64,000 bases of DNA from Acidithiobacillus sp. HP-2. GTDB lineage: Bacteria; Pseudomonadota; Gammaproteobacteria; Acidithiobacillales; Acidithiobacillaceae. The notes under the pieces are model-generated. The model saw only the letters and a program-made list of their open reading frames with translations, was not told where the DNA came from and did not search any database. The position numbers were made by a program, and so were the translations under genes. The stretch spans positions 62,001-126,000 of the forward strand of contig NZ_JACKZA010000009.1 in NCBI RefSeq assembly GCF_015100155.1, given 5' to 3'. Of the stretch, positions 1 through 64,000 are shown in pieces (the first letter of the stretch is position 1; each line of letters begins with the position of its first letter).

Positions 1-662
1 TAGTCGGTGGGTACAGGGATCACTTCCAGGTGAGACAAGCGAAACCAGGCGACAGCCCGAGGCATGTGCAGGGCTGAAGTCACCAGATATATTTTTTGGA
101 TATGATGCGCGGCCAGCAATGCGCTGGAGTCGGCGGCGTTGGCCGCCGTATTGTAAGAGTGGGTTTCCGGCCATATTGGACTGGTAACGTGAAAATCCTG
201 GCGGAGAATGTGTGCCATGGTCGTGGCTTCCGCAGCGACTCCGAAACGCGGCGCTCCGCCACTGGGGACCACAGGTAGCTGTGTGCGGTTGGCGAGTCGC
301 GCTGCTGCCATGAGCCGTACCAAAGTGCGGGCATTGGCGGTTTCCAGGCGGGAATGGGGAGAATCCATATCCATGACTTCACCCCCACCCAGTACGACAA
401 TGGCCTCTGGGCGCTCTGCTCCCGTTAATGGCTGGTTTAGGGTTGGGTAGCGGTTTTCCAGAGGCATGAGCAGCAATCGGGCACCGATCGCGGTTGAAAA
501 AAAGTATAGAATGCCCAGCGCCAGAATAATCAGCGTCCGTCCACAGTATCGCCAGCCCAGCACCTCACTCAGCCAGCCAAACATGACCAACAGGAACAAT
601 ACTCCTGGGGGTTGGAGTAGCGCCGATGCCAGCGTCAGTACCGTGGTGTAACGCAGTAGCAT
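1..662 (-). CDS. DUF218 / YdcF-ElyC-like membrane-anchored protein, 3' end beyond window
   Basis: The reading frame is open on the minus strand from the ATG at 662 to the window edge, so the C-terminus is missing. About 220 residues are visible. Two hydrophobic segments lie in the first 65 residues. They are followed by the DUF218 signature: a strand ending in IVVLGGGE (about residues 92-99), an arginine-rich helix with N-A-R-T-L-R, the VPSGG strand, then E-T-H-S-Y-N-T-AANA and LVTSALHMPRA. This fold is shared by SanA, ElyC and YdcF, which are linked to envelope integrity and envelope carbohydrate metabolism; the reaction here is unknown. It sits 12 bp after lipA on the same strand, probably as the last gene of that operon. 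Family assignment is good; function is not known. Confidence 0.75.
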   Translation of the reverse strand, partial: MLLRYTTVLTLASALLQPPGVLFLLVMFGWLSEVLGWRYCGRTLIILALGILYFFSTAIGARLLLMPLENRYPTLNQPLTGAERPEAIVVLGGGEVMDMDSPHSRLETANARTLVRLMAAARLANRTQLPVVPSGGAPRFGVAAEATTMAHILRQDFHVTSPIWPETHSYNTAANAADSSALLAAHHIQKIYLVTSALHMPRAVAWFRLSHLEVIPVPTD

Positions 663-674
663 GGAAGCTTCCGG

Positions 675-1631
675 TCAGTCTTCGGTCATTTCGTGAAAAC
701 TGCGTTCGGCATGGTAGGAAGAGCGTACCAGCGGGCCACTGGCGACATGACGGAAGCCCATGGCCAATCCATCCAGGCGCAGGATTTCAAATTCATCCGG
801 GGGCACGAAGCGGGCTACGGGCAGGTGGTGACGGGAAGGAGACAAATACTGTCCCAAGGTCAGCAACTCGCAACCAGCTTCTCGAAGGTCCTGCATGACC
901 TCACGAATTTCATCCAGCTCTTCTCCAAGCCCAAGCATCAGCCCTGATTTGCTGGGAATATCTGGATGTTCTGCCTTGAAGGCCGCAAGTAAATTGAGGG
1001 AATGTCGATAATCGGCACCGGGTCGGGCCTGTAAATAAAGGCGAGGCACCGTTTCGAGGTTGTGATTGAATACATCTGGGGGTGTATTGCGAAGCGCCGT
1101 CAGGGCTTTATCGACGCGTCCACGAAAGTCGGGCACCAGAATTTCTATGTGGAGACTCGGACAATGATCGCGTAATGCACGGATTACTTTTGCGAAATGC
1201 TGGGCACCGCCATCTCTTAGATCATCCCGATCCACGGAGGTGATGACCACAAAACGCAGTCCCATCGTCGCGACTGTCTGGGCAAGGTGCAGCGGTTCTG
1301 CCGAATCAGGAGGATTGGGGCGGCCGTGGGCCACATCACAAAACGGGCAGCGACGTGTGCATACATCGCCCAGAATCATGAAGGTGGCCGTTCCGCCGCC
1401 GAAGCATTCACCCAGATTGGGGCACGAAGCTTCCTCACAGACGGTATGCAGATCCGCTGCGCGCAGAATTTTTTTGAGCCGGTCGACTTCCGGAGACAAA
1501 GGGGAGCGTACTCTCAACCATTGCGGTTTAGGCACTCTCGGCGTTTCTACGGGAACGATGGGGATCGGAATAGGATTGCGGGCTGTTTTTTCAGCACCCC
1601 TTCCGGCTTTTTTGTCTGAGCGGATTTCCAT
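675..1631 (-). CDS. lipA: Lipoyl synthase LipA
   Basis: A radical SAM enzyme that inserts two sulfur atoms into protein-bound octanoate to form lipoate on the E2 and H proteins of central metabolism. The protein is 318 residues, normal for LipA. Both iron-sulfur sites are visible: the auxiliary CX4CX5C motif at C65, C70 and C76, and the radical SAM CX3CX2C motif CTRRCPFC at C91, C95 and C98. The C-terminal V-R-S-S-Y-H-A stretch carries the conserved serine ligand. It lies 2 bp after lipB in the conserved order dacA-ybeD-lipB-lipA. This is the housekeeping lipoylation route and is separate from the lipoate genes near 32-36 kb. Confidence 0.96.
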
Positions 1632-1633
1632 GA

Positions 1634-2275
1634 TCAGGCGCCTCCTTTTTTCAGAGGCCGTTGCAGCTGATCGGAAAGCGCGTTCATCAACGCTTCGGCA
1701 ACGTCTCGACTGGACCAGTCGGGACAGAGATCATGGACCTGGGTGACGGCGAGTTGGGGCATTCCGCAAGGATGAATGCGCTGAAAAGGAGATAAATCCA
1801 TATCAGTATTCAGGCTTAAACCATGGTAGCTACGTCCGCGCTGGACGCGCAGACCTAAAGAGGCGATTTTCGCCTCGCCCACATAAACGCCGGGAGCATC
1901 CCGACGAGCATGGGCATTTACTCCATGATCTGCCAGGAGTTGAATAACGGACTGTTCCATCATGCTGGTGAGTTGCCGTACATTAATACCCATTCTGGGT
2001 AAATCAATCAGCAGGTAAACAATCCATTGCCCCGGACCATGGTAGGTCACCTTGCCCCCCCGATCACTGCGGATGACCGGTATGGAGCCAGGATCCAGAA
2101 CATCGGCGGCATCGGCATTGCGGCCGAGCGTAAATACCGGCGGATGCTGGAGCAGCCACATCTGATCAGGCGTTTCCGCATCGCGCTGGGTAGTGAATTC
2201 GCGCATGGCATCGAGCACGGTGAAGTAGGGCAGGATTCCGGGCCAGCAGCGCACCAGTATGGGGGAAGTATTCAT
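1634..2275 (-). CDS. lipB: Octanoyl-[ACP]:protein N-octanoyltransferase LipB
   Basis: Transfers octanoate from acyl carrier protein to the target lysine of lipoyl domains, providing the substrate for LipA. The protein has 213 residues, as usual for LipB. The family signature [12 protein letters not shown] is at about 72-83, the catalytic lysine lies in GEAKIASLG (K136) and the acyl-thioester cysteine in HPCGMP (C170). Its start overlaps the end of ybeD by 4 bp (ATGA), so translation is probably coupled. lipA follows after 2 bp. Confidence 0.96.
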
Positions 2276-2538
2276 AAGCAGAGGATGACTCCGTCCACGG
2301 CTTTTACCGCCGTATAAATATTCAGAAGCTGGGCTTCATTTTGTATTTCCAAAGAGATGGTTACCGAAAGGTACTGTCCCTGACTGCTGGCGCGCAGGGC
2401 AAAAGCGCTTTCCGGTAAATCGGGGGCATGGGGCTCTACGGCTTCGCGTACTGCACCCAGCAGATCAGCATGCTGCCCAATGACCTTGACATGATGCAGA
2501 TGGGGAAAGTCATCTGCTTGCCGGGTTTCTGTCTTCAT
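2272..2538 (-). CDS. ybeD: YbeD-like protein (DUF493)
   Basis: A small 88-residue protein of the YbeD/DUF493 family, an ACT-like alpha/beta fold often encoded between dacA and lipB. Visible family features are a central FPHLHHVKVIG strand, a basic/acidic helix and the closing strand with [13 protein letters not shown]. No enzymatic role is established for the family; a regulatory or lipoate-linked role has been suggested from context only. The gene overlaps lipB by 4 bp and begins 19 bp after dacA. Confidence 0.88.
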   Translation of the reverse strand: MKTETRQADDFPHLHHVKVIGQHADLLGAVREAVEPHAPDLPESAFALRASSQGQYLSVTISLEIQNEAQLLNIYTAVKAVDGVILCL

Positions 2539-2557
2539 GCAAGCCCCTCATTCCGCT

Positions 2558-3724
2558 TCAGAGCGCGTCACCGATTTTATGGAACATCCGCGATAACCAG
2601 CCGGCTTTCTCAGCAGAAACCATGCTGACCACCGGGACTGTTTTAAGTGTTTTACCGTCAAGCTGGAAAACCAATGCTCCCACGACCGTACCTTTTTTCA
2701 GGGGGAGCTGCAAATTCGGATTGATTTCGACAACGCGCTGCAAATCCGAAAAATGTCCCTTGGGTACGGTGACGGTGACTTTTTGGGTGACACCTACGGG
2801 AACATGCATGGGAGAGAAGTCGTTCCGCGTGATTTTACCAACCTGCTGGCCTGACTGATAAACCGGATGGTTCACAAAAAAACGGTAACCGTAGTCCAAC
2901 AGTGCTTCTACGGCATTGGTACTGCCAGCCCAGTTGGGTCCACCCATCACTACGGCGATCAGGCGCCGACCACTGCGTTGAGCCGTAGCGTCAATGCAAT
3001 AGCCGGAGGCATCTGTCAGTCCGGTTTTCAGGCCATCCACGCTGGGATCCCGAAACAGCACGGGATTCCAGCTCCGTTGGGTGATTTTGTTGTAGGTATA
3101 GGATTTTTGTTTCGTAATTTGAATGACTTGAGGGTATTGTTGAATCAGCGTCCGGGATAGCTGCGCTACATCCAGAGCAGTGGTATACAGGTTGTCATCC
3201 GGTAAGCCATCAACATTATTGTAATGGGTATCATGCAGTCCCAGTTGTGCTGCCGTTTCATTCATCAGGGTTACAAATCCGGACTGGCTTCCTGCCACGG
3301 TTTCGGCCAATGCCACGGCGGCATCGTTGCCCGAATCAATCAGTAGCCCATGTAGGAGTTGGTCAATATTGACCGCCAGACCGGGCTGGATGAACATGCT
3401 GGAACCACCAGTTTTCCAGGCTGTGTTGGATATTTGAATGTTTTCATTGAGATTGAGGGTGCCATTGTGGATGGCCTGATAGGTCAGATAGGCCGTCATC
3501 AGCTTGGTGAGACTGGCCGGTGCGCGGCGCAGGTTTTCACTTTTTGCCGCAATAATCTGGCCCGTGTCATAGTCCATCAGCACATAGCTGACGATGGACG
3601 GCAGGGCAGGTGCTGGAGGCGTGGGGAGCCTTGGGGTCGGCACGACGGCAAAGGCGGTGCTGGCAAAAAGCAGCCCGAAAAAAACAAGAAAAACTTTACT
3701 CATCAGCGATGGGCGGAAAATCAT
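2558..3724 (-). CDS. dacA: D-alanyl-D-alanine carboxypeptidase (PBP5/6 family)
   Basis: A penicillin-binding protein that trims the terminal D-alanine from peptidoglycan pentapeptides in the periplasm. The 388-residue product starts with a signal peptide (hydrophobic 8-26, cleavage likely after TAFA). All three active-site motifs are present: S71-L-T-K74, S131-G-N133 and K233-T-G235. The C-terminal beta domain follows, ending in an amphipathic helix typical of membrane-attached DacA/DacC. The ATG at 3724 has a GAGG 5 bp upstream; an internal ATG at 3703 is an alternative. It heads dacA-ybeD-lipB-lipA. Confidence 0.94.
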   Translation of the reverse strand: MIFRPSLMSKVFLVFFGLLFASTAFAVVPTPRLPTPPAPALPSIVSYVLMDYDTGQIIAAKSENLRRAPASLTKLMTAYLTYQAIHNGTLNLNENIQISNTAWKTGGSSMFIQPGLAVNIDQLLHGLLIDSGNDAAVALAETVAGSQSGFVTLMNETAAQLGLHDTHYNNVDGLPDDNLYTTALDVAQLSRTLIQQYPQVIQITKQKSYTYNKITQRSWNPVLFRDPSVDGLKTGLTDASGYCIDATAQRSGRRLIAVVMGGPNWAGSTNAVEALLDYGYRFFVNHPVYQSGQQVGKITRNDFSPMHVPVGVTQKVTVTVPKGHFSDLQRVVEINPNLQLPLKKGTVVGALVFQLDGKTLKTVPVVSMVSAEKAGWLSRMFHKIGDAL

Positions 3725-3842
3725 CAGGGCCTCAATACGTAGTCTTTAATTGGAGTGTAATCTTGGAGATATCCGAAGAATTATAATGATGTCCGCCAAG
3801 AAAGCTATGTCTGTTTGCTCATTGTCCTGCAACCGGTGCTGG

Positions 3843-3992
3843 GCCGGGAAGCTTTACCGCGACTTTGTCCCGCGCCGTTGTTGTTCTTGGCGAAAGCCCG
3901 CGCCCGTCAGGAGAGCTGTCTGAGCCCACAGGGCGAGGAGGATGAGCCTTGGAACAACAGGCAAGGGACGTTGGAGCAAAAAGCTTCCCGGC
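3843..3992. repeat. Dispersed repeat with inverted ends, copy 1 (about 150 bp)
   Basis: This stretch between rodA and dacA starts with GCCGGGAAGCTT and ends with AAGCTTCCCGGC, so its ends form inverted repeats. A second copy in opposite orientation lies at 59731-59894. The copies share the termini, a CGCGACTTTG motif next to one end, CGCCGTTGTTGTTC, GTCAGGAGAGCTGTCTGAG and CCTTGGAACAACAGGCAAGG. This copy lacks about 20 bp that in copy 2 complete an internal CTCTCCTGAC arm. No coding frame of interest crosses it. It resembles a MITE or REP/BOX-type element; no transposase is nearby. Confidence 0.85.
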
Positions 3993-4010
3993 CCACCACC
4001 GTTTGCAGTG

Positions 4011-5105
4011 CTATTCATGGGTTCGTGGATGTGCGTGGACTGACATCAGAATCCCCAATCCGATCATAAATGTCAGCATGGCCGTACCGCCATAGCTGAT
4101 GAGGGGCAGTGGCACTCCGACTACAGGTAAAATCCCAGTGGTCATCCCCATGTTGATAAAAATATACAGAAAAAATGTCAGACTCAGGGTGCCGGCAATC
4201 AAGCGGCCAAAGGCATCCCGACTTTCAAAGGCGATGACCAGTCCGCGCAGGACAATCAGGAGGTAAGTGGCGATTAGAATGAGCACGCCAAAAAGACCGA
4301 ATTCTTCGGCAAAACCGGCAAAAACAAAATCTGTTTGTGCTTCGGGCAAAAAGTCGAGATTCACCTGGGTACCGTTAAACCAGCCCTTTCCCCAAAACCC
4401 CCCGGAGCCAACAGCAATCATGCTCTGAATGATGTGATATCCCGCTCCCAAAGGGTCGCGTTGAGGGTCAAGGAAAGTCAGAATGCGCTCCTTTTGATAA
4501 CCGTGCAGAAAATGCCACATGACGGGTCCACTGACTGCGACAATGATGAGTAGTCCAATAAACCAGCGCCGTCGCACGCCAGCCAGCCACATCATGAAAA
4601 TGCCAGCGGCACCAATTTGGGCGGCGGTACCCAGATCTGGCTCCTTGGCAATCAACAGAAAGGGGATGGCGATCAGTATCAATCCGGTAATTGCGGCACG
4701 CCAATGGCGCACGTTTTCCTGCTGGGAGTAGTAGTAGGCCATCAGTAGCGGTAAAGCCAGTTTCATGAGTTCCGAGGGCTGAAAGGTGATGGGTCCGGCA
4801 CCTAACCAGCGTCTGGCTCCGAGGCTGGTTTTGCCAGCGACCAGGGTGAGTGCCAGGAGTATAACGCCGATGCCATAAAGTGCCGGGGCCCAGGCGCGAA
4901 TGCGTTCTGGCGGGGTATTGGCAATGGTGATCAGCACAATAAAGCCGATAGCAAAGTGGAATAACTGGGCGAAAACCACGCGAAGACTTTCCTGGCTGCC
5001 GCTGTAAAGTACGGCCAAACTGATGCCCATTAAAATGACAACACCGGTCAACAGTGCTGGATCCAGTTTTTGCAATGGACGGAACAGGCGTTGTGACCGG
5101 TTCAT
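4011..5105 (-). CDS. rodA: Peptidoglycan glycosyltransferase RodA (SEDS family)
   Basis: Integral-membrane SEDS polymerase that elongates glycan strands during lateral wall growth together with PBP2 and the MreBCD cytoskeleton. From the ATG at 5105 the product is 364 residues, normal for RodA. It has about ten membrane segments and the SEDS signatures W-L-G-A-G-P-I-T-F-Q-P-S-E-L (about 117-130) and the C-terminal P-L-P-L-I-S-Y-G-G-T. The start was chosen because it overlaps the mreD stop by 4 bp (ATGA); the frame is open further upstream, but that would run far into mreD. The usual mrdA/PBP2 gene is not between mreD and rodA here. Confidence 0.94.
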   Translation of the reverse strand: MNRSQRLFRPLQKLDPALLTGVVILMGISLAVLYSGSQESLRVVFAQLFHFAIGFIVLITIANTPPERIRAWAPALYGIGVILLALTLVAGKTSLGARRWLGAGPITFQPSELMKLALPLLMAYYYSQQENVRHWRAAITGLILIAIPFLLIAKEPDLGTAAQIGAAGIFMMWLAGVRRRWFIGLLIIVAVSGPVMWHFLHGYQKERILTFLDPQRDPLGAGYHIIQSMIAVGSGGFWGKGWFNGTQVNLDFLPEAQTDFVFAGFAEEFGLFGVLILIATYLLIVLRGLVIAFESRDAFGRLIAGTLSLTFFLYIFINMGMTTGILPVVGVPLPLISYGGTAMLTFMIGLGILMSVHAHPRTHE

Positions 5106-5575
5106 GATGATGCCTTCAAATGATGGCGCAGATAATCCAGCAAATAGGTAAACAGGGGCCATAGTAAGGCCCCCATCAACGGGCTGAGGAGCAGGCTGAA
5201 ATGCCAGCTCACTGGCGCGGACCATAGTTGCCAGGACCAGACGATCAGTCGATGAGCGAACAGCAGCATGAAAATGAAAACCAATTGTTCCCAAACAGAT
5301 AGATGGCGCACCCTGCCCAGGCCATTGACCAGCGCATAAACCATGAGAACACTGGCAACGGCCTGGCCACCGGGCACATCACCCATCATCATATCCTGAA
5401 GTAATCCTATGAGCCATACCACCGTATAGCTGAGTTCGGAGCCACTACGGATCGACCAGTAAAGCAGAAGCATGGCTACAAAATCCGGATGGATCATGCC
5501 ATAAACAGGGCCAGAGGGGAGTGTTTCCAGGGCCATGGCCAGGGAAAAGGCGATCACTATGGCGATAGCATTCAT
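5102..5575 (-). CDS. mreD: Rod shape-determining protein MreD
   Basis: A 157-residue, very hydrophobic protein with about five predicted membrane segments, the usual size and profile of MreD, which belongs to the elongasome with MreC and RodA. Identity rests on hydropathy, length and its position directly between mreC and rodA; sequence conservation in this family is low. It overlaps mreC by 4 bp and rodA by 4 bp, so the three genes are probably translationally coupled. Confidence 0.9.
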   Translation of the reverse strand: MNAIAIVIAFSLAMALETLPSGPVYGMIHPDFVAMLLLYWSIRSGSELSYTVVWLIGLLQDMMMGDVPGGQAVASVLMVYALVNGLGRVRHLSVWEQLVFIFMLLFAHRLIVWSWQLWSAPVSWHFSLLLSPLMGALLWPLFTYLLDYLRHHLKASS

Positions 5576-6411
5576 GCTTTATCAGGCCGTGATGTCGGCT
5601 TGTTCTTTAGAAGTATGAGTACCGTGGTGAGTTGACCCAAGGGTACTGCGGGCCGCACTGAAATTTGCGCAAAGGGCTCGTCACCATTGTGAATGACCCT
5701 GGAAATGGTACCAATATGCAGGCCAGAGGGAAAACGCCCCCCGAGTCCAGAAGTGACCAATTGATCACCTGCTTTCAGGGTGGTGTTGCGCGGCTGAAAG
5801 GGAACACTCAACCAATGAATATTGCCCTTGCCATTAACCAGCAGCGGAAGGTTTGTGCCCGCCAGTTGCGCAGGGATGCTGCTGTCGAGGTCGGAAATCA
5901 GGGCGATCTGGGCGCTGAGATCGGCTACGTGAATGACTTGACCGGCCACACCACCGGCGGCCAGCACCGGCTGACCTACGTGAACGCCATTGTGACTGCC
6001 CAGATTGACGGTAATGAGCTGGCTACCGGGAGAAAAGTTTTCGGCGATGACCTGGGCAACAGCCATCCTTCCGGGTGGCTGGGGGAAACTGTCGAGTAAT
6101 GCCAACAGTTGCCGGTTTTCATTGTGTAATATCTCGTTTTCCAGCAGTTTTGGTTCCAGCGATTTGAGTTTTTCCCGCAGTTGCGCGTTTTCAGCAAGCA
6201 GACTGCGGCGATCTTGCAGGTATTCACCCACTGTACGCCAGTTTTTTGTGGCCTGAAGATCCAGCCAATGAATGGGATAAGTCAGATTCCCGGACCAGTT
6301 CAGCATATTGGGATGCTTTTCGCTGAGCGCCGCAATGACAATGCTCAACAACACAAACGCCGCTACACGAAGGAGCGGCGGGTAGCGGCGAGGGAAAAAC
6401 AACGCTGGCAT
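5572..6411 (-). CDS. mreC: Rod shape-determining protein MreC
   Basis: A bitopic inner-membrane protein linking MreB in the cytoplasm to the periplasmic wall synthases. The 279-residue product has one N-terminal membrane segment (about 10-30), a coiled coil rich in L, E and N (about 65-110), and the MreC beta-barrel domain with G-V-H-V-G-Q-P-V, G-V-A-G-Q-V and L-V-T-S-G-L-G-G-R-F-P-S-G. It follows mreB after 25 bp and overlaps mreD by 4 bp. Confidence 0.94.
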   Translation of the reverse strand: MPALFFPRRYPPLLRVAAFVLLSIVIAALSEKHPNMLNWSGNLTYPIHWLDLQATKNWRTVGEYLQDRRSLLAENAQLREKLKSLEPKLLENEILHNENRQLLALLDSFPQPPGRMAVAQVIAENFSPGSQLITVNLGSHNGVHVGQPVLAAGGVAGQVIHVADLSAQIALISDLDSSIPAQLAGTNLPLLVNGKGNIHWLSVPFQPRNTTLKAGDQLVTSGLGGRFPSGLHIGTISRVIHNGDEPFAQISVRPAVPLGQLTTVLILLKNKPTSRPDKA

Positions 6412-6436
6412 GCTGAATGTTTACAGTTTCGCCGGG

Positions 6437-7647
<1,211 letters not shown>

Positions 7648-7674
7648 AAAAAAACCAGCGGTCAAAACCGCTGG
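7648..7674 (-). terminator. Rho-independent terminator of the sox operon
   Basis: Read on the minus strand, CCAGCGGT-TTTG-ACCGCTGG forms an 8-bp GC-rich hairpin with a 4-base loop followed by a run of seven T. It lies 28 bp after the soxB stop, so it closes the soxXYZA-DUF302-soxB transcript. Confidence 0.9.
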
Positions 7675-7701
7675 CTAATGCTGCTCGCCACCTGAAGATG
7701 C

Positions 7702-9429
7702 CTAAAGCTTGTAGGTTTTGGGAAAGGCAATGCCGTGGTTGTTTGCCATGTCCTTGTTGAGTACCGGTAAATCCACCTTGTCTACCCGCACATTCTTTTT
7801 GGATTGCAGCCACTTTGAAAAAATATCCCAGACTGCTTTCCCTTCAACAGGTTGCATGGCTGCCCAGCCTGCCACTTTGTATTTTTTGCTGGCAGACATC
7901 GTTTGACCACCAACCCGCATATTGCTGCAACGATGATAGATTTTTTCATCCGGATTAAAGTCATACTGAATATTCCCGACCCGGATCATATCCCCGCCCT
8001 GCTGATAATATGGGTTCGGATTGAAGATGTTATCTGCCACCTGCTCCATGATGTTCTTGATCTGTTCCCCAGTGTAGGTGTTGACGGTAACCTGGGGATA
8101 GGTGATGGCCGTCTGGCCCATGACGTCTTCCATGGTAATGGTTTCACCGGGGAGCTTGCAGTAGCCCCAGCGGAAGCCTGGGGAGAAAGAGACTTCGCAA
8201 TCCATTTCTTCCCGCAAGGCGTCGCAGAGTAACTGGTCAAAGCTGCCATTAAAGTTGTCACGCCGGTAAAGCAGGCTTTCGGTAGTAGCCAGGGGCTGCG
8301 CCAATTTCTGCTGATAAGGGCTGCGGACCTTATGGATGTAGTCAGCCATCTCCGGATCTTCCTTGATCAGGTTGGAGAACACCGGCAGATAATGGAAACG
8401 CCAGCCATTAAGCTTGCCTTTGCCGACATCCAGATCGAAACGGGCTAATACCTTGCCATTGGTGCTGGTATTGATTATTAAGGTATTGCCGACCATGAAA
8501 GGCTTGGGTCCCATAATGTCATGGGTATGACCACCCAGAATGATATCAATGCCCTTGACCATTGAGGCCATTTTCTTGTCAACGTCAGCACCGTTATGCG
8601 AGAGCACGACCACCAGATCAGCGTGCTGTTTCTCGCGGCATTCTGTCACCATTTTCTGCATATGCCCGGTATGAATACCAAACCCCCAGTCAGGTATCAT
8701 GTAACCGGGATTGGCGATGGGGGTAAAAGGAAAAGCCTGACCAATAACGGCAATTTTACGGCCACTGACCTCATGAATATGGTAGGGTTTAAAAACCAGT
8801 TCCTGCCAGGTATTGTTGAAGATATTCTGGGCCAGAAAATTGGCCTTGAGTTCAGTTTTGACCAGATGCTCCACCTGATCCTGCCCGTAAGTAAATTCCC
8901 AATGGCCAACAAAATCATCTATCCCCAGGAGATTCTGGGCCCCGACCATATCCGCACCCTTGGTCCAGAGACTGGTTGCTGAACCCTGCCAGGTATCTCC
9001 ACCATCCAGCAGCAACACCTTGTCTCCCCGTTGTTGCCGATAGCGTTTGACCAGGCTGGCGATATGTGCATATCCACCGATTTTGCCGTATTTGTGCGCG
9101 AGAGTGTCGAAGTCCAGGCAAGAATAGGCATATTTGCTGGAAGAGGGGGTAGCTACTCCATAATAATCCAGCATCCACTGTCCGCAGAGATGGGGAACCT
9201 GATTCAGTACCTGCCCTACGCCGATGTTGGTATCCGGTTCACGCCACCATACCGGCAGCAATTGCGCATGAGAGTCAGTCATGTGCAATAAGGTGACATT
9301 CCCATAATCAGGAATTTCATAAGGGTCGGCATCTGCCCCCCAGGCCGACTGCACGGCACCCGGTGTCAGGAAGCTGCCAGCACCGGCTATTCCCATTAAT
9401 TGCATGAAATCACGTCTACTTAAGTTCAT
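7702..9429 (-). CDS. soxB: SoxB thiosulfohydrolase
   Basis: Periplasmic dinuclear-manganese hydrolase of the 5'-nucleotidase family that releases sulfate from the thiosulfate adduct on the SoxY arm. The 575-residue product starts with a twin-arginine signal (LSRRDFMQLMG, residues 3-13), as expected for a cofactor-loaded SoxB. Metal-site motifs are visible: H-M-T-D-S-H-A at about 49-55, L-L-D-G-G-D-T-W near 140, L-S-H-N-G-A-D in the middle, and G-G-H-T-H-D-I. It is the last gene of the sox operon. No soxC or soxD is present, so an incomplete Sox pathway leaving sulfane sulfur is implied. Confidence 0.95.
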   Translation of the reverse strand: MNLSRRDFMQLMGIAGAGSFLTPGAVQSAWGADADPYEIPDYGNVTLLHMTDSHAQLLPVWWREPDTNIGVGQVLNQVPHLCGQWMLDYYGVATPSSSKYAYSCLDFDTLAHKYGKIGGYAHIASLVKRYRQQRGDKVLLLDGGDTWQGSATSLWTKGADMVGAQNLLGIDDFVGHWEFTYGQDQVEHLVKTELKANFLAQNIFNNTWQELVFKPYHIHEVSGRKIAVIGQAFPFTPIANPGYMIPDWGFGIHTGHMQKMVTECREKQHADLVVVLSHNGADVDKKMASMVKGIDIILGGHTHDIMGPKPFMVGNTLIINTSTNGKVLARFDLDVGKGKLNGWRFHYLPVFSNLIKEDPEMADYIHKVRSPYQQKLAQPLATTESLLYRRDNFNGSFDQLLCDALREEMDCEVSFSPGFRWGYCKLPGETITMEDVMGQTAITYPQVTVNTYTGEQIKNIMEQVADNIFNPNPYYQQGGDMIRVGNIQYDFNPDEKIYHRCSNMRVGGQTMSASKKYKVAGWAAMQPVEGKAVWDIFSKWLQSKKNVRVDKVDLPVLNKDMANNHGIAFPKTYKL

Positions 9430-9447
9430 TGAATCCTCCGATACGGA

Positions 9448-9975
9448 TTAAAGCCCGCCAGCAGCGGCTTGCTTCATCACGGTAATAATCTGGTGATCCA
9501 GCTCCTGAGCCACCTTGGCGGATTCTGGATTTTTCGGGAAATATTTCAGGGCGTAGGTGGGTAAATAGGTCATCAATTTTAGTTGGCCATTTTGTTCATA
9601 CATGACAATTTTACAGGGTGCAAAAGCCCCAAATTCCGGTGTGCTTTTGAGGATTTTTGCACCCAGAACCAAATTACAGACCTCATAAATGACATAGGGC
9701 TGATTGCTTTTAATACCTCTTTCCTTGAGTCCCTGCTGAACATCCAGCGTGCCTACCACATTCATATTTTCAGCCTCGGCACCGCTCTGAATACCCATTT
9801 TGATCTGGGCCGGAGTGACACCTTTCTGCACATTGACAATGTACAGCGGGCTGGCGGTATTAATTGCTGGCATTCCGGATACTGTCGAAGAAATCTCGGC
9901 ACCCTGTGCCCAGCCGCCAAGACTCAATCCCGTGCAACATAATCCGAGCACAAGTACTGATTTTTTCATATTCAT
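9448..9975 (-). CDS. Exported DUF302-domain protein in the sox operon
   Basis: A 175-residue product with an N-terminal signal peptide (hydrophobic stretch about 6-22, cleavage likely after A-Q-G-A), so it is probably periplasmic. The rest matches the DUF302 fold: I-Y-E-V-C-N at about 103-108, a conserved cysteine in F-A-P-C-K, and a Y-L-P-T-Y-A-L-K region. DUF302 proteins have no proven reaction. The ATG at 9975 was chosen for its GGGGAA 4 bp upstream; an ATG six bases downstream is possible. It lies between soxA and soxB, so a role in periplasmic thiosulfate oxidation or in handling SoxYZ-bound sulfur is inferred from position only. Two cysteines (VCN and APCK) would allow thiol chemistry. 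Confidence 0.72.
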   Translation of the reverse strand: MNMKKSVLVLGLCCTGLSLGGWAQGAEISSTVSGMPAINTASPLYIVNVQKGVTPAQIKMGIQSGAEAENMNVVGTLDVQQGLKERGIKSNQPYVIYEVCNLVLGAKILKSTPEFGAFAPCKIVMYEQNGQLKLMTYLPTYALKYFPKNPESAKVAQELDHQIITVMKQAAAGGL

Positions 9976-10045
9976 GGTATTCCCCATTGTTTCTGGTAAA
10001 AATAGTAGCGGGTAAAAATTCAGGATTTATTATCCGGGGTTGAGT

Positions 10046-10909
10046 TCATGGACGATATCCCGGCACATTGATCTTGATGCCGTTGCTGAGATAACTCATA
10101 AAATATTCCAGCCGCTGGTAATCTGCACTTTCGAGCGGTTGTGGCACCGCACCTACTTTTTTGTCACAACCCTGCATCCGCTTTTGCAAAGTATTGACTG
10201 CCGACCAGGCAGCGCGATAAGTCGGGAAATGGGCGCTTTGGCCCTGTACTGGAGAGATGATTTGTGCGCGTAAATATTTCCCGGCATAAGCAACATGACA
10301 AGTAGCACAGGAAAAATTAAGTTGTCCGCGTTTCATGAAAAAGTAGGCTTTACCTTCTTCAAAGGCTTTCGTGGCCCCCGGACCCTGTACCTGAACATCC
10401 ACGGGCATCCCATTAGAGAGCGAGGTCAGATAAGTTTGCAAAGCCACCATATCACTGCTGCCATATTTAAGCGGTGCCTCACCATTAGCCTTGCGGCAAG
10501 CATTCAGACTGGTACCGATGGTTACGATGTCATGGGTTTTGGGATCATACATGGGGTAATGTGCCGCCACACCCTTGCCACCATCAGGATAACAACTGGC
10601 ATAAGACTTGCCATCAGCAAAAGGCTTGCTCCATAAAGCCTTGCCTTGGGATAAAGTCAAATCTCCGGGATTAAACTGAATGGCCTCCTGATACTGACTG
10701 TACATTTCCGGGCTGAATGCATAAGAACCCAGCGCGTACTTCTCCAAAGGCATTTTAGGATTTTGTTCCTCGAAATAGGTATGAAATTGTTTGAGCGTTT
10801 CGGCCGGTCCGACCTTGGTATTTCCCAGGTCCCACCAGTTGACTGCCTGCGCAGCCTCACTGACACCAGCTAGGCCTATGATTAAAAACGCAATCAGCAA
10901 CCGCTTCAT
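10046..10909 (-). CDS. soxA: SoxA, c-type cytochrome subunit of SoxAX
   Basis: Catalytic subunit of the SoxAX L-cysteine S-thiosulfotransferase, which oxidatively conjugates thiosulfate to SoxY in the periplasm. From the ATG at 10909 (AGGAGGAACCC just upstream) the product is 287 residues with a signal peptide. One haem motif, CATCH, is in the C-terminal half, making this the single-haem form. A downstream M-Q-G-C-D segment holds a cysteine in the region of the active-site haem ligand, and another cysteine is in N-A-C-R-K. It follows soxZ by 50 bp. Confidence 0.93.
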   Translation of the reverse strand: MKRLLIAFLIIGLAGVSEAAQAVNWWDLGNTKVGPAETLKQFHTYFEEQNPKMPLEKYALGSYAFSPEMYSQYQEAIQFNPGDLTLSQGKALWSKPFADGKSYASCYPDGGKGVAAHYPMYDPKTHDIVTIGTSLNACRKANGEAPLKYGSSDMVALQTYLTSLSNGMPVDVQVQGPGATKAFEEGKAYFFMKRGQLNFSCATCHVAYAGKYLRAQIISPVQGQSAHFPTYRAAWSAVNTLQKRMQGCDKKVGAVPQPLESADYQRLEYFMSYLSNGIKINVPGYRP

Positions 10910-10959
10910 GGGTTCCTCCTTTTGTTGCAGGGGCGATTTCATTCGCCCCGATATAAGTA

Positions 10960-11292
10960 TCAGGCTACTGTCAGTTTGGAATCGGCACTCCAGTTACCGC
11001 CGGTATTGTCTTTCCAGACTATTTTCAGGGTTCCGCTACTTTCGGCCCGCAATTTGAATGCGAGGTAGGGATTGGCACTGACGGCCGTACTCCAGTCAAT
11101 GTCCAGTAACGGCTTGTTATCAAATGTCACGGTGACGGTTTGGATAAAATGGGCCGGAATGACCTTTCCAGCCTTATCTTTGGTCAGACCCGTAGTCATG
11201 GGATTCATGATCAGTGAACGGATTTCGACAATTTCCCCTTTTTTGGCGCTGCTCGCCATGCGAATCATTGGGTTACCTACATTTCCAGCCAT
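10960..11292 (-). CDS. soxZ: SoxZ, carrier complex subunit
   Basis: The partner of SoxY in the SoxYZ carrier complex. The 110-residue protein has the beta-sandwich pattern of SoxZ: G-E-I-V-E-I-R-S-L-I-M-N-P-M-T-T-G near the start, I-P-A-H-F-I in the middle and a K-I-V-W-K-D-N-T-G segment at the end. As usual for SoxZ there is no signal peptide; it would be exported with SoxY through the Tat pathway. It lies directly after soxY. Confidence 0.93.
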   Translation of the reverse strand: MAGNVGNPMIRMASSAKKGEIVEIRSLIMNPMTTGLTKDKAGKVIPAHFIQTVTVTFDNKPLLDIDWSTAVSANPYLAFKLRAESSGTLKIVWKDNTGGNWSADSKLTVA

Positions 11293-11326
11293 GGATAATT
11301 CCTTTTTTCAATGGGTGTATATTGAT

Positions 11327-11842
11327 TTAACCGCCGCAACCACCAATGGTGACTTTGACTTCCCGGGGGGCAGAGGCCATCAGAACGCCCTTATTGGTTT
11401 TGGCAACGACCCGGACATTGTCAGTTTTTGCCATTTTGATGCGTTGCTGGATGTATGCTTTACCCGCTGCAGGTGTAAACGTGAACTGACTGGCCAGAGG
11501 GGTGGGGTTGTGATCGACAAACAGATAAACCGCTGCAATGTAATCGTCTGCCGTCATGGGCGAATCCACTTCAATGGTGACGGGAACCGCTCCGCCGTTT
11601 TCAGCAATGGTAGGCGCTGTCAGTTTGACTTTGGCGGATACCGGAATGTCGGTTTTACCAACGGAGTCGGACATGGCCTCTTTCAGCAACTTGGCATCAA
11701 AAGCTTTTTCAGGCCATCCGGCAACATTATCTGCAAAGGCCAGCTGCGGTTTGATCAAGCCAAGACCAGCAGCCGTAGCCACCGCCCCTGTAGCCAGGCT
11801 GGCACCTAAAAACTGGCGTCGCTCAATGGGTTTACTCATCAT
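11327..11842 (-). CDS. soxY: SoxY, sulfur-carrying subunit of SoxYZ
   Basis: Carries pathway intermediates covalently on a C-terminal cysteine. The product is 171 residues from the ATG at 11842, which has AAGGAG 6 bp upstream. A twin-arginine signal (E-R-R-Q-F-L-G-A-S) covers about 7-35. The last residues are I-G-G-C-G-G, the swinging arm with its carrier cysteine. The position between soxX and soxZ is standard. Confidence 0.95.
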   Translation of the reverse strand: MMSKPIERRQFLGASLATGAVATAAGLGLIKPQLAFADNVAGWPEKAFDAKLLKEAMSDSVGKTDIPVSAKVKLTAPTIAENGGAVPVTIEVDSPMTADDYIAAVYLFVDHNPTPLASQFTFTPAAGKAYIQQRIKMAKTDNVRVVAKTNKGVLMASAPREVKVTIGGCGG

Positions 11843-11874
11843 TATTGTCTCCTTAGGAATTACAGATGGATTAT

Positions 11875-12264
11875 TTACTTCAAAGACCACAAATAGTCGG
11901 CAACCTGCTCTAACTGTGTCTGCGTCAGCACTTTGTTTTTTCCAAATTCAGGCATGTTTGCGTATGGAAATAGTTTTTCAGGATCACCCAAAAAAGCGAC
12001 GAGTTTTTCCTTGGTCTGAAACATCTGCTGGAATGTTACGCCCTGCATGGGCAGGGCCGGACCCACATTGCCCGCCATTGTTCCGCCCGGTAGAGCGTGG
12101 CAGGCAAGACAGTTTCCCTGTGCGCGATTGAAGGCAATAGCTTTGCCGGCCTGAATACTGCTGACGTTGCCCGGCGCTGCTGCTGCATTCACGCCAAGTC
12201 CCAGACAAGAAATCCCTGTCAACAGCAAAGCGATCTGAGCCAGCTGTTTATTTCTGTGCTTCAT
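11875..12264 (-). CDS. soxX: SoxX, c-type cytochrome subunit of SoxAX
   Basis: Electron-accepting monohaem cytochrome of SoxAX. From the ATG at 12264 (AAGGAG 7 bp upstream) the product is 129 residues. It has a signal peptide (about 8-32), the haem motif CLACH at about residue 58 and a distal methionine candidate in the Y-A-N-M-P-E-F-G loop. The frame is open further upstream, but the ribosome-binding site favours this start. It is the first gene of the sox operon; the -24/-12 promoter at 12315-12329 is about 50 bp upstream. Confidence 0.92.
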   Translation of the reverse strand: MKHRNKQLAQIALLLTGISCLGLGVNAAAAPGNVSSIQAGKAIAFNRAQGNCLACHALPGGTMAGNVGPALPMQGVTFQQMFQTKEKLVAFLGDPEKLFPYANMPEFGKNKVLTQTQLEQVADYLWSLK

Positions 12265-12314
12265 AAAATGCTCCTTTATTGCAGCGCTACCTACTGGCGC
12301 GGCAAAATTAACTA

Positions 12315-12329
12315 GCAGCTTTTGTGCCA
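12315..12329 (-). promoter_or_regulatory. Sigma-54 (-24/-12) promoter of the sox operon
   Basis: Read on the minus strand the site is TGGCAC-AAAAG-CTGC. The GG and GC pairs are exactly 12 bp apart, as in the consensus TGGCAC-N5-TTGC; only the first base of the -12 box deviates. Transcription would begin near 12303, leaving a leader of about 40 bases before soxX. The neighbouring NtrC-class activator gene fits this assignment. Confidence 0.8.
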
Positions 12330-12348
12330 TTCTTTTAGAAAGAATGGC
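12326..12348. promoter_or_regulatory. Perfect palindrome overlapping the -24 box
   Basis: GCCATTCTTT-TAG-AAAGAATGGC is a perfect inverted repeat with 10-bp arms and a 3-bp spacer. Its left arm covers the TGGC of the -24 element. It could be an operator that blocks sigma-54 polymerase, or a hairpin. It lacks a T-run suited to termination of the minus-strand regulator transcript. Confidence 0.6.
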
Positions 12349-12407
12349 CTCTTACAATAAACAATAAAATAGTCTGTAAAGTATAATTGCTGGTATTGTT
12401 TTTTTAA

Positions 12408-12435
12408 GCCATTTTTATGGCATTTTCAGCCATAA
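12408..12435. promoter_or_regulatory. Candidate enhancer (UAS) for the sigma-54 activator
   Basis: Two overlapping inverted repeats lie about 80-105 bp upstream of the -24 box: GCCAT-TTTT-ATGGC at 12408-12421 and TTATGGC-ATTTTCA-GCCATAA at 12415-12435. The distance and dyad form suit an NtrC-family binding site. The assignment is inferred from spacing alone. Confidence 0.5.
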
Positions 12436-12553
12436 ATCTGGGTCAATAGGTGTTTTTCAATGATATAGAAAGCCAGGTGCAAAGGCGCTGTGCGGGTGAG
12501 GGTGTTGCCGTGCGCAAGAGAAGGGGCAGTCGGGCGAAAAAACAGTGTGCCAA

Positions 12554-12580
12554 AAGGACCAGATGTTTCGTACCGGTCCC
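12554..12580 (-). terminator. Weak hairpin after the response-regulator gene
   Basis: On the minus strand a GGACC/GGTCC stem with a 14-base loop is followed by TTTT, 10 bp after the regulator stop codon. The stem is short and the T-run poor, so termination may be partial. Confidence 0.35.
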
Positions 12581-12589
12581 TGCAATGGA

Positions 12590-13960
12590 TCAGTTATCGA
12601 GGTTGTCTTCTTCAGAATCCTGGTCGCCAAGCAGGCCAATATTTTTCATTTTGGTCCGCAATTGTTTGCGGCTGATGCCCAGAAGAACAGCCGCCTGGCT
12701 TTGATTGAATCGGGTTTTTTCAAGGGCGCTGAGCACGGTTTGCCGTTCCAGGGCAGGTAAATCAAAGGGGCTTGCCGTACCTGATCCACCAGCTCCAGCA
12801 TTTTGCTGGCAGATGTCGGGAGGGAGGTTTTGCCGCTGTATGTGTCCATGACGATTGAGCACCACCATCCGTTCCAGAAGATTTTCAAGTTGTCTGATAT
12901 TGCCTGGCCACTCATAGGCTTCCAGGGCAGCCAGAGCCTCACTGCTGATGGTTACGGTCGGGCTGCGGCCAATGACGCTGCAGATTTGTTCCAGAAAATG
13001 ATGTACCAGCGGCGCGATGTCGGCCCGTCGCTCGCGCAGCGGAGGAATATGGAGCGGAATGACATTCAGCCGATAATAGAGATCTTCCCGGAACTGGCCT
13101 TCGGCCACCGCCTTGGCCAGATCCATGTGGGTAGCTGCCACAATCCGGGCCAACATGCGCAAGGGTTGATGGGTGCCCAGACGGGTGAACTCCCTTTCCT
13201 GCAGGGCGCGGAGCAATTTGACCTGCATGGCGAGGGGCATATCTCCTACTTCATCCAGAAAAAGGGTTCCGGCACCAGCCATTTCCAGTTTGCCGGCCTG
13301 CGTACGTGTCGCTCCAGTAAAGGCGCCTTTTTCATAGCCAAAAATTTCACTTTCCACCAACTCCAGTGGAATGGCGCCACAGTTAAAAGCGACAAAAGGT
13401 TGGTCCGCACGATTGGAAGCTTGATGCAAGGCGCGAGCAACCAGCTCCTTACCGGTCCCGGATTCTCCGGTAATCAGCACATTGGAGGGTGCTGGCGCTA
13501 CCAGATCAATGGTTTCCAGCAGGGTTTCGATGGCCCGGCTGACCCCGATCAAGCCGTGCCGGCGTGGCTCCTGACGCATGGGGGGTAGGGATTTGCCACG
13601 ACGCCCCAGGGTTTGGCGAATCAAGGCAATCAGTTCGCCCTCATCGACCGGTTTAGTCAGATAATGTTCGGCACCCGCCTTGATGGCTTCGACTGCCTGC
13701 TCAATTTCTCCATAGGCCGTCGTAATAATGACCGGTATTTCAGGGTGCGTCGCCTTGATATTGCGCAATAGTTCGGTGCCGGAAAGCCCGGGCAGACGCT
13801 GATCAGTCAGGATTAATGCAGGTTCAGTGTTTTCAATGGTCGCCAGTGCCTGTTCGCCATTTTCAGCTTCCAGTACCTGGAACCCCTCTGCAGTCAGTAC
13901 CGCTGCCAAAACACAACGAAGGTTTTTTTCATCTTCTACAATTAAAATCAGATTCTGCAT
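12590..13960 (-). CDS. Sigma-54-dependent response regulator (NtrC class; TspR-like)
   Basis: A cytoplasmic activator of sigma-54 polymerase, 456 residues with three domains in order. The receiver domain (about 4-118) has D10/E11, phospho-acceptor D53 and K103. The AAA+ domain (about 137-365) has Walker A GESGTGKE at 165-172, the sigma-54 contact loop GAFTGA at 212-217 and Walker B G-T-L-F-L-D-E. A Fis-type helix-turn-helix lies at about 420-450 (N-Q-S-Q-A-A-V-L-L-G-I-S-R-K). It is the last gene of the binding protein-kinase-regulator operon and lies beside sox, whose promoter is of the -24/-12 type. A. caldus has a comparable regulator named TspR; the name is carried over by context. Confidence 0.92.
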   Translation of the reverse strand: MQNLILIVEDEKNLRCVLAAVLTAEGFQVLEAENGEQALATIENTEPALILTDQRLPGLSGTELLRNIKATHPEIPVIITTAYGEIEQAVEAIKAGAEHYLTKPVDEGELIALIRQTLGRRGKSLPPMRQEPRRHGLIGVSRAIETLLETIDLVAPAPSNVLITGESGTGKELVARALHQASNRADQPFVAFNCGAIPLELVESEIFGYEKGAFTGATRTQAGKLEMAGAGTLFLDEVGDMPLAMQVKLLRALQEREFTRLGTHQPLRMLARIVAATHMDLAKAVAEGQFREDLYYRLNVIPLHIPPLRERRADIAPLVHHFLEQICSVIGRSPTVTISSEALAALEAYEWPGNIRQLENLLERMVVLNRHGHIQRQNLPPDICQQNAGAGGSGTASPFDLPALERQTVLSALEKTRFNQSQAAVLLGISRKQLRTKMKNIGLLGDQDSEEDNLDN

Positions 13961-14003
13961 GTTTATAGGGTCGGTCTCAGAAATTTTTTGGTCATGGTCA
14001 TCA

Positions 14004-15527
14004 TCAGGATGACAGGGGAAGCTTGCCGGGCAAATGGAGAATGAACCTGGTACCAGAATGGGTTTCGCACAACTCTACGCTGCCATCATGCACCATCATG
14101 ATTTTGGTGACCACTGCCAATCCCAGGCCACTACCCTTGGTTTTGGTGGTGACATAGGGTTTGAAAATGGTCGCCCGTTTTTCTGGGGGAATGCCCGGTC
14201 CATTATCAGAAACCATAATGTCCAGCTGCGCAAGCCCGGATTTTTCTGCAGCAAGATGCAGCTCCCCATCTTGCACAGGCAGGGCATCAATGGCATTGAG
14301 AATCAGATTGCTCAATGCCTGTTCGATCAGGGAAGGGTCCAGTATGGCATGCAGGGATGCCGGACAATCCAGAGTGGCCATAATGGTTTTGGTCTCCAGG
14401 TCTGCGCGATGTCTGGTGAGGCATCGTTCCAGCAGATGCCGGATTTGCGTGTCGACAGGGATCGCCGCGTAGGGCCGGCCAAAGTCCAGAAAGCCTTGAG
14501 TCATGTCATACAGGCGCTGTACTTCTTCCTCAATGATGCGGATAAAATCGCCCTGATTGTCTGCCCCCTGACCATAGCGCACCAGGTAACGAGCGGCGCC
14601 GCGCAGGGAGGACAGGGCGTTACGGATTTCATGGGCCACCTGCGCAGACATTTCACCAATGGTGACCATACATTGCATTGCCTGTTGGCGCTGGTGCAGC
14701 TGACGAAGCTCCAGTAAGTGTTCCCTGAGGCGCTGTTCGGTGAAGCGAAAAGCCCATTCCAGACGGTACAGTTCGTCGCCCGACTGGGGAGGGCGAACCA
14801 GGGTGAACTTTTTGTCGAGGCCAAGACGGTCTTCCATGCTTTCAATTTCATCCAGTAGTCTTAATACTGGGCGCGTCATCGCCAGACTGACCAGATAGGC
14901 CCCCAACAGACCCAGTAATGTGGTAATCAAGCCAAGTACAATCAACCGACTGGTGGTTCTATCCAGGCGCCGGTTCACCAGTCTGCTAATATGTTTCTGA
15001 TTGCCCTGGAGATATACAGAGCCCAGCTGATTACCTCCGGCCAGAATGGGCGCAGCGAAGTGATCTGCCTGATGGGCGTTGGCTCTGGACAAATATGAAG
15101 GGAGGGTTTGTCCCAACTGGCGGATATCGGGGCTGGCTACCACGACATTTCGGCTATTGGTGATGACTACTGTTTGCACCAAAGGATTGTGCAGTTCTGC
15201 CAGCTTGCCCAGTTTTCCACCATCTTTCAGCAGGAGAGGGTCTGCTGCCGAGCTGGCCAGCGTTTCCGTCAGCCGCAGCAATTCGGTCTGTACCTGATTG
15301 GTGAGATCGTTGCGTACGGAGGTGTATAAAAATATGGAGATTGATAAATAAATCAGAGCCACCAGAAGCAGCACAAAAGTCATGCTTTTGGCTCGCCAGG
15401 ACATATTTTGCCAAAAGTGCATCACTGGCTGGAAAATATGTACAACGGCTGCCCGAGTTTTCCAAACCTCCTGGTTTTTTGAGGAAGCGGGAATGTCTGG
15501 TCCTGAAGCCTTGCTCGAACTAGGCAT
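14004..15527 (-). CDS. Sensor histidine kinase, partner of the sigma-54 regulator (TspS-like)
   Basis: Inner-membrane kinase with a first membrane segment at about 50-68, a periplasmic sensor loop of about 110 residues, a second segment (L-L-G-L-L-G-A-Y-L-V-S) and a HAMP-like linker. The phospho-acceptor helix is A-H-E-I-R-N-A-L-S-S-L, and the ATPase domain shows D-N-G-P-G-I-P and G-S-G-L-G-L-A-V. From the ATG at 15527 it is 507 residues and overlaps the binding-protein stop by 8 bp. The start is uncertain: no good ribosome-binding site is seen, and an ATG at 15422 would remove 35 residues. It lies between the PhnD-like gene and the response regulator, suggesting a three-part sensing system. 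Confidence 0.9.
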   Translation of the reverse strand: MPSSSKASGPDIPASSKNQEVWKTRAAVVHIFQPVMHFWQNMSWRAKSMTFVLLLVALIYLSISIFLYTSVRNDLTNQVQTELLRLTETLASSAADPLLLKDGGKLGKLAELHNPLVQTVVITNSRNVVVASPDIRQLGQTLPSYLSRANAHQADHFAAPILAGGNQLGSVYLQGNQKHISRLVNRRLDRTTSRLIVLGLITTLLGLLGAYLVSLAMTRPVLRLLDEIESMEDRLGLDKKFTLVRPPQSGDELYRLEWAFRFTEQRLREHLLELRQLHQRQQAMQCMVTIGEMSAQVAHEIRNALSSLRGAARYLVRYGQGADNQGDFIRIIEEEVQRLYDMTQGFLDFGRPYAAIPVDTQIRHLLERCLTRHRADLETKTIMATLDCPASLHAILDPSLIEQALSNLILNAIDALPVQDGELHLAAEKSGLAQLDIMVSDNGPGIPPEKRATIFKPYVTTKTKGSGLGLAVVTKIMMVHDGSVELCETHSGTRFILHLPGKLPLSS

Positions 15528-17052
15528 AAGGCAGAATGCTGAAACGCATGAAACCGGCCGTGTCCAGCACGTTGAGGGGCATTTTGGCAACCTGTTGTTT
15601 GACCGCGCTGTGTATTCTGAGCGGTAGCTGGCGTTTGCCGACCAGGGTCCATACTGGTGCCCGGCCAGCGCTTTGGACAGTCGACCAGATACCGGGTAAT
15701 TCTTTTTCCAGGGCCATGACCGTAGCTGTACGGACTATGCCGAGTGTTGCACGGTGTTCTGCCAGTGCTGTAAAAACAGCGTGCTCTGAACCTTCTGGAA
15801 CCCATATCACCGGTCTGTTACCGGCCAGGCGGAGCAGTTTGGCTTTAGCCAGTGAGCGGGCACTGCAGTAAGGGCTGGCAAAAGCAATGCGCAGGGGACC
15901 CGTGGATGGCGCAGCGCCGGATGACGGCATATCCCTACGAATAACCGCCAGGCCATGCATGTCACTGCGTGGAACTGACCGGGCAATAGGCAGCATCTGC
16001 GTTTTTTCCATGGCGACCATTCTGGGGGTTAGCAGGGCGAAGTCAAATTTGCCAGCGCGCCCATCGGCGACAAAACTCTGTTCGTTATGGGGAATGACCA
16101 GCTGCACAGGAAGTCCCGTGGCTTCATTCAACGCCTTTTGCAGCGGGGCAAAAATGCGGTATGCCGCTATTGGTGTGAAAGTGGGCGGGATTCCCAAGGT
16201 CATGGCTTCTTGAGGCACTTTGGGAAGCAGTTTGACACCGTGTATTTCTTGATAAAGCGTGCGAAGCGCATTGTAATCTCCATCATTAACGGCTTTAAAT
16301 CCTGCTGCCAGACCGCCAAGAGCCTGAATGCTGGCGGGATCCTGCATTTTTGCTGTCAGCAAAGCGGCGGTGAGTTTCGTGCGGACGCTGGCGGGCACAC
16401 CGGCGGAGGCCGCCAGCAGGTCGCCGGGGCCTACCTCGGCATCGGCAATGGCGCGCAGGGTTCCGGAATGGATATAGGGTGCTGCCACGTTTTTGGCAAC
16501 CGCCGTAGCATCGTAAAAACGCGCAGCCACATCCATGAGCGCACTCTGGTCCGATCCACTTTGCCGAAAAATACTAAAACTTTTGGGAGTCATCCCCAGC
16601 TCACGAAACATGGACAAGGGTACCAGCGAGGATGCCGCACAGGCAGGATCCCCCATGACAAAGCTGCGGTTCCTGAGTTGTAACACGTTGTGGATGGGGC
16701 TGTTACGGCGCACGACAATAACACTATGGTTTCCGCCGGGAGTGGGAATCACCCCGGCGAGAGGGTAGTAAGCCTGTTGATGGGCACTGCGGATGTAAGC
16801 AATAGGACAAAAAAACACCATTTGCGGAGTCTTTTGGTCGGCCTGATTGTAAAAGCTTTGTAGATTGGCACTGAAGCTCAGTGTGATTTTTTGATTAATG
16901 GCGTGACTTAAATAGTTGGCCAGCGGTGTGAATGCGGCATACATGACTGCCGGGCTGCTGACTGGGGGCAGCAGAAAGCGTAAATCGGCTTGCGCTGGCA
17001 AGGTGAAACAACAGAGAATCATCCACAGCCAGAGCTGTCTTTTGGTATTCAT
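15520..17052 (-). CDS. Exported protein with two tandem PhnD-like substrate-binding domains
   Basis: A 510-residue periplasmic protein with a signal peptide (1-22, cleavage after Q-A). Two halves each resemble the type-2 periplasmic-binding fold of PhnD/PtxB proteins: about 23-285 and 290-510. Each half has a P-L-A/P-L-Q-K block near its start and a serine/cysteine-rich substrate segment (A-C-A-A-S-S-L-V-P and Y-C-S-A-R-S-L-A). No permease or ATPase genes adjoin it; it is followed by a histidine kinase, so it probably serves as the ligand detector for that kinase. The ligand is unknown; a small sulfur oxyanion such as thiosulfate or tetrathionate would suit the sox context. Confidence 0.8.
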   Translation of the reverse strand: MNTKRQLWLWMILCCFTLPAQADLRFLLPPVSSPAVMYAAFTPLANYLSHAINQKITLSFSANLQSFYNQADQKTPQMVFFCPIAYIRSAHQQAYYPLAGVIPTPGGNHSVIVVRRNSPIHNVLQLRNRSFVMGDPACAASSLVPLSMFRELGMTPKSFSIFRQSGSDQSALMDVAARFYDATAVAKNVAAPYIHSGTLRAIADAEVGPGDLLAASAGVPASVRTKLTAALLTAKMQDPASIQALGGLAAGFKAVNDGDYNALRTLYQEIHGVKLLPKVPQEAMTLGIPPTFTPIAAYRIFAPLQKALNEATGLPVQLVIPHNEQSFVADGRAGKFDFALLTPRMVAMEKTQMLPIARSVPRSDMHGLAVIRRDMPSSGAAPSTGPLRIAFASPYCSARSLAKAKLLRLAGNRPVIWVPEGSEHAVFTALAEHRATLGIVRTATVMALEKELPGIWSTVQSAGRAPVWTLVGKRQLPLRIHSAVKQQVAKMPLNVLDTAGFMRFSILPYA

Positions 17053-17091
17053 AAGAAATTCCAGAGCCGTTCGGATAGGTTCAAATTGTAA

Positions 17092-17106
17092 GCAAAAGGA
17101 GTGCCA
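17092..17106 (-). promoter_or_regulatory. Sigma-54 (-24/-12) promoter of the sensor-regulator operon
   Basis: Read on the minus strand, TGGCAC-TCCTT-TTGC followed by TT matches the sigma-54 consensus TGGCAC-N5-TTGCW exactly. Transcription would start near 17080, about 28 bases before the PhnD-like ATG. The site also overlaps the ribosome-binding site of the divergent moaC gene (AAAAGGAG), so part of the match could be chance. Confidence 0.75.
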
Positions 17107-17111
17107 GATTC

Positions 17112-17606
17112 ATGTCGGTTCCTGAAAGTATGAATCATTTTAATGCGCAGGGCGAAGCCCACATGGTCGATGTTGGCGCCAAAGCAGTGAGTACGCGGAT
17201 CGCCATTGCAGAAGGCGAAATCAACATGTCAGAAAGCACCTTCGACCACATTACCGAAGGGCAGATTCGCAAAGGTGATGTGCTCGGAATTGCCAGAATA
17301 GCCGCCATCCAGGCCACAAAAAGAACCTGGGAGCTGATCCCTTTGGCGCACCCATTGTTCTTGACGGCTGTTCAGGTGGACCTTATTCCTGAAACTGACC
17401 CCACCCGCATTGTTTGTCGTGCAGAAGTACACTGTGCAGGGCAAACCGGCGTGGAAATGGAAGCATTAACTGCCGTATCTGTTGCATTGCTGACCATATA
17501 CGATATGTGCAAGGCAATAGACAGGGGCATGGTCATCAGTGACATCCGCCTGCTTAAAAAGGAAGGCGGCAAGACGGGCCTCTGGGCAAGAGAGGCCCGC
17601 TCGTAA
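17112..17606 (+). CDS. moaC: Cyclic pyranopterin monophosphate synthase MoaC
   Basis: Works with MoaA in the first step of molybdenum cofactor biosynthesis. The 164-residue product has the MoaC core: M-V-D-V-G near 19-23, L-I-P-L-A-H-P-L around 77-84, [15 protein letters not shown] in the middle, and the D-M-C-K-A-I-D-R and K-K-E-G-G-K-T-G segments with the catalytic aspartate and lysine. It has AAAAGGAG about 10 bp upstream. It is divergent from the PhnD-like gene. moaA lies 5 kb downstream, after soeABC, which needs the cofactor. Confidence 0.95.
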
Positions 17607-17613
17607 ACTTCAA

Positions 17614-17919
17614 CTACTTGCCGCGATGCGGGCTGGAGCTATACCGCATCATGACATCCGTATCTTTCCAGCTGGCTTCCTTAAGAATTTCATCTGGAAT
17701 CATGTAACGATCCTGCGGAGCTACATCCTGGAATTTCACCACGCGCAGCACATCTCCATAGGGTAGCTTGCGCAGCAGGCCATCTTTGTCGGTGGCCCGA
17801 ACGATCATGGCATCCTTGAGCAGGGCATATACGTAGAAATTACCGGGGCGCAATTTACCTTCCTTATCCTTCCAGGTCACGGTAATGCGGGAATGTTCTT
17901 TGAAATCGTTGCGAATCAT
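17614..17919 (-). CDS. Small conserved-looking unknown protein between moaC and soeA
   Basis: A 101-residue protein that I do not recognise. It has no signal peptide, membrane segment or cysteine. It is rich in charged residues and alternates short strands (S-R-I-T-V-T-W-K-D, N-F-Y-V-Y-A-L, L-R-V-V-K-F), suggesting a small beta domain. It ends 8 bp from moaC and is divergent from soeA, so it shares the soeA control region (17920-18097). The ATG at 17919 has GGAGAT a few bases upstream, which supports it as a real gene. Confidence 0.6.
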   Translation of the reverse strand: MIRNDFKEHSRITVTWKDKEGKLRPGNFYVYALLKDAMIVRATDKDGLLRKLPYGDVLRVVKFQDVAPQDRYMIPDEILKEASWKDTDVMMRYSSSPHRGK

Positions 17920-18097
17920 GAATGCATCTCCTTGGACTAAGCGCCACTAAACTAATCATCGTCCCTACCACAAAGCAAATAAGGACTACTTATTACAAAA
18001 TCAAAAACGCTGACTTGCTTTATCAGGCACGCTCCGCCAAGATTTCGGCGATAACGGGATGTCCCCGATTTGTTGCAGCCAGGCGCGAGGTACAAAT
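17920..18097. other. Divergent control region upstream of soeA
   Basis: About 180 bp between two divergent genes. It holds the ribosome-binding site of the small minus-strand gene (about 17925-17935) and that of soeA (GCGAGG before 18098). No -24/-12 site or clear sigma-70 promoter is visible, although the AT-rich stretch at 17940-18010 is a likely place. Confidence 0.3.
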
Positions 18098-20956
18098 ATG
18101 GCTACGGTTATGGAATTTGAAGACCACAGCAAGCAGGAAATCAAGTACACCACTTGCTACATGTGTGCTTGCCGTTGTGGCATCAAAGTCACTGTAGAAG
18201 ACAATAAGGTACGATTTATCCAGGGTAACCGCAACCACCCCATCAATCAGGGTGTGCTTTGCGCCAAAGGCTCTGCAGGCATCATGAAGCAGTATTCGCC
18301 GGGTAAATTGCGTAATCCACTGCGGCGTAAGCCCGGCACCGAGCGTGGGGCTGGAGAGTTCGAGGAAATTTCCTGGGACGAAGCTATTAACACCCTGACC
18401 GAAAGATTGGCCCATATTCGCGCCACTGATCCAAATAAACTCGCCTATTTTACGGGACGAGACCAGATGCAGGCGCTCACCGGATTGTGGGCGCAGCAGT
18501 TTGGAACCCTGAACTGGTCGGCTCATGGCGGCTTCTGTTCGGTGAACATGGCTACGGCCGGATTGTATATGCTGGGTCACGCGTTCTGGGAATTTGGTGA
18601 TCCGGATTGGGATCGCACCAAGTATTTCATGCTCTGGGGTGTGGCCGAAGATCACTCCTCTAACCCCCTGAAAATCGGCCTGGAAAAACTCAAGCGTCAT
18701 GGTGGCAAGTTTGTCGGAATCAATCCTGCGCGTACGGGGTATCAGGCTATCGCTGACGAGTGGGTGCCCATCAAGCCTGGTACCGATGGCATGCTCGCTT
18801 TGTCCATGGTGCATGTTCTGCTTCAGAACGAACAGTTCGACTGGGATTTCCTGCTACGCTATACCAATGCCCCTTTCCTGGTCGTCAACACACCGGGCAA
18901 AGTGGGTGACGGTCTGATTCTGCGTGATGCCGAAGGATATCCCATAATTTGGGATATCCAGAAAGAATGCTTCGCCAATGGCATGGAAGCGGGCTCAGCC
19001 GGAGCCATGTTTGGAGAATATACGGCCCCCGACGGCAGGCCGGTGCGTACGGTCATGTCGATTCTGGCGGAACGTTATCTCAGCGACGAATTTTCTCCGG
19101 AAAATGCCAGTAAAATTACGGGCATTCCCGCCGAGACCATTGAACGGCTGGCGCTGGAAATGGCGCATGTGGCTTTCAAGGAAAGTATTGAAATCAATGT
19201 AGAGTGGACGGACTGGGCTGGACGCAAGCATGACAAGTTCATTGGCCGTCCGGTTTCCATGCACGCCATGCGCGGTATTTCGGCGCATTCCAATGGCATG
19301 CAGTCAGCTCGGGCCATTCACTTGCTGCAGGTACTGCTGGGTACGATTGATTGTCCCGGAGGCTTCAGGTCCAAGGCACCTTACCCCAAGCCCGTGCCGC
19401 CAGCAGTCAAACCCGCTCAGCACAGTGCGCCCAATACGCCACTCAAGTCTTCGCCGTTGGGTTTCCCCACCGCACCGGAAGATCTGGTTATTGATGAAAA
19501 TGGTCAGCCCAAGCGCATTGATAAGGCCTATTCCTGGGAAGCACCTATTGCCAACCACGGCTTGATGCACATGGTGGTCACCAATGCGGTCAATAAGGAC
19601 CCCTATGCTATTGATACCCTGATTTTCTTCATGGCCAACATGAGCTGGAACTCCACCATGAACACGGGCAATGTTCAGGATATGCTGAAATCCAAGGACG
19701 AGAATGGCGAATATAATATTCCCTTCCTCGTGGTGGTAGACGCCTTCCATTCGGAAATGGTCAATTTCGGCGATCTGATTCTGCCAGATACCACGTATCT
19801 GGAACGTTATGATGCCATCTCGCTGCTGGATCGCCCGATTTCCGAGCCGGATGCCATTTGTGATTCCATCCGTCACCCAATTCTCCAGCCCGACCGTAAT
19901 GTGCGTCCCTGGCAGGAAGTCATGGTGGACATTGCTGGTCGTCTCAAATTTCCGGCCTTTACCAAGGAAAATGGAGAACCCCGTTTTTCGGGTTACAAAG
20001 ATTTCATCATCAACTACGAACGTGCTCCTGGTATAGGTTTCCTGGCGGGCTGGCGTGGTGAAGATGGTGAAACCCACTTGCGTGGGGCACCAAACCCCAA
20101 TCAATGGGATCGTTACATCGAAAACCAAGGATTTTTCAAGTATCACTTGCCGGAGTCCATGGCTTTTTATCGCTTTGCCAACAAGGAATACCTGGAGCTG
20201 TCCCAGCGTATTGGTTTCAATCCGACGGCTGATCCCATCATCATTGAACTGTATTCCGAGACCTTCCAGCGTTTCCGTCTGGCGGGCATGGGTTTATACG
20301 ATGGTCCTCAGCCCAAGGATCCGGTGGATCGTGAGCGTTTGGCAACCTATTTTGATCCGCTGCCAGCTTTTTATGAGCCGCTGGAACAGCAGCGCGTGGA
20401 CAAAAAAGAATACCCTTTCTTTGCCGTCAATCAGCGCCCCATGATGATGTACCACTCCTGGGACAGCCAGAACGCCTGGCTGCGTCAGATTATCGCCCAG
20501 AACTATATGTATATGAACCGCAAGCGCGGTGAGCAGATGGGGATTGTCGATAAAAGCTGGGTGTGGGTGGAAAGTCACAATGGTAAAATCCGGGTGCAGG
20601 TCAAGCTGATTGAAGGTTGTCAGGAAGATACCGTCTGGACCTGGAATGCCATTGGTAAACAATCTGGAGCCTGGGGCCTGAAGCCGGAAGCCGCTGAAGC
20701 AACACGCGGTTTCTTGATGAATCATCTGATTTCCGAACTGCTGCCAGCCAAGCAGGGGGAAAGACGTTTGACCAATTCAGATCCCATTACTGGCCAGGCG
20801 GCCTGGTACGATCTGATGGTCAAAATATATCCGGCGGCACCAGGAGAAGAAGGCACCTGGCCCGTATTCCCAACCATGAAGCCTTTACCTGGTGATACCC
20901 CAGCACCTGACGTGCTGCGTTACCATACCCACAAGCCCGTCAATCTGAAATCCTGA
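18098..20956 (+). CDS. soeA: SoeA-like molybdopterin oxidoreductase (sulfite dehydrogenase catalytic subunit)
   Basis: A member of the DMSO-reductase superfamily, 952 residues from the ATG at 18098 (GCGAGG 7 bp upstream). There is no Tat signal; the protein begins directly with the iron-sulfur domain, so it should be cytoplasmic, as known for SoeABC. The [4Fe-4S] motif is C-Y-M-C-A-C-R-C with a fourth cysteine in G-V-L-C-A-K-G (about 70). A cysteine in G-G-F-C-S-V-N (about 165) is the likely molybdenum ligand. The C-terminal molybdopterin-binding domain starts near 800. Length, lack of signal and the following SoeB and SoeC genes favour sulfite:quinone oxidoreductase (sulfite to sulfate). A polysulfide or thiosulfate reductase-type enzyme is the alternative. 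Flanking moaC and moaA fit a molybdoenzyme locus. Confidence 0.75.
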   Translation: MATVMEFEDHSKQEIKYTTCYMCACRCGIKVTVEDNKVRFIQGNRNHPINQGVLCAKGSAGIMKQYSPGKLRNPLRRKPGTERGAGEFEEISWDEAINTLTERLAHIRATDPNKLAYFTGRDQMQALTGLWAQQFGTLNWSAHGGFCSVNMATAGLYMLGHAFWEFGDPDWDRTKYFMLWGVAEDHSSNPLKIGLEKLKRHGGKFVGINPARTGYQAIADEWVPIKPGTDGMLALSMVHVLLQNEQFDWDFLLRYTNAPFLVVNTPGKVGDGLILRDAEGYPIIWDIQKECFANGMEAGSAGAMFGEYTAPDGRPVRTVMSILAERYLSDEFSPENASKITGIPAETIERLALEMAHVAFKESIEINVEWTDWAGRKHDKFIGRPVSMHAMRGISAHSNGMQSARAIHLLQVLLGTIDCPGGFRSKAPYPKPVPPAVKPAQHSAPNTPLKSSPLGFPTAPEDLVIDENGQPKRIDKAYSWEAPIANHGLMHMVVTNAVNKDPYAIDTLIFFMANMSWNSTMNTGNVQDMLKSKDENGEYNIPFLVVVDAFHSEMVNFGDLILPDTTYLERYDAISLLDRPISEPDAICDSIRHPILQPDRNVRPWQEVMVDIAGRLKFPAFTKENGEPRFSGYKDFIINYERAPGIGFLAGWRGEDGETHLRGAPNPNQWDRYIENQGFFKYHLPESMAFYRFANKEYLELSQRIGFNPTADPIIIELYSETFQRFRLAGMGLYDGPQPKDPVDRERLATYFDPLPAFYEPLEQQRVDKKEYPFFAVNQRPMMMYHSWDSQNAWLRQIIAQNYMYMNRKRGEQMGIVDKSWVWVESHNGKIRVQVKLIEGCQEDTVWTWNAIGKQSGAWGLKPEAAEATRGFLMNHLISELLPAKQGERRLTNSDPITGQAAWYDLMVKIYPAAPGEEGTWPVFPTMKPLPGDTPAPDVLRYHTHKPVNLKS

Positions 20957-20974
20957 CGTGCCAAGGAGACTATT

Positions 20975-21667
20975 ATGAGACTCGGTTTAGTCATTGATCT
21001 GGACACCTGCGTGGGCTGCCATGCCTGCGCGGTGGCTTGCAAAGAATGGAATACCAGTGGCACCACAGCGCCGCTGACCGATTATGATCCCTACGGCGCC
21101 AAGCCATCCGGGGTCTGGTTCAACCGTATCCGGCATTTTGAAATAGGGGACTATCCCTACAACAAAACCGTCAATTTTCCCATGTCCTGTATGCATTGTG
21201 AAAACGCCGAATGTGTGACGGTTTGTCCCACCGGAGCTTCCTACAAGCGCGCCGAAGACGGCATTGTTCTGGTCGATCAGAACAAATGCATGGGTTGTAA
21301 TTATTGTTCCTGGGCTTGTCCTTATGGCGCCCGCGAGCTGGATCGCGTCTCCGGAACCATGAAAAAATGCACCCTGTGTATTGACCGTATTTATGATATG
21401 GAAATTCCGGAAGAAGAAAGACAGCCTGCCTGCGTGCTGACTTGTCCGGCTCATGCCCGTATGTACGGCGATCTGGACGATCCGGAAAGTCCGGTTAGTC
21501 GTGCGGTGCGTGATCGCGGCGGCTATCAGCTGATGCCCGAACTGAATTACAACCCTACCAACCATTATTTGCCGCCCCGTGTTCATGCCCCGATCCCCAC
21601 TGAAGAGCTGAAGAAAAAAGCAGTTCGTAAAGTGAAAGAATGGGTCAACCGCGTTGTTGAGCGTTAA
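20975..21667 (+). CDS. soeB: SoeB-like iron-sulfur subunit
   Basis: A 230-residue electron-transfer subunit with four cysteine clusters for four [4Fe-4S] centres: C-V-G-C-H-A-C-A-V-A-C (about 12-22), C-M-H-C-E-N-A-E-C-V-T-V-C-P, C-M-G-C-N-Y-C-S-W-A-C-P and C-T-L-C paired with C-V-L-T-C-P. This is the DmsB/PsrB/SoeB plan and passes electrons from SoeA to the membrane anchor. AAGGAG is 7 bp upstream. It begins 18 bp after soeA and ends 9 bp before soeC. Confidence 0.82.
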   Translation: MRLGLVIDLDTCVGCHACAVACKEWNTSGTTAPLTDYDPYGAKPSGVWFNRIRHFEIGDYPYNKTVNFPMSCMHCENAECVTVCPTGASYKRAEDGIVLVDQNKCMGCNYCSWACPYGARELDRVSGTMKKCTLCIDRIYDMEIPEEERQPACVLTCPAHARMYGDLDDPESPVSRAVRDRGGYQLMPELNYNPTNHYLPPRVHAPIPTEELKKKAVRKVKEWVNRVVER

Positions 21668-21676
21668 GGAGATACC

Positions 21677-22615
21677 ATGCATCCGGCACTCGCAGTTATT
21701 TTTCTGACGCTTTTTTCTGGCGGTGGTTTTGGCATTATGGCCTTGACGGCCATCATCAATGATTTTCAGATTGATGGTGGGTTAAATCCCTTGCAGACCA
21801 TGGTGGCAGTCATTCTCTCGCTGGTTTTTGTCAGCATCGGCATGCTTTCGTCTACCGCGCATCTGGCAAACCCCAAGAACGCGTGGCGGGCTTTTACCCG
21901 TTGGCGCACCTCCTGGTTAGCCCGCGAAGGTGTTTTTGCGGTGTTATATTATCCTTTTGCTTTAGCCTATCTGGTCTGGGTGTTTTTCACGGCAGGTACA
22001 CAGGATGCGGTAGGTTTGATTCTGGTGAATCTGGCCGGTCTGATTGGCTTGATCACTATTTTCTGTCAAGGCATGATTTATGCCGTGCTCAGAACCATTC
22101 GCCAATGGAATACGGCACTTGTACCTGCTAATTTTTACGTTATGGGTTTGGCTATTGGCGCCACGATTCTGGCTGCCGAGCGAATGATCATGGGAGCACC
22201 GGCGCTTACCCTGGTGGGTATTGCCCTGGGTCTGCTGGTCGCGGCAGCGGTCATGAAAGGCATTTATTATTTCTGGATTGGTCGTCCAAACGGTCCGACC
22301 ATTCGTACGGCAACAGGTTTCAACCGCTCAACCGTGCGTATCCTCGAGCAGGGCCACACTTTTGGTACCTTTTTGACAGAAGAGTTCGGGCATACCTTGC
22401 CCAGTGCCAAGGCGCGCAGTATTAAATTCATGATGTATATATTTGCCTTCATTATCCCGGTGGCCGCTCTGGTCATCGGCTTCCTGACCGGGCAATTATT
22501 TTTCGCATGGCTTGCCATTGTGTCCGTGGTTTTTGGCATCGGGGTGGAGCGCTGGCTGTTTTTTGTCGAGGCGCAACACGTCATCAATCTGTACCATGGC
22601 CGGCAGCAGTGTTGA
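21677..22615 (+). CDS. soeC: SoeC-like membrane anchor (DmsC/NrfD-type)
   Basis: A 312-residue integral membrane protein with about eight hydrophobic segments, starting with a helix containing G-G-G-F-G-I-M-A-L-T. The segment L-S-S-T-A-H-L-A-N-P-K-N-A-W-R-A-F resembles the quinone-proximal H-L-x-x-P-x-x-x-W-R motif of DmsC. It would anchor SoeAB at the inner face of the membrane and reduce quinone. AAGGAG precedes the ATG. It is the last gene of the soeABC set; moaA starts 59 bp later. Confidence 0.8.
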   Translation: MHPALAVIFLTLFSGGGFGIMALTAIINDFQIDGGLNPLQTMVAVILSLVFVSIGMLSSTAHLANPKNAWRAFTRWRTSWLAREGVFAVLYYPFALAYLVWVFFTAGTQDAVGLILVNLAGLIGLITIFCQGMIYAVLRTIRQWNTALVPANFYVMGLAIGATILAAERMIMGAPALTLVGIALGLLVAAAVMKGIYYFWIGRPNGPTIRTATGFNRSTVRILEQGHTFGTFLTEEFGHTLPSAKARSIKFMMYIFAFIIPVAALVIGFLTGQLFFAWLAIVSVVFGIGVERWLFFVEAQHVINLYHGRQQC

Positions 22616-22674
22616 ACTGAGTCTGAAAAGAGGACTAGTATAGTTTCTTTGCAGTTTTACTGAGGTGATTGGAT

Positions 22675-23706
22675 ATGGCGCAGGAAGTGTTTGCTCTACC
22701 GGCACGGGAATCCGCTTTGGTGGATCGTTTCGGGAGGCGGATTACTTACCTGCGTATTTCCGTTACGGAGCACTGTAATTTCCGTTGCTCCTACTGCTCA
22801 CCGGCAGAAGGTACTCCTTTTTTTGCCAGAAAAGATCACCTTCAGGTCGATGAGTATGATCGCCTGATCGGGATTTTTGCAGGCTTGGGTGTGCGCCACA
22901 TGCGCTTTACTGGTGGTGAGCCCCTCATACACCCGCACTTGCCTGCTCTGATTGCTGCTGCCCATCATCATGGGATTGGTAAAATCAGTATCAGTACCAA
23001 TGGTCTGTTACTGGCTCGCAAAGCCGAATTGCTGCAACAATCCGGGGTCAATAATCTTAATGTCAGTCTGGATAGTTTGGAACCGGAAGTATTTGCCCGG
23101 GTCACCCGGGGTGGAAATCTACAAGAGGTTCTGCAAGGTATTTCTGCCGCAATCAGTGCTGGTATTCCCCGTATTAAGCTGAATGTGGTGCTCATGCGTA
23201 GCGAAAACGGCCATAATCTCGCTGATCTGGTGCGCTACGCTTTATCTCAGCATGTTGATATCCGTTTTATTGAAACTATGCCCTTGGGTCAGGCCGGAAG
23301 TGAAGCGCAGAATGCAGAGTATTTCAGCGCCAGCGAAGCCAGGACGCTCATCGAAGAGGAACTGGGTACCTTGTATCCGGCCTTTCGGCCTACGGATAAT
23401 GGTCCCGCCCAGCTTTTTCAGTTTGCAGAACACCCACGTTCGCAAATCGGATTTATCACGCCCATCAGCGATAATTTTTGTGCCACCTGTAATCGGGTCC
23501 GCCTGACTGCAAGTGGCCGACTGGTATTTTGTTTGGGCCAGGAAAATGGTATGGACCTGCTACCTTCGCTGAGAGGGAGCAGCCGTAACGAAGAAATTGC
23601 CGATGAAATCCGCGAAAGGATTTGGCAGGATAAACCTGAACGCCACGAATTTGTCACAGATCCGGAACGTTCTTCGCGGATTTTTATGATGCGTTTGGGT
23701 GGATAA
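22675..23706 (+). CDS. moaA: GTP 3',8-cyclase MoaA
   Basis: Radical SAM enzyme that starts molybdenum cofactor synthesis from GTP, with MoaC. The product is 343 residues from the ATG at 22675 (GAGGTG 7 bp upstream; a TTG six bases earlier is possible). The N-terminal cluster motif C-N-F-R-C-S-Y-C is at about 33-40, T-G-G-E-P follows, and the second cluster uses C-A-T-C-N-R-V-R and a cysteine in L-V-F-C-L-G. It lies directly after soeABC. Confidence 0.95.
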   Translation: MAQEVFALPARESALVDRFGRRITYLRISVTEHCNFRCSYCSPAEGTPFFARKDHLQVDEYDRLIGIFAGLGVRHMRFTGGEPLIHPHLPALIAAAHHHGIGKISISTNGLLLARKAELLQQSGVNNLNVSLDSLEPEVFARVTRGGNLQEVLQGISAAISAGIPRIKLNVVLMRSENGHNLADLVRYALSQHVDIRFIETMPLGQAGSEAQNAEYFSASEARTLIEEELGTLYPAFRPTDNGPAQLFQFAEHPRSQIGFITPISDNFCATCNRVRLTASGRLVFCLGQENGMDLLPSLRGSSRNEEIADEIRERIWQDKPERHEFVTDPERSSRIFMMRLGG

Positions 23707-23778
23707 TGGTGCTACACGTGAACGAATACATGGTGTAAGCTAGCAGATGACATTATTTTATTAATTGGTGAATAGCTT

Positions 23779-24108
23779 ATGTACGGTTTTCAGGAAATCA
23801 CGGCAGATCAACTCAAGGCCTTGAGCGATCAAGGTGATGAGTTCATTCTGGTGGATGTGCGTTCTCCCGCAGAGGTGGCACGTGGTATCATCGAAGGAGC
23901 CCGGCACGTACCCTTGCACATGCTGCCGATGTCTCTACAGCAGTTGGATAAATCCAAAACGGTGGTATTTTATTGTCTCAGCGGTGGACGTTCAGCCCAG
24001 GCCGCAGCTTTTGCCGCTGCTCAGGGTTTTGGGCAAGTGCTTAATTTGCGTGGTGGAATTTCAGCCTGGGCGAATCGTGGGCTGCCTATTGGTCAGTTAC
24101 CCGGTTGA
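23779..24108 (+). CDS. Single-domain rhodanese (sulfurtransferase)
   Basis: A 109-residue cytoplasmic rhodanese-like domain. The active-site loop is C-L-S-G-G-R-S-A-Q-A with the persulfide cysteine near residue 73; the family start L-V-D-V-R-S-P-A-E-V and end N-L-R-G-G-I-S-A-W are intact. It heads the rhd-tusA-dsrE-hdr series, which in sulfur oxidisers moves sulfane sulfur from low-molecular persulfides to TusA. No signal peptide is seen. A 72-bp AT-rich region upstream (23707-23778) probably holds its promoter. Confidence 0.92.
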   Translation: MYGFQEITADQLKALSDQGDEFILVDVRSPAEVARGIIEGARHVPLHMLPMSLQQLDKSKTVVFYCLSGGRSAQAAAFAAAQGFGQVLNLRGGISAWANRGLPIGQLPG

Positions 24109-24232
24109 TTAGCATTTTCTAAAATAGGGGTGCTTAATCATCAAATCAAAATATTTGCCTTGCTGTTCCCCCTTTTCCTGATACAGTCTTGCAGGTAGTT
24201 TTCAGACATCAATAACCTTAGGAGGTTAAACC
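24109..24232 (+). promoter_or_regulatory. Candidate promoter region of tusA-dsrE-hdr
   Basis: A 124-bp gap after the rhodanese gene. A possible sigma-70 pair is TTGCTG at 24161 and TACAGT 16 bp later. It ends with a very strong ribosome-binding site (TTAGGAGGTT) for tusA. There is no terminator after the rhodanese gene, so read-through is also likely. Confidence 0.35.
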
Positions 24233-24463
24233 ATGGTACAAGAAGATCAAGTACTCGACGCACGTGGCCTGAATTGCCCCTTGCCCATCCTGCGCACCAA
24301 AAAGGCTCTCGGTGAGCTGACTTCCGGTCAGGTTTTGAAGATCGTGGCCACTGATCCTGGCGCGGTAAAAGATTTTGAAGCATTTGCCAAGCAGACCAAG
24401 AATCCTCTTTTGGAGCATGCTGAAGCAGCCGGCGAATTTATCTTCTTCATCCAGAAAGCATAA
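24233..24463 (+). CDS. tusA: Sulfur carrier protein TusA
   Basis: A 76-residue sulfur carrier with the hallmark R-G-L-N-C-P-L-P-I-L-R-T-K-K-A segment; the cysteine at about residue 15 carries the persulfide. The rest matches the TusA alpha/beta fold (G-Q-V-L-K-I-V-A-T-D-P-G). In sulfur oxidisers TusA passes sulfur between rhodanese, DsrE proteins and the sHdr complex. It has an AGGAGG ribosome-binding site and lies 41 bp before dsrE. Confidence 0.95.
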   Translation: MVQEDQVLDARGLNCPLPILRTKKALGELTSGQVLKIVATDPGAVKDFEAFAKQTKNPLLEHAEAAGEFIFFIQKA

Positions 24464-24503
24464 TTGAATGAGGTTGGGCTGACGGCCTGACCAGGAGTAG
24501 AAA

Positions 24504-24974
24504 ATGGACGAGAAAAAACTGGCAATTGTTGCCACAAAAGGAACGCTCGATTGGGGATATCCTCCCTTTATCCTGGCGTCCACTGCTGCAGCCCTGGGTT
24601 ACAGTGTGGAAATCTTCTTCACCTTTTACGGCCTGCAATTGCTCAAGAAAGATCTGAGTCATCTGCGCGTCAGCCCCCTGGGTAACCCGGCCATGCCGAT
24701 GCCTGTTCCCATGCCTACCCTGATGATGGTGTTGCCGGGTATGGAAGGAATGGCTACATCCATGATGAAAAGCAAAATGAAAGCCAAGGGCGTAGCCAGT
24801 CTGGATGAATTGCGCGAACTTTGTGTTGAAGCTGAAGTAAGAATGATCGCTTGTCAGATGACAGTCGATCTTTTCGAGTTTGATACAGCTGACTTTATTG
24901 ACGGGATTGAATTGGGCGGTGCAGCGGCCTTTTTTGAATTCGCCGGTGAGTCCGATATCACGTTGTTTATTTGA
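24504..24974 (+). CDS. DsrE2-type sulfurtransferase
   Basis: A 156-residue DsrE/F/H-like protein. It begins with K-L-A-I-V-A-T-K-G-T-L-D-W and has an A-L-G-Y-S-V-E-I-F-F-T-F-Y-G segment typical of DsrE2. Two conserved-looking cysteines lie in the C-terminal half (E-L-C-V-E-A and I-A-C-Q-M-T, about 109 and 119) and may carry sulfur. A methionine/proline-rich loop (M-P-M-P-V-P-M-P, about 66-75) and a short hydrophobic stretch suggest membrane contact. The rhd-tusA-dsrE2 trio is standard next to sHdr genes. Confidence 0.88.
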   Translation: MDEKKLAIVATKGTLDWGYPPFILASTAAALGYSVEIFFTFYGLQLLKKDLSHLRVSPLGNPAMPMPVPMPTLMMVLPGMEGMATSMMKSKMKAKGVASLDELRELCVEAEVRMIACQMTVDLFEFDTADFIDGIELGGAAAFFEFAGESDITLFI

Positions 24975-25038
24975 ACCAATGATCTGCGCTGCGGGTCGAA
25001 CAGGTACGACGTATTAATTACGAGCGAGGAGCGAGTAG

Positions 25039-25719
25039 ATGGCGACTTACGCTGAAATGAAAGAGATGTTTGACGAAATCCGTGCGGATTTTCGTTATGA
25101 CCACGAACTCAATGGATGTCTGAATTGTGGCATTTGTACGGCTACCTGCCCGTCGGCGCAGTTCTACGATTATAGTCCCCGTGAAATTGTCCAGTTGCTC
25201 TGGACCGAAAACGTGGAACAGATTTATGACGCAATGCAGGAAAAAATATGGGCCTGTGCCCAGTGCATGACCTGTGCGGCACGTTGCCCTTTCAAGAATT
25301 CTCCCGGTGGACTGGTCATGATCATGCGCGAAGTATCCATTCGCCACGGTATGCAATCGGCCAAAGATGTGTTGCGCCCCTTTGGTCGCGTAATGCTCAA
25401 ACTGATTACCACGGGTAACCAGCTTTCTCCTGACATGATCCAGCCTGATCATTTCCCGGACTGGGGCCCTAATATTCAGAAAGTTGAAGGAGATTTGCGG
25501 ATTCTGCGCAAGGCAATCCCAGTTCGCACCTTGCAAACGGTAGAAACGGCATGGGAAGTATCCCTGAAAACTTCCGTAGAGATGTACACCATCTGGGAAA
25601 TGACAGGTGTGCTGAAGTCTCTGGAAACCATGGATGAAAACCTCTTCGACGTAATCGAGGATTTCATTGATGAAAAGCGGGAAGATTATGAAGACTGGCT
25701 CGAGAGCCAGGAAGACTGA
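25039..25719 (+). CDS. hdrC1: sHdrC1, iron-sulfur subunit of the sulfur-oxidising Hdr-like complex
   Basis: A 226-residue ferredoxin-like subunit with two [4Fe-4S] motifs: C-L-N-C-G-I-C-T-A-T-C-P (about 27-38) and C-A-Q-C-M-T-C-A-A-R-C-P (about 74-85). It would relay electrons in the cytoplasmic sHdr complex, which is thought to oxidise protein-bound sulfane sulfur to sulfite. The acidic C-terminus (Y-E-D-W-L-E-S-Q-E-D) is unusual but complete. It is followed after 20 bp by hdrB1. Confidence 0.93.
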   Translation: MATYAEMKEMFDEIRADFRYDHELNGCLNCGICTATCPSAQFYDYSPREIVQLLWTENVEQIYDAMQEKIWACAQCMTCAARCPFKNSPGGLVMIMREVSIRHGMQSAKDVLRPFGRVMLKLITTGNQLSPDMIQPDHFPDWGPNIQKVEGDLRILRKAIPVRTLQTVETAWEVSLKTSVEMYTIWEMTGVLKSLETMDENLFDVIEDFIDEKREDYEDWLESQED

Positions 25720-25739
25720 CGGATTCTAAGGAGATCGTT

Positions 25740-27083
25740 ATGAGCGACAACAGCACGCAGCAAGGATTAGCGGGGCACGGGGCTTTTTTCCAGGACACGA
25801 ACTTATCGGCCAACGAAGCGGAAGCGGCCACGGCGTGGGTACGCAGTCACGTAGACCGTCGCACCATGGACCTGGGCGAGCGTATGGACGACATTCGCGA
25901 GCACATGTGGGCACTGGAAAAAGAAGGTGAAATTATTGTTCACCGCATCACCGATGACCACAAGCCCATTGAAGTAGACACCCTCTATGGCTGGAAAAAG
26001 CGGGTACCCACCAATCAGCTCTGGCATCACAAGAGCTGCGGTCAGTGTGGTAACATTCCCGGCTATCCCACCAGCCTGCTCTGGTTCATGAACCACTTTG
26101 GCACGGATTATCTGGACGAAACCGACCAGACCTCCTGCACCGCCTGGAACTACCACGGCTCCGGCATCGGCAATGTTGAATCCCTCGCCGCCGTCTTCCT
26201 GCGCAACTTCCATCAGGCCTATGTCTCCGGCAAGCAGCACGGCTATGAAAACGGTCACTTTTTCCCACTGGTCCACTGCGGCACCTCCTTCGGCAACTAC
26301 AAGGAAATTCGCAAGTATTTGATTGAATCTGCCGAACTGCGCGAAAAGGTCAAGAAAATCCTCGGCAAGCTCGGCCGTCTGGTCGATGGCAAAATTGTCA
26401 TTCCCGAAGAAGTCGTGCACTACAGTGAATGGTTGCATGTCATGCGCAACCGCATTGCCAGCGAACTGCAGACCATCGACATGAGCAACATCCGGGTGAC
26501 CACCCATGCGGCCTGTCACTACTACAAGATGGTGGCGGAAGACGCGATTTACGACAACAGCATTCTCGGTGGCAACCGCACGGCCGTCGGCACCTCGGTC
26601 GCCCAGGCGCTGGGAGCCCAGGTCATCGACTACTCCACCTGGTATGACTGCTGTGGCTTTGGCTTCCGGCACATCATCTCCGAGCGCGAATTCACCCGCA
26701 GCTTCACCATGAACCGCAAGATCAAGGTCGCCCGGGAAGAAGCCAACGCCGACGTCATGATTGGCATCGACACCGGCTGTATCACCACCATGGACAAGAA
26801 CCAGTGGATCGGCAAGGCCCATGACATGAACTACAGCATCCCGATCATTGCGGACGTGCAGCTGGCCGCCCTGGCCTGTGGCGCTGATCCCTTCAAGATC
26901 GTCCAGCTCCAGTGGCATGCTTCACCCTGTGAAGATCTGGTGGAAAAAATGGGCATCAGCTGGGACAAGGCCAAAGCCGACTTCCAGGAATATCTCAAAC
27001 AGGTCGAGCAGGGGAATGTGGAATACCTCTACAACCCCGAACTCGCCACCAACCAACATATCAACATGAAAGCGGGCGCTTAA
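25740..27083 (+). CDS. hdrB1: sHdrB1, heterodisulfide-reductase B-like subunit
   Basis: A 447-residue HdrB-type subunit, longer than classical HdrB because of an extra N-terminal region of about 100 residues. Cysteine-rich motifs expected for the non-cubane iron-sulfur sites are visible: K-S-C-G-Q-C-G-N (about 98-105), a lone cysteine in T-S-C-T-A-W, T-H-A-A-C-H-Y-Y, and W-Y-D-C-C-G-F-G-F (about 303-311), with D-T-G-C-I-T-T towards the end. The codons are richer in C at the third position than in hdrC1 or hdrA. It would form the site for sulfur-substrate oxidation with sHdrA and sHdrC1. Confidence 0.92.
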   Translation: MSDNSTQQGLAGHGAFFQDTNLSANEAEAATAWVRSHVDRRTMDLGERMDDIREHMWALEKEGEIIVHRITDDHKPIEVDTLYGWKKRVPTNQLWHHKSCGQCGNIPGYPTSLLWFMNHFGTDYLDETDQTSCTAWNYHGSGIGNVESLAAVFLRNFHQAYVSGKQHGYENGHFFPLVHCGTSFGNYKEIRKYLIESAELREKVKKILGKLGRLVDGKIVIPEEVVHYSEWLHVMRNRIASELQTIDMSNIRVTTHAACHYYKMVAEDAIYDNSILGGNRTAVGTSVAQALGAQVIDYSTWYDCCGFGFRHIISEREFTRSFTMNRKIKVAREEANADVMIGIDTGCITTMDKNQWIGKAHDMNYSIPIIADVQLAALACGADPFKIVQLQWHASPCEDLVEKMGISWDKAKADFQEYLKQVEQGNVEYLYNPELATNQHINMKAGA

Positions 27084-27095
27084 GGAGAAAAATCA

Positions 27096-28151
27096 GTGAG
27101 TGCACAGGATACAGTATTAGTCGTAGGTGCCGGCCCAGCCGGTCTGTCAGCAGCTGCAACCATCGCTTCGATGGGCAAGAAAGCGGTCATTGTCGAGAAG
27201 GAAGATATTCTCGGCGGTGCCCCGATCATCTCCGGATATGCCAAACTGGTTCCCTCGGGTGAGTGGGCCAAGGACGCAATTGGTCGTATGGTCAGTCGGG
27301 TAGAAGGGGACGGCAATGTGGCCATTCACAAATCTACCAAAGTGACCACGGTTGAAGGGGAAGCCGGTAATTTTACGGCGACTCTGAGCAACGGTAACAA
27401 AGTCGAGGCCGGTTCTATAGTGTTGGGTACCGGTTTCACCCACTTTGACTCCATCAACAAGCCGGAATGGGGTTTTGGTACCTATGAAGACGTACTGACC
27501 ACCACGCAGATGGAACAGATGGTTGGTACGGGTCAAATTACCTGTCCTTCGGATGGACGGGTGCCCGAGCGCGTAGCCATTCTACTCTGCGTAGGTTCCC
27601 GTGACCGTCAGATTGGTCGTGAATGGTGCTCCAAAATCTGCTGCACCGTTTCCACGAATCTGGCGATGGAAATCAAGGAGATTTCACCGAGCACCGACGT
27701 GTTCATTTACTACATGGACATTCGTACCTTCGGTCTTTACGAAGACAAGTTCTACTGGAAGAGTCAAGAAGAGTACAAGACCAAGTTCGTCAAGGCGCGT
27801 ATTGCCGAAGTCACCAAATCACCGGACGGCCGTTTGCTGGTGAAGGGCGAAGATACCCTAGTCAAGCGTCCTATCGTGATTCCCATGGATATCGTGGTTC
27901 ATGCTATCGGTATGGATCCCAATGCTCTAAATTCTGAAATTGCCAAGACTTTTGGTATTGGTCTCGAAAAACACGGCTTTATTGATCGTGCCGAGCAGTA
28001 CACCAATAGCCAGGGAACGACGCGCAAGGGTATTTACGTGTGTGGCGCGGCTACCGGCCCGGAAGATATTGATACTTCGATTGCTCAAGGGCAGTCAGCT
28101 GGTTCACGAGCAGTAGCCGATCTCTTTGGACAGCAGAAAGTTGCCAGCTGA
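27096..28151 (+). CDS. hdrA: sHdrA, flavoprotein subunit
   Basis: A 351-residue FAD-binding subunit, much shorter than methanogen HdrA and matching the sulfur-oxidiser type. It starts with GTG at 27096 (AAGGAG upstream). The dinucleotide motif V-V-G-A-G-P-A-G-L-S-A is at about 8-18. A cysteine group I-L-L-C-V-G-S-R-D and W-C-S-K-I-C-C-T lies near 165-188. The C-terminal G-I-Y-V-C-G-A-A-T-G-P-E-D-I-D closes the FAD site. The next gene overlaps its 3' end. Confidence 0.94.
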   Translation: MSAQDTVLVVGAGPAGLSAAATIASMGKKAVIVEKEDILGGAPIISGYAKLVPSGEWAKDAIGRMVSRVEGDGNVAIHKSTKVTTVEGEAGNFTATLSNGNKVEAGSIVLGTGFTHFDSINKPEWGFGTYEDVLTTTQMEQMVGTGQITCPSDGRVPERVAILLCVGSRDRQIGREWCSKICCTVSTNLAMEIKEISPSTDVFIYYMDIRTFGLYEDKFYWKSQEEYKTKFVKARIAEVTKSPDGRLLVKGEDTLVKRPIVIPMDIVVHAIGMDPNALNSEIAKTFGIGLEKHGFIDRAEQYTNSQGTTRKGIYVCGAATGPEDIDTSIAQGQSAGSRAVADLFGQQKVAS

Positions 28152-28959
28152 TATCTACCAGGACAGGAACGAAGAACATATCGTTCCAGCCACGCTGCCC
28201 ATTGAGCTCGACAAGGGCCTGCTCAATCGTTCTTTCTATGAACTGGAAGAAGCTTTTGAGGGACAACAGGGACTTGCCGATCTGGTGAGCAGCATGGCAG
28301 AAAAGACGGCAAGTTTTCGCCGTCTGCTACTGGAAGAACAGCAACCTCTGACCGAAACACAAATGGAACATCTCGTCGCACAGATGTTTACGGCACGGAG
28401 GAAAATATGGCCGCTCATTGAGGAACAAGGTGCGGCCAAGGTTGGGGAGTTGATGCGCGATCTGCTTACCGGACACGGTGATCTGACGCAGCGCATGGCA
28501 AGATTCGAAGAAGCCTTGCCAGCTACCGGAAAAGTCAAACGTGTCATCAGGGATGTGGCTGCTGAAGTCCTGCACTTCAGTGACCCCGAGCGGTATCCTC
28601 TGATGACCCGCTGGGTCTGGGATCAAGGAACTACTTCCGGAGCCATTCGTGAGTTTATACGTGGTGGTGATTACCTCACGGATTTCCCTTTTGGCGAGAG
28701 TCCCGAAATGTTTGAGGGGCTGCGTCAGTGGATGCGTGAAACACTGCTGGAGTTGGGCGTATATCGTGATGTTCCCTACATGGTGGACATCATTCTCGCT
28801 CATCAGTATTCACAGTATGTGCGGGCAATGGCGGAAGGTTTTTTGCGTTCGGACTTTGGCGGTCAGACCGACTTTACGGAGCAGATTCGTAAGTTGCTGG
28901 GTGTTGAAGTGCAGCGGCGGATGGGCGGGTCTCGCATCAAAAGAGACGACATTCATTGA
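28126..28959 (+). CDS. Conserved unknown protein encoded between hdrA and hdrC2
   Basis: A soluble, mostly helical protein of up to 277 residues with no cysteine motif, signal peptide or membrane segment. A gene of this kind is regularly found at this position in sHdr clusters (often called hyp or orf2), but no reaction is known; a structural or assembly role in the complex is inferred. The start is uncertain because there is no ATG: TTG at 28126 (26-bp overlap with hdrA) or TTG at 28141. The middle is acidic/basic helical (M-T-R-W-V-W-D-Q-G-T-T-S-G-A is a distinctive stretch). Confidence 0.8.
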   Translation: MDSRKLPADIYQDRNEEHIVPATLPIELDKGLLNRSFYELEEAFEGQQGLADLVSSMAEKTASFRRLLLEEQQPLTETQMEHLVAQMFTARRKIWPLIEEQGAAKVGELMRDLLTGHGDLTQRMARFEEALPATGKVKRVIRDVAAEVLHFSDPERYPLMTRWVWDQGTTSGAIREFIRGGDYLTDFPFGESPEMFEGLRQWMRETLLELGVYRDVPYMVDIILAHQYSQYVRAMAEGFLRSDFGGQTDFTEQIRKLLGVEVQRRMGGSRIKRDDIH

Positions 28960-28982
28960 TGAATTAGGGTTTAGGAGCAGCT

Positions 28983-29702
28983 ATGGCTATTCATGAAAAA
29001 ACACTGATCGATCCAGATCGGATTTTACAGCACGACCATCTGGTAGTGGACGGAGTGGATGTTTCAGGGTCCTGGAACACGATGATCACTCCCCGTACGC
29101 TCACCGACTATGAAGAAAATTTCGAAAAAATCATTCAGAGCTACAGCGGTGGCGAGAATGTGCATCGTTGTTGGCAGTGCGGTTCCTGCACCAACTCCTG
29201 CACCATGTATGCCCAGAACGTGGACTTCAATCCCCGTTACTGGATTTATCTGATTCGTCTGGGCCTGAAGGCCGAGTTGATGAAAGATAAGGACATCATC
29301 TGGCAGTGCGTGTCCTGTAACAAGTGCACCAACATCTGCCCCAAGGACGTGCGTCCTGAAGGCGTCATGAAAGCCACCGCACACTGGATGGAAGATAATG
29401 GGCTGACCCCCAAGACCCTTTCCACCCACTTTGACGAAGAATTCACCCATCAGTGTATTGAGTTTGGTCGTATTGAAGATACCGAAGTCATGATGGGTTT
29501 TTACAAGCGTTCCAACCAACCTCTGGTGCAGGCCTGGATTGTTGAGTTCGGAAAGCGGCTGTCCAAGGGGTTACCTTTGGGGCAGTTGGCGAAAATGGGT
29601 ATGAATGTTGTTTTCCGACCGAAAACCAAGTCCTGGGGCAAGACCGGAGAAGTACTCGCAGAATATGTGAAAGCACAGAAGGAGGCTGCTCATCATGGCT
29701 AA
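28983..29702 (+). CDS. hdrC2: sHdrC2, second iron-sulfur subunit
   Basis: A 239-residue HdrC-type protein with two [4Fe-4S] motifs: C-W-Q-C-G-S-C-T-N-S-C (about 62-72) and C-V-S-C-N-K-C-T-N-I-C-P (about 106-117). It has an N-terminal extension of about 60 residues before the first cluster. TTAGGAGC precedes the ATG. Its end overlaps hdrB2 by 8 bp, so the two are probably translated together and form a unit. Confidence 0.93.
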   Translation: MAIHEKTLIDPDRILQHDHLVVDGVDVSGSWNTMITPRTLTDYEENFEKIIQSYSGGENVHRCWQCGSCTNSCTMYAQNVDFNPRYWIYLIRLGLKAELMKDKDIIWQCVSCNKCTNICPKDVRPEGVMKATAHWMEDNGLTPKTLSTHFDEEFTHQCIEFGRIEDTEVMMGFYKRSNQPLVQAWIVEFGKRLSKGLPLGQLAKMGMNVVFRPKTKSWGKTGEVLAEYVKAQKEAAHHG

Positions 29703-30606
29703 GGTTGCATATTATCCGGGTTGCGCGCTGGAAGGTTCCGGCGGCCCCTACGACAAGTCCACGCGCGTTCTGGTCAAGGAACTTGGCCTGCAGATGGAAA
29801 ACCTCGAAGACTACAACTGCTGTGGTGCCATGGAAGTGAAGAATATTCACCCCATGCTGCAGACTTACATGTCCGCACGCAATCTGGCCATTGCCAGCAA
29901 ATTGCAGGGTTGTGATACGGTGATGGCCCCTTGCAACGGTTGTTACCGCAATCTGAAGCAGACGGAATATGAATGTGCCACTTCCGAAGAAACCATGAAG
30001 ACGGTACAGGATCTGGCGGATAAATCCGGTGATCCGGTTTATGACGGGGATGTGCGGACCTTGCATGCGCTTGAGTGGTTCATGGAAGAAGTCGGTCCTG
30101 ATGGCATCAAGAGCAAGGTCAAAAAAAGTCTGAACGGTCTGAAAATTGCCAATTATTATGGCTGTATGTACACCCGTCCCCGGCAGATCTTCCCGGAAAA
30201 AGACCAGGGTCCCGGCTCTGAATCCAGCTATGCACCGCATTTTATGGACGACCTGCTCAATGCAGCGGGTGCCGTAGCCGTCGATTTTCCCTTGAAAACC
30301 GCATGTTGTGGTGGTGCGCATACCCTTTCTGACTCGGATACCTCCACGCAGTTGGTGTTGAATATCCTCCAGGCAGCCGAAGACGCCGGTGCTGAAGTTA
30401 TTGCGACGGAATGTCCGACCTGTCACTCCGGTCTGGAAATGCACCAGGTACGTGCGGAGACGGAATTCGGTATCAAATCCAACGTCAAGGTCATCTACTT
30501 CACCCAGTTGTTAGGTTTGGCTATGGGCCTGTCTGCACGCAAGGTCGGTATCCCCGATAATGTCAGCGATTCCATGGACCTGCTTGCGGCCAAAGGTATC
30601 GTATAA
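29695..30606 (+). CDS. hdrB2: sHdrB2, heterodisulfide-reductase B-like subunit
   Basis: A 303-residue HdrB-type subunit with both CCG domains complete: Y-N-C-C-G-A-M-E (about 41-48) with C-N-G-C-Y-R-N, and T-A-C-C-G-G-A-H with C-P-T-C-H-S-G. These cysteines would bind the two non-cubane [4Fe-4S] clusters known from HdrB. It is the last gene of the hdrC1-B1-A-hyp-hdrC2-B2 operon; a strong terminator follows 10 bp later. Confidence 0.94.
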   Translation: MAKVAYYPGCALEGSGGPYDKSTRVLVKELGLQMENLEDYNCCGAMEVKNIHPMLQTYMSARNLAIASKLQGCDTVMAPCNGCYRNLKQTEYECATSEETMKTVQDLADKSGDPVYDGDVRTLHALEWFMEEVGPDGIKSKVKKSLNGLKIANYYGCMYTRPRQIFPEKDQGPGSESSYAPHFMDDLLNAAGAVAVDFPLKTACCGGAHTLSDSDTSTQLVLNILQAAEDAGAEVIATECPTCHSGLEMHQVRAETEFGIKSNVKVIYFTQLLGLAMGLSARKVGIPDNVSDSMDLLAAKGIV

Positions 30607-30616
30607 CAAGGTTGGG

Positions 30617-30645
30617 AAGCGCCCCGTAAAGGGGCGCTTTTTTTT
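30617..30645 (+). terminator. Rho-independent terminator after hdrB2
   Basis: AAGCGCCCC-GTAAA-GGGGCGCTT is a 9-bp stem with a 5-base loop and a run of eight T overlapping its end. It separates the hdr operon from the lbpA group. Confidence 0.93.
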
Positions 30646-30672
30646 ACCTGCCGCTGTCGACAGGGGGAGGCT

Positions 30673-31119
30673 ATGGAATGTAACGGATGCGAATTTCGCG
30701 CCGAATTATATTATGATCAGGAGTGTCAGATCTGGGTGCGTCGCGAAGGTGACGGAACGCTGACGGTGGGCATGACGGATATTTCTCAGTCTATTGCAGG
30801 TAAAATTTTGCACGTGCGGGTGCGCCGTCCGGGCACACGCAGGCCCGTAGGCAAGCCCGTGGCAACCATTGAAAGTGGCAAGTGGGCGGGACCTGTTCCT
30901 AATGTATTTGATTGCGTGATCGATCTGGCCAACGAAGATGTGCTGGAAGATCCCAATCTGCTGAATATTGAGCCTTACGAAGCATGGATTGCCCGGGTTC
31001 GCCCGGTGGCATCCGTGGACGTAGCGTTAAAAAAACTGTCTACTGGGGATGCGGCATTTGAATTGTATCGGCAGCGCTGTCTGCGCGACGACATCCATTG
31101 TGAACGGGGTATGCGATGA
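30673..31119 (+). CDS. lbpA: Lipoate-binding protein LbpA (first copy)
   Basis: A 148-residue GcvH-like carrier. The lipoyl-lysine motif A-T-I-E-S-G-K-W-A-G lies at about 64-73, within the hammerhead fold and after the GcvH-type start (I-W-V-R-R-E-G-D-G-T-L-T-V-G-M-T). In sulfur oxidisers LbpA carries lipoate used by the sHdr complex. Compared with the second copy it has an extra cysteine pair at the start (M-E-C-N-G-C-E) and an arginine-rich loop (R-V-R-R-P-G-T-R-R). It is not the glycine-cleavage H protein, since no gcvT or gcvP is nearby. Its stop overlaps the next start (ATGA). Confidence 0.88.
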   Translation: MECNGCEFRAELYYDQECQIWVRREGDGTLTVGMTDISQSIAGKILHVRVRRPGTRRPVGKPVATIESGKWAGPVPNVFDCVIDLANEDVLEDPNLLNIEPYEAWIARVRPVASVDVALKKLSTGDAAFELYRQRCLRDDIHCERGMR

Positions 31120-31511
31120 GTGATCATTATTTAAACGATGACGGTGAAAAGTCGGTGGTTATTGTGATGACCAGTGGACCAAGTACCGCCCATCGTTGTG
31201 CTACGCCTTTTTATCTGGGGTCGTTGTTGTCTTCCATGGACGCAGAGGTTAAGATTTTTTGCACCATGGAAGCAGTAAAACTCATGAAAACAGGTGTTGC
31301 AGAAAATTTGGCAGCGATGGAAGGTGGAAAACGGATTATTGATTTTATCCGTGATGCCAAAAACGCCGGGGCGCAACTGTATGTATGCAGACCGGCACTG
31401 CCTGGATATGAGATTGAAGCGGACAACCTGATTGATGAAGTGGATGAAGTAGCTTCAGCAGGTGACCTTGCTGATTTGATTTTGTCTGTTGACCGGCTAT
31501 TGTTTTTTTAA
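31116..31511 (+). CDS. DsrE-family protein between two lbpA genes (DsrE3-like)
   Basis: A 131-residue DsrE/F-like protein: V-V-I-V-M-T-S-G-P-S-T-A near the start, F-Y-L-G-S-L-L-S-S-M-D-A-E-V-K-I-F-C-T, and a late cysteine in L-Y-V-C-R-P-A. The last cysteine (about 89) is the best sulfur-carrier candidate. Proteins of this type serve with TusA as sulfurtransferases in sHdr organisms. The ATGA overlap with the preceding lbpA suggests coupled production. Confidence 0.82.
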   Translation: MSDHYLNDDGEKSVVIVMTSGPSTAHRCATPFYLGSLLSSMDAEVKIFCTMEAVKLMKTGVAENLAAMEGGKRIIDFIRDAKNAGAQLYVCRPALPGYEIEADNLIDEVDEVASAGDLADLILSVDRLLFF

Positions 31512-31531
31512 TTTAAAACCCGAAGGAGAAA

Positions 31532-31972
31532 ATGATGGGAACTGTACGTGGCTGTGAAATCCCCGAAGATTTGATGTACAACGTTGATAACAACGTTTGG
31601 TTGCGCAAGGAAGATGACGGCAGTGTCACCATTGGTATGACTTCTTATGCCTGTGCTCTGGCCGGCCAGATTGTTTCCTACACCCCCAAAGGTGCTGGAA
31701 AAGACATCAAGAAAGACAAGTCTGCCGCAACGGTTGAATCCGGTAAGTGGGTAGGTCCGCTGAAGAGCCCGGTGAGTGGCACTGTGGTTTCCAGCAATGA
31801 TGACGTAGCCAAGGACCCGGGCCTGATCAACAAGGACCCTTATGGTAGTGGCTGGATTGCCAAGTTGACTCCAGCCGACTTTGCGGGTGATTCTGGCGAG
31901 CTGAAAACCGGTGCTGACGCTCTGGCCGCTTTTGAAGAAAAGATGACGGCTGATGGTTTTGGCGGCTGCTGA
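31532..31972 (+). CDS. lbpA: Lipoate-binding protein LbpA (second copy)
   Basis: A 146-residue GcvH-like lipoyl carrier with A-T-V-E-S-G-K-W-V-G at about 70-79 (lipoylated lysine) and the usual V-S-G-T-V and D-P-G-L-I-N-K-D-P-Y-G-S-G-W segments. It has a strong AAGGAG and two adjacent ATG codons. It conforms more closely to canonical LbpA than the first copy. The C-terminus ends in F-G-G-C, so a terminal cysteine is exposed. A terminator follows directly. Confidence 0.92.
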   Translation: MMGTVRGCEIPEDLMYNVDNNVWLRKEDDGSVTIGMTSYACALAGQIVSYTPKGAGKDIKKDKSAATVESGKWVGPLKSPVSGTVVSSNDDVAKDPGLINKDPYGSGWIAKLTPADFAGDSGELKTGADALAAFEEKMTADGFGGC

Positions 31973-31997
31973 GTTATTCAGATAGCCCTATCCAGTC

Positions 31998-32032
31998 AGA
32001 CGGCCGCATTTTGCGGCCGTCTAGCTTTCTTA
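31998..32032 (+). terminator. Rho-independent terminator after lbpA
   Basis: AGACGGCCGC-ATTTT-GCGGCCGTCT is a perfect 10-bp stem with a 5-base loop, followed by a T-rich tract broken by AGC. It should limit transcription into the lipoate-assembly genes. Confidence 0.85.
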
Positions 32033-32057
32033 ATGGTTGACAAGGATGGAAATTAAT

Positions 32058-33179
32058 ATGAACCCATGGTTAAACGCTGTTTCGCAAGTGGAAGCATTAG
32101 AAGATCTGACGCTCAACGCTGATCTGGTCGAATCCATGCGGGAGCGGTGGTCTGGCCTGGCTGGCAGTCAGGTGGGTCGTATCAATTTCTATACCCCTTC
32201 ATTCAAACACCACGAGACTTCGGAAGTTTCTGCTTGTGGTAAAAATGCGTTCCCGGCCATCTCCATTACCGGTGGTGACTGCAAACTCCAGTGTGACCAC
32301 TGTAAGGCCAAAATTCTGGAACCCATGATTCCGGTACGCAGTCCTGAAGAACTGGATCGCCTGGTCGATCAGATTGTTCTGGACGGTGGTCGTGGTCTGC
32401 TCCTGTCCGGGGGGTCGGACCACCAGAATGTGGTCCATTATGAACCGTATTTCCCCATGGTGCGTAAAATCAAGGATCGTTACCCCAACCTGCAAATTGC
32501 CATGCATACGGGTATTGCCACCCCTGAGTTTGCCAGAGGCATGGAAGATGCGGGCGTTGATGTAGCGATGATGGATGTGATCGGCGCCCAGGACACCATC
32601 AATCAGGTCTATCATCTGCGTCGCACTGTGGATGACTTTGAGGCGGCCCTGGAGGCTTTGGTTGCCACATCAATGAAGGTTGTTCCCCACATTGTCATCG
32701 GTTTGCATTATGGAGAACTGCTGGGTGAGTGGAATTCGCTGGAAATCATTCAACGGCATCTGCCCAGTGCCTTGGTGCTGGTCGTGATTATGCCCCAGTA
32801 TGCCTCTTCCAGTCGTCCTTTTGTGACCCCGCCCACCGATGAAGTCGGTAAATTCTTTATGGATGCCCGTGCTGCACTTCCAGAGACTCCCGTGTTGCTC
32901 GGTTGTGCGCGCCCATCGGGCGTTCATCGTTCCATTACCGATACCTACGCGGTCATGGCAGGTCTCAATGGTGTGGCATTCCCCTCCGATGGTATGTTGG
33001 CATTGGCCAAACATCTGGAACGGGATGTGTTCGTGACCCCGTCCTGCTGCTCCATGATTGTCGGCGAAGAAGTGCTCAGTATGGGCGACGAGTCCACGAC
33101 CATGCCTCTGGATTACGTACCTGCTGCTCCAAAGCGTCGCACCCAATTGCGCGATATTCCCATCGTCTTCACGGCCTGA
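32058..33179 (+). CDS. Radical SAM protein of the LipS1/LipS2 lipoyl synthase pair (first gene)
   Basis: A 373-residue radical SAM protein with the cluster motif C-K-L-Q-C-D-H-C at about 80-87. It is followed by a glycine-rich G-L-L-L-S-G-G-S-D-H segment in place of the usual G-G-E, and a late conserved-looking F-V-T-P-S-C-C-S-M. It lies with a lipoate ligase, a flavoprotein and a second radical SAM gene. This set is known to encode an alternative lipoate pathway, in which LipS1 and LipS2 together insert sulfur into octanoyl-LbpA. I cannot tell which of the two this is. The ATG at 32058 was chosen; earlier TTG and ATG codons (32037, 32046) are poorly placed relative to the AAGGA. Confidence 0.85.
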   Translation: MNPWLNAVSQVEALEDLTLNADLVESMRERWSGLAGSQVGRINFYTPSFKHHETSEVSACGKNAFPAISITGGDCKLQCDHCKAKILEPMIPVRSPEELDRLVDQIVLDGGRGLLLSGGSDHQNVVHYEPYFPMVRKIKDRYPNLQIAMHTGIATPEFARGMEDAGVDVAMMDVIGAQDTINQVYHLRRTVDDFEAALEALVATSMKVVPHIVIGLHYGELLGEWNSLEIIQRHLPSALVLVVIMPQYASSSRPFVTPPTDEVGKFFMDARAALPETPVLLGCARPSGVHRSITDTYAVMAGLNGVAFPSDGMLALAKHLERDVFVTPSCCSMIVGEEVLSMGDESTTMPLDYVPAAPKRRTQLRDIPIVFTA

Positions 33180-33232
33180 GCAATGTACGTGGTACTTGTG
33201 AACAGCTTGCCGCAGCATCGGGTTCACCCGCA

Positions 33233-34303
33233 ATGAACCCTGTTGTTCAGGCTCCCTGGCTGGTCGTGGATACGGGTTTGCGTCCAGCCGATGAAAACAT
33301 GGCGCTGGACAAAGCCTTGCTGCAGGCCATGGCCGATCAGGCCATTCCCAATATTTTCCGCTTTTTGCGCTTTGAAGAATCGGCGCTGGTGGGTTACCAC
33401 CAGTCTCCGGATCAGGAATTGAATCTGGATTTTTGCCGGGAAGAGAGCATTGCTGTGCAGCGCCGGCTTACTGGTGGCGGTGCGTTGATTTTTGATCCGA
33501 CCCAAATTGGCTGGGAACTGGTCTGTCATCGGGATGCTCTGCCCAAAGGTGACATGGCGGCAGTCTCCCGACAAATATGTCTGGCGGCTGCGGCAGGTTT
33601 GTCGAAGCTGGGGGTCAATGCCCGTTTCCGTCCGCGTAATGATATTGAAGTGGAAGGCAAAAAAATCTCCGGTACGGGCGGTATCATGGACGGCGATGTT
33701 TTGCTTTTCCAGGGTACCGTGCTGGTGGATCTGGACATACCCAGAATGCTGCGGGTCCTCCGGGTTCCCGTGGAAAAGCTGGATGCCCATGCCATTGCAT
33801 CAGTAGCCGATCGGGTCACCAGTTTAAGAGCTCTGCTGGGCGCAGCGCCTGAGCTAAGCATGGTTCAAGAGGCCCTGCTGGAAGGTTTCCGCTTACACTT
33901 GGGGCTGTGTTTTGAAACAGGAAAAATGCCGGAACCGGTCATGGCCTTGCTGCCCGAGATGTTGACTGAAGTCCGCGATCCGGAATGGTTGGGTGTGAAT
34001 AACCGTGCCCGCGACGGTATGCCACTGCGCAAAGCCAGTCTGCGTGCGCCGGGAGGAACCCTGCAGGCAGAAATCCTCTGGGATAGCTTTGGTAATCGGG
34101 TGCGTCAGGTGCATTTCAGCGGCGATTACTTCATCCAGCCCCGCCGCGCCATCGTCGATATGGAAGCCGCCCTGCGTAATGTGCATCTGAATGACGTGGA
34201 CAGCATTCTGACTGAGCTGTTTGTGCAGCAACATATTGATGGCTTTGGTTTGCAGGCTGAACACTTCGCCAGTGTGCTGCGTATGGCAGCGGAGCAGCCA
34301 TGA
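33233..34303 (+). CDS. Sulfur-type lipoate:protein ligase sLpl(AB), fused LplA-LplB
   Basis: A 356-residue lipoate ligase. The N-terminal catalytic domain (about 1-240) has the substrate loop R-R-L-T-G-G-G-A-L-I-F and the lysine motif K-K-I-S-G-T-G-G. The C-terminal part (about 270-356) resembles the LplB accessory domain (V-H-F-S-G-D-Y-F-I-Q-P). Such fused ligases attach octanoate or lipoate to LbpA in sulfur oxidisers. The frame is open far upstream within the previous gene, but the ATG at 33233 gives the natural protein start. It overlaps the flavoprotein gene by 4 bp. Confidence 0.88.
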   Translation: MNPVVQAPWLVVDTGLRPADENMALDKALLQAMADQAIPNIFRFLRFEESALVGYHQSPDQELNLDFCREESIAVQRRLTGGGALIFDPTQIGWELVCHRDALPKGDMAAVSRQICLAAAAGLSKLGVNARFRPRNDIEVEGKKISGTGGIMDGDVLLFQGTVLVDLDIPRMLRVLRVPVEKLDAHAIASVADRVTSLRALLGAAPELSMVQEALLEGFRLHLGLCFETGKMPEPVMALLPEMLTEVRDPEWLGVNNRARDGMPLRKASLRAPGGTLQAEILWDSFGNRVRQVHFSGDYFIQPRRAIVDMEAALRNVHLNDVDSILTELFVQQHIDGFGLQAEHFASVLRMAAEQP

Positions 34304-35361
34304 ATAACATCAAGCTGGATCTGCTGATTGTCGGTGCCGGCCCGGCCGGAACTGCCGCTGCCCGTGCTGCCGCCGATAAGGGACTGCGGGTACTGTGTGT
34401 GGATCGTCGGGCACAAATTGGTATTCCGGTACAATGTGCAGAATTTGTCCCCATGCCCTTATTGCGCACTGTTCATGAGACCCGGGCGCGGGTGCAGGAT
34501 GTGGCAGGCATGATGACCGTTCTTCCCTCCGGCTTGGAACACCATAGTGTCTTCCCCGGTATCATGATTGACCGGGGACGTTTTGATCAGGGACTGGCAG
34601 AGCTCGCTCAGGCCGCCGGGGCTGAGGTGAAAACACGCAGCACCTTTCTTGCCTGGGATGGTCGCCACGCCCAAATCAAGTTGTGTTCAGGTGAGCTTCA
34701 AGCGGTTGAACCCTTGCTGATGGTTGCCGCAGATGGTCCGCATAGCCCGGTTGCTGAGGCGATTGGGTTGCCCCATCAGCAGGTGGTTTATACCCGGCAA
34801 TACACGGTACCCTTGAGTCATCCCTATGCGGATACGGATATTTTTCTGTCTGATGCTTTTCCAGGTGGTTACGGCTGGCTGTTTCCGCGTGGACCCGTTG
34901 CCAATTTGGGTTTGGGGGCGGATAAACGCTTTGAGGATAATCTCAAATTACCTCTCGAACATCTCCATCAGCAGATGGTGGAGCGCGGCATTATTGGCCC
35001 AGAAGTGCTCGGTAGAACCGGTGGCGCCATACCCGTTGGCGGTTTGCGCCCCATGATCCACGGTAATGTTTTGCTTTGTGGGGATGCCGCCGGATTGACG
35101 CATCCCATTACGGGTGCTGGCATCCCTGCGGCGGTCATCAGTGGGGAAGCCGTCGGTTTGGCCGCTGCCGCTTTTCTGTCCGGCGATGAAGACGCGCTGG
35201 AAAGTTATGAAGAAGATATGCAGGATCAGTTCGGACCCGCTTTGCGCCGGGCTGTGCAGCGCAGAACATCTTTGGAAGCTGTATGGCGCAAGCCTGCAGC
35301 CCGGGAAGACCAGGTAATGCGATCCGCCTGGATCGCTTTTGATGAATACTTTGCCGCTTAA
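34300..35361 (+). CDS. FAD-dependent oxidoreductase of the geranylgeranyl-reductase type (LipT-like)
   Basis: A 353-residue flavoprotein with the FAD motif L-I-V-G-A-G-P-A-G-T-A-A-A at about 8-20, a second FAD contact V-A-A-D-G-P-H-S-P-V-A, and G-D-A-A-G-L-T-H-P-I-T-G-A-G near 265. This pattern matches the geranylgeranyl reductase/FixC group. In comparable lipoate clusters such a gene has been called lipT, possibly supplying electrons for sulfur insertion; the role is inferred from position. Start and stop both overlap or adjoin neighbours (ATGA at the start, 24 bp to the next gene). Confidence 0.82.
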   Translation: MNNIKLDLLIVGAGPAGTAAARAAADKGLRVLCVDRRAQIGIPVQCAEFVPMPLLRTVHETRARVQDVAGMMTVLPSGLEHHSVFPGIMIDRGRFDQGLAELAQAAGAEVKTRSTFLAWDGRHAQIKLCSGELQAVEPLLMVAADGPHSPVAEAIGLPHQQVVYTRQYTVPLSHPYADTDIFLSDAFPGGYGWLFPRGPVANLGLGADKRFEDNLKLPLEHLHQQMVERGIIGPEVLGRTGGAIPVGGLRPMIHGNVLLCGDAAGLTHPITGAGIPAAVISGEAVGLAAAAFLSGDEDALESYEEDMQDQFGPALRRAVQRRTSLEAVWRKPAAREDQVMRSAWIAFDEYFAA

Positions 35362-35385
35362 GGCAGATTGACAGGAGGAACGTCC

Positions 35386-36522
35386 ATGAGTGCGGTAGTC
35401 GAAGAAAATTCTCAGACCCTAAATTTTTATCGCCCGGATTATTTCGTCAAAACACCGACGATGCGTTCCCCGGACTATGTGCAGTTAAGTACGGCGGCAG
35501 CCATTACCCTGGGTCTGGTGCCCGGCGTGATGCATCGCACCTCCTGTACCAACTGCCTGAATCTGCTGATGACCTACCCGGAAGGTTGCCGCGCCAACTG
35601 CACCTACTGTGGTCTGGCCCGCCATCGCGAAGAAAGCCGCGATTATGCCGACCGCAATTTCATTCGGGTGGACTGGCCGACGGTACGGGTGGACGAAATG
35701 CTCGAACGCATTGCCCAGAACAGCGACAAGGGTGATTTTCAGCGCATGTGTATCAGCATGATCACCCACCCCGATTCAGACAATGACACCATGACCATGC
35801 TCAAACGCTGGATGGAAGTTGCCCCCCATATTCCGGTTTCCATTCTTTCCAATCCGACCACCATGGAAAAGCAGGATCTCATCAACCTCAAGGAAGCCGG
35901 TGCGGACATTTTTACGGTAGCTCTGGATGCGGTAACCCCCGAAATTTTTGAGCGGACCCGTGGTAAAACCGTACAAAGCCCGCATTCCTGGGATAAATAC
36001 TGGCAGACCATTGAATGGGCCGCCGAAATTTATGGGCCGGAAAAATTTGGCGCCCATCTGATTTGTGGCATGGGTGAAACCGAACAGGAAATTCTTGAAG
36101 TCTGTCAGAAAATGAAGGATATGGGCGGTCATAATCACATGTTTGCCTTTTTCCCGGAGAAGGGTTCCATGATGGAAGACTGGGATCCGGTTCCTCAGGA
36201 TCATTGGCGTCGCGTTCAGTTGGGCCGCTTCCTCATTGACTATGCCGGTGGCCGCTACGATGACATGAAATTCGACGAATATGGCCGGGTCGTGGACTTC
36301 GGCTACCCCGAAGCAGAGCTGGAAGACATTATCAACTCCGGTAAGCCTTTCCAGACTTCCGGCTGCCCCGGCAAAGACGATGAAGAAGTCAGCGCCTGCA
36401 ACCGTCCCTATGGGGATTCTTCGCCCTCGGACATTCGTTCTTTCCCCTTCGCCCTCAACAAGGAAGATGTGGAAATCGTGCGTCGGCAGATGCGTTTGCA
36501 GGACCTGCAATTCCCGGGCTGA
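35386..36522 (+). CDS. Radical SAM protein of the LipS1/LipS2 lipoyl synthase pair (second gene)
   Basis: A 378-residue radical SAM protein that resembles biotin/lipoyl synthases more than the first. The cluster motif is C-R-A-N-C-T-Y-C at about 61-68, preceded by two cysteines in S-C-T-N-C-L-N (about 47-50) that could hold an auxiliary cluster. Later cysteines are in T-S-G-C-P-G and S-A-C-N-R-P. ACAGGAGG lies 7 bp before the ATG at 35386. It would complete the two-protein lipoyl synthase for LbpA. Codons are C-rich here compared with the adjacent flavoprotein gene. Confidence 0.86.
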   Translation: MSAVVEENSQTLNFYRPDYFVKTPTMRSPDYVQLSTAAAITLGLVPGVMHRTSCTNCLNLLMTYPEGCRANCTYCGLARHREESRDYADRNFIRVDWPTVRVDEMLERIAQNSDKGDFQRMCISMITHPDSDNDTMTMLKRWMEVAPHIPVSILSNPTTMEKQDLINLKEAGADIFTVALDAVTPEIFERTRGKTVQSPHSWDKYWQTIEWAAEIYGPEKFGAHLICGMGETEQEILEVCQKMKDMGGHNHMFAFFPEKGSMMEDWDPVPQDHWRRVQLGRFLIDYAGGRYDDMKFDEYGRVVDFGYPEAELEDIINSGKPFQTSGCPGKDDEEVSACNRPYGDSSPSDIRSFPFALNKEDVEIVRRQMRLQDLQFPG

Positions 36523-36572
36523 CAGGCTTTTGGGATGAACATCCAGCCGATTCATGATAAATTGGCTGAATG

Positions 36573-36597
36573 AAAAAGGGGCTTCGGTCCCTTTTTT
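36573..36597 (+). terminator. Terminator after the lipoate-assembly operon
   Basis: AAAAAGGGGC-TTCG-GTCCCTTTTTT: a stem with a stable TTCG loop, one G-T pair and a run of six T, 50 bp after the radical SAM stop codon. Confidence 0.88.
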
Positions 36598-36765
36598 AAT
36601 GGGGATTCCCCAAAATCCAGTAATATTTATTGTTGCTAATATACCCATATTTTAAGCGCTGATAATTGGATTAAAAAATTGATAGATCAACGTTCTTGCA
36701 ACACTGTTCCCGATAAGACACAATCACCGTGTCATTAGCGACACAACTGTGGGCGGAGGATACAA
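36598..36765 (+). promoter_or_regulatory. AT-rich upstream region of the FadL-type gene with two dyads
   Basis: This 168-bp region carries a perfect short palindrome TGGGGA-T-TCCCCA (36600-36612) and a GTGTC-ATTAGC-GACAC dyad (36729-36744) just before the ribosome-binding site GGCGGAGG. No convincing -35/-10 pair was found. The dyad close to the start could be an operator. Confidence 0.4.
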
Positions 36766-38079
36766 ATGAAAAAATCACGGATTTTAGGAGTAACAGTAGC
36801 AGCAACTCTGGCAATGGGAATTTCCAGCAGTGCTTTTGCAACGAATGGATATCAGCTGATTGGGATTGGTCAGTATGCCATGGGTATGGGTGGCGCGGTT
36901 GTAGCGGCTCCTGGTGACCCTATGGCCGCTCTGAGCAATCCTGCGGGCCTTTCCTGGATAGCTCCTCAGGTCGCATTTTCGGCAGAGGTGTTTAATCCTA
37001 CGCGTTCAACCAATTTCGGCTTTGGAAATATTGGAAGTCACACCAACATTTACGCCGTACCTTCGTTAGGTTGGGTCGCCCCTGTAGGTCATAATCTGGT
37101 TTTTGGTGGCGGAATGTATGGTACTTCAGGGCTTGGAACGAATTATATTCAGTCTATCCCTGCGCCATTCAATCAGGTATTGGGAGATTCAGTACTGGCG
37201 ACCAGTAACATTCAATTATTCCAGATGTCTCCTGCTATTTCCTGGAAAGTTAATAATCACATGAGCCTTGGTGCAGCACTGAATATTGGTTATGAATCTG
37301 CGTCTTTTCAGGAAGTTTTCGGTGGTCCCCAGGGACAATCCGGTTTTAACCTGGCAAGTCCAACTTCTGCATACGGTATCGGCTTAACCTTAGGTATGAT
37401 TTACAAAGTAAACCCTATGGTTACCTTAGGCCTTTCATACAAAACGCCGCAAATTTATACTCCGCTCAATTGGCAGGCAACTGGTCAGTTTGTTCCGACA
37501 AGCTATGATGCCAGTACAGGGAAGGTAAAAGGTGTTTCAGGTAATTCAGGTGAATATAGTGCACATCTCAATTACCCCCAGCAAGTTGCATTCGGTATGG
37601 CTATCAAGCCAACAAAGCAATGGTTGGTGAGTGTTGAGGGTCAGTGGATTAATTGGAGCGCTACTCTTGGATCATTTAATATTTATGGACCGTGGAATGG
37701 TACTAATGTTGTAAGCCTCCCCACTAAATGGAAAAATGAATGGGTATTCAATATCGGTACTCAGTATGATCTGACAAACTGGTTACAGGTTCGTGCAGGC
37801 TACTGTTATGGAACCAATCCAATAGGTCAAGGTGCTGATACGACAGCTAATCTTTTGTTCCCTGCACTTACCCAAAACTCAATTACGGTTGGTGCGACGC
37901 AGAAGCTCGGTAAAGGTTGGAAGCTAACAGAAGCTTATATGCACGGATTTAGTAATACCAATAACGGTACGCCGTTATTGCCGGGATTGGAGCCTTATGT
38001 TCAGGCAGGATATGTGCAGAATACGAGTGCAACACTGACGGAAAACTCCTTCGGTCTGCAACTCGGTTACGACTTCTAA
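36766..38079 (+). CDS. FadL/OmpP1/TodX-family outer-membrane transport protein
   Basis: A 437-residue beta-barrel protein with a cleaved signal peptide (1-24, cut after A-F-A). The mature start T-N-G-Y-Q-L-I-G-I-G-Q-Y-A-M-G-M-G-G-A and the N-P-A-G-L-S-W motif are the FadL hatch and NPA signature. The protein ends in phenylalanine after Q-L-G-Y-D-F, as outer-membrane barrels do. FadL proteins pass hydrophobic compounds; in this organism uptake of hydrophobic sulfur compounds or fatty acids is conceivable, but no substrate can be read from the sequence. It has its own upstream region and terminator, so it is monocistronic. Confidence 0.9.
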   Translation: MKKSRILGVTVAATLAMGISSSAFATNGYQLIGIGQYAMGMGGAVVAAPGDPMAALSNPAGLSWIAPQVAFSAEVFNPTRSTNFGFGNIGSHTNIYAVPSLGWVAPVGHNLVFGGGMYGTSGLGTNYIQSIPAPFNQVLGDSVLATSNIQLFQMSPAISWKVNNHMSLGAALNIGYESASFQEVFGGPQGQSGFNLASPTSAYGIGLTLGMIYKVNPMVTLGLSYKTPQIYTPLNWQATGQFVPTSYDASTGKVKGVSGNSGEYSAHLNYPQQVAFGMAIKPTKQWLVSVEGQWINWSATLGSFNIYGPWNGTNVVSLPTKWKNEWVFNIGTQYDLTNWLQVRAGYCYGTNPIGQGADTTANLLFPALTQNSITVGATQKLGKGWKLTEAYMHGFSNTNNGTPLLPGLEPYVQAGYVQNTSATLTENSFGLQLGYDF

Positions 38080-38105
38080 AACCTTATCCCTCCTCAGGGT
38101 ACGTG

Positions 38106-38132
38106 GGAGACGGGCGACCGTCTCCTTTTTTT
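38106..38132 (+). terminator. Terminator of the FadL-type gene
   Basis: GGAGACGG-GCGA-CCGTCTCC is an 8-bp stem with a tetraloop followed by TTTTTTT. Confidence 0.93.
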
Positions 38133-38244
38133 GTGTTCAGGTTACGGGGCCGCGTTGGCGGCGCAAAATCCCTTACCTTGCACCGCAGGGGGTTTTTGCG
38201 CGAAACTGGCCTGAATCCGATCAGCAAGGAATCCAAGGAAACTC

Positions 38245-38649
38245 ATGAAGTCCATACCGATTACTGATGTCAGTAGCCTCAAAAATGACCTCAACAAATA
38301 CAAGATGGGGAAAAAGCTGGAAATTCCCCGTTTCAACCAATTGGCGAGAATGGCCTATATGGGTCGTTTGGTCATGACGCCACTGGATCCCGAAGATCCT
38401 GCCTGCAAATCATTTCTGGTGCATGTGCAGGAACCTCTGGGCATGGCCGCGCACTTTATCGAGCTGGATGAAGATTTGCAGGATACCATCCTGATTCTGG
38501 ATAGTGAGCAGTCCATGGCCATGGCGGGTATCATGCAGGCGGGTGTGGAAGAACGCGTGCGCTGGCATGAAGCCCTGAATGAGCGGGATTTCTATTTTTC
38601 GGCCTTTTACCGCCCCAAGGACAGGGAAACCCGGGAAGAAAACGCCTGA
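38245..38649 (+). CDS. Unknown 134-residue protein
   Basis: Not recognised. A soluble protein with no membrane segment and a single cysteine. The N-terminal third is basic (K-N-D-L-N-K-Y-K-M-G-K-K-L), the middle contains H-V-Q-E-P-L-G-M-A-A-H-F-I-E-L-D, and the end is charged. A well-spaced AAGGAA precedes the ATG. It is followed by an LplA-like gene and a receiver-like gene on the same strand, so the three are probably an operon. Upstream, 38160-38200 holds an imperfect hairpin (GCGCAAAA paired with TTTTGCGC) of unknown meaning. Confidence 0.65.
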   Translation: MKSIPITDVSSLKNDLNKYKMGKKLEIPRFNQLARMAYMGRLVMTPLDPEDPACKSFLVHVQEPLGMAAHFIELDEDLQDTILILDSEQSMAMAGIMQAGVEERVRWHEALNERDFYFSAFYRPKDRETREENA

Positions 38650-38698
38650 ATTGATGACTTTCGGCCATTTTCCGCTCCAGTCAGGGCAGCTCTGAGGG

Positions 38699-39706
38699 GT
38701 GCGGTTACGCATCATCTCCCTGGGGGTGTTGTCCCCGGAGTTACTCCACAAAACCTATGTGGGGCTGGCAGAGGCGCAAGGTGACAGTGATCTGCCCATT
38801 TTGCTGCTGGTACAAAGCGCGGCGCATCTGAGTCTGGGTGCGGCGCAATCTGCCGGAGCGGAACTGGACCTGCTGGCCTGTAAAAAGCTGGAGGTCCCGG
38901 TGCTGCAAAGATCCCTGGGGGGCGGGCTGGTCTGGGTGGATGGCGGACAGCTCAGCTACTTTTTTATTTTTCCGACGGCGTGGGGTATGCGCCGTGCTAC
39001 TGAGCTTTTTGTCTATATCGCGCCCTGGATAGTGGCTCTTTATGCCCATTTTGGGGTGCTCGTAGAGGCGCGCGATGGGCACGACTTCTGGTGCGCCGGG
39101 CGTAAAATCGGTGGGACCGGAGCGGCAAGTATCGGGCGTAGTCTGGTGCTGGGCGGCAGCATCATGCTCCATGTGGACTGGCAGGGTTTTGTCGCTTGTG
39201 TGGCAGCCCCTTCGGAAGCGTTTCGTGCCTGGCTCGCAGAGGCCCTGGAGGACAGTGTCTGGAGTTGGTCGCAACTGTCCTCCTCTCCACCCACGCCCGA
39301 GGCTCTACGCGCGGCTTTTCCTATGGTGCTGGAAAAGTTGGGAGTGCAAGCGGTCATCGAGACGGTGCTGAGTCGTGATGAGCAGCGCGCCGTGGCAGAA
39401 GCGGAAAGGGAAGAGCCGGAATGGGAAGACCGCAGAAGCCGCCGCGTAGCTGCGGGTATCAAGATTAAAGCAGGCGCTTTTTTGACAGAACGCCATTGGC
39501 CGAAAGGGCAATATTTACGTATCTGGACAGAAAATGGCTGCTTTCGTAGGGTGGAAGCCTCGCTGTGGGCCGAGAGCGAGATGCAGATATTCAGCGGCTT
39601 GCAGATGGATTCCCCCGCTTTCAACGCCGCCTTGCAACAATTGGCAGGTGACGAATACGACCTTTGGGCGGCACGATTTGCCGAAACGGCTGTCTGGAAA
39701 GATTAA
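38699..39706 (+). CDS. Divergent LplA-like protein with C-terminal accessory domain
   Basis: A 335-residue protein starting with GTG at 38699. The first 180 residues follow the biotin/lipoate ligase fold: V-S-L-G-equivalent S-L-G-A-A-Q, the loop V-L-Q-R-S-L-G-G-G-L-V-W-V-D (about 68-81), where the usual second arginine pair is changed to Q-R, and G-R-K-I-G-G-T-G-A-A with the conserved lysine, followed by L-G-G-S-I-M-L-H-V-D. The C-terminal region (about 245-335) resembles an LplB-like domain in layout. It is a second ligase-like protein besides sLpl(AB). It may lipoylate, transfer or remove acyl groups on LbpA; the role is inferred. Confidence 0.7.
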   Translation: MRLRIISLGVLSPELLHKTYVGLAEAQGDSDLPILLLVQSAAHLSLGAAQSAGAELDLLACKKLEVPVLQRSLGGGLVWVDGGQLSYFFIFPTAWGMRRATELFVYIAPWIVALYAHFGVLVEARDGHDFWCAGRKIGGTGAASIGRSLVLGGSIMLHVDWQGFVACVAAPSEAFRAWLAEALEDSVWSWSQLSSSPPTPEALRAAFPMVLEKLGVQAVIETVLSRDEQRAVAEAEREEPEWEDRRSRRVAAGIKIKAGAFLTERHWPKGQYLRIWTENGCFRRVEASLWAESEMQIFSGLQMDSPAFNAALQQLAGDEYDLWAARFAETAVWKD

Positions 39707-39737
39707 AATCCGAATCCAGAATGACAGGAGGTAACGA

Positions 39738-40115
39738 ATGCCCAGTATTGATGACCGGATGCGCAAGCGTTTTATATTGATGAATAGTGATGCGGCATTG
39801 CGTCAGGCGGTGGAGTCTTCTATTCCGGAAAAGTGGGAAATGACGGAAGCCACTGATCTGGATGCTTTTGATGAATGGCAGGAAATTCTCTTGCACCGCT
39901 TTATGCTGCTGAATCTGGAAGACCCGCAAATCAGTGACCCGGTGGAGTTGATAGACATGATCCGCCGCGAGCACCAGCTGAATATCCCTATTTTCTGTTT
40001 GGGTGGGAGCCGCGAACTGCGTGATCAGGCGCGTTCAGCGCGGGCTGACCGTTTTTTTGATCGGGAAGAAGGTTTGCAACGCTTGCCGGAATTTTTCCAG
40101 CAGTTTGCCTGGTAA
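39738..40115 (+). CDS. Receiver-like (CheY-fold) protein lacking the phospho-aspartate
   Basis: A 125-residue single domain. The order of strands and helices resembles a response-regulator receiver: R-F-I-L-M-N-S-D-A-A-L-R-Q-A-V, then F-M-L-L-N-L-E-D-P where the phospho-accepting aspartate should be, then I-P-I-F-C-L-G-G and a final A-D-R-F-F-D-R-E. The N-L-E-D replacement and absence of a lysine after the last strand suggest it cannot be phosphorylated. It has a strong AGGAGG. It follows the LplA-like gene by 31 bp. The family call is by pattern only. Confidence 0.55.
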   Translation: MPSIDDRMRKRFILMNSDAALRQAVESSIPEKWEMTEATDLDAFDEWQEILLHRFMLLNLEDPQISDPVELIDMIRREHQLNIPIFCLGGSRELRDQARSARADRFFDREEGLQRLPEFFQQFAW

Positions 40116-40126
40116 TAAAAAGCACC

Positions 40127-40165
40127 AAAAAATAGCGCCGCTGGCTTTGCTCAGCCGGACGGCGC
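40127..40165 (-). terminator. Terminator of the minus-strand gene at 40.2 kb
   Basis: On the minus strand, GCGCCG...CGGCGC arms enclose an inner AGCC/GGCT pairing and are followed by TATTTTTT. It lies between convergent genes and could act weakly on the plus strand too. Confidence 0.7.
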
Positions 40166-40190
40166 GTGATAGGCCGATTGGCTCGGTGGT

Positions 40191-40514
40191 TCAGCCGACC
40201 TTGGCGTGGGCCTCGGTGTCCAGCAGCAGATCATGGCTTTCGCTCTGGCCTTCGGCGCTGACGGTCAGGGTGGCAATGCGAATGCCGGCATCCTTGAAGG
40301 TGACTTCGTAGGAGAAAATACCCGGCAGTTCCAGGGTGCTTTCTTTCAGAGTCTTGCCTTCACAGGTTACACTGACTTTGGCGCTGCCCTGACCTTCCAG
40401 CATGGCCTGAATCCGGAAAGGATGTCCGGCGACGCGACGGTAGACCTGAGGATCGCGATTGGCGTTGTATTGCAGGTTGTTCAGTTTGACCATCTTGACG
40501 AGTTTGTTGCTCAT
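40191..40514 (-). CDS. Unknown 107-residue protein, probably beta-rich
   Basis: Not firmly recognised. It has no signal peptide or membrane segment. Alternating hydrophobic strands (F-R-I-Q-A-M-L-E, K-V-S-V-T-C-E-G, P-G-I-F-S-Y-E-V-T-F-K-D-A-G-I-R-I-A-T-L-T-V-S written here in parts) suggest an Ig-like sandwich, loosely reminiscent of SoxZ-type folds. It is transcribed alone, with AAGGGG before the ATG, an extended -10 at 40547-40554 and its own terminator. Being opposite to all neighbours, it may be separately controlled. Confidence 0.6.
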   Translation of the reverse strand: MSNKLVKMVKLNNLQYNANRDPQVYRRVAGHPFRIQAMLEGQGSAKVSVTCEGKTLKESTLELPGIFSYEVTFKDAGIRIATLTVSAEGQSESHDLLLDTEAHAKVG

Positions 40515-40546
40515 GGTTGCCCCTTATTAATCACACTATAAAATGA

Positions 40547-40554
40547 ATTATACA
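40547..40554 (-). promoter_or_regulatory. Extended -10 promoter of the 107-residue gene
   Basis: TGTATAAT on the minus strand is a perfect extended -10 element. Transcription would start near 40540, about 26 bases before the ATG. The -35 region (GAGTTT) is weak. Confidence 0.5.
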
Positions 40555-40639
40555 CGCATTTAGCTAAAACTCTTTTATCCTAGACGAAAATCTCCCGGAG
40601 TGGTAGCGGGTTTCGCCGAAAAACCGATCAGGAGTGATG

Positions 40640-41035
40640 ATGACCGAGTCAACACAGTTAATTACGGCACTGGATGCCGCCCATGAACGTATTGAAGCAC
40701 TAGCCAAACAACAAAGCGCAGGAATGCCCTTGCCCGAATTGCTGGCAGCGGGCATTGCCGAAGCGCAGGCCATGTTGCGCATTATGCTGGAAAACGAGCA
40801 TAAGCCTTATGCCAGTGATGCGGATTTGCTGGAATTGTGGAAAACCCTGGTGAAGGGCAAGCCCCACTGGAATACCATTCGCGATAATTGTCGTGAACTG
40901 ATTTACTACCAGAATTGTCTGAAAGCGGAGCGTCAGGATGCACTGCCCGCCCAGCCTGAGCGGATGGTGATTCATACCCTGCGTCACATATTTCTGTATT
41001 TACGTAGTCATGCCGAACAAAATCAAGAGGGTTGA
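40640..41035 (+). CDS. Unknown helical protein upstream of the MoxR/VWA pair
   Basis: A 131-residue, mostly helical soluble protein from the ATG at 40640 (AGGAG 5 bp upstream; the preceding ATG is also possible). It is not recognised. It has regular leucine/alanine helices (L-P-E-L-L-A-A-G-I-A-E-A-Q-A-M-L-R) and ends with H-T-L-R-H-I-F-L-Y-L-R. It lies 3 bp before the AAA+ gene, so it is probably a partner or client of that system. Confidence 0.65.
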   Translation: MTESTQLITALDAAHERIEALAKQQSAGMPLPELLAAGIAEAQAMLRIMLENEHKPYASDADLLELWKTLVKGKPHWNTIRDNCRELIYYQNCLKAERQDALPAQPERMVIHTLRHIFLYLRSHAEQNQEG

Positions 41036-41038
41036 GTA

Positions 41039-41836
41039 ATGAGTGAAATGATTATCCAGGAACCTTTTTACCAACCCGTAGCCAATGAAGTCGGGGTGTT
41101 TATGGCGGCCTGGAGCCGCCGTTTGCCGGTCATGCTCAAAGGCCCGACGGGCTGCGGCAAAACCCGCTTTCTGGAACATATGGCCTGGCGCCTCAAGCGG
41201 CCCCTGATTACCGTAGCCTGCCACGAAGATCTGACCAGTTCAGACCTGGTCGGACGCTTTCTCATTGAAGGAGATGCCACGGTCTGGCAGGACGGACCCT
41301 TGACCAAAGCGGTGCGTGAGGGGGCGATCTGCTATCTGGATGAAATTGTCGAAGCGCGGACCGACACGACGGTCGTGATCCATCCGCTGACGGACCATCG
41401 CCGCCATCTGCCCATTGAAAAGCTGGGCACGGAAATCAGTGCGCATCCCGATTTCATGCTGGTCATTTCCTACAATCCCGGTTATCAGACGGTTTTGAAA
41501 GATCTTAAACCCTCGACCAAACAGCGTTTTGTGGGTATGAATTTTACCTATCCCCCGGCCGAGGTGGAAACCCGGATTGTCATGAAAGAGGCGGGGCTGG
41601 ATGAATCCCGCTCCAAGGCCCTGGTGGCGGCAGCAGATAAAGCCCGGAATCTCAAGGATCAGGGTCTGCAGGAAGTGACTTCGACGCGCGCGCTGATTTA
41701 CGCTGGAGCGTTGATGGTGGCGGGACTGGAATCCCTGGAAGCCTGCACCATGGCGATCATCAACCCGCAAACGGATGATCCGGAATTAAGTGAGGCTTTG
41801 CTGGAAATTTTCCGGACTTTTTTTCCGGAACGTTAA
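41039..41836 (+). CDS. MoxR-type AAA+ ATPase (CbbQ/NorQ family)
   Basis: A 265-residue ATPase with Walker A GPTGCGKT at 35-42, Walker B I-C-Y-L-D-E-I near 100, and the CbbQ/NorQ signature D-L-V-G-R-F-L-I. Together with the next gene it forms a Q/O or Q/D pair; such pairs remodel metalloenzymes or reactivate Rubisco. No Rubisco or nitric-oxide reductase gene is in the window, so the client is open. The VWA-protein gene starts 9 bp downstream with AAGGAG. Confidence 0.88.
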
Positions 41837-41845
41837 GGAGCTTTC

Positions 41846-44338
41846 ATGTCGGAAGCGACCGAAGAAATCCTCGAGCATCTGGCGGCCATCAGTTTTGTGG
41901 CCGGACGGGATGCCCGCGAAGCGCTGCCTGCAGTAGCACCTTTAGGAGAAGAAGCCTCCCTGCGCTTTCTGGAAACAGGCAGAGACCTGTTCTTTTATGA
42001 CCGGGAAGCTGGCAAGGCCTTTTTCCATGCCACGGCCAACATGGTAGCGGCTTTTGCTGGCCTGGATCCCTGGCTGGAGCAATCGCGGCAGTTTCTGACT
42101 CAGCGCGGAACCTTTCGCGCCGTAGTCGGTTTTTTTGCACAGGCGGCCACGGTGCGTAAAAGCTGGGGGGCCGAAGGTGAAGCGCTGTGGTTCAAGCTGG
42201 GGGCGGCCTGGATTGATCGTCATGTAGATAGTGCTGCGGCTTATTTTCGGATGCCGGTAGCGACGCTTTTTGGGGATAACGGTACCACTGGCCTGACTGC
42301 CCTGCTGCAGCCTGCTGACAGTCTGGCCAAGGGCCGACTGGGCCTGGGGACTTATCTGGATGGCGCCATCAAGGTGCGCGGCATCTGTGGTCTGGACGGT
42401 GTAGCGGAATGGGCGCGACGCGGGGCAGATGTGCTGGCTGCCGGTCGGATTCGCGGTGAGGCCTGGTTTCGTCTGGAAAGTGATGAAGCCCGTAGCTTTC
42501 TGCTGGAGGTGCTGCCCGGTTTTCGGATGGGAACCCACAAGCGCTTGTTTGGTTTATTGCTGCAGGCCTGGACCGGATTACATTTGCCTTTGGAAGAGGG
42601 CGACTGGAGTCTGGAAGGAGGCCGCAGTTTTCTGGAAACCGATGGCCGCAGTCTGTTTGTACCGGCGGTCATGCCGGATCGGGAAGAAGCCCTGCTGGCT
42701 TTTTACCATACGGGTGCGCATCTGGCTTATGACAGTTATGAGCAGGACGCCATCCACGCCCTGTTTGCGGAAATCGGCATGGAGCATCCACCCCTGGACC
42801 CCGATCAGCGCATTACCTGGCGACCGCTGTTTGCCCAGTTTGGCGAAGACCTGATTCGTTTCCAGATGATTTTTGATTTGTGTGAAGACCTGCGCGTAGA
42901 TGTAGCGCTGGATCGGGAAATGCCAGGGTACATCTCCCGGGTTGTCCGGGCGGCCCGCAAGCACGGACTCCCTGAGGGTGTGGCTGCTGCCTACTATGAA
43001 CAGGCCCAGCGTTATCTGGAAGATTACCAGCAAGGCCGGTTGAGTCCTGATCTGGCGGATCTGACCCGTAGCGAAGCCGGTATTGTGGATGCCTTCCGGG
43101 TGGCTATGGCCTTGTATGCCACAACCACCCTGCCGCCTTTGACCCTCACGGAGCGTGCCCGCGCTTATTTGCCCGGCCATTCTCCCAATGCCGCAAGGCC
43201 CGTCTATCCCCGGCAAAAACACGGCAGTGATGGACCGGAAGTGGAGGGCGACAGTGCCCTGGGTGCGGCGGGTCATCAGGAAAAACCCAAGGAAACTCCA
43301 CAGGCCGCCGAGGGGAATGACCCGGACATGGAAATCCCGCCCGAAGACATTCAGGGTACGGGCGGGCGCGTGGGTGTGGGTATTCCTTTGCCGGCCAAGG
43401 TGGCGGGCAGTGGTCGGGGGGTGAAAGGCCCCAAGGGCGGCTGGCCCTACCGCGAGTGGGACTACCGTCATCAGCAGTACAAAATGGACTGGGCACGGGT
43501 GCACGAGCGTAAGCTGCGCGAAAAAGATGAAGCCAAGGCCATTGAAATAGCGGCTGAATATGATGGGACTTTGCGGCGTCTGAAGCGCGCCTTGCAGGCC
43601 CAGAAGCCGACCCGGATGTCTCCCCGTCGTCGTCAGTATGAAGGGGAGGAACCGGATCTTGAAGCCGCTGTGCAGTTTCTGATTGAAAAACGTGCCGGAC
43701 GTTCGCCCAAAGCCAGCGTGTATTTGCAGCGTCGTCCCCAGCAAAGGGATACGGCGGTGTTGCTGCTGGCCGATCTTTCCACCTCGATCATGGCCGAAGC
43801 CGGAGATTCCGGGGTGCGGGTAGTGGACCGGCTGCGTGCAGCCATGCTGCTTTTTGGCGAGGCATTGCTGGAAGTGGGGGATCCTTTTGCGGTCTATGGT
43901 TTTGCGAGCAAATATCATGATGAGGTGCTGATGTATCCCATCAAGCGCTTCACCGACAGATTTGACGCAAGAGCCAGGGCCCTGCTGGGAGGCTTGTCGG
44001 GGCGTCTGGCGACGCGCATGGGCGCGGCTATCCGCCACAGCAGCAAACTGATGCTGCGCAGCCCTGCCCAGCGCCGCCTGTTACTGATTCTTTCCGATGG
44101 TCGTCCGGCAGATTATGATGACGGGGGAGATGCCCGCTATTTGCAGGAAGATACCCGCATGGCGGTGCGGGAAGCGCTGGAACTGGGTATTCACGCCTTC
44201 TGTATCAGTCTTGATCCCCAAGGTGGAGAATATTTGCCGCAGGTTTTCGGGCAGGGACATTATCTGGTGCTGCCGCATCTGGATAGCCTGCCGGCGCGTC
44301 TGCCCGAAGTGTACCTGCGCCTGCGGGGGCATGGCTGA
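41846..44338 (+). CDS. Large VWA-domain protein (CbbO/NorD family)
   Basis: An 830-residue partner of the MoxR ATPase. The N-terminal two thirds are helical, and a charged, glycine/proline-rich linker spans about 450-540. The C-terminal von Willebrand A domain starts near 635 with the metal-ion site L-L-A-D-L-S-T-S (D-x-S-x-S near 643-647) and has L-I-L-S-D-G-R-P-A-D-Y near 750. Length and domain order match CbbO and NorD proteins. It would present clients to the ATPase. The stop overlaps the next ATG by 1 base. Confidence 0.88.
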   Translation: MSEATEEILEHLAAISFVAGRDAREALPAVAPLGEEASLRFLETGRDLFFYDREAGKAFFHATANMVAAFAGLDPWLEQSRQFLTQRGTFRAVVGFFAQAATVRKSWGAEGEALWFKLGAAWIDRHVDSAAAYFRMPVATLFGDNGTTGLTALLQPADSLAKGRLGLGTYLDGAIKVRGICGLDGVAEWARRGADVLAAGRIRGEAWFRLESDEARSFLLEVLPGFRMGTHKRLFGLLLQAWTGLHLPLEEGDWSLEGGRSFLETDGRSLFVPAVMPDREEALLAFYHTGAHLAYDSYEQDAIHALFAEIGMEHPPLDPDQRITWRPLFAQFGEDLIRFQMIFDLCEDLRVDVALDREMPGYISRVVRAARKHGLPEGVAAAYYEQAQRYLEDYQQGRLSPDLADLTRSEAGIVDAFRVAMALYATTTLPPLTLTERARAYLPGHSPNAARPVYPRQKHGSDGPEVEGDSALGAAGHQEKPKETPQAAEGNDPDMEIPPEDIQGTGGRVGVGIPLPAKVAGSGRGVKGPKGGWPYREWDYRHQQYKMDWARVHERKLREKDEAKAIEIAAEYDGTLRRLKRALQAQKPTRMSPRRRQYEGEEPDLEAAVQFLIEKRAGRSPKASVYLQRRPQQRDTAVLLLADLSTSIMAEAGDSGVRVVDRLRAAMLLFGEALLEVGDPFAVYGFASKYHDEVLMYPIKRFTDRFDARARALLGGLSGRLATRMGAAIRHSSKLMLRSPAQRRLLLILSDGRPADYDDGGDARYLQEDTRMAVREALELGIHAFCISLDPQGGEYLPQVFGQGHYLVLPHLDSLPARLPEVYLRLRGHG

Positions 44339-45519
44339 TGAATGAAAAAGAATTATTGCAGCCACGACTTGCGGCCACGCGTCCGGCCCGCTTTGTCGGC
44401 GCTGCCCGATATCGCCGCGCCAGTTATGGCAGCAATCATCCGCTGGCGATTCCACGCGTTTCCCTGACTCTGGATCTGATCAACAGTTATGGGGCTATTG
44501 CTCCCGAGGAGTATTGCCTGGGACGTCCGGCCAGTCACCAGGAGCTGTTTGGCTTTCATACCCGCGATTATATCCAGGCCTTTGAACGCGCCCAGTTTCG
44601 CGGTAATGTCCGCGATGCAGATCGTAAACAATATCAACTGGGTACCTTGGAAAATCCCTATTTCCCCGGTTTTTTTGATACGCCCAATCTGGCTACGGGC
44701 TCCAGCATATTGGCTGCAGAGCAGGTATTGCAGGGTTTCACCGCTTTCAGTCCGGCAGGAGGCATGCACCATGCGGCACCCGGTCAGGCGCGCGGATTTT
44801 GTTATCTGAATGATCCGGTGCTGGCTATCCAGCGACTGCGCAAGGCCGGGCTGCGGGTGCTGTACTGGGATATGGACGCCCATCATGGCGACGGTGTAGA
44901 GGCAGCTTTTCGTGCGGACCCTGATACCTTGACGGTTTCCCTGCATATGGACACGGCCTATGCCTATCCTTTTCAGGGGGGTGGGCTGGATGACCATGAA
45001 GGCATGGCAGTCAATCTGCCCCTGCCCGCAGAAATCAACGACACGGAATACGCGGCAGTTTTCGAGGCCCTATGGCCCCGGGTCATGGGGCAGTTTGTTC
45101 CGGATGTGGTGGTCTTGCAGGCGGGTACGGACATTTTGTCTCCCGATCCGCTGAGCAAATTCCGGATATCCAATGGACTGTTCTGGCAGGTGCTTCGGCG
45201 TCTGCTCGCCGAAAGCCCGCGTTTGCTGGTGCTGGGTGGAGGAGGGTATCATCCCATTGCTTTGGCACGCTGCTGGACCGGGGTCTGGGCGATTTTGTCC
45301 GGACGGACGCTGGATGAAAATCTGCCCGAGTCAGGCCGAGCCCTGCTGGAAGGCGTGGAATGGGATCTGGACGATGAAGACGCCCCCGATTATAGCCGGC
45401 AATTCCAGTATCTGGATGATCTGCCCTTGCCGGGTCCCATGCGAAGCGAAGTGACCGATCGTCTGGAGTATCTGTTCCACCATCATCCCCTTTTTGCAAA
45501 CAGGAGAAACGCTGCGTGA
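44338..45519 (+). CDS. HDAC-like deacetylase (AcuC/class II family)
   Basis: A 393-residue zinc amidohydrolase of the histone-deacetylase fold. The active-site pair is in G-G-M-H-H-A, and zinc ligands are in W-D-M-D-A-H-H-G-D-G, with a further aspartate in A-G-T-D-I-L. Bacterial members deacetylate proteins, polyamines or small amides; the substrate cannot be read from sequence. It is tightly linked to the MoxR/VWA genes (1-base overlap) and to the aldo/keto reductase (4-base overlap), so the four genes probably form one transcript. Confidence 0.88.
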   Translation: MNEKELLQPRLAATRPARFVGAARYRRASYGSNHPLAIPRVSLTLDLINSYGAIAPEEYCLGRPASHQELFGFHTRDYIQAFERAQFRGNVRDADRKQYQLGTLENPYFPGFFDTPNLATGSSILAAEQVLQGFTAFSPAGGMHHAAPGQARGFCYLNDPVLAIQRLRKAGLRVLYWDMDAHHGDGVEAAFRADPDTLTVSLHMDTAYAYPFQGGGLDDHEGMAVNLPLPAEINDTEYAAVFEALWPRVMGQFVPDVVVLQAGTDILSPDPLSKFRISNGLFWQVLRRLLAESPRLLVLGGGGYHPIALARCWTGVWAILSGRTLDENLPESGRALLEGVEWDLDDEDAPDYSRQFQYLDDLPLPGPMRSEVTDRLEYLFHHHPLFANRRNAA

Positions 45520-46661
45520 ATGCTGCGGATAACACATTGATTCCCGGAGCCGCCAATAGTGTCGGCAGTAAGGCCTATGTAGCGCGTTTTGCAGAGACTC
45601 TGGCGGAAGAACATTTCAGTGATTTTCTGAATACCCGGATCAAACTTTCCTCCTTGGGGGTCGGTACATTCCCCGGTGCGGTGGATGATGTGACGGATCT
45701 GGCCGTGGCGGCCATTGTCGCTCAGGCCCTGCAGTCCGGGATTAACGTGATTGATACCGGTGCGAATTATCGTTTTGGCCGGGCCGGTCGGGCGGTGGGG
45801 GCGGGTATTGCCAAGGCCATGGCGGCGGGAATTCTCCGCGAGGAGTTTTTCGTGGTGGGCAAGGGCGGGTTCCTGACCTTCACGGGCGGGCGTCCCGAAG
45901 ATCCTCTCGCCTTTTTCCGTGAGGAAGTGGTCGCCAAAGGCCTGGGCAAGGAAGAAGACCTCGCCCAGAATGTGCATTGTCTGAGTCCCGAATATATTGC
46001 CTGGCAACTGGATGATTTACGCAGCCAAACCGGTCTGGAAACCCTGGATGTGTTTCTGGTGGATCAGCCGGAGGTGCATATTCCGCTGATTGGCAAAGAA
46101 CGCATGTACCAGAAGTTGATCCAGGTCTTTACCGTGTTGGAACAGGCGGTCAATGAAAACAAAATTCGTTATTATGGCATCTCTACCTTCAACGCCTGTC
46201 GGGTGGAAACCGATCACACCCTGTTCCAGTCCCTGACCAGTCTGATTGGGCTGGCCGAGAAGGCAGCCGGTGAAGGCAACAGACACCATCTGCGGGTAGT
46301 GGAACTCCCCTTTAATGCCCTGATGCCCGAAGCCTACACGCGCTTCAGTCAGGTTACCGGGCAGGGAAATATTGGTTCGACCATTCAGGCCGCTTTTCAG
46401 CTCAAGCTGACCGTCATGGCCAGCCATACCCTGGGCAAAGGATTGCTGGCCCAGGAAGAAATCCCCTCCTTGCAGGAAGGAATTCCCGAACTGGCCAATG
46501 CGGCGCAACGGGCCATTCAGTTTGTGCGCTCGACGCCGGGCATCGGTGTCACCCTGGTGGGAATGAGTTCACCCCTGCATCTGGCAGATTTTCTGGCGGT
46601 GGCCAAACAGCTCCCCTTACCCAAAGAACGCTATCTGGCGATGTTTGAAAAGGAAAAATAG
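45516..46661 (+). CDS. Aldo/keto reductase family protein
   Basis: A 381-residue TIM-barrel oxidoreductase, starting with GTG at 45516. Family features: L-G-V-G-T-F-P-G near 49-56, N-V-I-D-T-G-A-N-Y-R-F-G-R (about 84-96, with the aspartate and tyrosine of the catalytic set), V-V-G-K-G-G-F with the lysine, I-R-Y-Y-G-I-S-T in the middle, and T-P-G-I-G-V-T-L-V-G-M-S at the NADP end. Long insertions make it larger than typical members. The substrate is unknown. Confidence 0.87.
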   Translation: MNAADNTLIPGAANSVGSKAYVARFAETLAEEHFSDFLNTRIKLSSLGVGTFPGAVDDVTDLAVAAIVAQALQSGINVIDTGANYRFGRAGRAVGAGIAKAMAAGILREEFFVVGKGGFLTFTGGRPEDPLAFFREEVVAKGLGKEEDLAQNVHCLSPEYIAWQLDDLRSQTGLETLDVFLVDQPEVHIPLIGKERMYQKLIQVFTVLEQAVNENKIRYYGISTFNACRVETDHTLFQSLTSLIGLAEKAAGEGNRHHLRVVELPFNALMPEAYTRFSQVTGQGNIGSTIQAAFQLKLTVMASHTLGKGLLAQEEIPSLQEGIPELANAAQRAIQFVRSTPGIGVTLVGMSSPLHLADFLAVAKQLPLPKERYLAMFEKEK

Positions 46662-46677
46662 GTTTGAGCGAACCTGA

Positions 46678-47295
46678 CTTTTCTGGTTTTTACGCACATG
46701 TCCGTTTCCATTTGGTCAAGACGGTGATTTTGGACAGCGGGCACTCATAGATCGCATAAACAACGATCTGGGAAATGATCTTGGTAATTTGCTCTATCGG
46801 CTTATCGGAATGAGTTATAAATACTTCGATGGGGTCATCGTTTCCGGGCAATGCGAAAAATACTACAGTGGAGAGCTGAAACGGATTCAGACGGTGATAG
46901 GCGAACTGGATCAGCTGATGGTGGATATTCAAATCAACCGCTATTTGGAATATCTGTGGCGAATCCTTTCCATGGGGAATAAAGCCATAGACACCGCCAA
47001 GCCCCGGGTAAGAATGAAAGAGGGCAAAGAGGCAGAAGTGCAGGCTCTACTGGGTTTTATCGCTAACTTACTAGCGAAGGTGGCACTACTTCTACATCCC
47101 ATTATGCCCGAAATTACCCTGAAAATGGGTAGAGCCTTGAAAATTACGCTGGATGCGGCGAGCTTCAAAACCTATGTCACGGAGGGCCAGCTACTGGCAG
47201 ATTTCACGATAGAGAAGGTTCCGCCACTTTTTCCCAAGATCGAAGCGCCTTTAATAGCGGAAGCGAGTGGTGGCATCTCTATCGCTGCGCCCTAA
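46678..47295 (+). pseudogene. C-terminal remnant of methionyl-tRNA synthetase (metG)
   Basis: The frame shows the end of the MetG catalytic core and its anticodon-binding helical domain: F-G-Q-D-G-D-F-G-Q-R-A-L-I-D-R-I-N-N-D-L-G-N-D-L-G-N, then Y-K-Y-F-D-G, and it ends with P-P-L-F-P-K-I-E. The catalytic domain with HIGH and KMSKS is missing; upstream the frame closes at a TGA (46675) next to the aldo/keto reductase stop. No start codon with a ribosome-binding site is seen. The remnant is bordered by a toxin-antitoxin pair, which suggests past insertion and deletion. A functional metG must lie elsewhere. Confidence 0.8.
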
Positions 47296-47311
47296 AGGGT
47301 GATGAGGCTAA

Positions 47312-47608
47312 TTATTTTGAATTGAAACAGGGGAACTCACGGCGAGCATTTACCACGTTCACGATCTCTATGCAGGTGGCCGTGACACGATAGAGCACGA
47401 TGTAGTTTGGGTGTGCGATGATTTCACGTAATCCTGGCACTCGATCGCTGATGCGGTACAGGTAAGGGTGCTCTGATAGTGGCAACACGCAGACGCGCAG
47501 GCGTTCCCACAAGCGTTCGGCTGCGCTCACATCGTACTGACCGATGTAGTCTATAATGGCGGCCAGATCGGCGTCCGCCGACTCAAGCCAGAAGATGGGT
47601 AGCATCAT
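47312..47608 (-). CDS. RelE/ParE-family toxin
   Basis: A 98-residue toxin of the RelE/ParE superfamily: W-L-E-S-A-D-A-D-L-A-A-I-I-D-Y-I near the start, L-P-L-S-E-H-P-Y-L-Y-R in the middle and the typical E-I-I-A-H-P-N-Y-I-V-L-Y-R-V strand followed by I-V-N-V-V-N-A-R-R-E. The last part resembles ParE (gyrase-directed) more than RelE, but the target is not certain. It overlaps the antitoxin stop by 1 base. Confidence 0.88.
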   Translation of the reverse strand: MMLPIFWLESADADLAAIIDYIGQYDVSAAERLWERLRVCVLPLSEHPYLYRISDRVPGLREIIAHPNYIVLYRVTATCIEIVNVVNARREFPCFNSK

Positions 47609-47796
47609 CAGGGCGTCTTGCGCTGTCTGAGCCGTGCTAGTCGCTCGGCCATGCGCCTCTCAATCTCATCGTGCGGGATGCCCGGGCGCTGGTCAGCTAT
47701 GCTGGCGGCCGTCTTGGCCTGCAGCCAAGCCGTGTAGCTGGCCTCCTGCTCGGCGGTTTCAAACTCGGAGATGATGGATGGTAAAATGGCATTCAT
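47608..47796 (-). CDS. Antitoxin of the RelE/ParE-type module
   Basis: A 62-residue protein from the ATG at 47796 (AAGGAG 9 bp upstream; the frame is open for another nine codons). It is charged and helical, with an N-terminal DNA-binding-sized segment and an acidic/basic toxin-binding tail (E-I-E-R-R-M-A-E-R-L-A-R-L). The order antitoxin then toxin with a 1-base overlap is standard. Confidence 0.82.
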   Translation of the reverse strand: MNAILPSIISEFETAEQEASYTAWLQAKTAASIADQRPGIPHDEIERRMAERLARLRQRKTP

Positions 47797-47925
47797 CCTA
47801 GGTTGCTCCTTGGTATCTATCATCAGAGAGGGTTTAACGCCCTCATTTGGCCAACCATGCGGCCCTTAAAGGCTATATTAGGCGCTTTTCGCTCTTACCG
47901 GAACCATCCTAACATCCAGACCCAC

Positions 47926-48510
47926 CTAATGATCTTTGGGTTTTTCGCCTTTGGGGGCGCTGGCAATTTCCCGCAACAGTTTTTCCTGTTCCGCAAAAGA
48001 CATACGCCTTTGTCCCGGCGCGAAACCCTTATGGGCAGGGTTTTGTGGAGCAGGATGCCCGGCCCGTTCACTTTCCTTGGTGGCCGTATAGTTTTGTAAC
48101 TCCCGTTGCCACTGGGCAGGTGCTTCACCTGTGTCCGTGCGCCCCTGATAACCAGCAGGTGCGGCAGGGGTTTGTCGGGCAAACCAGCTGGCCTTGCGCA
48201 ACTCCTTGTTATAGATGCTGATCCAGTGGCTGATGCGGCTGAGATCCCAAAGAGCGAACGCCAGCATCAGGACGGCCACAACAATGGCCTCCCAGAGTAA
48301 CCCTAATACGGCCAGAACCACTACGGCGGTCGTCACCAGCGGAAATACCCAGGCCCAGGACTCTTCCAGATAAAAACGATGGGCGCCAAAAGGGAACAAA
48401 AACCAATATAGATAGGCCCATAGAGGTTTTTTCTGGAGTTTTTGCAAGCGAATTTGTAAACTCTGTACCCCGGCGCCTTGCAGATCGAGCTTTTCCCAAG
48501 CCTTGGGCAT
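47926..48510 (-). CDS. TM2-domain membrane protein with a charged tail
   Basis: A 194-residue protein with a TM2-type core (about 29-92): a P-L-W-A-Y-L-Y-W-F-L-F-P-F-G-A-H-R-F-Y-L segment, which contains the family G-x-H-R-F-Y motif, and two further hydrophobic helices. The C-terminal half is hydrophilic, rich in A, Q and E, and probably cytoplasmic. The function of TM2 proteins in bacteria is unknown. It is divergent from the LysR gene, with 84 bp between the starts. Confidence 0.75.
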   Translation of the reverse strand: MPKAWEKLDLQGAGVQSLQIRLQKLQKKPLWAYLYWFLFPFGAHRFYLEESWAWVFPLVTTAVVVLAVLGLLWEAIVVAVLMLAFALWDLSRISHWISIYNKELRKASWFARQTPAAPAGYQGRTDTGEAPAQWQRELQNYTATKESERAGHPAPQNPAHKGFAPGQRRMSFAEQEKLLREIASAPKGEKPKDH

Positions 48511-48594
48511 GGGTTATCCTCCGTAAATACTGTATTGAAGCGCTCAGATATTACCCCTAAACTCATTAAAAGTCGCGGGTGACTAAGGATTTCC

Positions 48595-49521
48595 ATGGCA
48601 GATCGACGGTTACAGGTTTTTCACACGGTGGCAAGGATGCTCAGCTTTACCAAAGCGGCAGATACTTTGCACATGACGCAGCCTGCGGTGACTTTTCAGG
48701 TGAAGCAGCTTGAAGAGCAATTCAATACGCGGTTGTTTGACCGTACCCATAATCGCATCAGCCTCACTGAAGCGGGCCTGGTGGTGTACGAATACTCGGA
48801 ACGCATCATTTCCCTGTACACGGAAATGTCCAATCGGGTTGGAGAAATGACGGGAGACTTGCGTGGTCATTTGCTGATCGGAGCCAGTACCACCATTGCC
48901 GAGTATATGCTTCCCCGTCTGCTCGGTGATTTCAAAATGAAATATCCGGACGTACAGGTGCGCCTGCATGTAGGAAATACCGACAAAATTGTTCACATGA
49001 TTGAAGACAACAGCATTGATTTGGGACTGGTGGAAGGCGTGGTGACCAATAAAAGTCTGGCCACACTCAAGTGTTGCATGGATTCCATGATTGTCATCGC
49101 CCAGCCTGATCATGCCCTGGGTCTCCATGAAAGCGTGTCTGCTCAAGAGTTGCTGGATTATCCTTTTGTTTCCCGCGAAGAAGGTTCCGGCACCCGGGAA
49201 GTCACCATGGAATATCTGCATCAGGCTGGCATAGATACGGATGATTTGCATATCACCATGGAATTGGGCAGCCCTGAGGCGGTCAAGGGCGCGGTGGAGG
49301 GGGGGCTCGGCGTGGCCATTGTCTCCGAGGCCACGGTACTGAAAGAGCTGGCCCTGGGGACCTTACTGGCCCGGCCCTTGAGCCCGGCCCTGGCAAGGCC
49401 GTACTTTTTTGTGTACCAGAAACAAAAATTCCGCAGTCTGGTTATGGATGAATTTCTGGAGTTTGCCAAGGAACGTTGCAGCAAGGACATGTTGGCCATG
49501 CCGGTGCGTCGCGAGGTCTAA
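48595..49521 (+). CDS. LysR-type transcriptional regulator
   Basis: A 308-residue regulator with the LysR winged helix-turn-helix at about 5-64 (F-T-K-A-A-D-T-L-H-M-T-Q-P-A-V-T) and the two-lobed effector domain following (S-T-T-I-A-E-Y-M-L-P near 95). The ligand and targets are unknown; resemblance to CysL/CbbR-type regulators is general. Candidate targets are the divergent TM2 gene or the downstream amidotransferase-like operon, which starts 26 bp later on the same strand. Confidence 0.9.
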   Translation: MADRRLQVFHTVARMLSFTKAADTLHMTQPAVTFQVKQLEEQFNTRLFDRTHNRISLTEAGLVVYEYSERIISLYTEMSNRVGEMTGDLRGHLLIGASTTIAEYMLPRLLGDFKMKYPDVQVRLHVGNTDKIVHMIEDNSIDLGLVEGVVTNKSLATLKCCMDSMIVIAQPDHALGLHESVSAQELLDYPFVSREEGSGTREVTMEYLHQAGIDTDDLHITMELGSPEAVKGAVEGGLGVAIVSEATVLKELALGTLLARPLSPALARPYFFVYQKQKFRSLVMDEFLEFAKERCSKDMLAMPVRREV

Positions 49522-49547
49522 TCAACGAGAAGTTTTGAGGAGTATGA

Positions 49548-50300
49548 ATGAAGCATTTTGCAGTCGTGCAGCACAGTTATTCCGAATTTCTGGGAATCGT
49601 GGAAAGCCAACTGGAAAAGCGCGACATCGGTTTCAGTTATTTTCGGGTTTTTTTGAGTGGTGAATTACCGGGGAATGCCCTGACTTTTGATGCCCTGTTT
49701 TTGTTGGGTGGGCCGATGTCTCCGCTGGAAACAGAAAAGCACGAATGGCTGGAGCAGGAAATCAAAACCATTGCCATGTTCCGTAAAAACCGCAGACCGG
49801 TAGTGGGTTTCGGGCTGGGGGCGCTGCTGCTGGCTAAATATGAAGGCGCAGAATTACAACTGGAACCTTATCACAACGCCTATTTTACGACGGCGCATGC
49901 CACTGAAGCGGGTAAAAGCGATCCTCTGGCTCAGGCTGTGGACGGTGCCAAAGTGATGGTCTGGTCGCCGGGAACCGCCATTTTGCCGGAAGGCATCCAG
50001 CCTCTGGTAGTAGATGATGAAGGCCGCTGGATTGCTTTCCGCCCTGAAGAGGGTGCGGTAGGTCTGCTGTTTCGACCGGAAATGAAACCGGGTCTGATTG
50101 AAGACATCCTCATGGAAGAAGATCGCGAAACCCCTGAAAATGTCGGTGAGTTGCTGGAACAATGCCGCAGTCTCTGGCCGGAAATGCAGAAAACCACTGA
50201 CCGCGTGATCGTTGCCCTAGTTCGCGAGCTGGCCCTGATGACCGAAAAGCGCAAACCCCCGGTATTTTCCCTGAAAGTCGATACGGGTAGTGACGTATGA
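49548..50300 (+). CDS. Class I glutamine-amidotransferase-like protein without the catalytic cysteine
   Basis: A 250-residue protein with the GATase1 outline: L-F-L-L-G-G-P-M-S near 51-59 and the nucleophile elbow written as V-V-G-F-G-L-G-A-L-L-L-A, where active enzymes have G-x-C-L-G. The cysteine is replaced by glycine, so it is unlikely to hydrolyse glutamine. The C-terminal third (after about 190) is helical and unrelated. It overlaps the next gene by 4 bp. Its role is unknown; it may bind a ligand or act as a scaffold. Confidence 0.7.
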   Translation: MKHFAVVQHSYSEFLGIVESQLEKRDIGFSYFRVFLSGELPGNALTFDALFLLGGPMSPLETEKHEWLEQEIKTIAMFRKNRRPVVGFGLGALLLAKYEGAELQLEPYHNAYFTTAHATEAGKSDPLAQAVDGAKVMVWSPGTAILPEGIQPLVVDDEGRWIAFRPEEGAVGLLFRPEMKPGLIEDILMEEDRETPENVGELLEQCRSLWPEMQKTTDRVIVALVRELALMTEKRKPPVFSLKVDTGSDV

Positions 50301-50659
50301 ACAGTCGTGAGCGTCAGTTCCTGAAAGTGATGCGCAAGCTGGATGCTGCCGGGCAGGAACAGGTGGTGGCTTTTGCCGAGTTTCTGCGCAGTCGCCAGAA
50401 GCCTGAAGCGCCGCAGGAAAAAGTGATTGAAAAGCCCAACCTGTTGCCTGCCCGCGAAGGCGAAAGCGTGGTAGGGGCCATCAAGCGGCTGCGGGAGAGT
50501 TACAGCATGCTGGATGCCAAGGAAATGCTCAATGATACATCCAGCCTGATGTCCAGGCATGTCATGGGCGGAATAGAGGCAGAAACGGTGATTGCCGAAA
50601 TGGAAGTCATGTTTGAGCGCCACTATCAACGCTATTGCGGAGTTTCGGAAGACAGCTGA
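50297..50659 (+). CDS. Unknown 120-residue protein
   Basis: Not recognised. Soluble, helical and charged, with one cysteine near the end (Y-C-G-V-S). The first 30 residues (R-Q-F-L-K-V-M-R-K-L-D-A-A-G-Q-E-Q-V-V-A-F) look like the helix-rich start found in small DUF2281-like proteins, and the middle is proline-rich. It is coupled to both neighbours: ATGA overlap upstream and a 1-base overlap (TGATG) with dedA. Confidence 0.6.
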   Translation: MNSRERQFLKVMRKLDAAGQEQVVAFAEFLRSRQKPEAPQEKVIEKPNLLPAREGESVVGAIKRLRESYSMLDAKEMLNDTSSLMSRHVMGGIEAETVIAEMEVMFERHYQRYCGVSEDS

Positions 50660-51306
50660 TGTCGGATGTTCATCACTTGCTGCAGATGCTTCTGCACTTT
50701 GATCATTACCTGCTTTTGTTTTTGCAGGAATACGGGGCTTGGGTGTATGCCCTGCTCTTTCTGATTCTGTTTGCAGAAACCGGGCTGGTCATCATGCCCA
50801 TTCTTCCCGGGGATTCCATGCTTTTTGTGTGTGGCACCCTGGCTGGAATTGGTGCCATGAGCGCACCCTGGCTACTGTTTTTGCTGGTGACAGCGGCGGT
50901 ACTGGGAGATGCAGTCAATTACTGGGTGGGCAAGCGCTGGGGTGTGCATCTGTTTGGCGGTAAGCTGCTGAACATCCGCCATCTGGAAACCACCCATCGT
51001 TTTTATGCCCGGCATGGCGGGAAAACAGTAGTCATCGCCAGGCTGCTGCCCATTATCCGCACCTTTGCACCCTTTGTCGCCGGTATTGCGGCCATGCCTT
51101 ATCGGCGTTTTGTTGTCTTTAACCTGACCGGGGCATTTCTCTGGGTGGGCGGATTACTCGGTGCTGGTTATTTTCTGGGTAGTTTCTCCTGGGTGAAAAT
51201 CCATCTGAACCTGGTTTTGATCGCCATTATTGTGATTTCCCTGTTGCCAGCGGGTTTTGCCTGGTTACAGCAGCGCCTGCAGACCGCCGGTAATCCTGCG
51301 CCCTGA
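50659..51306 (+). CDS. DedA-family membrane protein
   Basis: A 215-residue membrane protein with the DedA pattern: F-A-E-T-G-L-V-I-M-P-I-L-P-G-D-S near 35-50, G-D-A-V-N-Y-W-V-G-K-R-W-G, F-Y-A-R-H-G-G-K-T-V, and R-L-L-P-I-I-R-T-F-A-P-F-V-A-G. Several hydrophobic segments follow. DedA proteins act in envelope lipid recycling and stress tolerance, including undecaprenyl phosphate flipping in some members. The ATG at 50659 overlaps the previous stop by 1 base. Confidence 0.92.
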   Translation: MSDVHHLLQMLLHFDHYLLLFLQEYGAWVYALLFLILFAETGLVIMPILPGDSMLFVCGTLAGIGAMSAPWLLFLLVTAAVLGDAVNYWVGKRWGVHLFGGKLLNIRHLETTHRFYARHGGKTVVIARLLPIIRTFAPFVAGIAAMPYRRFVVFNLTGAFLWVGGLLGAGYFLGSFSWVKIHLNLVLIAIIVISLLPAGFAWLQQRLQTAGNPAP

Positions 51307-51357
51307 ATCTGTGTAGAGTTCGGCTAAAGCCTGCCACTGCCTGTAGGCTTGGCCAGC

Positions 51358-52110
51358 TCAGTTCTTGTTTTCCTGTCGTTCGATGGTCCGCACAATGCGG
51401 CGCTCGGCACGTTTCACCAGCCAGTTGAAAAGCGCCTGCTGATGGGGATCACCAGCGGCAGTATGTTCCGGGTGCCACTGTACGGCGAAAATATCCGGAT
51501 TGTCGGGCATGTCCACGGCTTCGATCACGCCATCTTCAGCGATGGCGTTGATGCGCAGGGACGGGGCCATGTTGGCAATGGCCTGATGATGCCAGGAAGA
51601 TATTTCCAGGGTTTCCCGACGAACAATGCTGCCCAAAAGGGTATCCGGCAGGACAATGACTTTATGCATGATGGGATCCCCGTCATTGTTGCGATGACAG
51701 ATGCGGGTACCAATATTTTTGGGTAAATCCTGCAGGAGGTCACCCCCCAGCGCGACATTGATGATTTGCAGGCCGCGACAAATACCCAATACCGGAATGC
51801 GGCGGGCGATGGCTTCCCGGGCCAGGGCAATTTCTGCTGCATCGCGATCTGGATGCACCATGTACACACTTTCATCACAGGTAGCGCGATAAAACTCCGG
51901 GGAAATATCTCCACCACCCGTCAGCACCAGGGCATCGCAGCGCGACAAAATAATCCGGGCTTCCGGACATTGGGGTGGAAACAAAACCGGCAGACCTCCC
52001 GCCTGGCATACGGCTGCGGCGTACTGGGGCGCAAGGGAAAAAGGTTCGCCGTTCCGCTCATAAGCGCTGAGGGCGATGACCGGGGGTTCCGGAGGTAAAA
52101 TCTCATCCAT
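51358..52110 (-). CDS. Gamma-glutamyl hydrolase-like protein (PuuD/peptidase C26)
   Basis: A 250-residue class I amidotransferase-type hydrolase. The nucleophile elbow is V-L-G-I-C-R-G-L-Q with the catalytic cysteine (about 114), L-T-G-G-G-D-I-S-P lies before it, and the histidine/glutamate pair is in V-Q-W-H-P-E-H. PuuD members cleave gamma-glutamyl-GABA in putrescine breakdown. It overlaps aguB by 8 bp (from the ATG at 52110; an ATG at 52125 is possible), supporting a shared role in polyamine metabolism. Confidence 0.87.
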   Translation of the reverse strand: MDEILPPEPPVIALSAYERNGEPFSLAPQYAAAVCQAGGLPVLFPPQCPEARIILSRCDALVLTGGGDISPEFYRATCDESVYMVHPDRDAAEIALAREAIARRIPVLGICRGLQIINVALGGDLLQDLPKNIGTRICHRNNDGDPIMHKVIVLPDTLLGSIVRRETLEISSWHHQAIANMAPSLRINAIAEDGVIEAVDMPDNPDIFAVQWHPEHTAAGDPHQQALFNWLVKRAERRIVRTIERQENKN

Positions 52111-52975
52111 CGGAAGGGCTTCCATCCAGGCTGAGGATGGGCGCGTACAACTCCGGGCGGCGATCCCGGAATAATCCCCACTCGGCCCGTTGTGCAGCCA
52201 GTTTGGTTAAATCGAGGTCGGCATAGAGGATGCATTCTTCCTGGTCGGCCTGGGCGAGCAGGGCCCCGGTAGGGTCACTGATAAAAGAGCCACCATAAAA
52301 GGTGATGCTGCTTTCCGCGCCGATTTCGTGGCCCACCCGATTCGCCGCTACGACCGGGGCCAGATTGGCAGCGGCATGTCCCTGCATTACCCGGGTCCAG
52401 TGTCCACGGCTGTTGATTTTCGGGGCACGGGGTTCGGAACCGATGGCGGTGGGATAAAACAGGATTTCCGCCCCTTGCAGTGCCATCACCCGGGCGGCTT
52501 CGGGAAACCATTGGTCCCAGCAGATGGCGACGCCAATTCGGCCATAATGGGTGGCGAAAACTTTGAAGCCGGTGTCGCCGGGACTGAAGTAGAATTTTTC
52601 CTGATAGCCGGGACCATCGGGGATATGGGCTTTACGGTACAGCCCCAGATCCTTTCCGTCGGCATCAAAAACCACCAGACTATTAAAAAAGGCGTTGTTG
52701 GCGCGTTCAAAAAAACTCACGGGCAGGACCAGATGCCGGTCTTTCGCCAGCTTTTGCAGGGCGAGTAATGCGGGATGGGAGCTGCGCGGCTGGGCCAGTG
52801 CCAAAAAATCCGGGTTCTGATCCTTGCAAAAGTAGGGTGTGCTGAATAACTCCTGGAGGAGGATGATGTTCGCTCCAGCATCTGCAGCACAATGTATCTG
52901 CTGCAGTGCCTTGTCGATGTTTTCCGCTTCGTTGTCGCCGACTGCCATCTGAATGGCAGCTACTTTTACCTGCAT
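52103..52975 (-). CDS. aguB: N-carbamoylputrescine amidase
   Basis: A 290-residue nitrilase-superfamily amidase that converts N-carbamoylputrescine to putrescine. From the ATG at 52975 the length fits AguB. The catalytic E-K-C set is in L-Q-E-L-F-S-T-P-Y-F (about 42-51), Y-R-K-A-H-I-P-D-G-P-G-Y and I-C-W-D-Q-W-F-P-E. The specificity motif after the lysine matches AguB. No agmatine deiminase (aguA) gene is in the window. It overlaps the PuuD-like gene. Confidence 0.92.
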   Translation of the reverse strand: MQVKVAAIQMAVGDNEAENIDKALQQIHCAADAGANIILLQELFSTPYFCKDQNPDFLALAQPRSSHPALLALQKLAKDRHLVLPVSFFERANNAFFNSLVVFDADGKDLGLYRKAHIPDGPGYQEKFYFSPGDTGFKVFATHYGRIGVAICWDQWFPEAARVMALQGAEILFYPTAIGSEPRAPKINSRGHWTRVMQGHAAANLAPVVAANRVGHEIGAESSITFYGGSFISDPTGALLAQADQEECILYADLDLTKLAAQRAEWGLFRDRRPELYAPILSLDGSPSDG

Positions 52976-53089
52976 GATGCACCCCTGTCCGCAAACTTCT
53001 GGCCGATTCTCCAAATTGGAGTATAGAGGAGCCACCGGGAGGGGCAAGAGGGCCTGATGATCCGAGCAGTTTTCGGGATTTGGCTGAAC

Positions 53090-53401
53090 TCAGGGATGTT
53101 GTGGCGGGTGAAAAGTCATGACGCTACCCGCAGAAACTTCGGACTGATCCCGCCAACGCCAGGCTTGCAGTGCCGCATTTTGTGCTGGGCTGGTGCAACT
53201 GCTGCAACTTCCAGACTGGCACGAACTACCACAGCTTTTAGCTGAAGAGAGAGAAACAGCCTCGACGCGCCCCCGGCTTTGCCAGTAACGCAGCATATCT
53301 TCTACCGTGCTTTTGGGCAGGTTCAAAATTACGGCAATCTGGCTGCTGGTCAGCAGAGCGTGATCACGCAGGCTGTCGCGCACGGCAAACAATGTGCTCA
53401 T
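53090..53401 (-). CDS. feoC: FeoC-like winged-helix protein with a cysteine-rich loop
   Basis: A 103-residue protein from the ATG at 53401, overlapping the feoB stop by 4 bp. The N-terminal 55 residues form the FeoC winged helix (S-S-Q-I-A-V-I-L-N-L-P-K-S-T-V). It then has C-G-S-S-C-Q-S-G-S-C-S-S-C, four cysteines that fit the iron-sulfur site known in FeoC. A tail of about 25 residues follows. It is the last gene of the feo operon. Confidence 0.87.
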   Translation of the reverse strand: MSTLFAVRDSLRDHALLTSSQIAVILNLPKSTVEDMLRYWQSRGRVEAVSLSSAKSCGSSCQSGSCSSCTSPAQNAALQAWRWRDQSEVSAGSVMTFHPPQHP

Positions 53402-55746
53402 GCCGCAGCCTGCTTTTTGACGCTGGCTGCGGGACTCGCTTCCTGGCGTCGCCCATAAATGCGCAGGGCAATGATCAGCAGACCGAAACTCGTCAGAATC
53501 CCGGCTATCCAGGCCAGGGATGCAGCGGGGTGGGCGGCGAAAGTTCCTCCCTGAAAAATGAGGGTACTGGTACCCCAGGCGAGACCGGTGCCGTAAAGCA
53601 GGGAAAACCCCATCCATCCCCAACCGACTTCCCTACGTAAGGCTCCCATGGTGCTGGCGCAGGGCACATAGAGCAATACAAACACCAGGTAAGCAAAAGC
53701 CGAGAGTGGCGTAAAGCCTGCAGCAATGGCTTGCAGGGTGGCGCTTTCTGCGCCGGAGGCCTGCTCCGTTGCAGTGGTGGAAGTCATGGCACTCAAGCCC
53801 AGAGGATCGTCCAGTGTGCGTATAAAGGTCAGGGCATTAGCCGGAATGGTCAGTAGTGCATCCCGCAGTTGGCCGATAATGTCGGGCTGCCGGTAATCAG
53901 CCATCAAATCCGCCGCATTTTGGCGTTGATAAATACCATTGAGGGTGCCGATGACGATTTCCTTGGCTGCCGCGCCGGCAATGAGGCCGGATACGGCGGG
54001 CCAGTTGTCAGTCTTGATGCCCATGGGTGCGAATATCGGAACCAATGCCTGACTGCCCTGGGCAAGCAGGGAGTGATCAATGTCCGTGCTGCGCAAGCCC
54101 TGACTGGTCCAGCCGATGCCGGGCAGGATGAAGAGCACCAGACCGATGACCGCGATGACCTTGCCGACCCGGAAAATAAAGACCTTCAGGCGCTGCCAGC
54201 TTTGCAGGACGACGCTGCGGAAACTGGGCAGGCGGTAGGGCGGCAGTTCCATGACAAAAGGCATGACTTCACCGCGCAGGGCCGTTTTCCCCAGTAACCA
54301 CGCCGTGAGCAGCGCGACCACTATGCCCAGAACATATAAGGCAAATACGACCTGACCACCATTGCTGCGGAAAAAAACGACCGCAAAAGCCATGTAGATG
54401 GTGAGACGCGCCGAGCAGGACATGAAGGGTTGCATCAACACGGTCAAAATGCGTCCACGCGGATCTTCGATAATACGCGCACCCATAATGGCCGGAACAT
54501 TGCAGCCAAAACCAATGACCATGGGTACCAGCGCGTTGCCGGGCAAGCCCATGCGCCGCATCAGGCGATCCATGGCATAGGCGGCGCGCGCCATATAGCC
54601 GGAGTCATCCAGAAATGCCAGAAAGAGAAAAGTAAGACCAATGGGGGGGATAAAGGAAATCACCAGATTGAGACCGCCGCCAACCCCGCCGGCAATCACC
54701 GAAATCAGCCAGTCCGGCAAACCCGCCAGCAGCAGGAGATGACCGGTTCCATGGATGAGCAGGGCCGCAGAAGCCTGATCAAAAAAATCCAGGAAAATGT
54801 TGCCGCCACTGAAACTCACGACAAACACCAGATAAAGAACCAGCAAAAATATCGGTACACCCAGCCATTCATTGAGAACAATGTGATCCAGATGGTGATT
54901 GATTTTTTCACGCAGACCCTTTTTCCCGTGGGCTTGCAGGGCTATACCTGCCATGTCGTGAGCCCAGGAAAAACGCCGATCCATGACCAGGTCAGCGGGA
55001 TCCTCATGACTGATCAACTCAATATGCCGGCGCAAGTCTTTCAGGATTTTCGCGTTCTGATCTGAAGAGGGTTGCGCAGAGCCATCCAGAAGACGCAGAG
55101 CGTCCACCCTGGTTCTGGCAGTGGTTTGTCCGCTTATTGCTGTGCCCAGTGTTTGCAGCGCTTCTTCCACAGGTGCCGGATAAAGGATTGGATGACCCTG
55201 CGGCTTTTTTTGCAAGGCCTCAATCATTCTCTGGAGCAAATAGTCTCGTCCTTTGTTTTTTCGCGCTACCATGGGCACCACGGGAATTCCCAAAGCATTT
55301 TCCAGCTCGGCACAACGTAACTTCCAGCTTCTGGCTTCTGCCTCGTCCGTCATGTTCATGATGAGCAGCATGGGGTGGCCGGTTTCCAGCAATTCGGCGG
55401 TCAAGGCGAGATGGCGTTCCAGATTGGAAGCATCAACAATGTTGACAATCAGGTCTAACGGGGTATCCAGCAGAAAATCCCGGGCGACCCGTTGATCCTC
55501 TCCGCCGCCACCCATCAGGCTGTAAACGCCGGGAAGATCGATAATCGAAACTTTCTTCTTGGCAAGCTGCAGGCTGCCGCTGCGTTTTTCTACCGTGACT
55601 CCCGGCCAGTTGCCGACCTGCTGGTGGGCACCGGTGAGCAGGTTGAACACCGTGGTCTTGCCACAGTTGGGATTACCCGCAAGAACAATGCTTTGTTCGG
55701 ACAGGACCGGGGCTGCTTTTCCCTGACTTTCATGACAAGCACTCAT
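53398..55746 (-). CDS. feoB: Ferrous iron transporter FeoB
   Basis: A 782-residue inner-membrane iron(II) transporter from the ATG at 55746. The N-terminal G domain has G-N-P-N-C-G-K-T-T-V-F (about 25-35), V-E-K-R-S-G, D-L-P-G-V-Y-S and N-M-T-D. The membrane part holds the two Gate motifs (about 350-480, 540-700), including G-F-G-C-N-V-P-A-I. Starts and stops overlap feoA and feoC by 4 bp each. Confidence 0.96.
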   Translation of the reverse strand: MSACHESQGKAAPVLSEQSIVLAGNPNCGKTTVFNLLTGAHQQVGNWPGVTVEKRSGSLQLAKKKVSIIDLPGVYSLMGGGGEDQRVARDFLLDTPLDLIVNIVDASNLERHLALTAELLETGHPMLLIMNMTDEAEARSWKLRCAELENALGIPVVPMVARKNKGRDYLLQRMIEALQKKPQGHPILYPAPVEEALQTLGTAISGQTTARTRVDALRLLDGSAQPSSDQNAKILKDLRRHIELISHEDPADLVMDRRFSWAHDMAGIALQAHGKKGLREKINHHLDHIVLNEWLGVPIFLLVLYLVFVVSFSGGNIFLDFFDQASAALLIHGTGHLLLLAGLPDWLISVIAGGVGGGLNLVISFIPPIGLTFLFLAFLDDSGYMARAAYAMDRLMRRMGLPGNALVPMVIGFGCNVPAIMGARIIEDPRGRILTVLMQPFMSCSARLTIYMAFAVVFFRSNGGQVVFALYVLGIVVALLTAWLLGKTALRGEVMPFVMELPPYRLPSFRSVVLQSWQRLKVFIFRVGKVIAVIGLVLFILPGIGWTSQGLRSTDIDHSLLAQGSQALVPIFAPMGIKTDNWPAVSGLIAGAAAKEIVIGTLNGIYQRQNAADLMADYRQPDIIGQLRDALLTIPANALTFIRTLDDPLGLSAMTSTTATEQASGAESATLQAIAAGFTPLSAFAYLVFVLLYVPCASTMGALRREVGWGWMGFSLLYGTGLAWGTSTLIFQGGTFAAHPAASLAWIAGILTSFGLLIIALRIYGRRQEASPAASVKKQAAA

Positions 55747-56033
55747 GCGGATAGCTCCGTAACCCATATTTTCTGAACCATGCTGTTGCCGATGGCAAAA
55801 CGCGCCCCGTTGATTTGAATGACCACCCCACGTTTGTTGGGGCCGTGGACAATTTGTAGTGCGACTCCCGGACGAATACCCAGCATCTGCAGACGTTGCT
55901 GCATGGTCCGATCACCAGCAATTCGGTCAATGCGCGCGGAGGCAGCGCCGGGTAACTGATCCAGACTGCGTGAAGGGTTTTCAGGAGTGAGATTGTGCAT
56001 GTTCATGGATGAATAGGCTTCCTGATTCAACAT
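55743..56033 (-). CDS. feoA: FeoA, SH3-like accessory protein of ferrous iron uptake
   Basis: A cytoplasmic SH3-like protein of 96 residues that supports FeoB. Family features: R-L-Q-M-L-G-I-R-P-G-V-A-L-Q-I-V-H and I-N-G-A-R-F-A-I-G-N-S. The ATG at 56033 lies directly after the porin stop (TGAATG); an ATG at 56006 would give the more usual length of 87. Its end overlaps feoB by 4 bp. Confidence 0.92.
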   Translation of the reverse strand: MLNQEAYSSMNMHNLTPENPSRSLDQLPGAASARIDRIAGDRTMQQRLQMLGIRPGVALQIVHGPNKRGVVIQINGARFAIGNSMVQKIWVTELSA

Positions 56034-57284
56034 TCAAAAAAATTCGAGGTGCAGACGCAACATGCCGACCAGAGCATCCGGGTAATAACCGGAAGGATGC
56101 TGGATGTATTGCAAATCCGGCTGAATATTGATGTGCTCTGTTACTTTTGCCAGATAAGTGAGTTCATAGCTGGTTTCAGCGGGATGGATGCTGGCTGGTT
56201 CCACATCCAGCCCCGCAGCGACGGCCTCAGGGCGTAGCCAGGCTCTGGCCATACCAATGGAAATGCTGTCGTCCGGGCGGTCTGCTAAGGGATGCCCGAG
56301 CCGCAAGCCCACGCCCAGGTACCAGGGGACGGGATTGAAGTTTTGCGGCGCTGCCCCGGCCTGCAGGAATGCGCCAAGCTGACGTTCATCCGGCAGTGTC
56401 CAGTTTCCTTCGACGATGCCATAGGCACCGGCCGTGCTGGGTGATAAGCCATAAAGTTCGGGGTTGGCCTGCTGGTAGCGCCAGGCACCGATTTTTATTT
56501 CATATTGGCCATATTCATCGGTATTGTCCTCCATATCTTCGTCGGCTTTGTGACCCCAATGCAGTGCGCCTTCCCAGAGAGCCATGTAGCCTCGCTCAAA
56601 CGCAGAGGTCTGGTGCTGTGGATCACCCTGAAAAATCGCTAATTTGTTACTCACATTTTGCGTGTGTGTGCTGACCAGCAGGCCGAGACCAGAATAGGGA
56701 TAGGTAGCAGTACCGGGAACATTGACCGTGATGGTGGGCGACATGCCAAAAGAGCTGTTGATCAATTGCAGGGCATTGGCGGCAACATCAAAATAATAGT
56801 TGACGTCCATATAACCGACCCGGGTGTTGAGCCAGTCATTCCAGCGTTGCCGATAGGCGGCATCGTAAAAACGGACGGCATTGGGCGCCCAGATATTACT
56901 GGCAGTCTGAATGTCACCACTATAGTTTTGCTGAATGCCACTACTGTAAATGCCCATCAGGGAGAGGGTGAATTTGCCTCCCTTCCAGAGCCCGGCTTTG
57001 TCGGTGTCATATTCAGCCCCGATTTGTCCGACAATATTGCCTTCACTGCCCTGCTTGATTCCTCCCGAAAAATTGGAAAAAATCTCGCTGTCCAGATGTC
57101 CCGCCCAGGATAGCCCGTTGCCGATGTGGGTATAAGCAGGTAAGTACTTGGCAGAAAGTCCGGGGGTGTTGGGTATGGAGGATTCCGGGTTGCTGTCAGC
57201 AGCATCAGCGCAACCGATTGCAGGACAGCCCAGAAAAGACGCCGCACAAAGTGCAGTCGCCACGGAAAAAGTCAGGCGAGACAT
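56034..57284 (-). CDS. OprB-type porin at the head of the feo operon (FeoP-like)
   Basis: A 416-residue outer-membrane protein with a signal peptide (1-28) and carbohydrate-selective-porin (OprB) features: H-L-D-S-E-I-F-S-N, G-Q-I-G-A-E-Y-D-T-D, a string of amphipathic strands and a terminal F-F. In A. ferrooxidans a porin gene called feoP heads feoPABC, so it is likely a route for ferrous iron through the outer membrane. It directly precedes feoA, and the promoter with a Fur-like site is just upstream. Confidence 0.85.
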   Translation of the reverse strand: MSRLTFSVATALCAASFLGCPAIGCADAADSNPESSIPNTPGLSAKYLPAYTHIGNGLSWAGHLDSEIFSNFSGGIKQGSEGNIVGQIGAEYDTDKAGLWKGGKFTLSLMGIYSSGIQQNYSGDIQTASNIWAPNAVRFYDAAYRQRWNDWLNTRVGYMDVNYYFDVAANALQLINSSFGMSPTITVNVPGTATYPYSGLGLLVSTHTQNVSNKLAIFQGDPQHQTSAFERGYMALWEGALHWGHKADEDMEDNTDEYGQYEIKIGAWRYQQANPELYGLSPSTAGAYGIVEGNWTLPDERQLGAFLQAGAAPQNFNPVPWYLGVGLRLGHPLADRPDDSISIGMARAWLRPEAVAAGLDVEPASIHPAETSYELTYLAKVTEHINIQPDLQYIQHPSGYYPDALVGMLRLHLEFF

Positions 57285-57315
57285 TGCAGATACGCTCCGT
57301 TATTAGAATATTAGC

Positions 57316-57334
57316 GATAATGATTCTTAATATT
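57316..57334 (-). promoter_or_regulatory. Fur-box-like operator of the feo operon
   Basis: GATAATGATTCTTAATATT matches the 19-bp Fur consensus at 14 positions, including the entire left half. It overlaps the -10 element of the promoter at 57330-57357, so iron-loaded Fur would repress the operon. Confidence 0.72.
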
Positions 57335-57357
57335 ATATAGACTGTTGGCAATGTCAA
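57330..57357 (-). promoter_or_regulatory. Sigma-70 promoter of the porin-feoABC operon
   Basis: On the minus strand TTGACA is followed after 16 bp by TAATAT. The -35 hexamer is perfect. Transcription should start near 57323, about 39 bases before the porin ATG. Confidence 0.7.
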
Positions 57358-57385
57358 TATTTTCGGATTATTTTTTTGCGGGAGG

Positions 57386-57444
57386 CTGGAGCCGATGCCG
57401 GGCCAAAGTCGCGGCAAAGCTTCCCGGCCCGGCATCGGCTCCAG
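57386..57444. repeat. 59-bp palindrome containing the end of the dispersed repeat
   Basis: Two perfect 19-bp arms (57386-57404 and 57426-57444, CTGGAGCCGATGCCGGGCC and its complement) enclose 21 bp. The inner part (GGGCC-AAAGTCGCGGCAAAG-CTTCCCGGCCC, here split) matches one end of the dispersed repeat found at 3843-3992 and 59731-59894. There is no T-run on either side. It may be a solo end of that element or a REP-like hairpin between feo and the thiol-disulfide gene. Confidence 0.8.
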
Positions 57445-57450
57445 ATTGGG

Positions 57451-58083
57451 CTAGTGAAGTCCCTTTAGGGTCTGGGCGAGATTTTTAGCATCCAGAACCT
57501 GCCAGACAATTTGTGGCTGATTGTGGCTATCCATGTAAAGCATGGTAGGGACAGTTTTCTGGCCGGTGGCTTCGAGTATGCTCAGGTTGTTTTTTAGTGC
57601 TTTTTCAGTTGCCGTACTGGGCAGAATTTCCTGGATGGCACCATCATGACCTTTTTCCGTAAACCCTTTTTCATTTTCCCATAGGGCCTTCAGTGGGTTT
57701 TTCGCCTCCAGAATCGCGGCAGCTTTGCCGGTACTGGAAGGTTCCAGAAAGCCCACGGGAACATAGCGTATGCTGAGTTGATCGGGTTTGATCAGGGATT
57801 GCAGTTCCTGGATGAGAAGGTGGCAATAGGGGCAGTTCGGATCAAATATCAGATAAATGATGTGTGGCCCCGAACCTTGGACGAACCAGCGGGTATGATC
57901 GAGTCGCTGCCAGATCTGTGCAGGGCTGGCAGTTGTGCGCTTTGGGGCAAAACTGGCCGCGATCTGGCCCAGCGTCGAGGCTTGGCCAGGTGGACTGAAG
58001 CCGCTTGTCATGAGGGTCATGGAAAACGCTAAGCCCATAGAATAAAGCCAACTTTTTTTGCTCATCAAATCAGAAGAGAACAT
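57451..58083 (-). CDS. Periplasmic DsbG/DsbC-like thiol-disulfide protein
   Basis: A 210-residue exported protein. The ATG at 58083 has AAGGAG 7 bp upstream and is followed by a signal sequence (hydrophobic about 12-30). The thioredoxin fold shows F-D-P-N-C-P-Y-C-H at about 81-89 with the redox pair C-P-Y-C, and a cis-proline in K-T-V-P-T-M-L-Y. Missing the usual N-terminal dimerisation domain of DsbC, it is closer to a shortened DsbG. It may handle disulfides in periplasmic proteins or cytochromes in acid conditions. Confidence 0.85.
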   Translation of the reverse strand: MFSSDLMSKKSWLYSMGLAFSMTLMTSGFSPPGQASTLGQIAASFAPKRTTASPAQIWQRLDHTRWFVQGSGPHIIYLIFDPNCPYCHLLIQELQSLIKPDQLSIRYVPVGFLEPSSTGKAAAILEAKNPLKALWENEKGFTEKGHDGAIQEILPSTATEKALKNNLSILEATGQKTVPTMLYMDSHNQPQIVWQVLDAKNLAQTLKGLH

Positions 58084-58396
58084 GCATGCGCTCCTTGGTT
58101 TTTGCTATCTCCTTGTATTAAAGCAATACTCAGGCCAGTTTAAGCATTTTTCGGAAATCAGGAAAAAAATTGCTTTTCAGACCTTGCCTGTCCCGGCAAT
58201 TCCACCTATATTCCCAAATACGGACTATGGAGCATCGATTTTACTAATGGCTAATATTCGAATTGATTCGGGAGAAGACTGTCTGGTTATTTGGGGCTTG
58301 GCGCCCCAAGCTGCCGGCAGTTTTGATTCGGTGTCGGCCCGCGTGTTCCGTAGTCCGGGTAATTCTCATCGAGCCGAACCAACGTTCGGCTTTTTT
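58084..58396 (+). ncRNA. Possible structured RNA ending in an intrinsic terminator
   Basis: A gap of more than 430 bp precedes the NlpC/P60 gene. It ends in a perfect terminator at 58372-58396 (AGCCGAAC-CAAC-GTTCGGCT plus six T). Upstream (58295-58371) there are further dyads: GGGGCTTGG-CGCCCCAAGC and nearby GC-rich stems. No protein frame or known riboswitch consensus (GEMM, ydaO, TPP, SAM, cobalamin) was recognised. It could be a leader that attenuates the hydrolase gene or a separate small RNA. The 5' end is not defined; a TAATAT at 58251 may be a -10 element. The first part of the gap (58084-58240) shows nothing clear. Confidence 0.4.
58372..58396 (+). terminator. Intrinsic terminator upstream of the NlpC/P60 gene
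   Basis: An 8-bp perfect stem with a CAAC loop and six T. It stands 125 bp before the start codon with no gene ending just upstream on this strand, which points to attenuation or a small RNA. Confidence 0.9.
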
Positions 58397-58520
58397 GTTG
58401 GGTTCAGGGGGTAGCCTCGAAGTTTCTCTTTCAACTTTATGAGAAATGGCAATGTCTCTGCATAATCAGCCCTTGGGCAGATTACGCAGCGGCGATTCCC
58501 AGGTGATTCTGGAGATAAGA

Positions 58521-59621
58521 ATGAAGAAGAAGCATCGCTGGCAGATTGCTTTGGCGGTATGTTTGTGTACAGGAGGTGTTGCTGTGGCTCAGGCCGCGCC
58601 ACATCATGTTAAGACGGCAGCTCATCGAGTGGATGCGCATCGGTATCATCGGGAGACCTCTCCCAGGCATCCCCATTCGAGACATTATCATGCCGTCAAA
58701 TCGGTTCGAAAAGTTTCGCACAGGCATGAGGCTTTTCCAGTCGAAGCAGCCGATTATACGGCTTTGACGCCAACGGCCCTGCAGTTGATGCATCTTTCCC
58801 CGGTAGAATTTGCGGGAGTAGGTGCAGCACCTCAGCCGGTAACCAATTACCAATTTCCTGTTCATTCGTTCCCGGATACATCCGCCAGTTCTGTCACCAG
58901 CCCCGACTTTGTTGATCGATCCCTGGTGCTGGTGAAAACCGGTCTTGCAGCCAGCACGATGAATACAGATTCTCCGGCCAAGCCGGCGGCAGCCCCGGTG
59001 GATGCAGTGGTTGCCACCTCTGCGCCGGATCAGTCGCATCTGCGCATTGCCCTGGAAATGTTTGCCAGTCAGGCCTACCACTGGGCCCGCCATCCGCTGC
59101 AGGCTTTGGAGTCCAGCGGCGATGCCGTCAGCGGACCTCAGGCTGCTGCTGAATTGGCAGACGCTATTGCCCAACAACAGGCAGATCCAAACAATACCGG
59201 GAGTAATGCCGCTGCGTCCTCGGGTGATTCCTGGCTTTCGCCCCGGGCCATGGTGGTTTCGGCCTTGAAGTTTATTGGTGCCCCCTATCGCTGGGGCGGG
59301 ATGAGTCCGGCTTCAGGTTTTGATTGCAGTGGCTTCGTGAAATACATACTGGCCAAATTTGACATTCAGGTGCCGCGCACTTCTTATGCCCAGGCTGCGG
59401 AGTTGCACAAGGTGTCCCGGGAAAATCTCAAACCCGGCGATCTGGTGTTTTTTGATACCATGCATCGGGCTTATTCTCACGTAGGTATATACATCGGTCA
59501 CCAGCGTTTCGTCAGCGCCCAGACACCCAGCACTGGTGTCCAGGTTGGCAGCCTGAATGATCCTTATTGGGCAGCGCATTATGACGGCGCACGCAGCTTG
59601 CCGGTAGCCAACTCTTATTAA
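58521..59621 (+). CDS. NlpC/P60 cell-wall endopeptidase
   Basis: A 366-residue exported hydrolase from the ATG at 58521 (GGAG 6 bp upstream). It has a signal peptide (1-26), a histidine-rich segment (about 28-70, with many H and R), a low-complexity middle and the C-terminal NlpC/P60 domain (about 240-360). The catalytic cysteine is in F-D-C-S-G-F-V, the histidine in Y-S-H-V-G-I-Y-I-G, preceded by Y-R-W-G-G. It cleaves peptidoglycan stem peptides. The histidine-rich region may bind metal. A longer frame starts at 58446, but without a ribosome-binding site. Confidence 0.92.
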   Translation: MKKKHRWQIALAVCLCTGGVAVAQAAPHHVKTAAHRVDAHRYHRETSPRHPHSRHYHAVKSVRKVSHRHEAFPVEAADYTALTPTALQLMHLSPVEFAGVGAAPQPVTNYQFPVHSFPDTSASSVTSPDFVDRSLVLVKTGLAASTMNTDSPAKPAAAPVDAVVATSAPDQSHLRIALEMFASQAYHWARHPLQALESSGDAVSGPQAAAELADAIAQQQADPNNTGSNAAASSGDSWLSPRAMVVSALKFIGAPYRWGGMSPASGFDCSGFVKYILAKFDIQVPRTSYAQAAELHKVSRENLKPGDLVFFDTMHRAYSHVGIYIGHQRFVSAQTPSTGVQVGSLNDPYWAAHYDGARSLPVANSY

Positions 59622-59651
59622 GGTTGCTGTACTGATCAGAGCGTTGCTCAT

Positions 59652-59681
59652 AAAAAACCCGCAGACTTGAAGCTGCGGGTT
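59652..59681 (-). terminator. Bidirectional terminator between convergent genes
   Basis: AACCCGCAG and CTGCGGGTT (59656-59664, 59673-59681) form a 9-bp stem. On the minus strand six T follow, so it ends the ccsA transcript; on the plus strand it may end the NlpC/P60 transcript with a weaker T tract. Confidence 0.82.
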
Positions 59682-59730
59682 GTGCTTTGTTGATGCTTAA
59701 CTTTACGGTTCATCGAAAAGGCGACCGCGA

Positions 59731-59894
59731 GCCGGGAAGCTTTTTGCTCCAACGTCCCTTGCCTGTTGTTCCAAGGCTTATCCTGCTGTCAGGAGAGAAC
59801 TCGCCCTATGGGCTCAGACAGCTCTCCTGACAGTCGCAGGGTTTCACCAGGAACAACAACGGCGCGGGCCAAAGTCGCGGCAAAGCTTCCCGGC
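59731..59894. repeat. Dispersed repeat with inverted ends, copy 2 (about 164 bp)
   Basis: The ends are GCCGGGAAGCTT and AAGCTTCCCGGC. It is inverted relative to copy 1 at 3843-3992 and highly similar to it. Internally GTCAGGAGAG and CTCTCCTGAC form a further hairpin that copy 1 has lost. It lies between convergent genes, after the bidirectional terminator. It contains no gene. Confidence 0.88.
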
Positions 59895-59916
59895 CCACGG
59901 CCGCCTTTCTTATCAT

Positions 59917-61086
59917 TCAGAGTTTGCCGTAGGAGTGCAGCCCACCCAGGAACAAGTCGACGCCGATGAAACAGAAGGTAACGACGATCAGGCTGATAAA
60001 TGCCCACCAGGCCATGGGGCGTCCTTCCCAGTTGCGCTGACTGCGGGCGTGCAGAAAGCCGGCATAATTCAGCCAGACAATCAGAGCCCAGGTTTCCTTG
60101 GGGTCCCAGGACCAGAATCCCCCCCAGGCCTTGGCAGCCCAGACTGCACCGAGAATGGTGCCGACCGTAAAAAACAAAAATCCGAAGGCGATGGTTCCGG
60201 AAAAGGTCTTGTCCAGTAATTCCAGGCTGGGCAGGCGATCGCGCAGGAAGTTGCCGCTGCTGATGGCACGTTCTTTCAGCAAATAGGCCAAACCGGCCAT
60301 GGCTGAAATATAAAAATTGGCGTAGGCAATGAACATGGAAGGTACATGGATTTTCATCCAGAAGCTCTGCAATGCCGGAATCAGTGGTTGAATACGGTTC
60401 AAATGGTAAGCAGCACCCACCCAGATCAGAAAAATATCAGCGACCAGCACCAAAGGCAGAACAAAAGCCCCCAATCCCCGGTTTTCTGTGCGATTTTCGT
60501 GAAACAAGTAAAACAGGATGGTGGTCGCACAAAATAACACCATCACATCATAAATATTGCTGACCGGAATATGTCCCCAGGATGGGTGGCCGATATAGGT
60601 TTCTCGCCAGCGAATGGCCAGACCGGCAAAGCCCAGAACAACGGCAACCCAGGCCAGACGATGCCCCCAGTTACCGGCATTCTGGTTACCGGCAAACAGA
60701 TACAAATAGTAGCCGGCGGCACTGAGCAAAATTGCGCCACTCATCCAGTAAAACATCGCATTGCTGTGAAAAAAGTAGCGTATTGCGAGGCTGTCGTGCG
60801 TCGTGAAACCCCATTGATAAAGCCCTACCCCGGTGCCGGCAATAGCCATGACGACCAGAAACAACACCCGGAAAGCAGGCCATTTCAGACCAAACCACAT
60901 AAGGCCGACATACCACATACCGAGGATGATGAATTGCCACATCCAGAATTCAGCACGAAATATGGCCCAGGTGGCAACGGCGCCGACGCTCAGAAAAAAG
61001 GCCCAGGCAGTACGCTGGGATTTGGAGTTTTCTATGGATGTGGGCTCTTTGAGTGAAAAATAGGGTGATTGGAGTTGCGCTGACAT
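59917..61086 (-). CDS. ccsA: Cytochrome c biogenesis protein, CcsA/ResC type (system II)
   Basis: A 389-residue membrane protein with about eight segments. The haem-handling tryptophan motif is W-G-G-F-W-S-W-D-P-K-E-T (about 310-321), flanked by conserved histidines (I-H-V-P-S-M-F near 250 and H-A-R near 335). It would move and ligate haem to apocytochromes such as SoxA and SoxX. Its ResB/Ccs1 partner is not in the window. AACAGGAG lies 10 bp before the ATG, and a possible attenuator lies upstream. Confidence 0.9.
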   Translation of the reverse strand: MSAQLQSPYFSLKEPTSIENSKSQRTAWAFFLSVGAVATWAIFRAEFWMWQFIILGMWYVGLMWFGLKWPAFRVLFLVVMAIAGTGVGLYQWGFTTHDSLAIRYFFHSNAMFYWMSGAILLSAAGYYLYLFAGNQNAGNWGHRLAWVAVVLGFAGLAIRWRETYIGHPSWGHIPVSNIYDVMVLFCATTILFYLFHENRTENRGLGAFVLPLVLVADIFLIWVGAAYHLNRIQPLIPALQSFWMKIHVPSMFIAYANFYISAMAGLAYLLKERAISSGNFLRDRLPSLELLDKTFSGTIAFGFLFFTVGTILGAVWAAKAWGGFWSWDPKETWALIVWLNYAGFLHARSQRNWEGRPMAWWAFISLIVVTFCFIGVDLFLGGLHSYGKL

Positions 61087-61139
61087 CTTGTTGGCTCCTG
61101 TTTCGCGGTAGTGTTTGGCATCTGTTTACAATTTTATAA

Positions 61140-61178
61140 GGGCTTTAAGCAATAATTAAGCCCGAACAGTCCGGGCTT
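61140..61178. promoter_or_regulatory. Two mutually exclusive hairpins upstream of ccsA
   Basis: GGGCTT (61140-61145) can pair with AAGCCC (61158-61163), while AAGCCCG (61158-61164) can pair with CGGGCTT (61172-61178). The two stems share the same strand, so only one can form. On the plus strand the second is followed by TTTT. It could end the upstream minus-strand transcript or tune ccsA. The remaining stretch 61179-61312 shows nothing clear. Confidence 0.5.
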
Positions 61179-61312
61179 TTCATCTATCCACAAAGGTCAA
61201 AATGCTCGCTTTCAGAATACGCTAACTTACACATAATTTTAGACTTTTGGGCCTAAGCGAACAATCGGGACAATACCTCTGGTTCCGAAAGGGCCAGCGT
61301 GTTCACCCAGGC

Positions 61313-61636
61313 TCAGGCTGGCGGCGGTGTACTTTGATCCAGTCTGGCCAGTAAGCGAAAACCGCCGATGACACCCAGAATGCGTTCTCGCAGGTTATTT
61401 TCAGGATCCGTGGAGGAAACTGGCCAGAATTTGCATTGGGTATGGGTTGCCCGTTCCAGCTCAGGGATCCCATCACAGTCCAGCGCAATTAAAAGATCGG
61501 GCCATAAGTATTCTGCCGAATTGGCTTTGGCGATCAGCCACTCACCGCCAAGTTCAGTGGCTAATTGGGCAGCATATTGGGCCATTTCAGGTTTGCTCGG
61601 ATGCCAAAAGAGTATGTGTGCACGACGTTTATACAT
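61313..61636 (-). CDS. Small protein resembling a low-molecular-weight phosphatase fold
   Basis: A 107-residue protein from the ATG at 61636. The order of elements recalls LMW tyrosine phosphatases/ArsC: a first strand (A-H-I-L-F-W-H-P), helix with M-A-Q-Y-A-A-Q-L, W-P-D-L-L-I-A-L-D in the middle and F-W-P-V-S-S-T-D-P at the end. The catalytic C-x5-R loop is missing (H-P-S-K-P-E instead), so phosphatase or arsenate reductase activity is unlikely. It is divergent from the DinG-type gene with 84 bp between starts. Confidence 0.5.
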   Translation of the reverse strand: MYKRRAHILFWHPSKPEMAQYAAQLATELGGEWLIAKANSAEYLWPDLLIALDCDGIPELERATHTQCKFWPVSSTDPENNLRERILGVIGGFRLLARLDQSTPPPA

Positions 61637-61720
61637 GAATGCCCTATTTATGACGGAATTGTGTAAAAATAGCAGGACAGAGCGCGCAGCGGGAGTAGGC
61701 ATGAAATTCAGGCGTTATCA

Positions 61721-63628
61721 GTGACAGACTGGTCAGAAAATCTGGGACAAAATGGGGCCTTGGCACAACGCTTGCCGCAGTTTCGGGCGCGTGCCCAGCA
61801 GCAGGCCATGGCCGCGCAGGTTGCCCAAACCTTGCAGCAGGGTGGGGTGGCATTGATTGAAGCAGGTACGGGTACAGGTAAAACGTTTGCCTACTTGTTG
61901 CCCGCCATGCTTTCCGGACGCAAGGTGCTGGTTTCCACCGGGAGCAAGGCGCTGCAAGACCAGATTCTCGAAAAAGACATTCCCTTACTCATGGATGTGG
62001 TGGGTAAGCCGATGCGCGTCAGCCGCCTCAAGGGGCGGTCCAATTATCTTTGTCTGCACCGTCTCCAGCGTTTCAGCAGCGAGGGTGTCGCGCCATTGCT
62101 GGCGGCTCCTCTCGCCAAAATTGTGAATTGGGCGGGGCGCACCCGGGAGGGAGATATTGCGGAAGTCAGCGGGGTCCCGGAAGACTCGGCGGTGTGGCCG
62201 CTGGTAACTTCAACCCGGGATAATTGTCTGGGTAGTGAATGTCCTGATTACCAGCGTTGTCATGTCGTGGAAGCGCGGCGCAAGGCCCAGGAAGCCGATC
62301 TGCTGGTGGTGAACCACCACCTGCTTTTTTCCGATCTGGCACTCAAGGCCAATGGTATGGGAGACCTGCTGCCCCGGGTGGAAGCGATGGTGCTGGATGA
62401 GGCCCATCAGGTTTTTGACCTGGCGGGCCGCTACTTTGGGCGGCAACTCAGCAGTCTCCAGTTGTGGGATTGGGCCCGGGACAGTCGTGCGGAAGCCCTT
62501 GGCGAAGCGTCAGATGACGCGCCTTTACTGCTGGCCGCCGCCGGGGTGGAGACGGCGACCAGTGCCTGGCGCACTGCCCTTGGGGCTGGTGAGGACCGGA
62601 CTCAGTGGGCACTGACACCAGGGTCTCCCCAAGAGGCGGCTTTTATCCATTTACGTCAGGCTGGACTTACGTTACTGCAAGCCCTTCAGCAGGCCTCCGC
62701 CCGAGGCAAGGGACTGGAACAATGTGCGGAACGGGGCGCGGCGCTGCTGGCCAGCGTCGAGTTTTTTCTGCTGCATAATGCCCCGGAAATGGTGTTCTGG
62801 CAGGAAAAGCGAACGCGAACCGTGCAGTTACACGCCACCCCCCTGGATGTGGCGGGACCGCTGCAAAAATATCTGCTGGAGCCTATTGAGGCACTGGTGT
62901 TGACCAGTGCTACCTTGCGGGTGGGAGACAGTTTTACGGTCACCGAGCGGGCGCTGGGTCTTAGTGGCGCACAGACTTTCAATGCCGCTTCACCTTTTGA
63001 TTATGCCCGCCAATCGTTACTGTATTTACCCTCTGGCCTGCCTGAGCCCAGTCATCCCGGTTATACGACGGCGTGTTTGCAGGCTGCCATACCAGTCATT
63101 GAGGCCAGTGCCGGGCGGACTTTTATCCTGTTTACCAGTCATCGCGCCCTGCAGGAGGCTGCATCCTTTCTGCCCCGCCAACTTGGGTTTCCCGTGCTGG
63201 TACAGGGCAGCATGCCGCGTTCGCGCTTGCTGGACCGGTTCCGCAGTCTGGGCAATGCCGTGTTGCTGGGCGCGGCGAGTTTCTGGGAAGGTGTGGATGT
63301 GCAGGGAGAGGCTCTGTCCTCGGTCATTATTGATAAACTGCCTTTTGCCAGCCCATCTGATCCGATTTTGCGCGCGCGTACCGAACAATGTCAGGCAGCG
63401 GGCGGTGACCCCTTTCGCGAACTGCAAATACCCCAGGCCGTCATTGCCTTGCGCCAGGGCGTAGGGCGCCTGATACGCTCGGAAACTGATCGTGGTGTGC
63501 TCATGCTCTGCGATCCGCGTCTGCGCAGCAAAGCTTATGGCAAGATTTTTCTGGAAAGTTTGCCACCCATGCGGCGCGTGAGCGATCTGGAGGCCGTGCA
63601 GCAGTTCTGGAAGGCATCGCTGTCATGA
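61721..63628 (+). CDS. DinG/YoaA-family ATP-dependent DNA helicase
   Basis: A 635-residue superfamily 2 iron-sulfur helicase, starting with GTG at 61721. Walker A is in E-A-G-T-G-T-G-K-T (about 46-54), the Walker B box M-V-L-D-E-A-H-Q near 224, and iron-sulfur cysteines are in N-Y-L-C-L-H, C-L-G-S-E-C-P-D-Y-Q-R-C. The end carries Q-G-V-G-R-L-I-R-S-E-T-D-R-G. The length fits YoaA more than DinG. It probably resolves DNA damage or replication blocks. The tsaB start overlaps by 4 bp. Confidence 0.92.
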   Translation: MTDWSENLGQNGALAQRLPQFRARAQQQAMAAQVAQTLQQGGVALIEAGTGTGKTFAYLLPAMLSGRKVLVSTGSKALQDQILEKDIPLLMDVVGKPMRVSRLKGRSNYLCLHRLQRFSSEGVAPLLAAPLAKIVNWAGRTREGDIAEVSGVPEDSAVWPLVTSTRDNCLGSECPDYQRCHVVEARRKAQEADLLVVNHHLLFSDLALKANGMGDLLPRVEAMVLDEAHQVFDLAGRYFGRQLSSLQLWDWARDSRAEALGEASDDAPLLLAAAGVETATSAWRTALGAGEDRTQWALTPGSPQEAAFIHLRQAGLTLLQALQQASARGKGLEQCAERGAALLASVEFFLLHNAPEMVFWQEKRTRTVQLHATPLDVAGPLQKYLLEPIEALVLTSATLRVGDSFTVTERALGLSGAQTFNAASPFDYARQSLLYLPSGLPEPSHPGYTTACLQAAIPVIEASAGRTFILFTSHRALQEAASFLPRQLGFPVLVQGSMPRSRLLDRFRSLGNAVLLGAASFWEGVDVQGEALSSVIIDKLPFASPSDPILRARTEQCQAAGGDPFRELQIPQAVIALRQGVGRLIRSETDRGVLMLCDPRLRSKAYGKIFLESLPPMRRVSDLEAVQQFWKASLS

Positions 63629-64000
63629 GTGATCCGATTGTTCTCGCGATAGATACGGCTACCGAAGCCTGCTCGGTCGCCGTGAATGGCGTTGCAGGGG
63701 TGGTTGAAGAGTGTCAGGTGGCGGCCAATGCCCACAGCCAGTTATTGTTGCCGATGATCAGCAGGATATTGCAGCGTGCCGGACTGGTTCTTGGCGATCT
63801 GGACGCCATCGCCTGCGGGGTCGGACCCGGCGGCTTTACCGGTGTCCGTATTGGGGTCAGTACCGCGCAGGCTCTGGCGATGGCGCGGGGGTTACCCGTA
63901 TATCCGGTTTCCAGTTTGCAGGCGTTGGCGGCAGCGACCGTTCAGCCATCGGTTTTGACGGCACTGGATGCGCGTAAAGGCGAGGTCTATGCCGCTGTCT
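63625..64000 (+). CDS. tsaB: TsaB, tRNA threonylcarbamoyladenosine complex subunit, 3' end beyond window
   Basis: About 125 residues of the N-terminal half are visible. The ASKHA start I-V-L-A-I-D-T-A-T-E-A-C-S-V-A, the H-S-Q-L-L-L-P-M-I segment and G-V-G-P-G-G-F-T-G-V-R-I-G are the TsaB (YeaZ) signatures. It works with TsaD and TsaE to make t6A37 in tRNAs. The ATGA overlap with the helicase gene is typical of a coupled pair. The C-terminal half is outside the window. Confidence 0.93.
   Translation, partial: MSDPIVLAIDTATEACSVAVNGVAGVVEECQVAANAHSQLLLPMISRILQRAGLVLGDLDAIACGVGPGGFTGVRIGVSTAQALAMARGLPVYPVSSLQALAAATVQPSVLTALDARKGEVYAAV

Follow-up and report, generated by a model that had tools for sequence, protein, structure and literature searches.

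The window, by which we mean the whole stretch of 64,000 nucleotides analysed here, contains three copies of a dispersed repeat. The sequence-only reading of this DNA had placed all of them outside genes, and each does lie between predicted genes. Two copies are long and the third is a short derivative. These copies, their neighbouring genes and the parts of copy 2 are positioned as follows.

2558-3724, minus strand: D-alanyl-D-alanine carboxypeptidase gene, neighbour of copy 1.
3826-4009, minus strand: copy 1, whose ends lie about 15 bp outside the termini read earlier and whose core is in reverse orientation.
4011-5294, minus strand: FtsW/RodA gene, the other neighbour of copy 1.
57386-57444, plus strand: short derivative, in which two perfectly matched 19-bp arms enclose part of the right end of the core.
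58446-59621, plus strand: NlpC/P60 gene, neighbour of copy 2.
59714-59910, plus strand: copy 2, full length, between convergent genes.
59714-59740, plus strand: left outer arm of copy 2, locus-specific and largely complementary to the right arm.
59741-59884, plus strand: core of copy 2, of some 145 bp; its sequence is conserved across copies and is itself an imperfect hairpin.
59885-59910, plus strand: right outer arm of copy 2.
59917-61086, minus strand: cytochrome c assembly gene, the other neighbour of copy 2.

The sequence GCCGGGAAGCTT has exactly five mismatch-free occurrences in the window (3843 plus, 3981 minus, 57417 minus, 59731 plus and 59883 minus). Copies 1 and 2 lie in opposite orientation and share termini, as had been read. 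These termini had been taken for the ends of the element. They actually lie within the arms, and the ends of the family, CCT and AGG, are found about 15 bp farther out. The ends of copy 2 are worn and were placed by comparison with other copies. The loss described in the internal hairpin of copy 1 amounts to 14 nt (net) of one stem strand, and the third fragment is real, with its perfect arms and its piece of the core. As a side observation, a putative Fur-box-like stretch, GATAATGATTCTTAATATTAT, lies at 57310-57345, before an OprB-type porin gene (56034-57284).

Copies of the family have outer arms of some 27 bp on either side of a conserved core, which measures about 145 bp. The core runs from TTTTTGC to GC(N)GCAAA and forms an imperfect hairpin on its own, and the whole element folds into one long hairpin (z -13.2 for copy L021, z -8.1 for copy 2 of the window). 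In copies with well-kept ends, the two outer ends are CCT and AGG. Judged from the length of about 200 bp and from the open reading frames, no coding capacity is evident. No Rfam family matched in the window at the gathering score or in three loci up to an E-value of 1, and a known Rfam RNA family was rejected on these grounds.

According to our in silico analysis, the host genome (3.2 Mb, 48 contigs) carries 28 long copies of this imperfect palindrome of about 200 bp. Two more copies are split by an IS110-family insertion (one of these is deduced from a pair of contig ends), and a count by eye gave about 14 short derivatives. The genome search returned 45 matches at E≤1, a few of which are the element against its own reverse strand and some of which are two pieces of one copy; the best 30 range from 1e-93 to 2e-33. 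Strong matches (E below 1e-30) were obtained in 9 of the 57 genomes searched, namely the host, six more of the 17 Acidithiobacillus genomes and the two from a single sister genus. Three of the 57 gave only marginal matches, near E 1e-3, and 45 gave none. The further copies that the sequence-only reading had proposed to look for are therefore present in the host and in related genomes, and their number and their occurrence in other genomes rule out chance or a local duplication. Altogether, 143 distinct copies were collected, 116 of them full.

A scan of named genomes (257 Gb) with an 18-base pattern, for which our own arithmetic predicts about 7 chance hits, returned at least 95 stretches. At least 90 of these have the core, all of them under Acidithiobacillus titles. 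The other five among the matches listed have no core and come from Bifidobacterium, Streptomyces, Lentzea, a Clostridia MAG and a Nitrospirae MAG. Neither the plasmid nor the phage collection matched the element at the sensitivity used, and a plasmid or phage origin was rejected for this reason. We found no account of this repeat in the open-access literature, including the accessible portions of PMC10214660 and PMC5000751, which proves no absence from print.

The ends and the flanks were compared in 108 of the 116 full copies, the rest having too short flanks. Recognisable ends are present in 49 of these 108 long copies, and 59 have no recognisable end pair. A 5-bp flank repeat with at most one mismatch was found in 21 of the 49 copies, whereas 200 swaps gave 5.8 such copies on average and never more than 12, and the identity of the 5-bp flanks is 58% compared to 41.5% in swaps. 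Repeats of 3, 4, 6, 7 and 8 bp gave no signal in the flanks. The target-site duplication is thus exactly 5 bp, and neither copy 1 nor copy 2 of the window keeps it intact. The element is absent at L004, L021 and L023 in genome G010, at L023 in G003 and at L010 in G004, though some of these absences may be deletions. A single copy of the target is present at the element-free L023 (G003 and G010) and L021 (G010). Together, duplications and empty sites bound the whole element, arms included.

ISEcp1, a member of the IS1380 family, has CCT ends and produces a 5-bp duplication. These two features, also seen here, suggested the IS1380 family, and a transposase search was therefore done with PF13701. 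Matches were found in 9 of the 13 genomes searched, 8 of them above the cut-off. Genome G010 has matches only below the cut-off, G003 and G020 have only partial ones, and no match was found in G001, G016, G005 and G009. Against the IS1380 model of NCBIfam (NF033539), the transposase gives an E-value of 7e-43 and 146.7 of 180 bits, which is below the curated cut-off; the same protein exceeds the Pfam cut-off of PF13701. A transposase with similar inverted ends, of the kind that the sequence-only reading had proposed to look for, is found in the genus, and its transposons also have 5-bp duplications. Copies of 1621 bp in G011 and G008 end in CCTAAA(AAA/TTC)(A/G)GCAGTTA, and all six IS1380 copies examined are flanked by duplications (TTTAT, ATAAT, ATCAT, TTGAT, TTCAG and ATGAT). 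The left end of the G004 copy, CCTAAAAACAGCAGTT, is one base away from the element end CCTAAAAACGGCAGTT. Taking both ends of three transposons, 13-15 of 16 bases are like the end of the better-kept copies of the repeat. Of the best IS1380 copy in the host genome, only the right end is seen.

Within the 64-kb window, the best agreement with the IS1380-like end stays below 13 of 16 bases. The window copies miss this end, their arms being diverged, and the link therefore rests on better-kept copies elsewhere in the genome. The element shares CCT...AGG ends and a 5-bp duplication with IS1380-family insertion sequences but has no transposase and an interior that is not clearly related to theirs. 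Since this interior matches the IS1380 transposons over no more than 11 bases, we filed the repeat as IS1380-ended rather than as a deletion derivative of IS1380. Ends of the form CCTAAAAACAGCAGTT were also noticed on other sequences, at L050 (G012) and in the right part of L236 (G004), which may represent a second MITE family belonging to this transposon. Regarding the distribution of the transposon, the accessible part of PMC10214660 reports IS1380 in three of the strains surveyed and terms it peculiar to A. caldus, and that of PMC5000751 lists it for three of nine A. thiooxidans strains.

The repeat had been suggested from its sequence to be either a MITE moved by a transposase encoded elsewhere or a REP-type element. 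Copy number, occurrence in other genomes, element-free sites, the 5-bp duplication and the IS1380-like ends support the former, and from these ends we infer that an IS1380 transposase moves the element in trans. We consider it probable, at roughly 70%, that this is a non-autonomous MITE family with IS1380-type ends (CCTAAAAACGGCAGTT... in better-kept copies), mobilised in trans and persisting as a long hairpin subject to template switching. REP or REPIN elements, which are moved by a Y1 (RAYT) transposase, are likewise extragenic, palindromic and present in many copies, and Y1_Tnp genes were found in all five genomes searched. Such an origin is highly improbable given the 5-bp duplication and the IS1380-type ends. 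Moreover, 10 of the 14 Y1_Tnp matches of the host fall in frames of 147-166 aa, several of them alike, which are presumably IS200-like. REP and REPIN elements carry a GTAG or CGTC tag and have an associated RAYT. The tag also figures in the title of PMC3733652. By eye, neither GTAG nor CGTC was seen at the CCT/AGG ends, and no link between the Y1_Tnp genes present and the element was seen. One such gene (G000:C1:71974-72330) adjoins copy L006. A chromosome rearrangement had been considered at this copy and was rejected, as the adjacent IS200-like gene explains the split flanks.

We then turned to the genomic position of the copies, which could be assessed for 88 of the 143, the others lying in short loci or having no gene on one side. 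Among these 88, which include orthologs and are not independent, 49 lie between convergent genes, 32 between tandem genes and 7 between divergent genes. The background at the same loci is 63 convergent gaps out of 236 of 60 bp or more, a count that includes element-bearing gaps; the genes, for copies and background alike, come from our own simple caller. Nearly all convergent copies (48/49) have a 3' end within 100 bp, and in 27 of the 32 tandem cases no more than 100 bp separate the core from the upstream gene's 3' end. Only 2 of the 88 copies are inside a predicted gene, and 10 overlap a gene at all.

This position, right behind stop codons and between convergent genes, would also suit a structured RNA or a terminator, in which the stem would be kept paired by selection acting on the transcript, for termination or for stability of the 3' end, and the element would be retained for that function. 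The very stable fold (z -13.2 and -8.1) agrees with this, and by eye many copies have a T-run 3' of the stem, although several lack it. A separate terminator-like hairpin already precedes copy 2, however, and no Rfam family matches. The behaviour of the arms bears on the same question from both sides.

The arms of a copy are matched to each other. In 109 of the 116 full copies (the flanks of the rest being too short), the median arm is 27 long and has 26 positions matched with its own partner, compared to 15 when arms are swapped between copies. At least 20 positions are matched in 96% of own pairs and in 31% of swapped pairs. Covariation was analyzed on 47 copies hand-picked from 117 (50 were listed, from which one IS-split copy and two with deletions were omitted). 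It reaches 0.271 over the whole structure, against 0.086 when shuffled and at most 0.070 when slid. In the arm helix, 27 of the 35 pairs have changed on both sides, four are invariant and four depart only by unpaired cells. Column pair 22/186, for example, is CG in 18 copies, GC in 16, AU in 7 and UA in 6 of the 47, with no G.U and no unpaired case. The core helices vary little, and the outer pairs at columns 41-43 of the structure based on L021 fail in 28-37 of the 47 copies.

The same pairing is kept between orthologs. We compared 624 base pairs of the arms from 26 loci, each represented by the one pair of orthologs with most arm changes, a choice that inflates the rate; three of 29 loci, in which more than 60% of pairs differ, were omitted. 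Both sides have changed and are still paired in 48 of these base pairs (about 4.5 expected), one side has changed in 70, and both have changed and are unpaired in 9. Such strong covariation speaks for an RNA. Yet a stem kept for the sake of RNA should tolerate G.U pairs. Arm mismatches are G.T in 39 cases and A.C in 37 (102 of 117 copies, the rest having more than 6 mismatches). On the sense strand of tandem loci they number 6 and 13, respectively, the strand being set by locus and maybe wrong at a few two-copy loci. As G.T shows no excess over A.C, upkeep at the DNA level is favoured over RNA pairing. G-C and C-G are also exchanged without intermediates at some pairs, including 22/186. With the orientation of the core being random, as described below, no strand-specific RNA is conserved, and we regard a retained RNA or terminator function as rather unlikely to account for the element.

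Orthologous copies differ in the orientation of their core. This was analyzed on 117 copies from nine genomes, with within-genome duplicates removed and genomes other than the host sampled in part (8 copies for G004; for the named genomes, copies among the matches listed). Of the 29 orthologous loci compared, which are not all that exist, 20 show the core in opposite orientation between species, as do 28 of 52 pairs; its orientation is as good as random. At 11 of the 20 inverted loci, the arms are the best match, in at least one direction, among the sampled copies of that genome, and the insertion there is therefore most likely shared and not repeated. At the other 9, the arms of other copies match equally or better, and where the arms are of the common type, some inverted pairs could stem from separate insertions into one site. 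The window illustrates these differences. The core of copy 1 is opposite in genome G010, and G001 and G004 keep only short remnants. Copy 2 has the same orientation in G004 and is a remnant in G003. At the site of the short derivative, G004 and G003 both have the full element in one orientation, and G010 has it turned the other way. G001 has a short form there whose inside is the reverse complement of that of the window, one base excepted; two parallel deletions could account for this pair as an alternative to inversion.

The cores themselves are hardly closer to their orthologs than to other copies. For the 51 of 52 pairs that could be ranked, the fraction of other copies that are equally or more similar has a median of 0.44 in the same orientation (24 pairs) and 0.38 in inverted orthologs (27 pairs). 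Host copies with divergent arms differ by 48% in their arms and by 8% in their cores, compared to 19% and 6% for orthologs of such loci. Within a genome, cores differ by 4.2% in G003, where they are more alike than orthologs, and by 12.1% in G001, where they are less alike. Cores look homogenised or constrained across loci and arms only within a locus, with evidence for concerted change that is mixed between genomes. Exchange between copies may explain the likeness of cores across loci, and mosaic cores seen by eye, such as that of L133, fit such exchange.

These data raise the question of whether the arms are old hairpins, the tips of which are repeatedly entered by a separate mobile core in either orientation. 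Cores that are alike between arms that differ, orthologous cores hardly closer than others (0.44 and 0.38), the random orientation and bare hairpins at the orthologous sites L109, L110, L115 and L116 would all agree with it. By eye, however, these bare hairpins are legible as deletions between direct repeats of 3-6 bp. The target duplications and empty sites enclose the arms together with the core, and at L009 the arm bases next to the core (AAGGC) are common to orthologs with opposite core orientation. Independent entry of the core is consequently improbable in our view. It is also unlikely, if slightly less so, that the element is made of two units, with locus-bound arms that copy each other and cores exchanged genome-wide in either orientation by an undescribed recombination at hairpin tips. 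If this were true, cores would evolve in concert across loci and arms only within a locus.

We favour the mobilised MITE with template switching, for which we propose the following scheme. An IS1380-family transposase would act in trans on the MITE, in the past or at present, and insertion would produce an AT-rich 5-bp target duplication, mostly just 3' of stop codons. The polymerase may then switch templates at the hairpin and copy one arm onto the other, giving paired arms, and the same switching could turn the spacer and so invert the core. Recombination between copies would exchange cores and make them alike, and short forms may result when the DNA between short direct repeats at the base of the stem is deleted, as suggested by junctions read by eye. 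The position 3' of genes could combine target preference and selection against harm, with a possible terminator effect. Among the processes considered, template switching would best explain the paired arms together with core inversion. The accessible parts of PMC8604942 and PMC8794818 describe arm homogenisation and spacer inversion by template switching at inverted repeats, a likeness to our case on both counts. The scale differs: about 150 bp would be turned here, compared to 2-5 bp (yeast) or loops of at most 7-8 nt in what is accessible of these two papers. A further difference is that the effect recurs at most of the sampled loci of one family.

Among known systems, the Correia elements (CREE) of Neisseria are nearest in style, with inverted ends, a conserved core, no protein, a target duplication and length variants. 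CREE duplicate TA. The repeat described here has a 5-bp duplication and CCT/AGG ends, and its membership in CREE was rejected. In the accessible parts of PMC2649163 and PMC3454330, CREE are most commonly 153-157 or 104-108 bp and are found at a chromosomal rearrangement point; inversion in place is attributed to Elbeyioglu 2017 in the part of PMC10969869 available to us. Because Correia inversion and a role in rearrangement are on record, inversion as such is not new. As far as these texts describe them, CREE have a few end variants, in contrast to the 5-bp duplication, IS1380-type ends, locus-specific co-varying arms and position behind genes observed here. The repeat differs from Correia elements in its link to IS1380, in arms that co-vary and are specific to each locus, and in the saturated inversion. 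It is a new family of MITEs whose hairpin dynamics are unusually fast. If our reading is right, template switching at long hairpins, which is usually observed as single events, would be recorded many times in parallel and with phylogenetic replication by about 30 copies per genome in several close species. It would also be a warning that selfish DNA can develop stem covariation, a feature that is commonly accepted as proving a functional RNA.

The core is itself a target for insertion. An IS110-family element or its remnants occupy the same core position at L085, L255 (G004), L256 and L260 (both G001), that is, as two copies in the host and as remnants in G004 and G001. The two host copies are L085 (G000:C22:145839-147387) and the one shared between contig ends (G000:C4:1-404 with C25:1-539). 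The insertion site is GTTCTAAGGC-like and lies in the left half of the core, and the transposase, of 406 aa, scores above the cut-off of NF033542. Other IS110 copies lie elsewhere, mostly before GA, and G001 has about fifteen remnants (35-50 bp) of one IS110 end. An extragenic palindrome as a fixed landing site is also known for REP-targeting insertion sequences (ISPpu9 and ISPa11, in the accessible part of PMC1525189) and, in the material available on it, for IS621. REP targets measure 20-40 bp, whereas the target here is the core of a 200 bp MITE. The nearest likeness in a MITE is QMITE2 of Coxiella, which is hit by IS1111 as a target according to the accessible part of PMC10969869; QMITE2 is described there with a GTAG palindrome, unlike the ends of our element, which have no such tag. 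As a fixed landing site for an IS110 element, which is of the RNA-guided kind, the MITE offers a natural test of target choice.

A separate observation was made in genome G010, where a single element (L136, G010:C166:33766-34313) is bordered by the left flank of host copy L001 and, on its opposite side, by the right flank of host copy L002. Recombination between two copies, and with it a rearrangement, is a possible origin of this arrangement.
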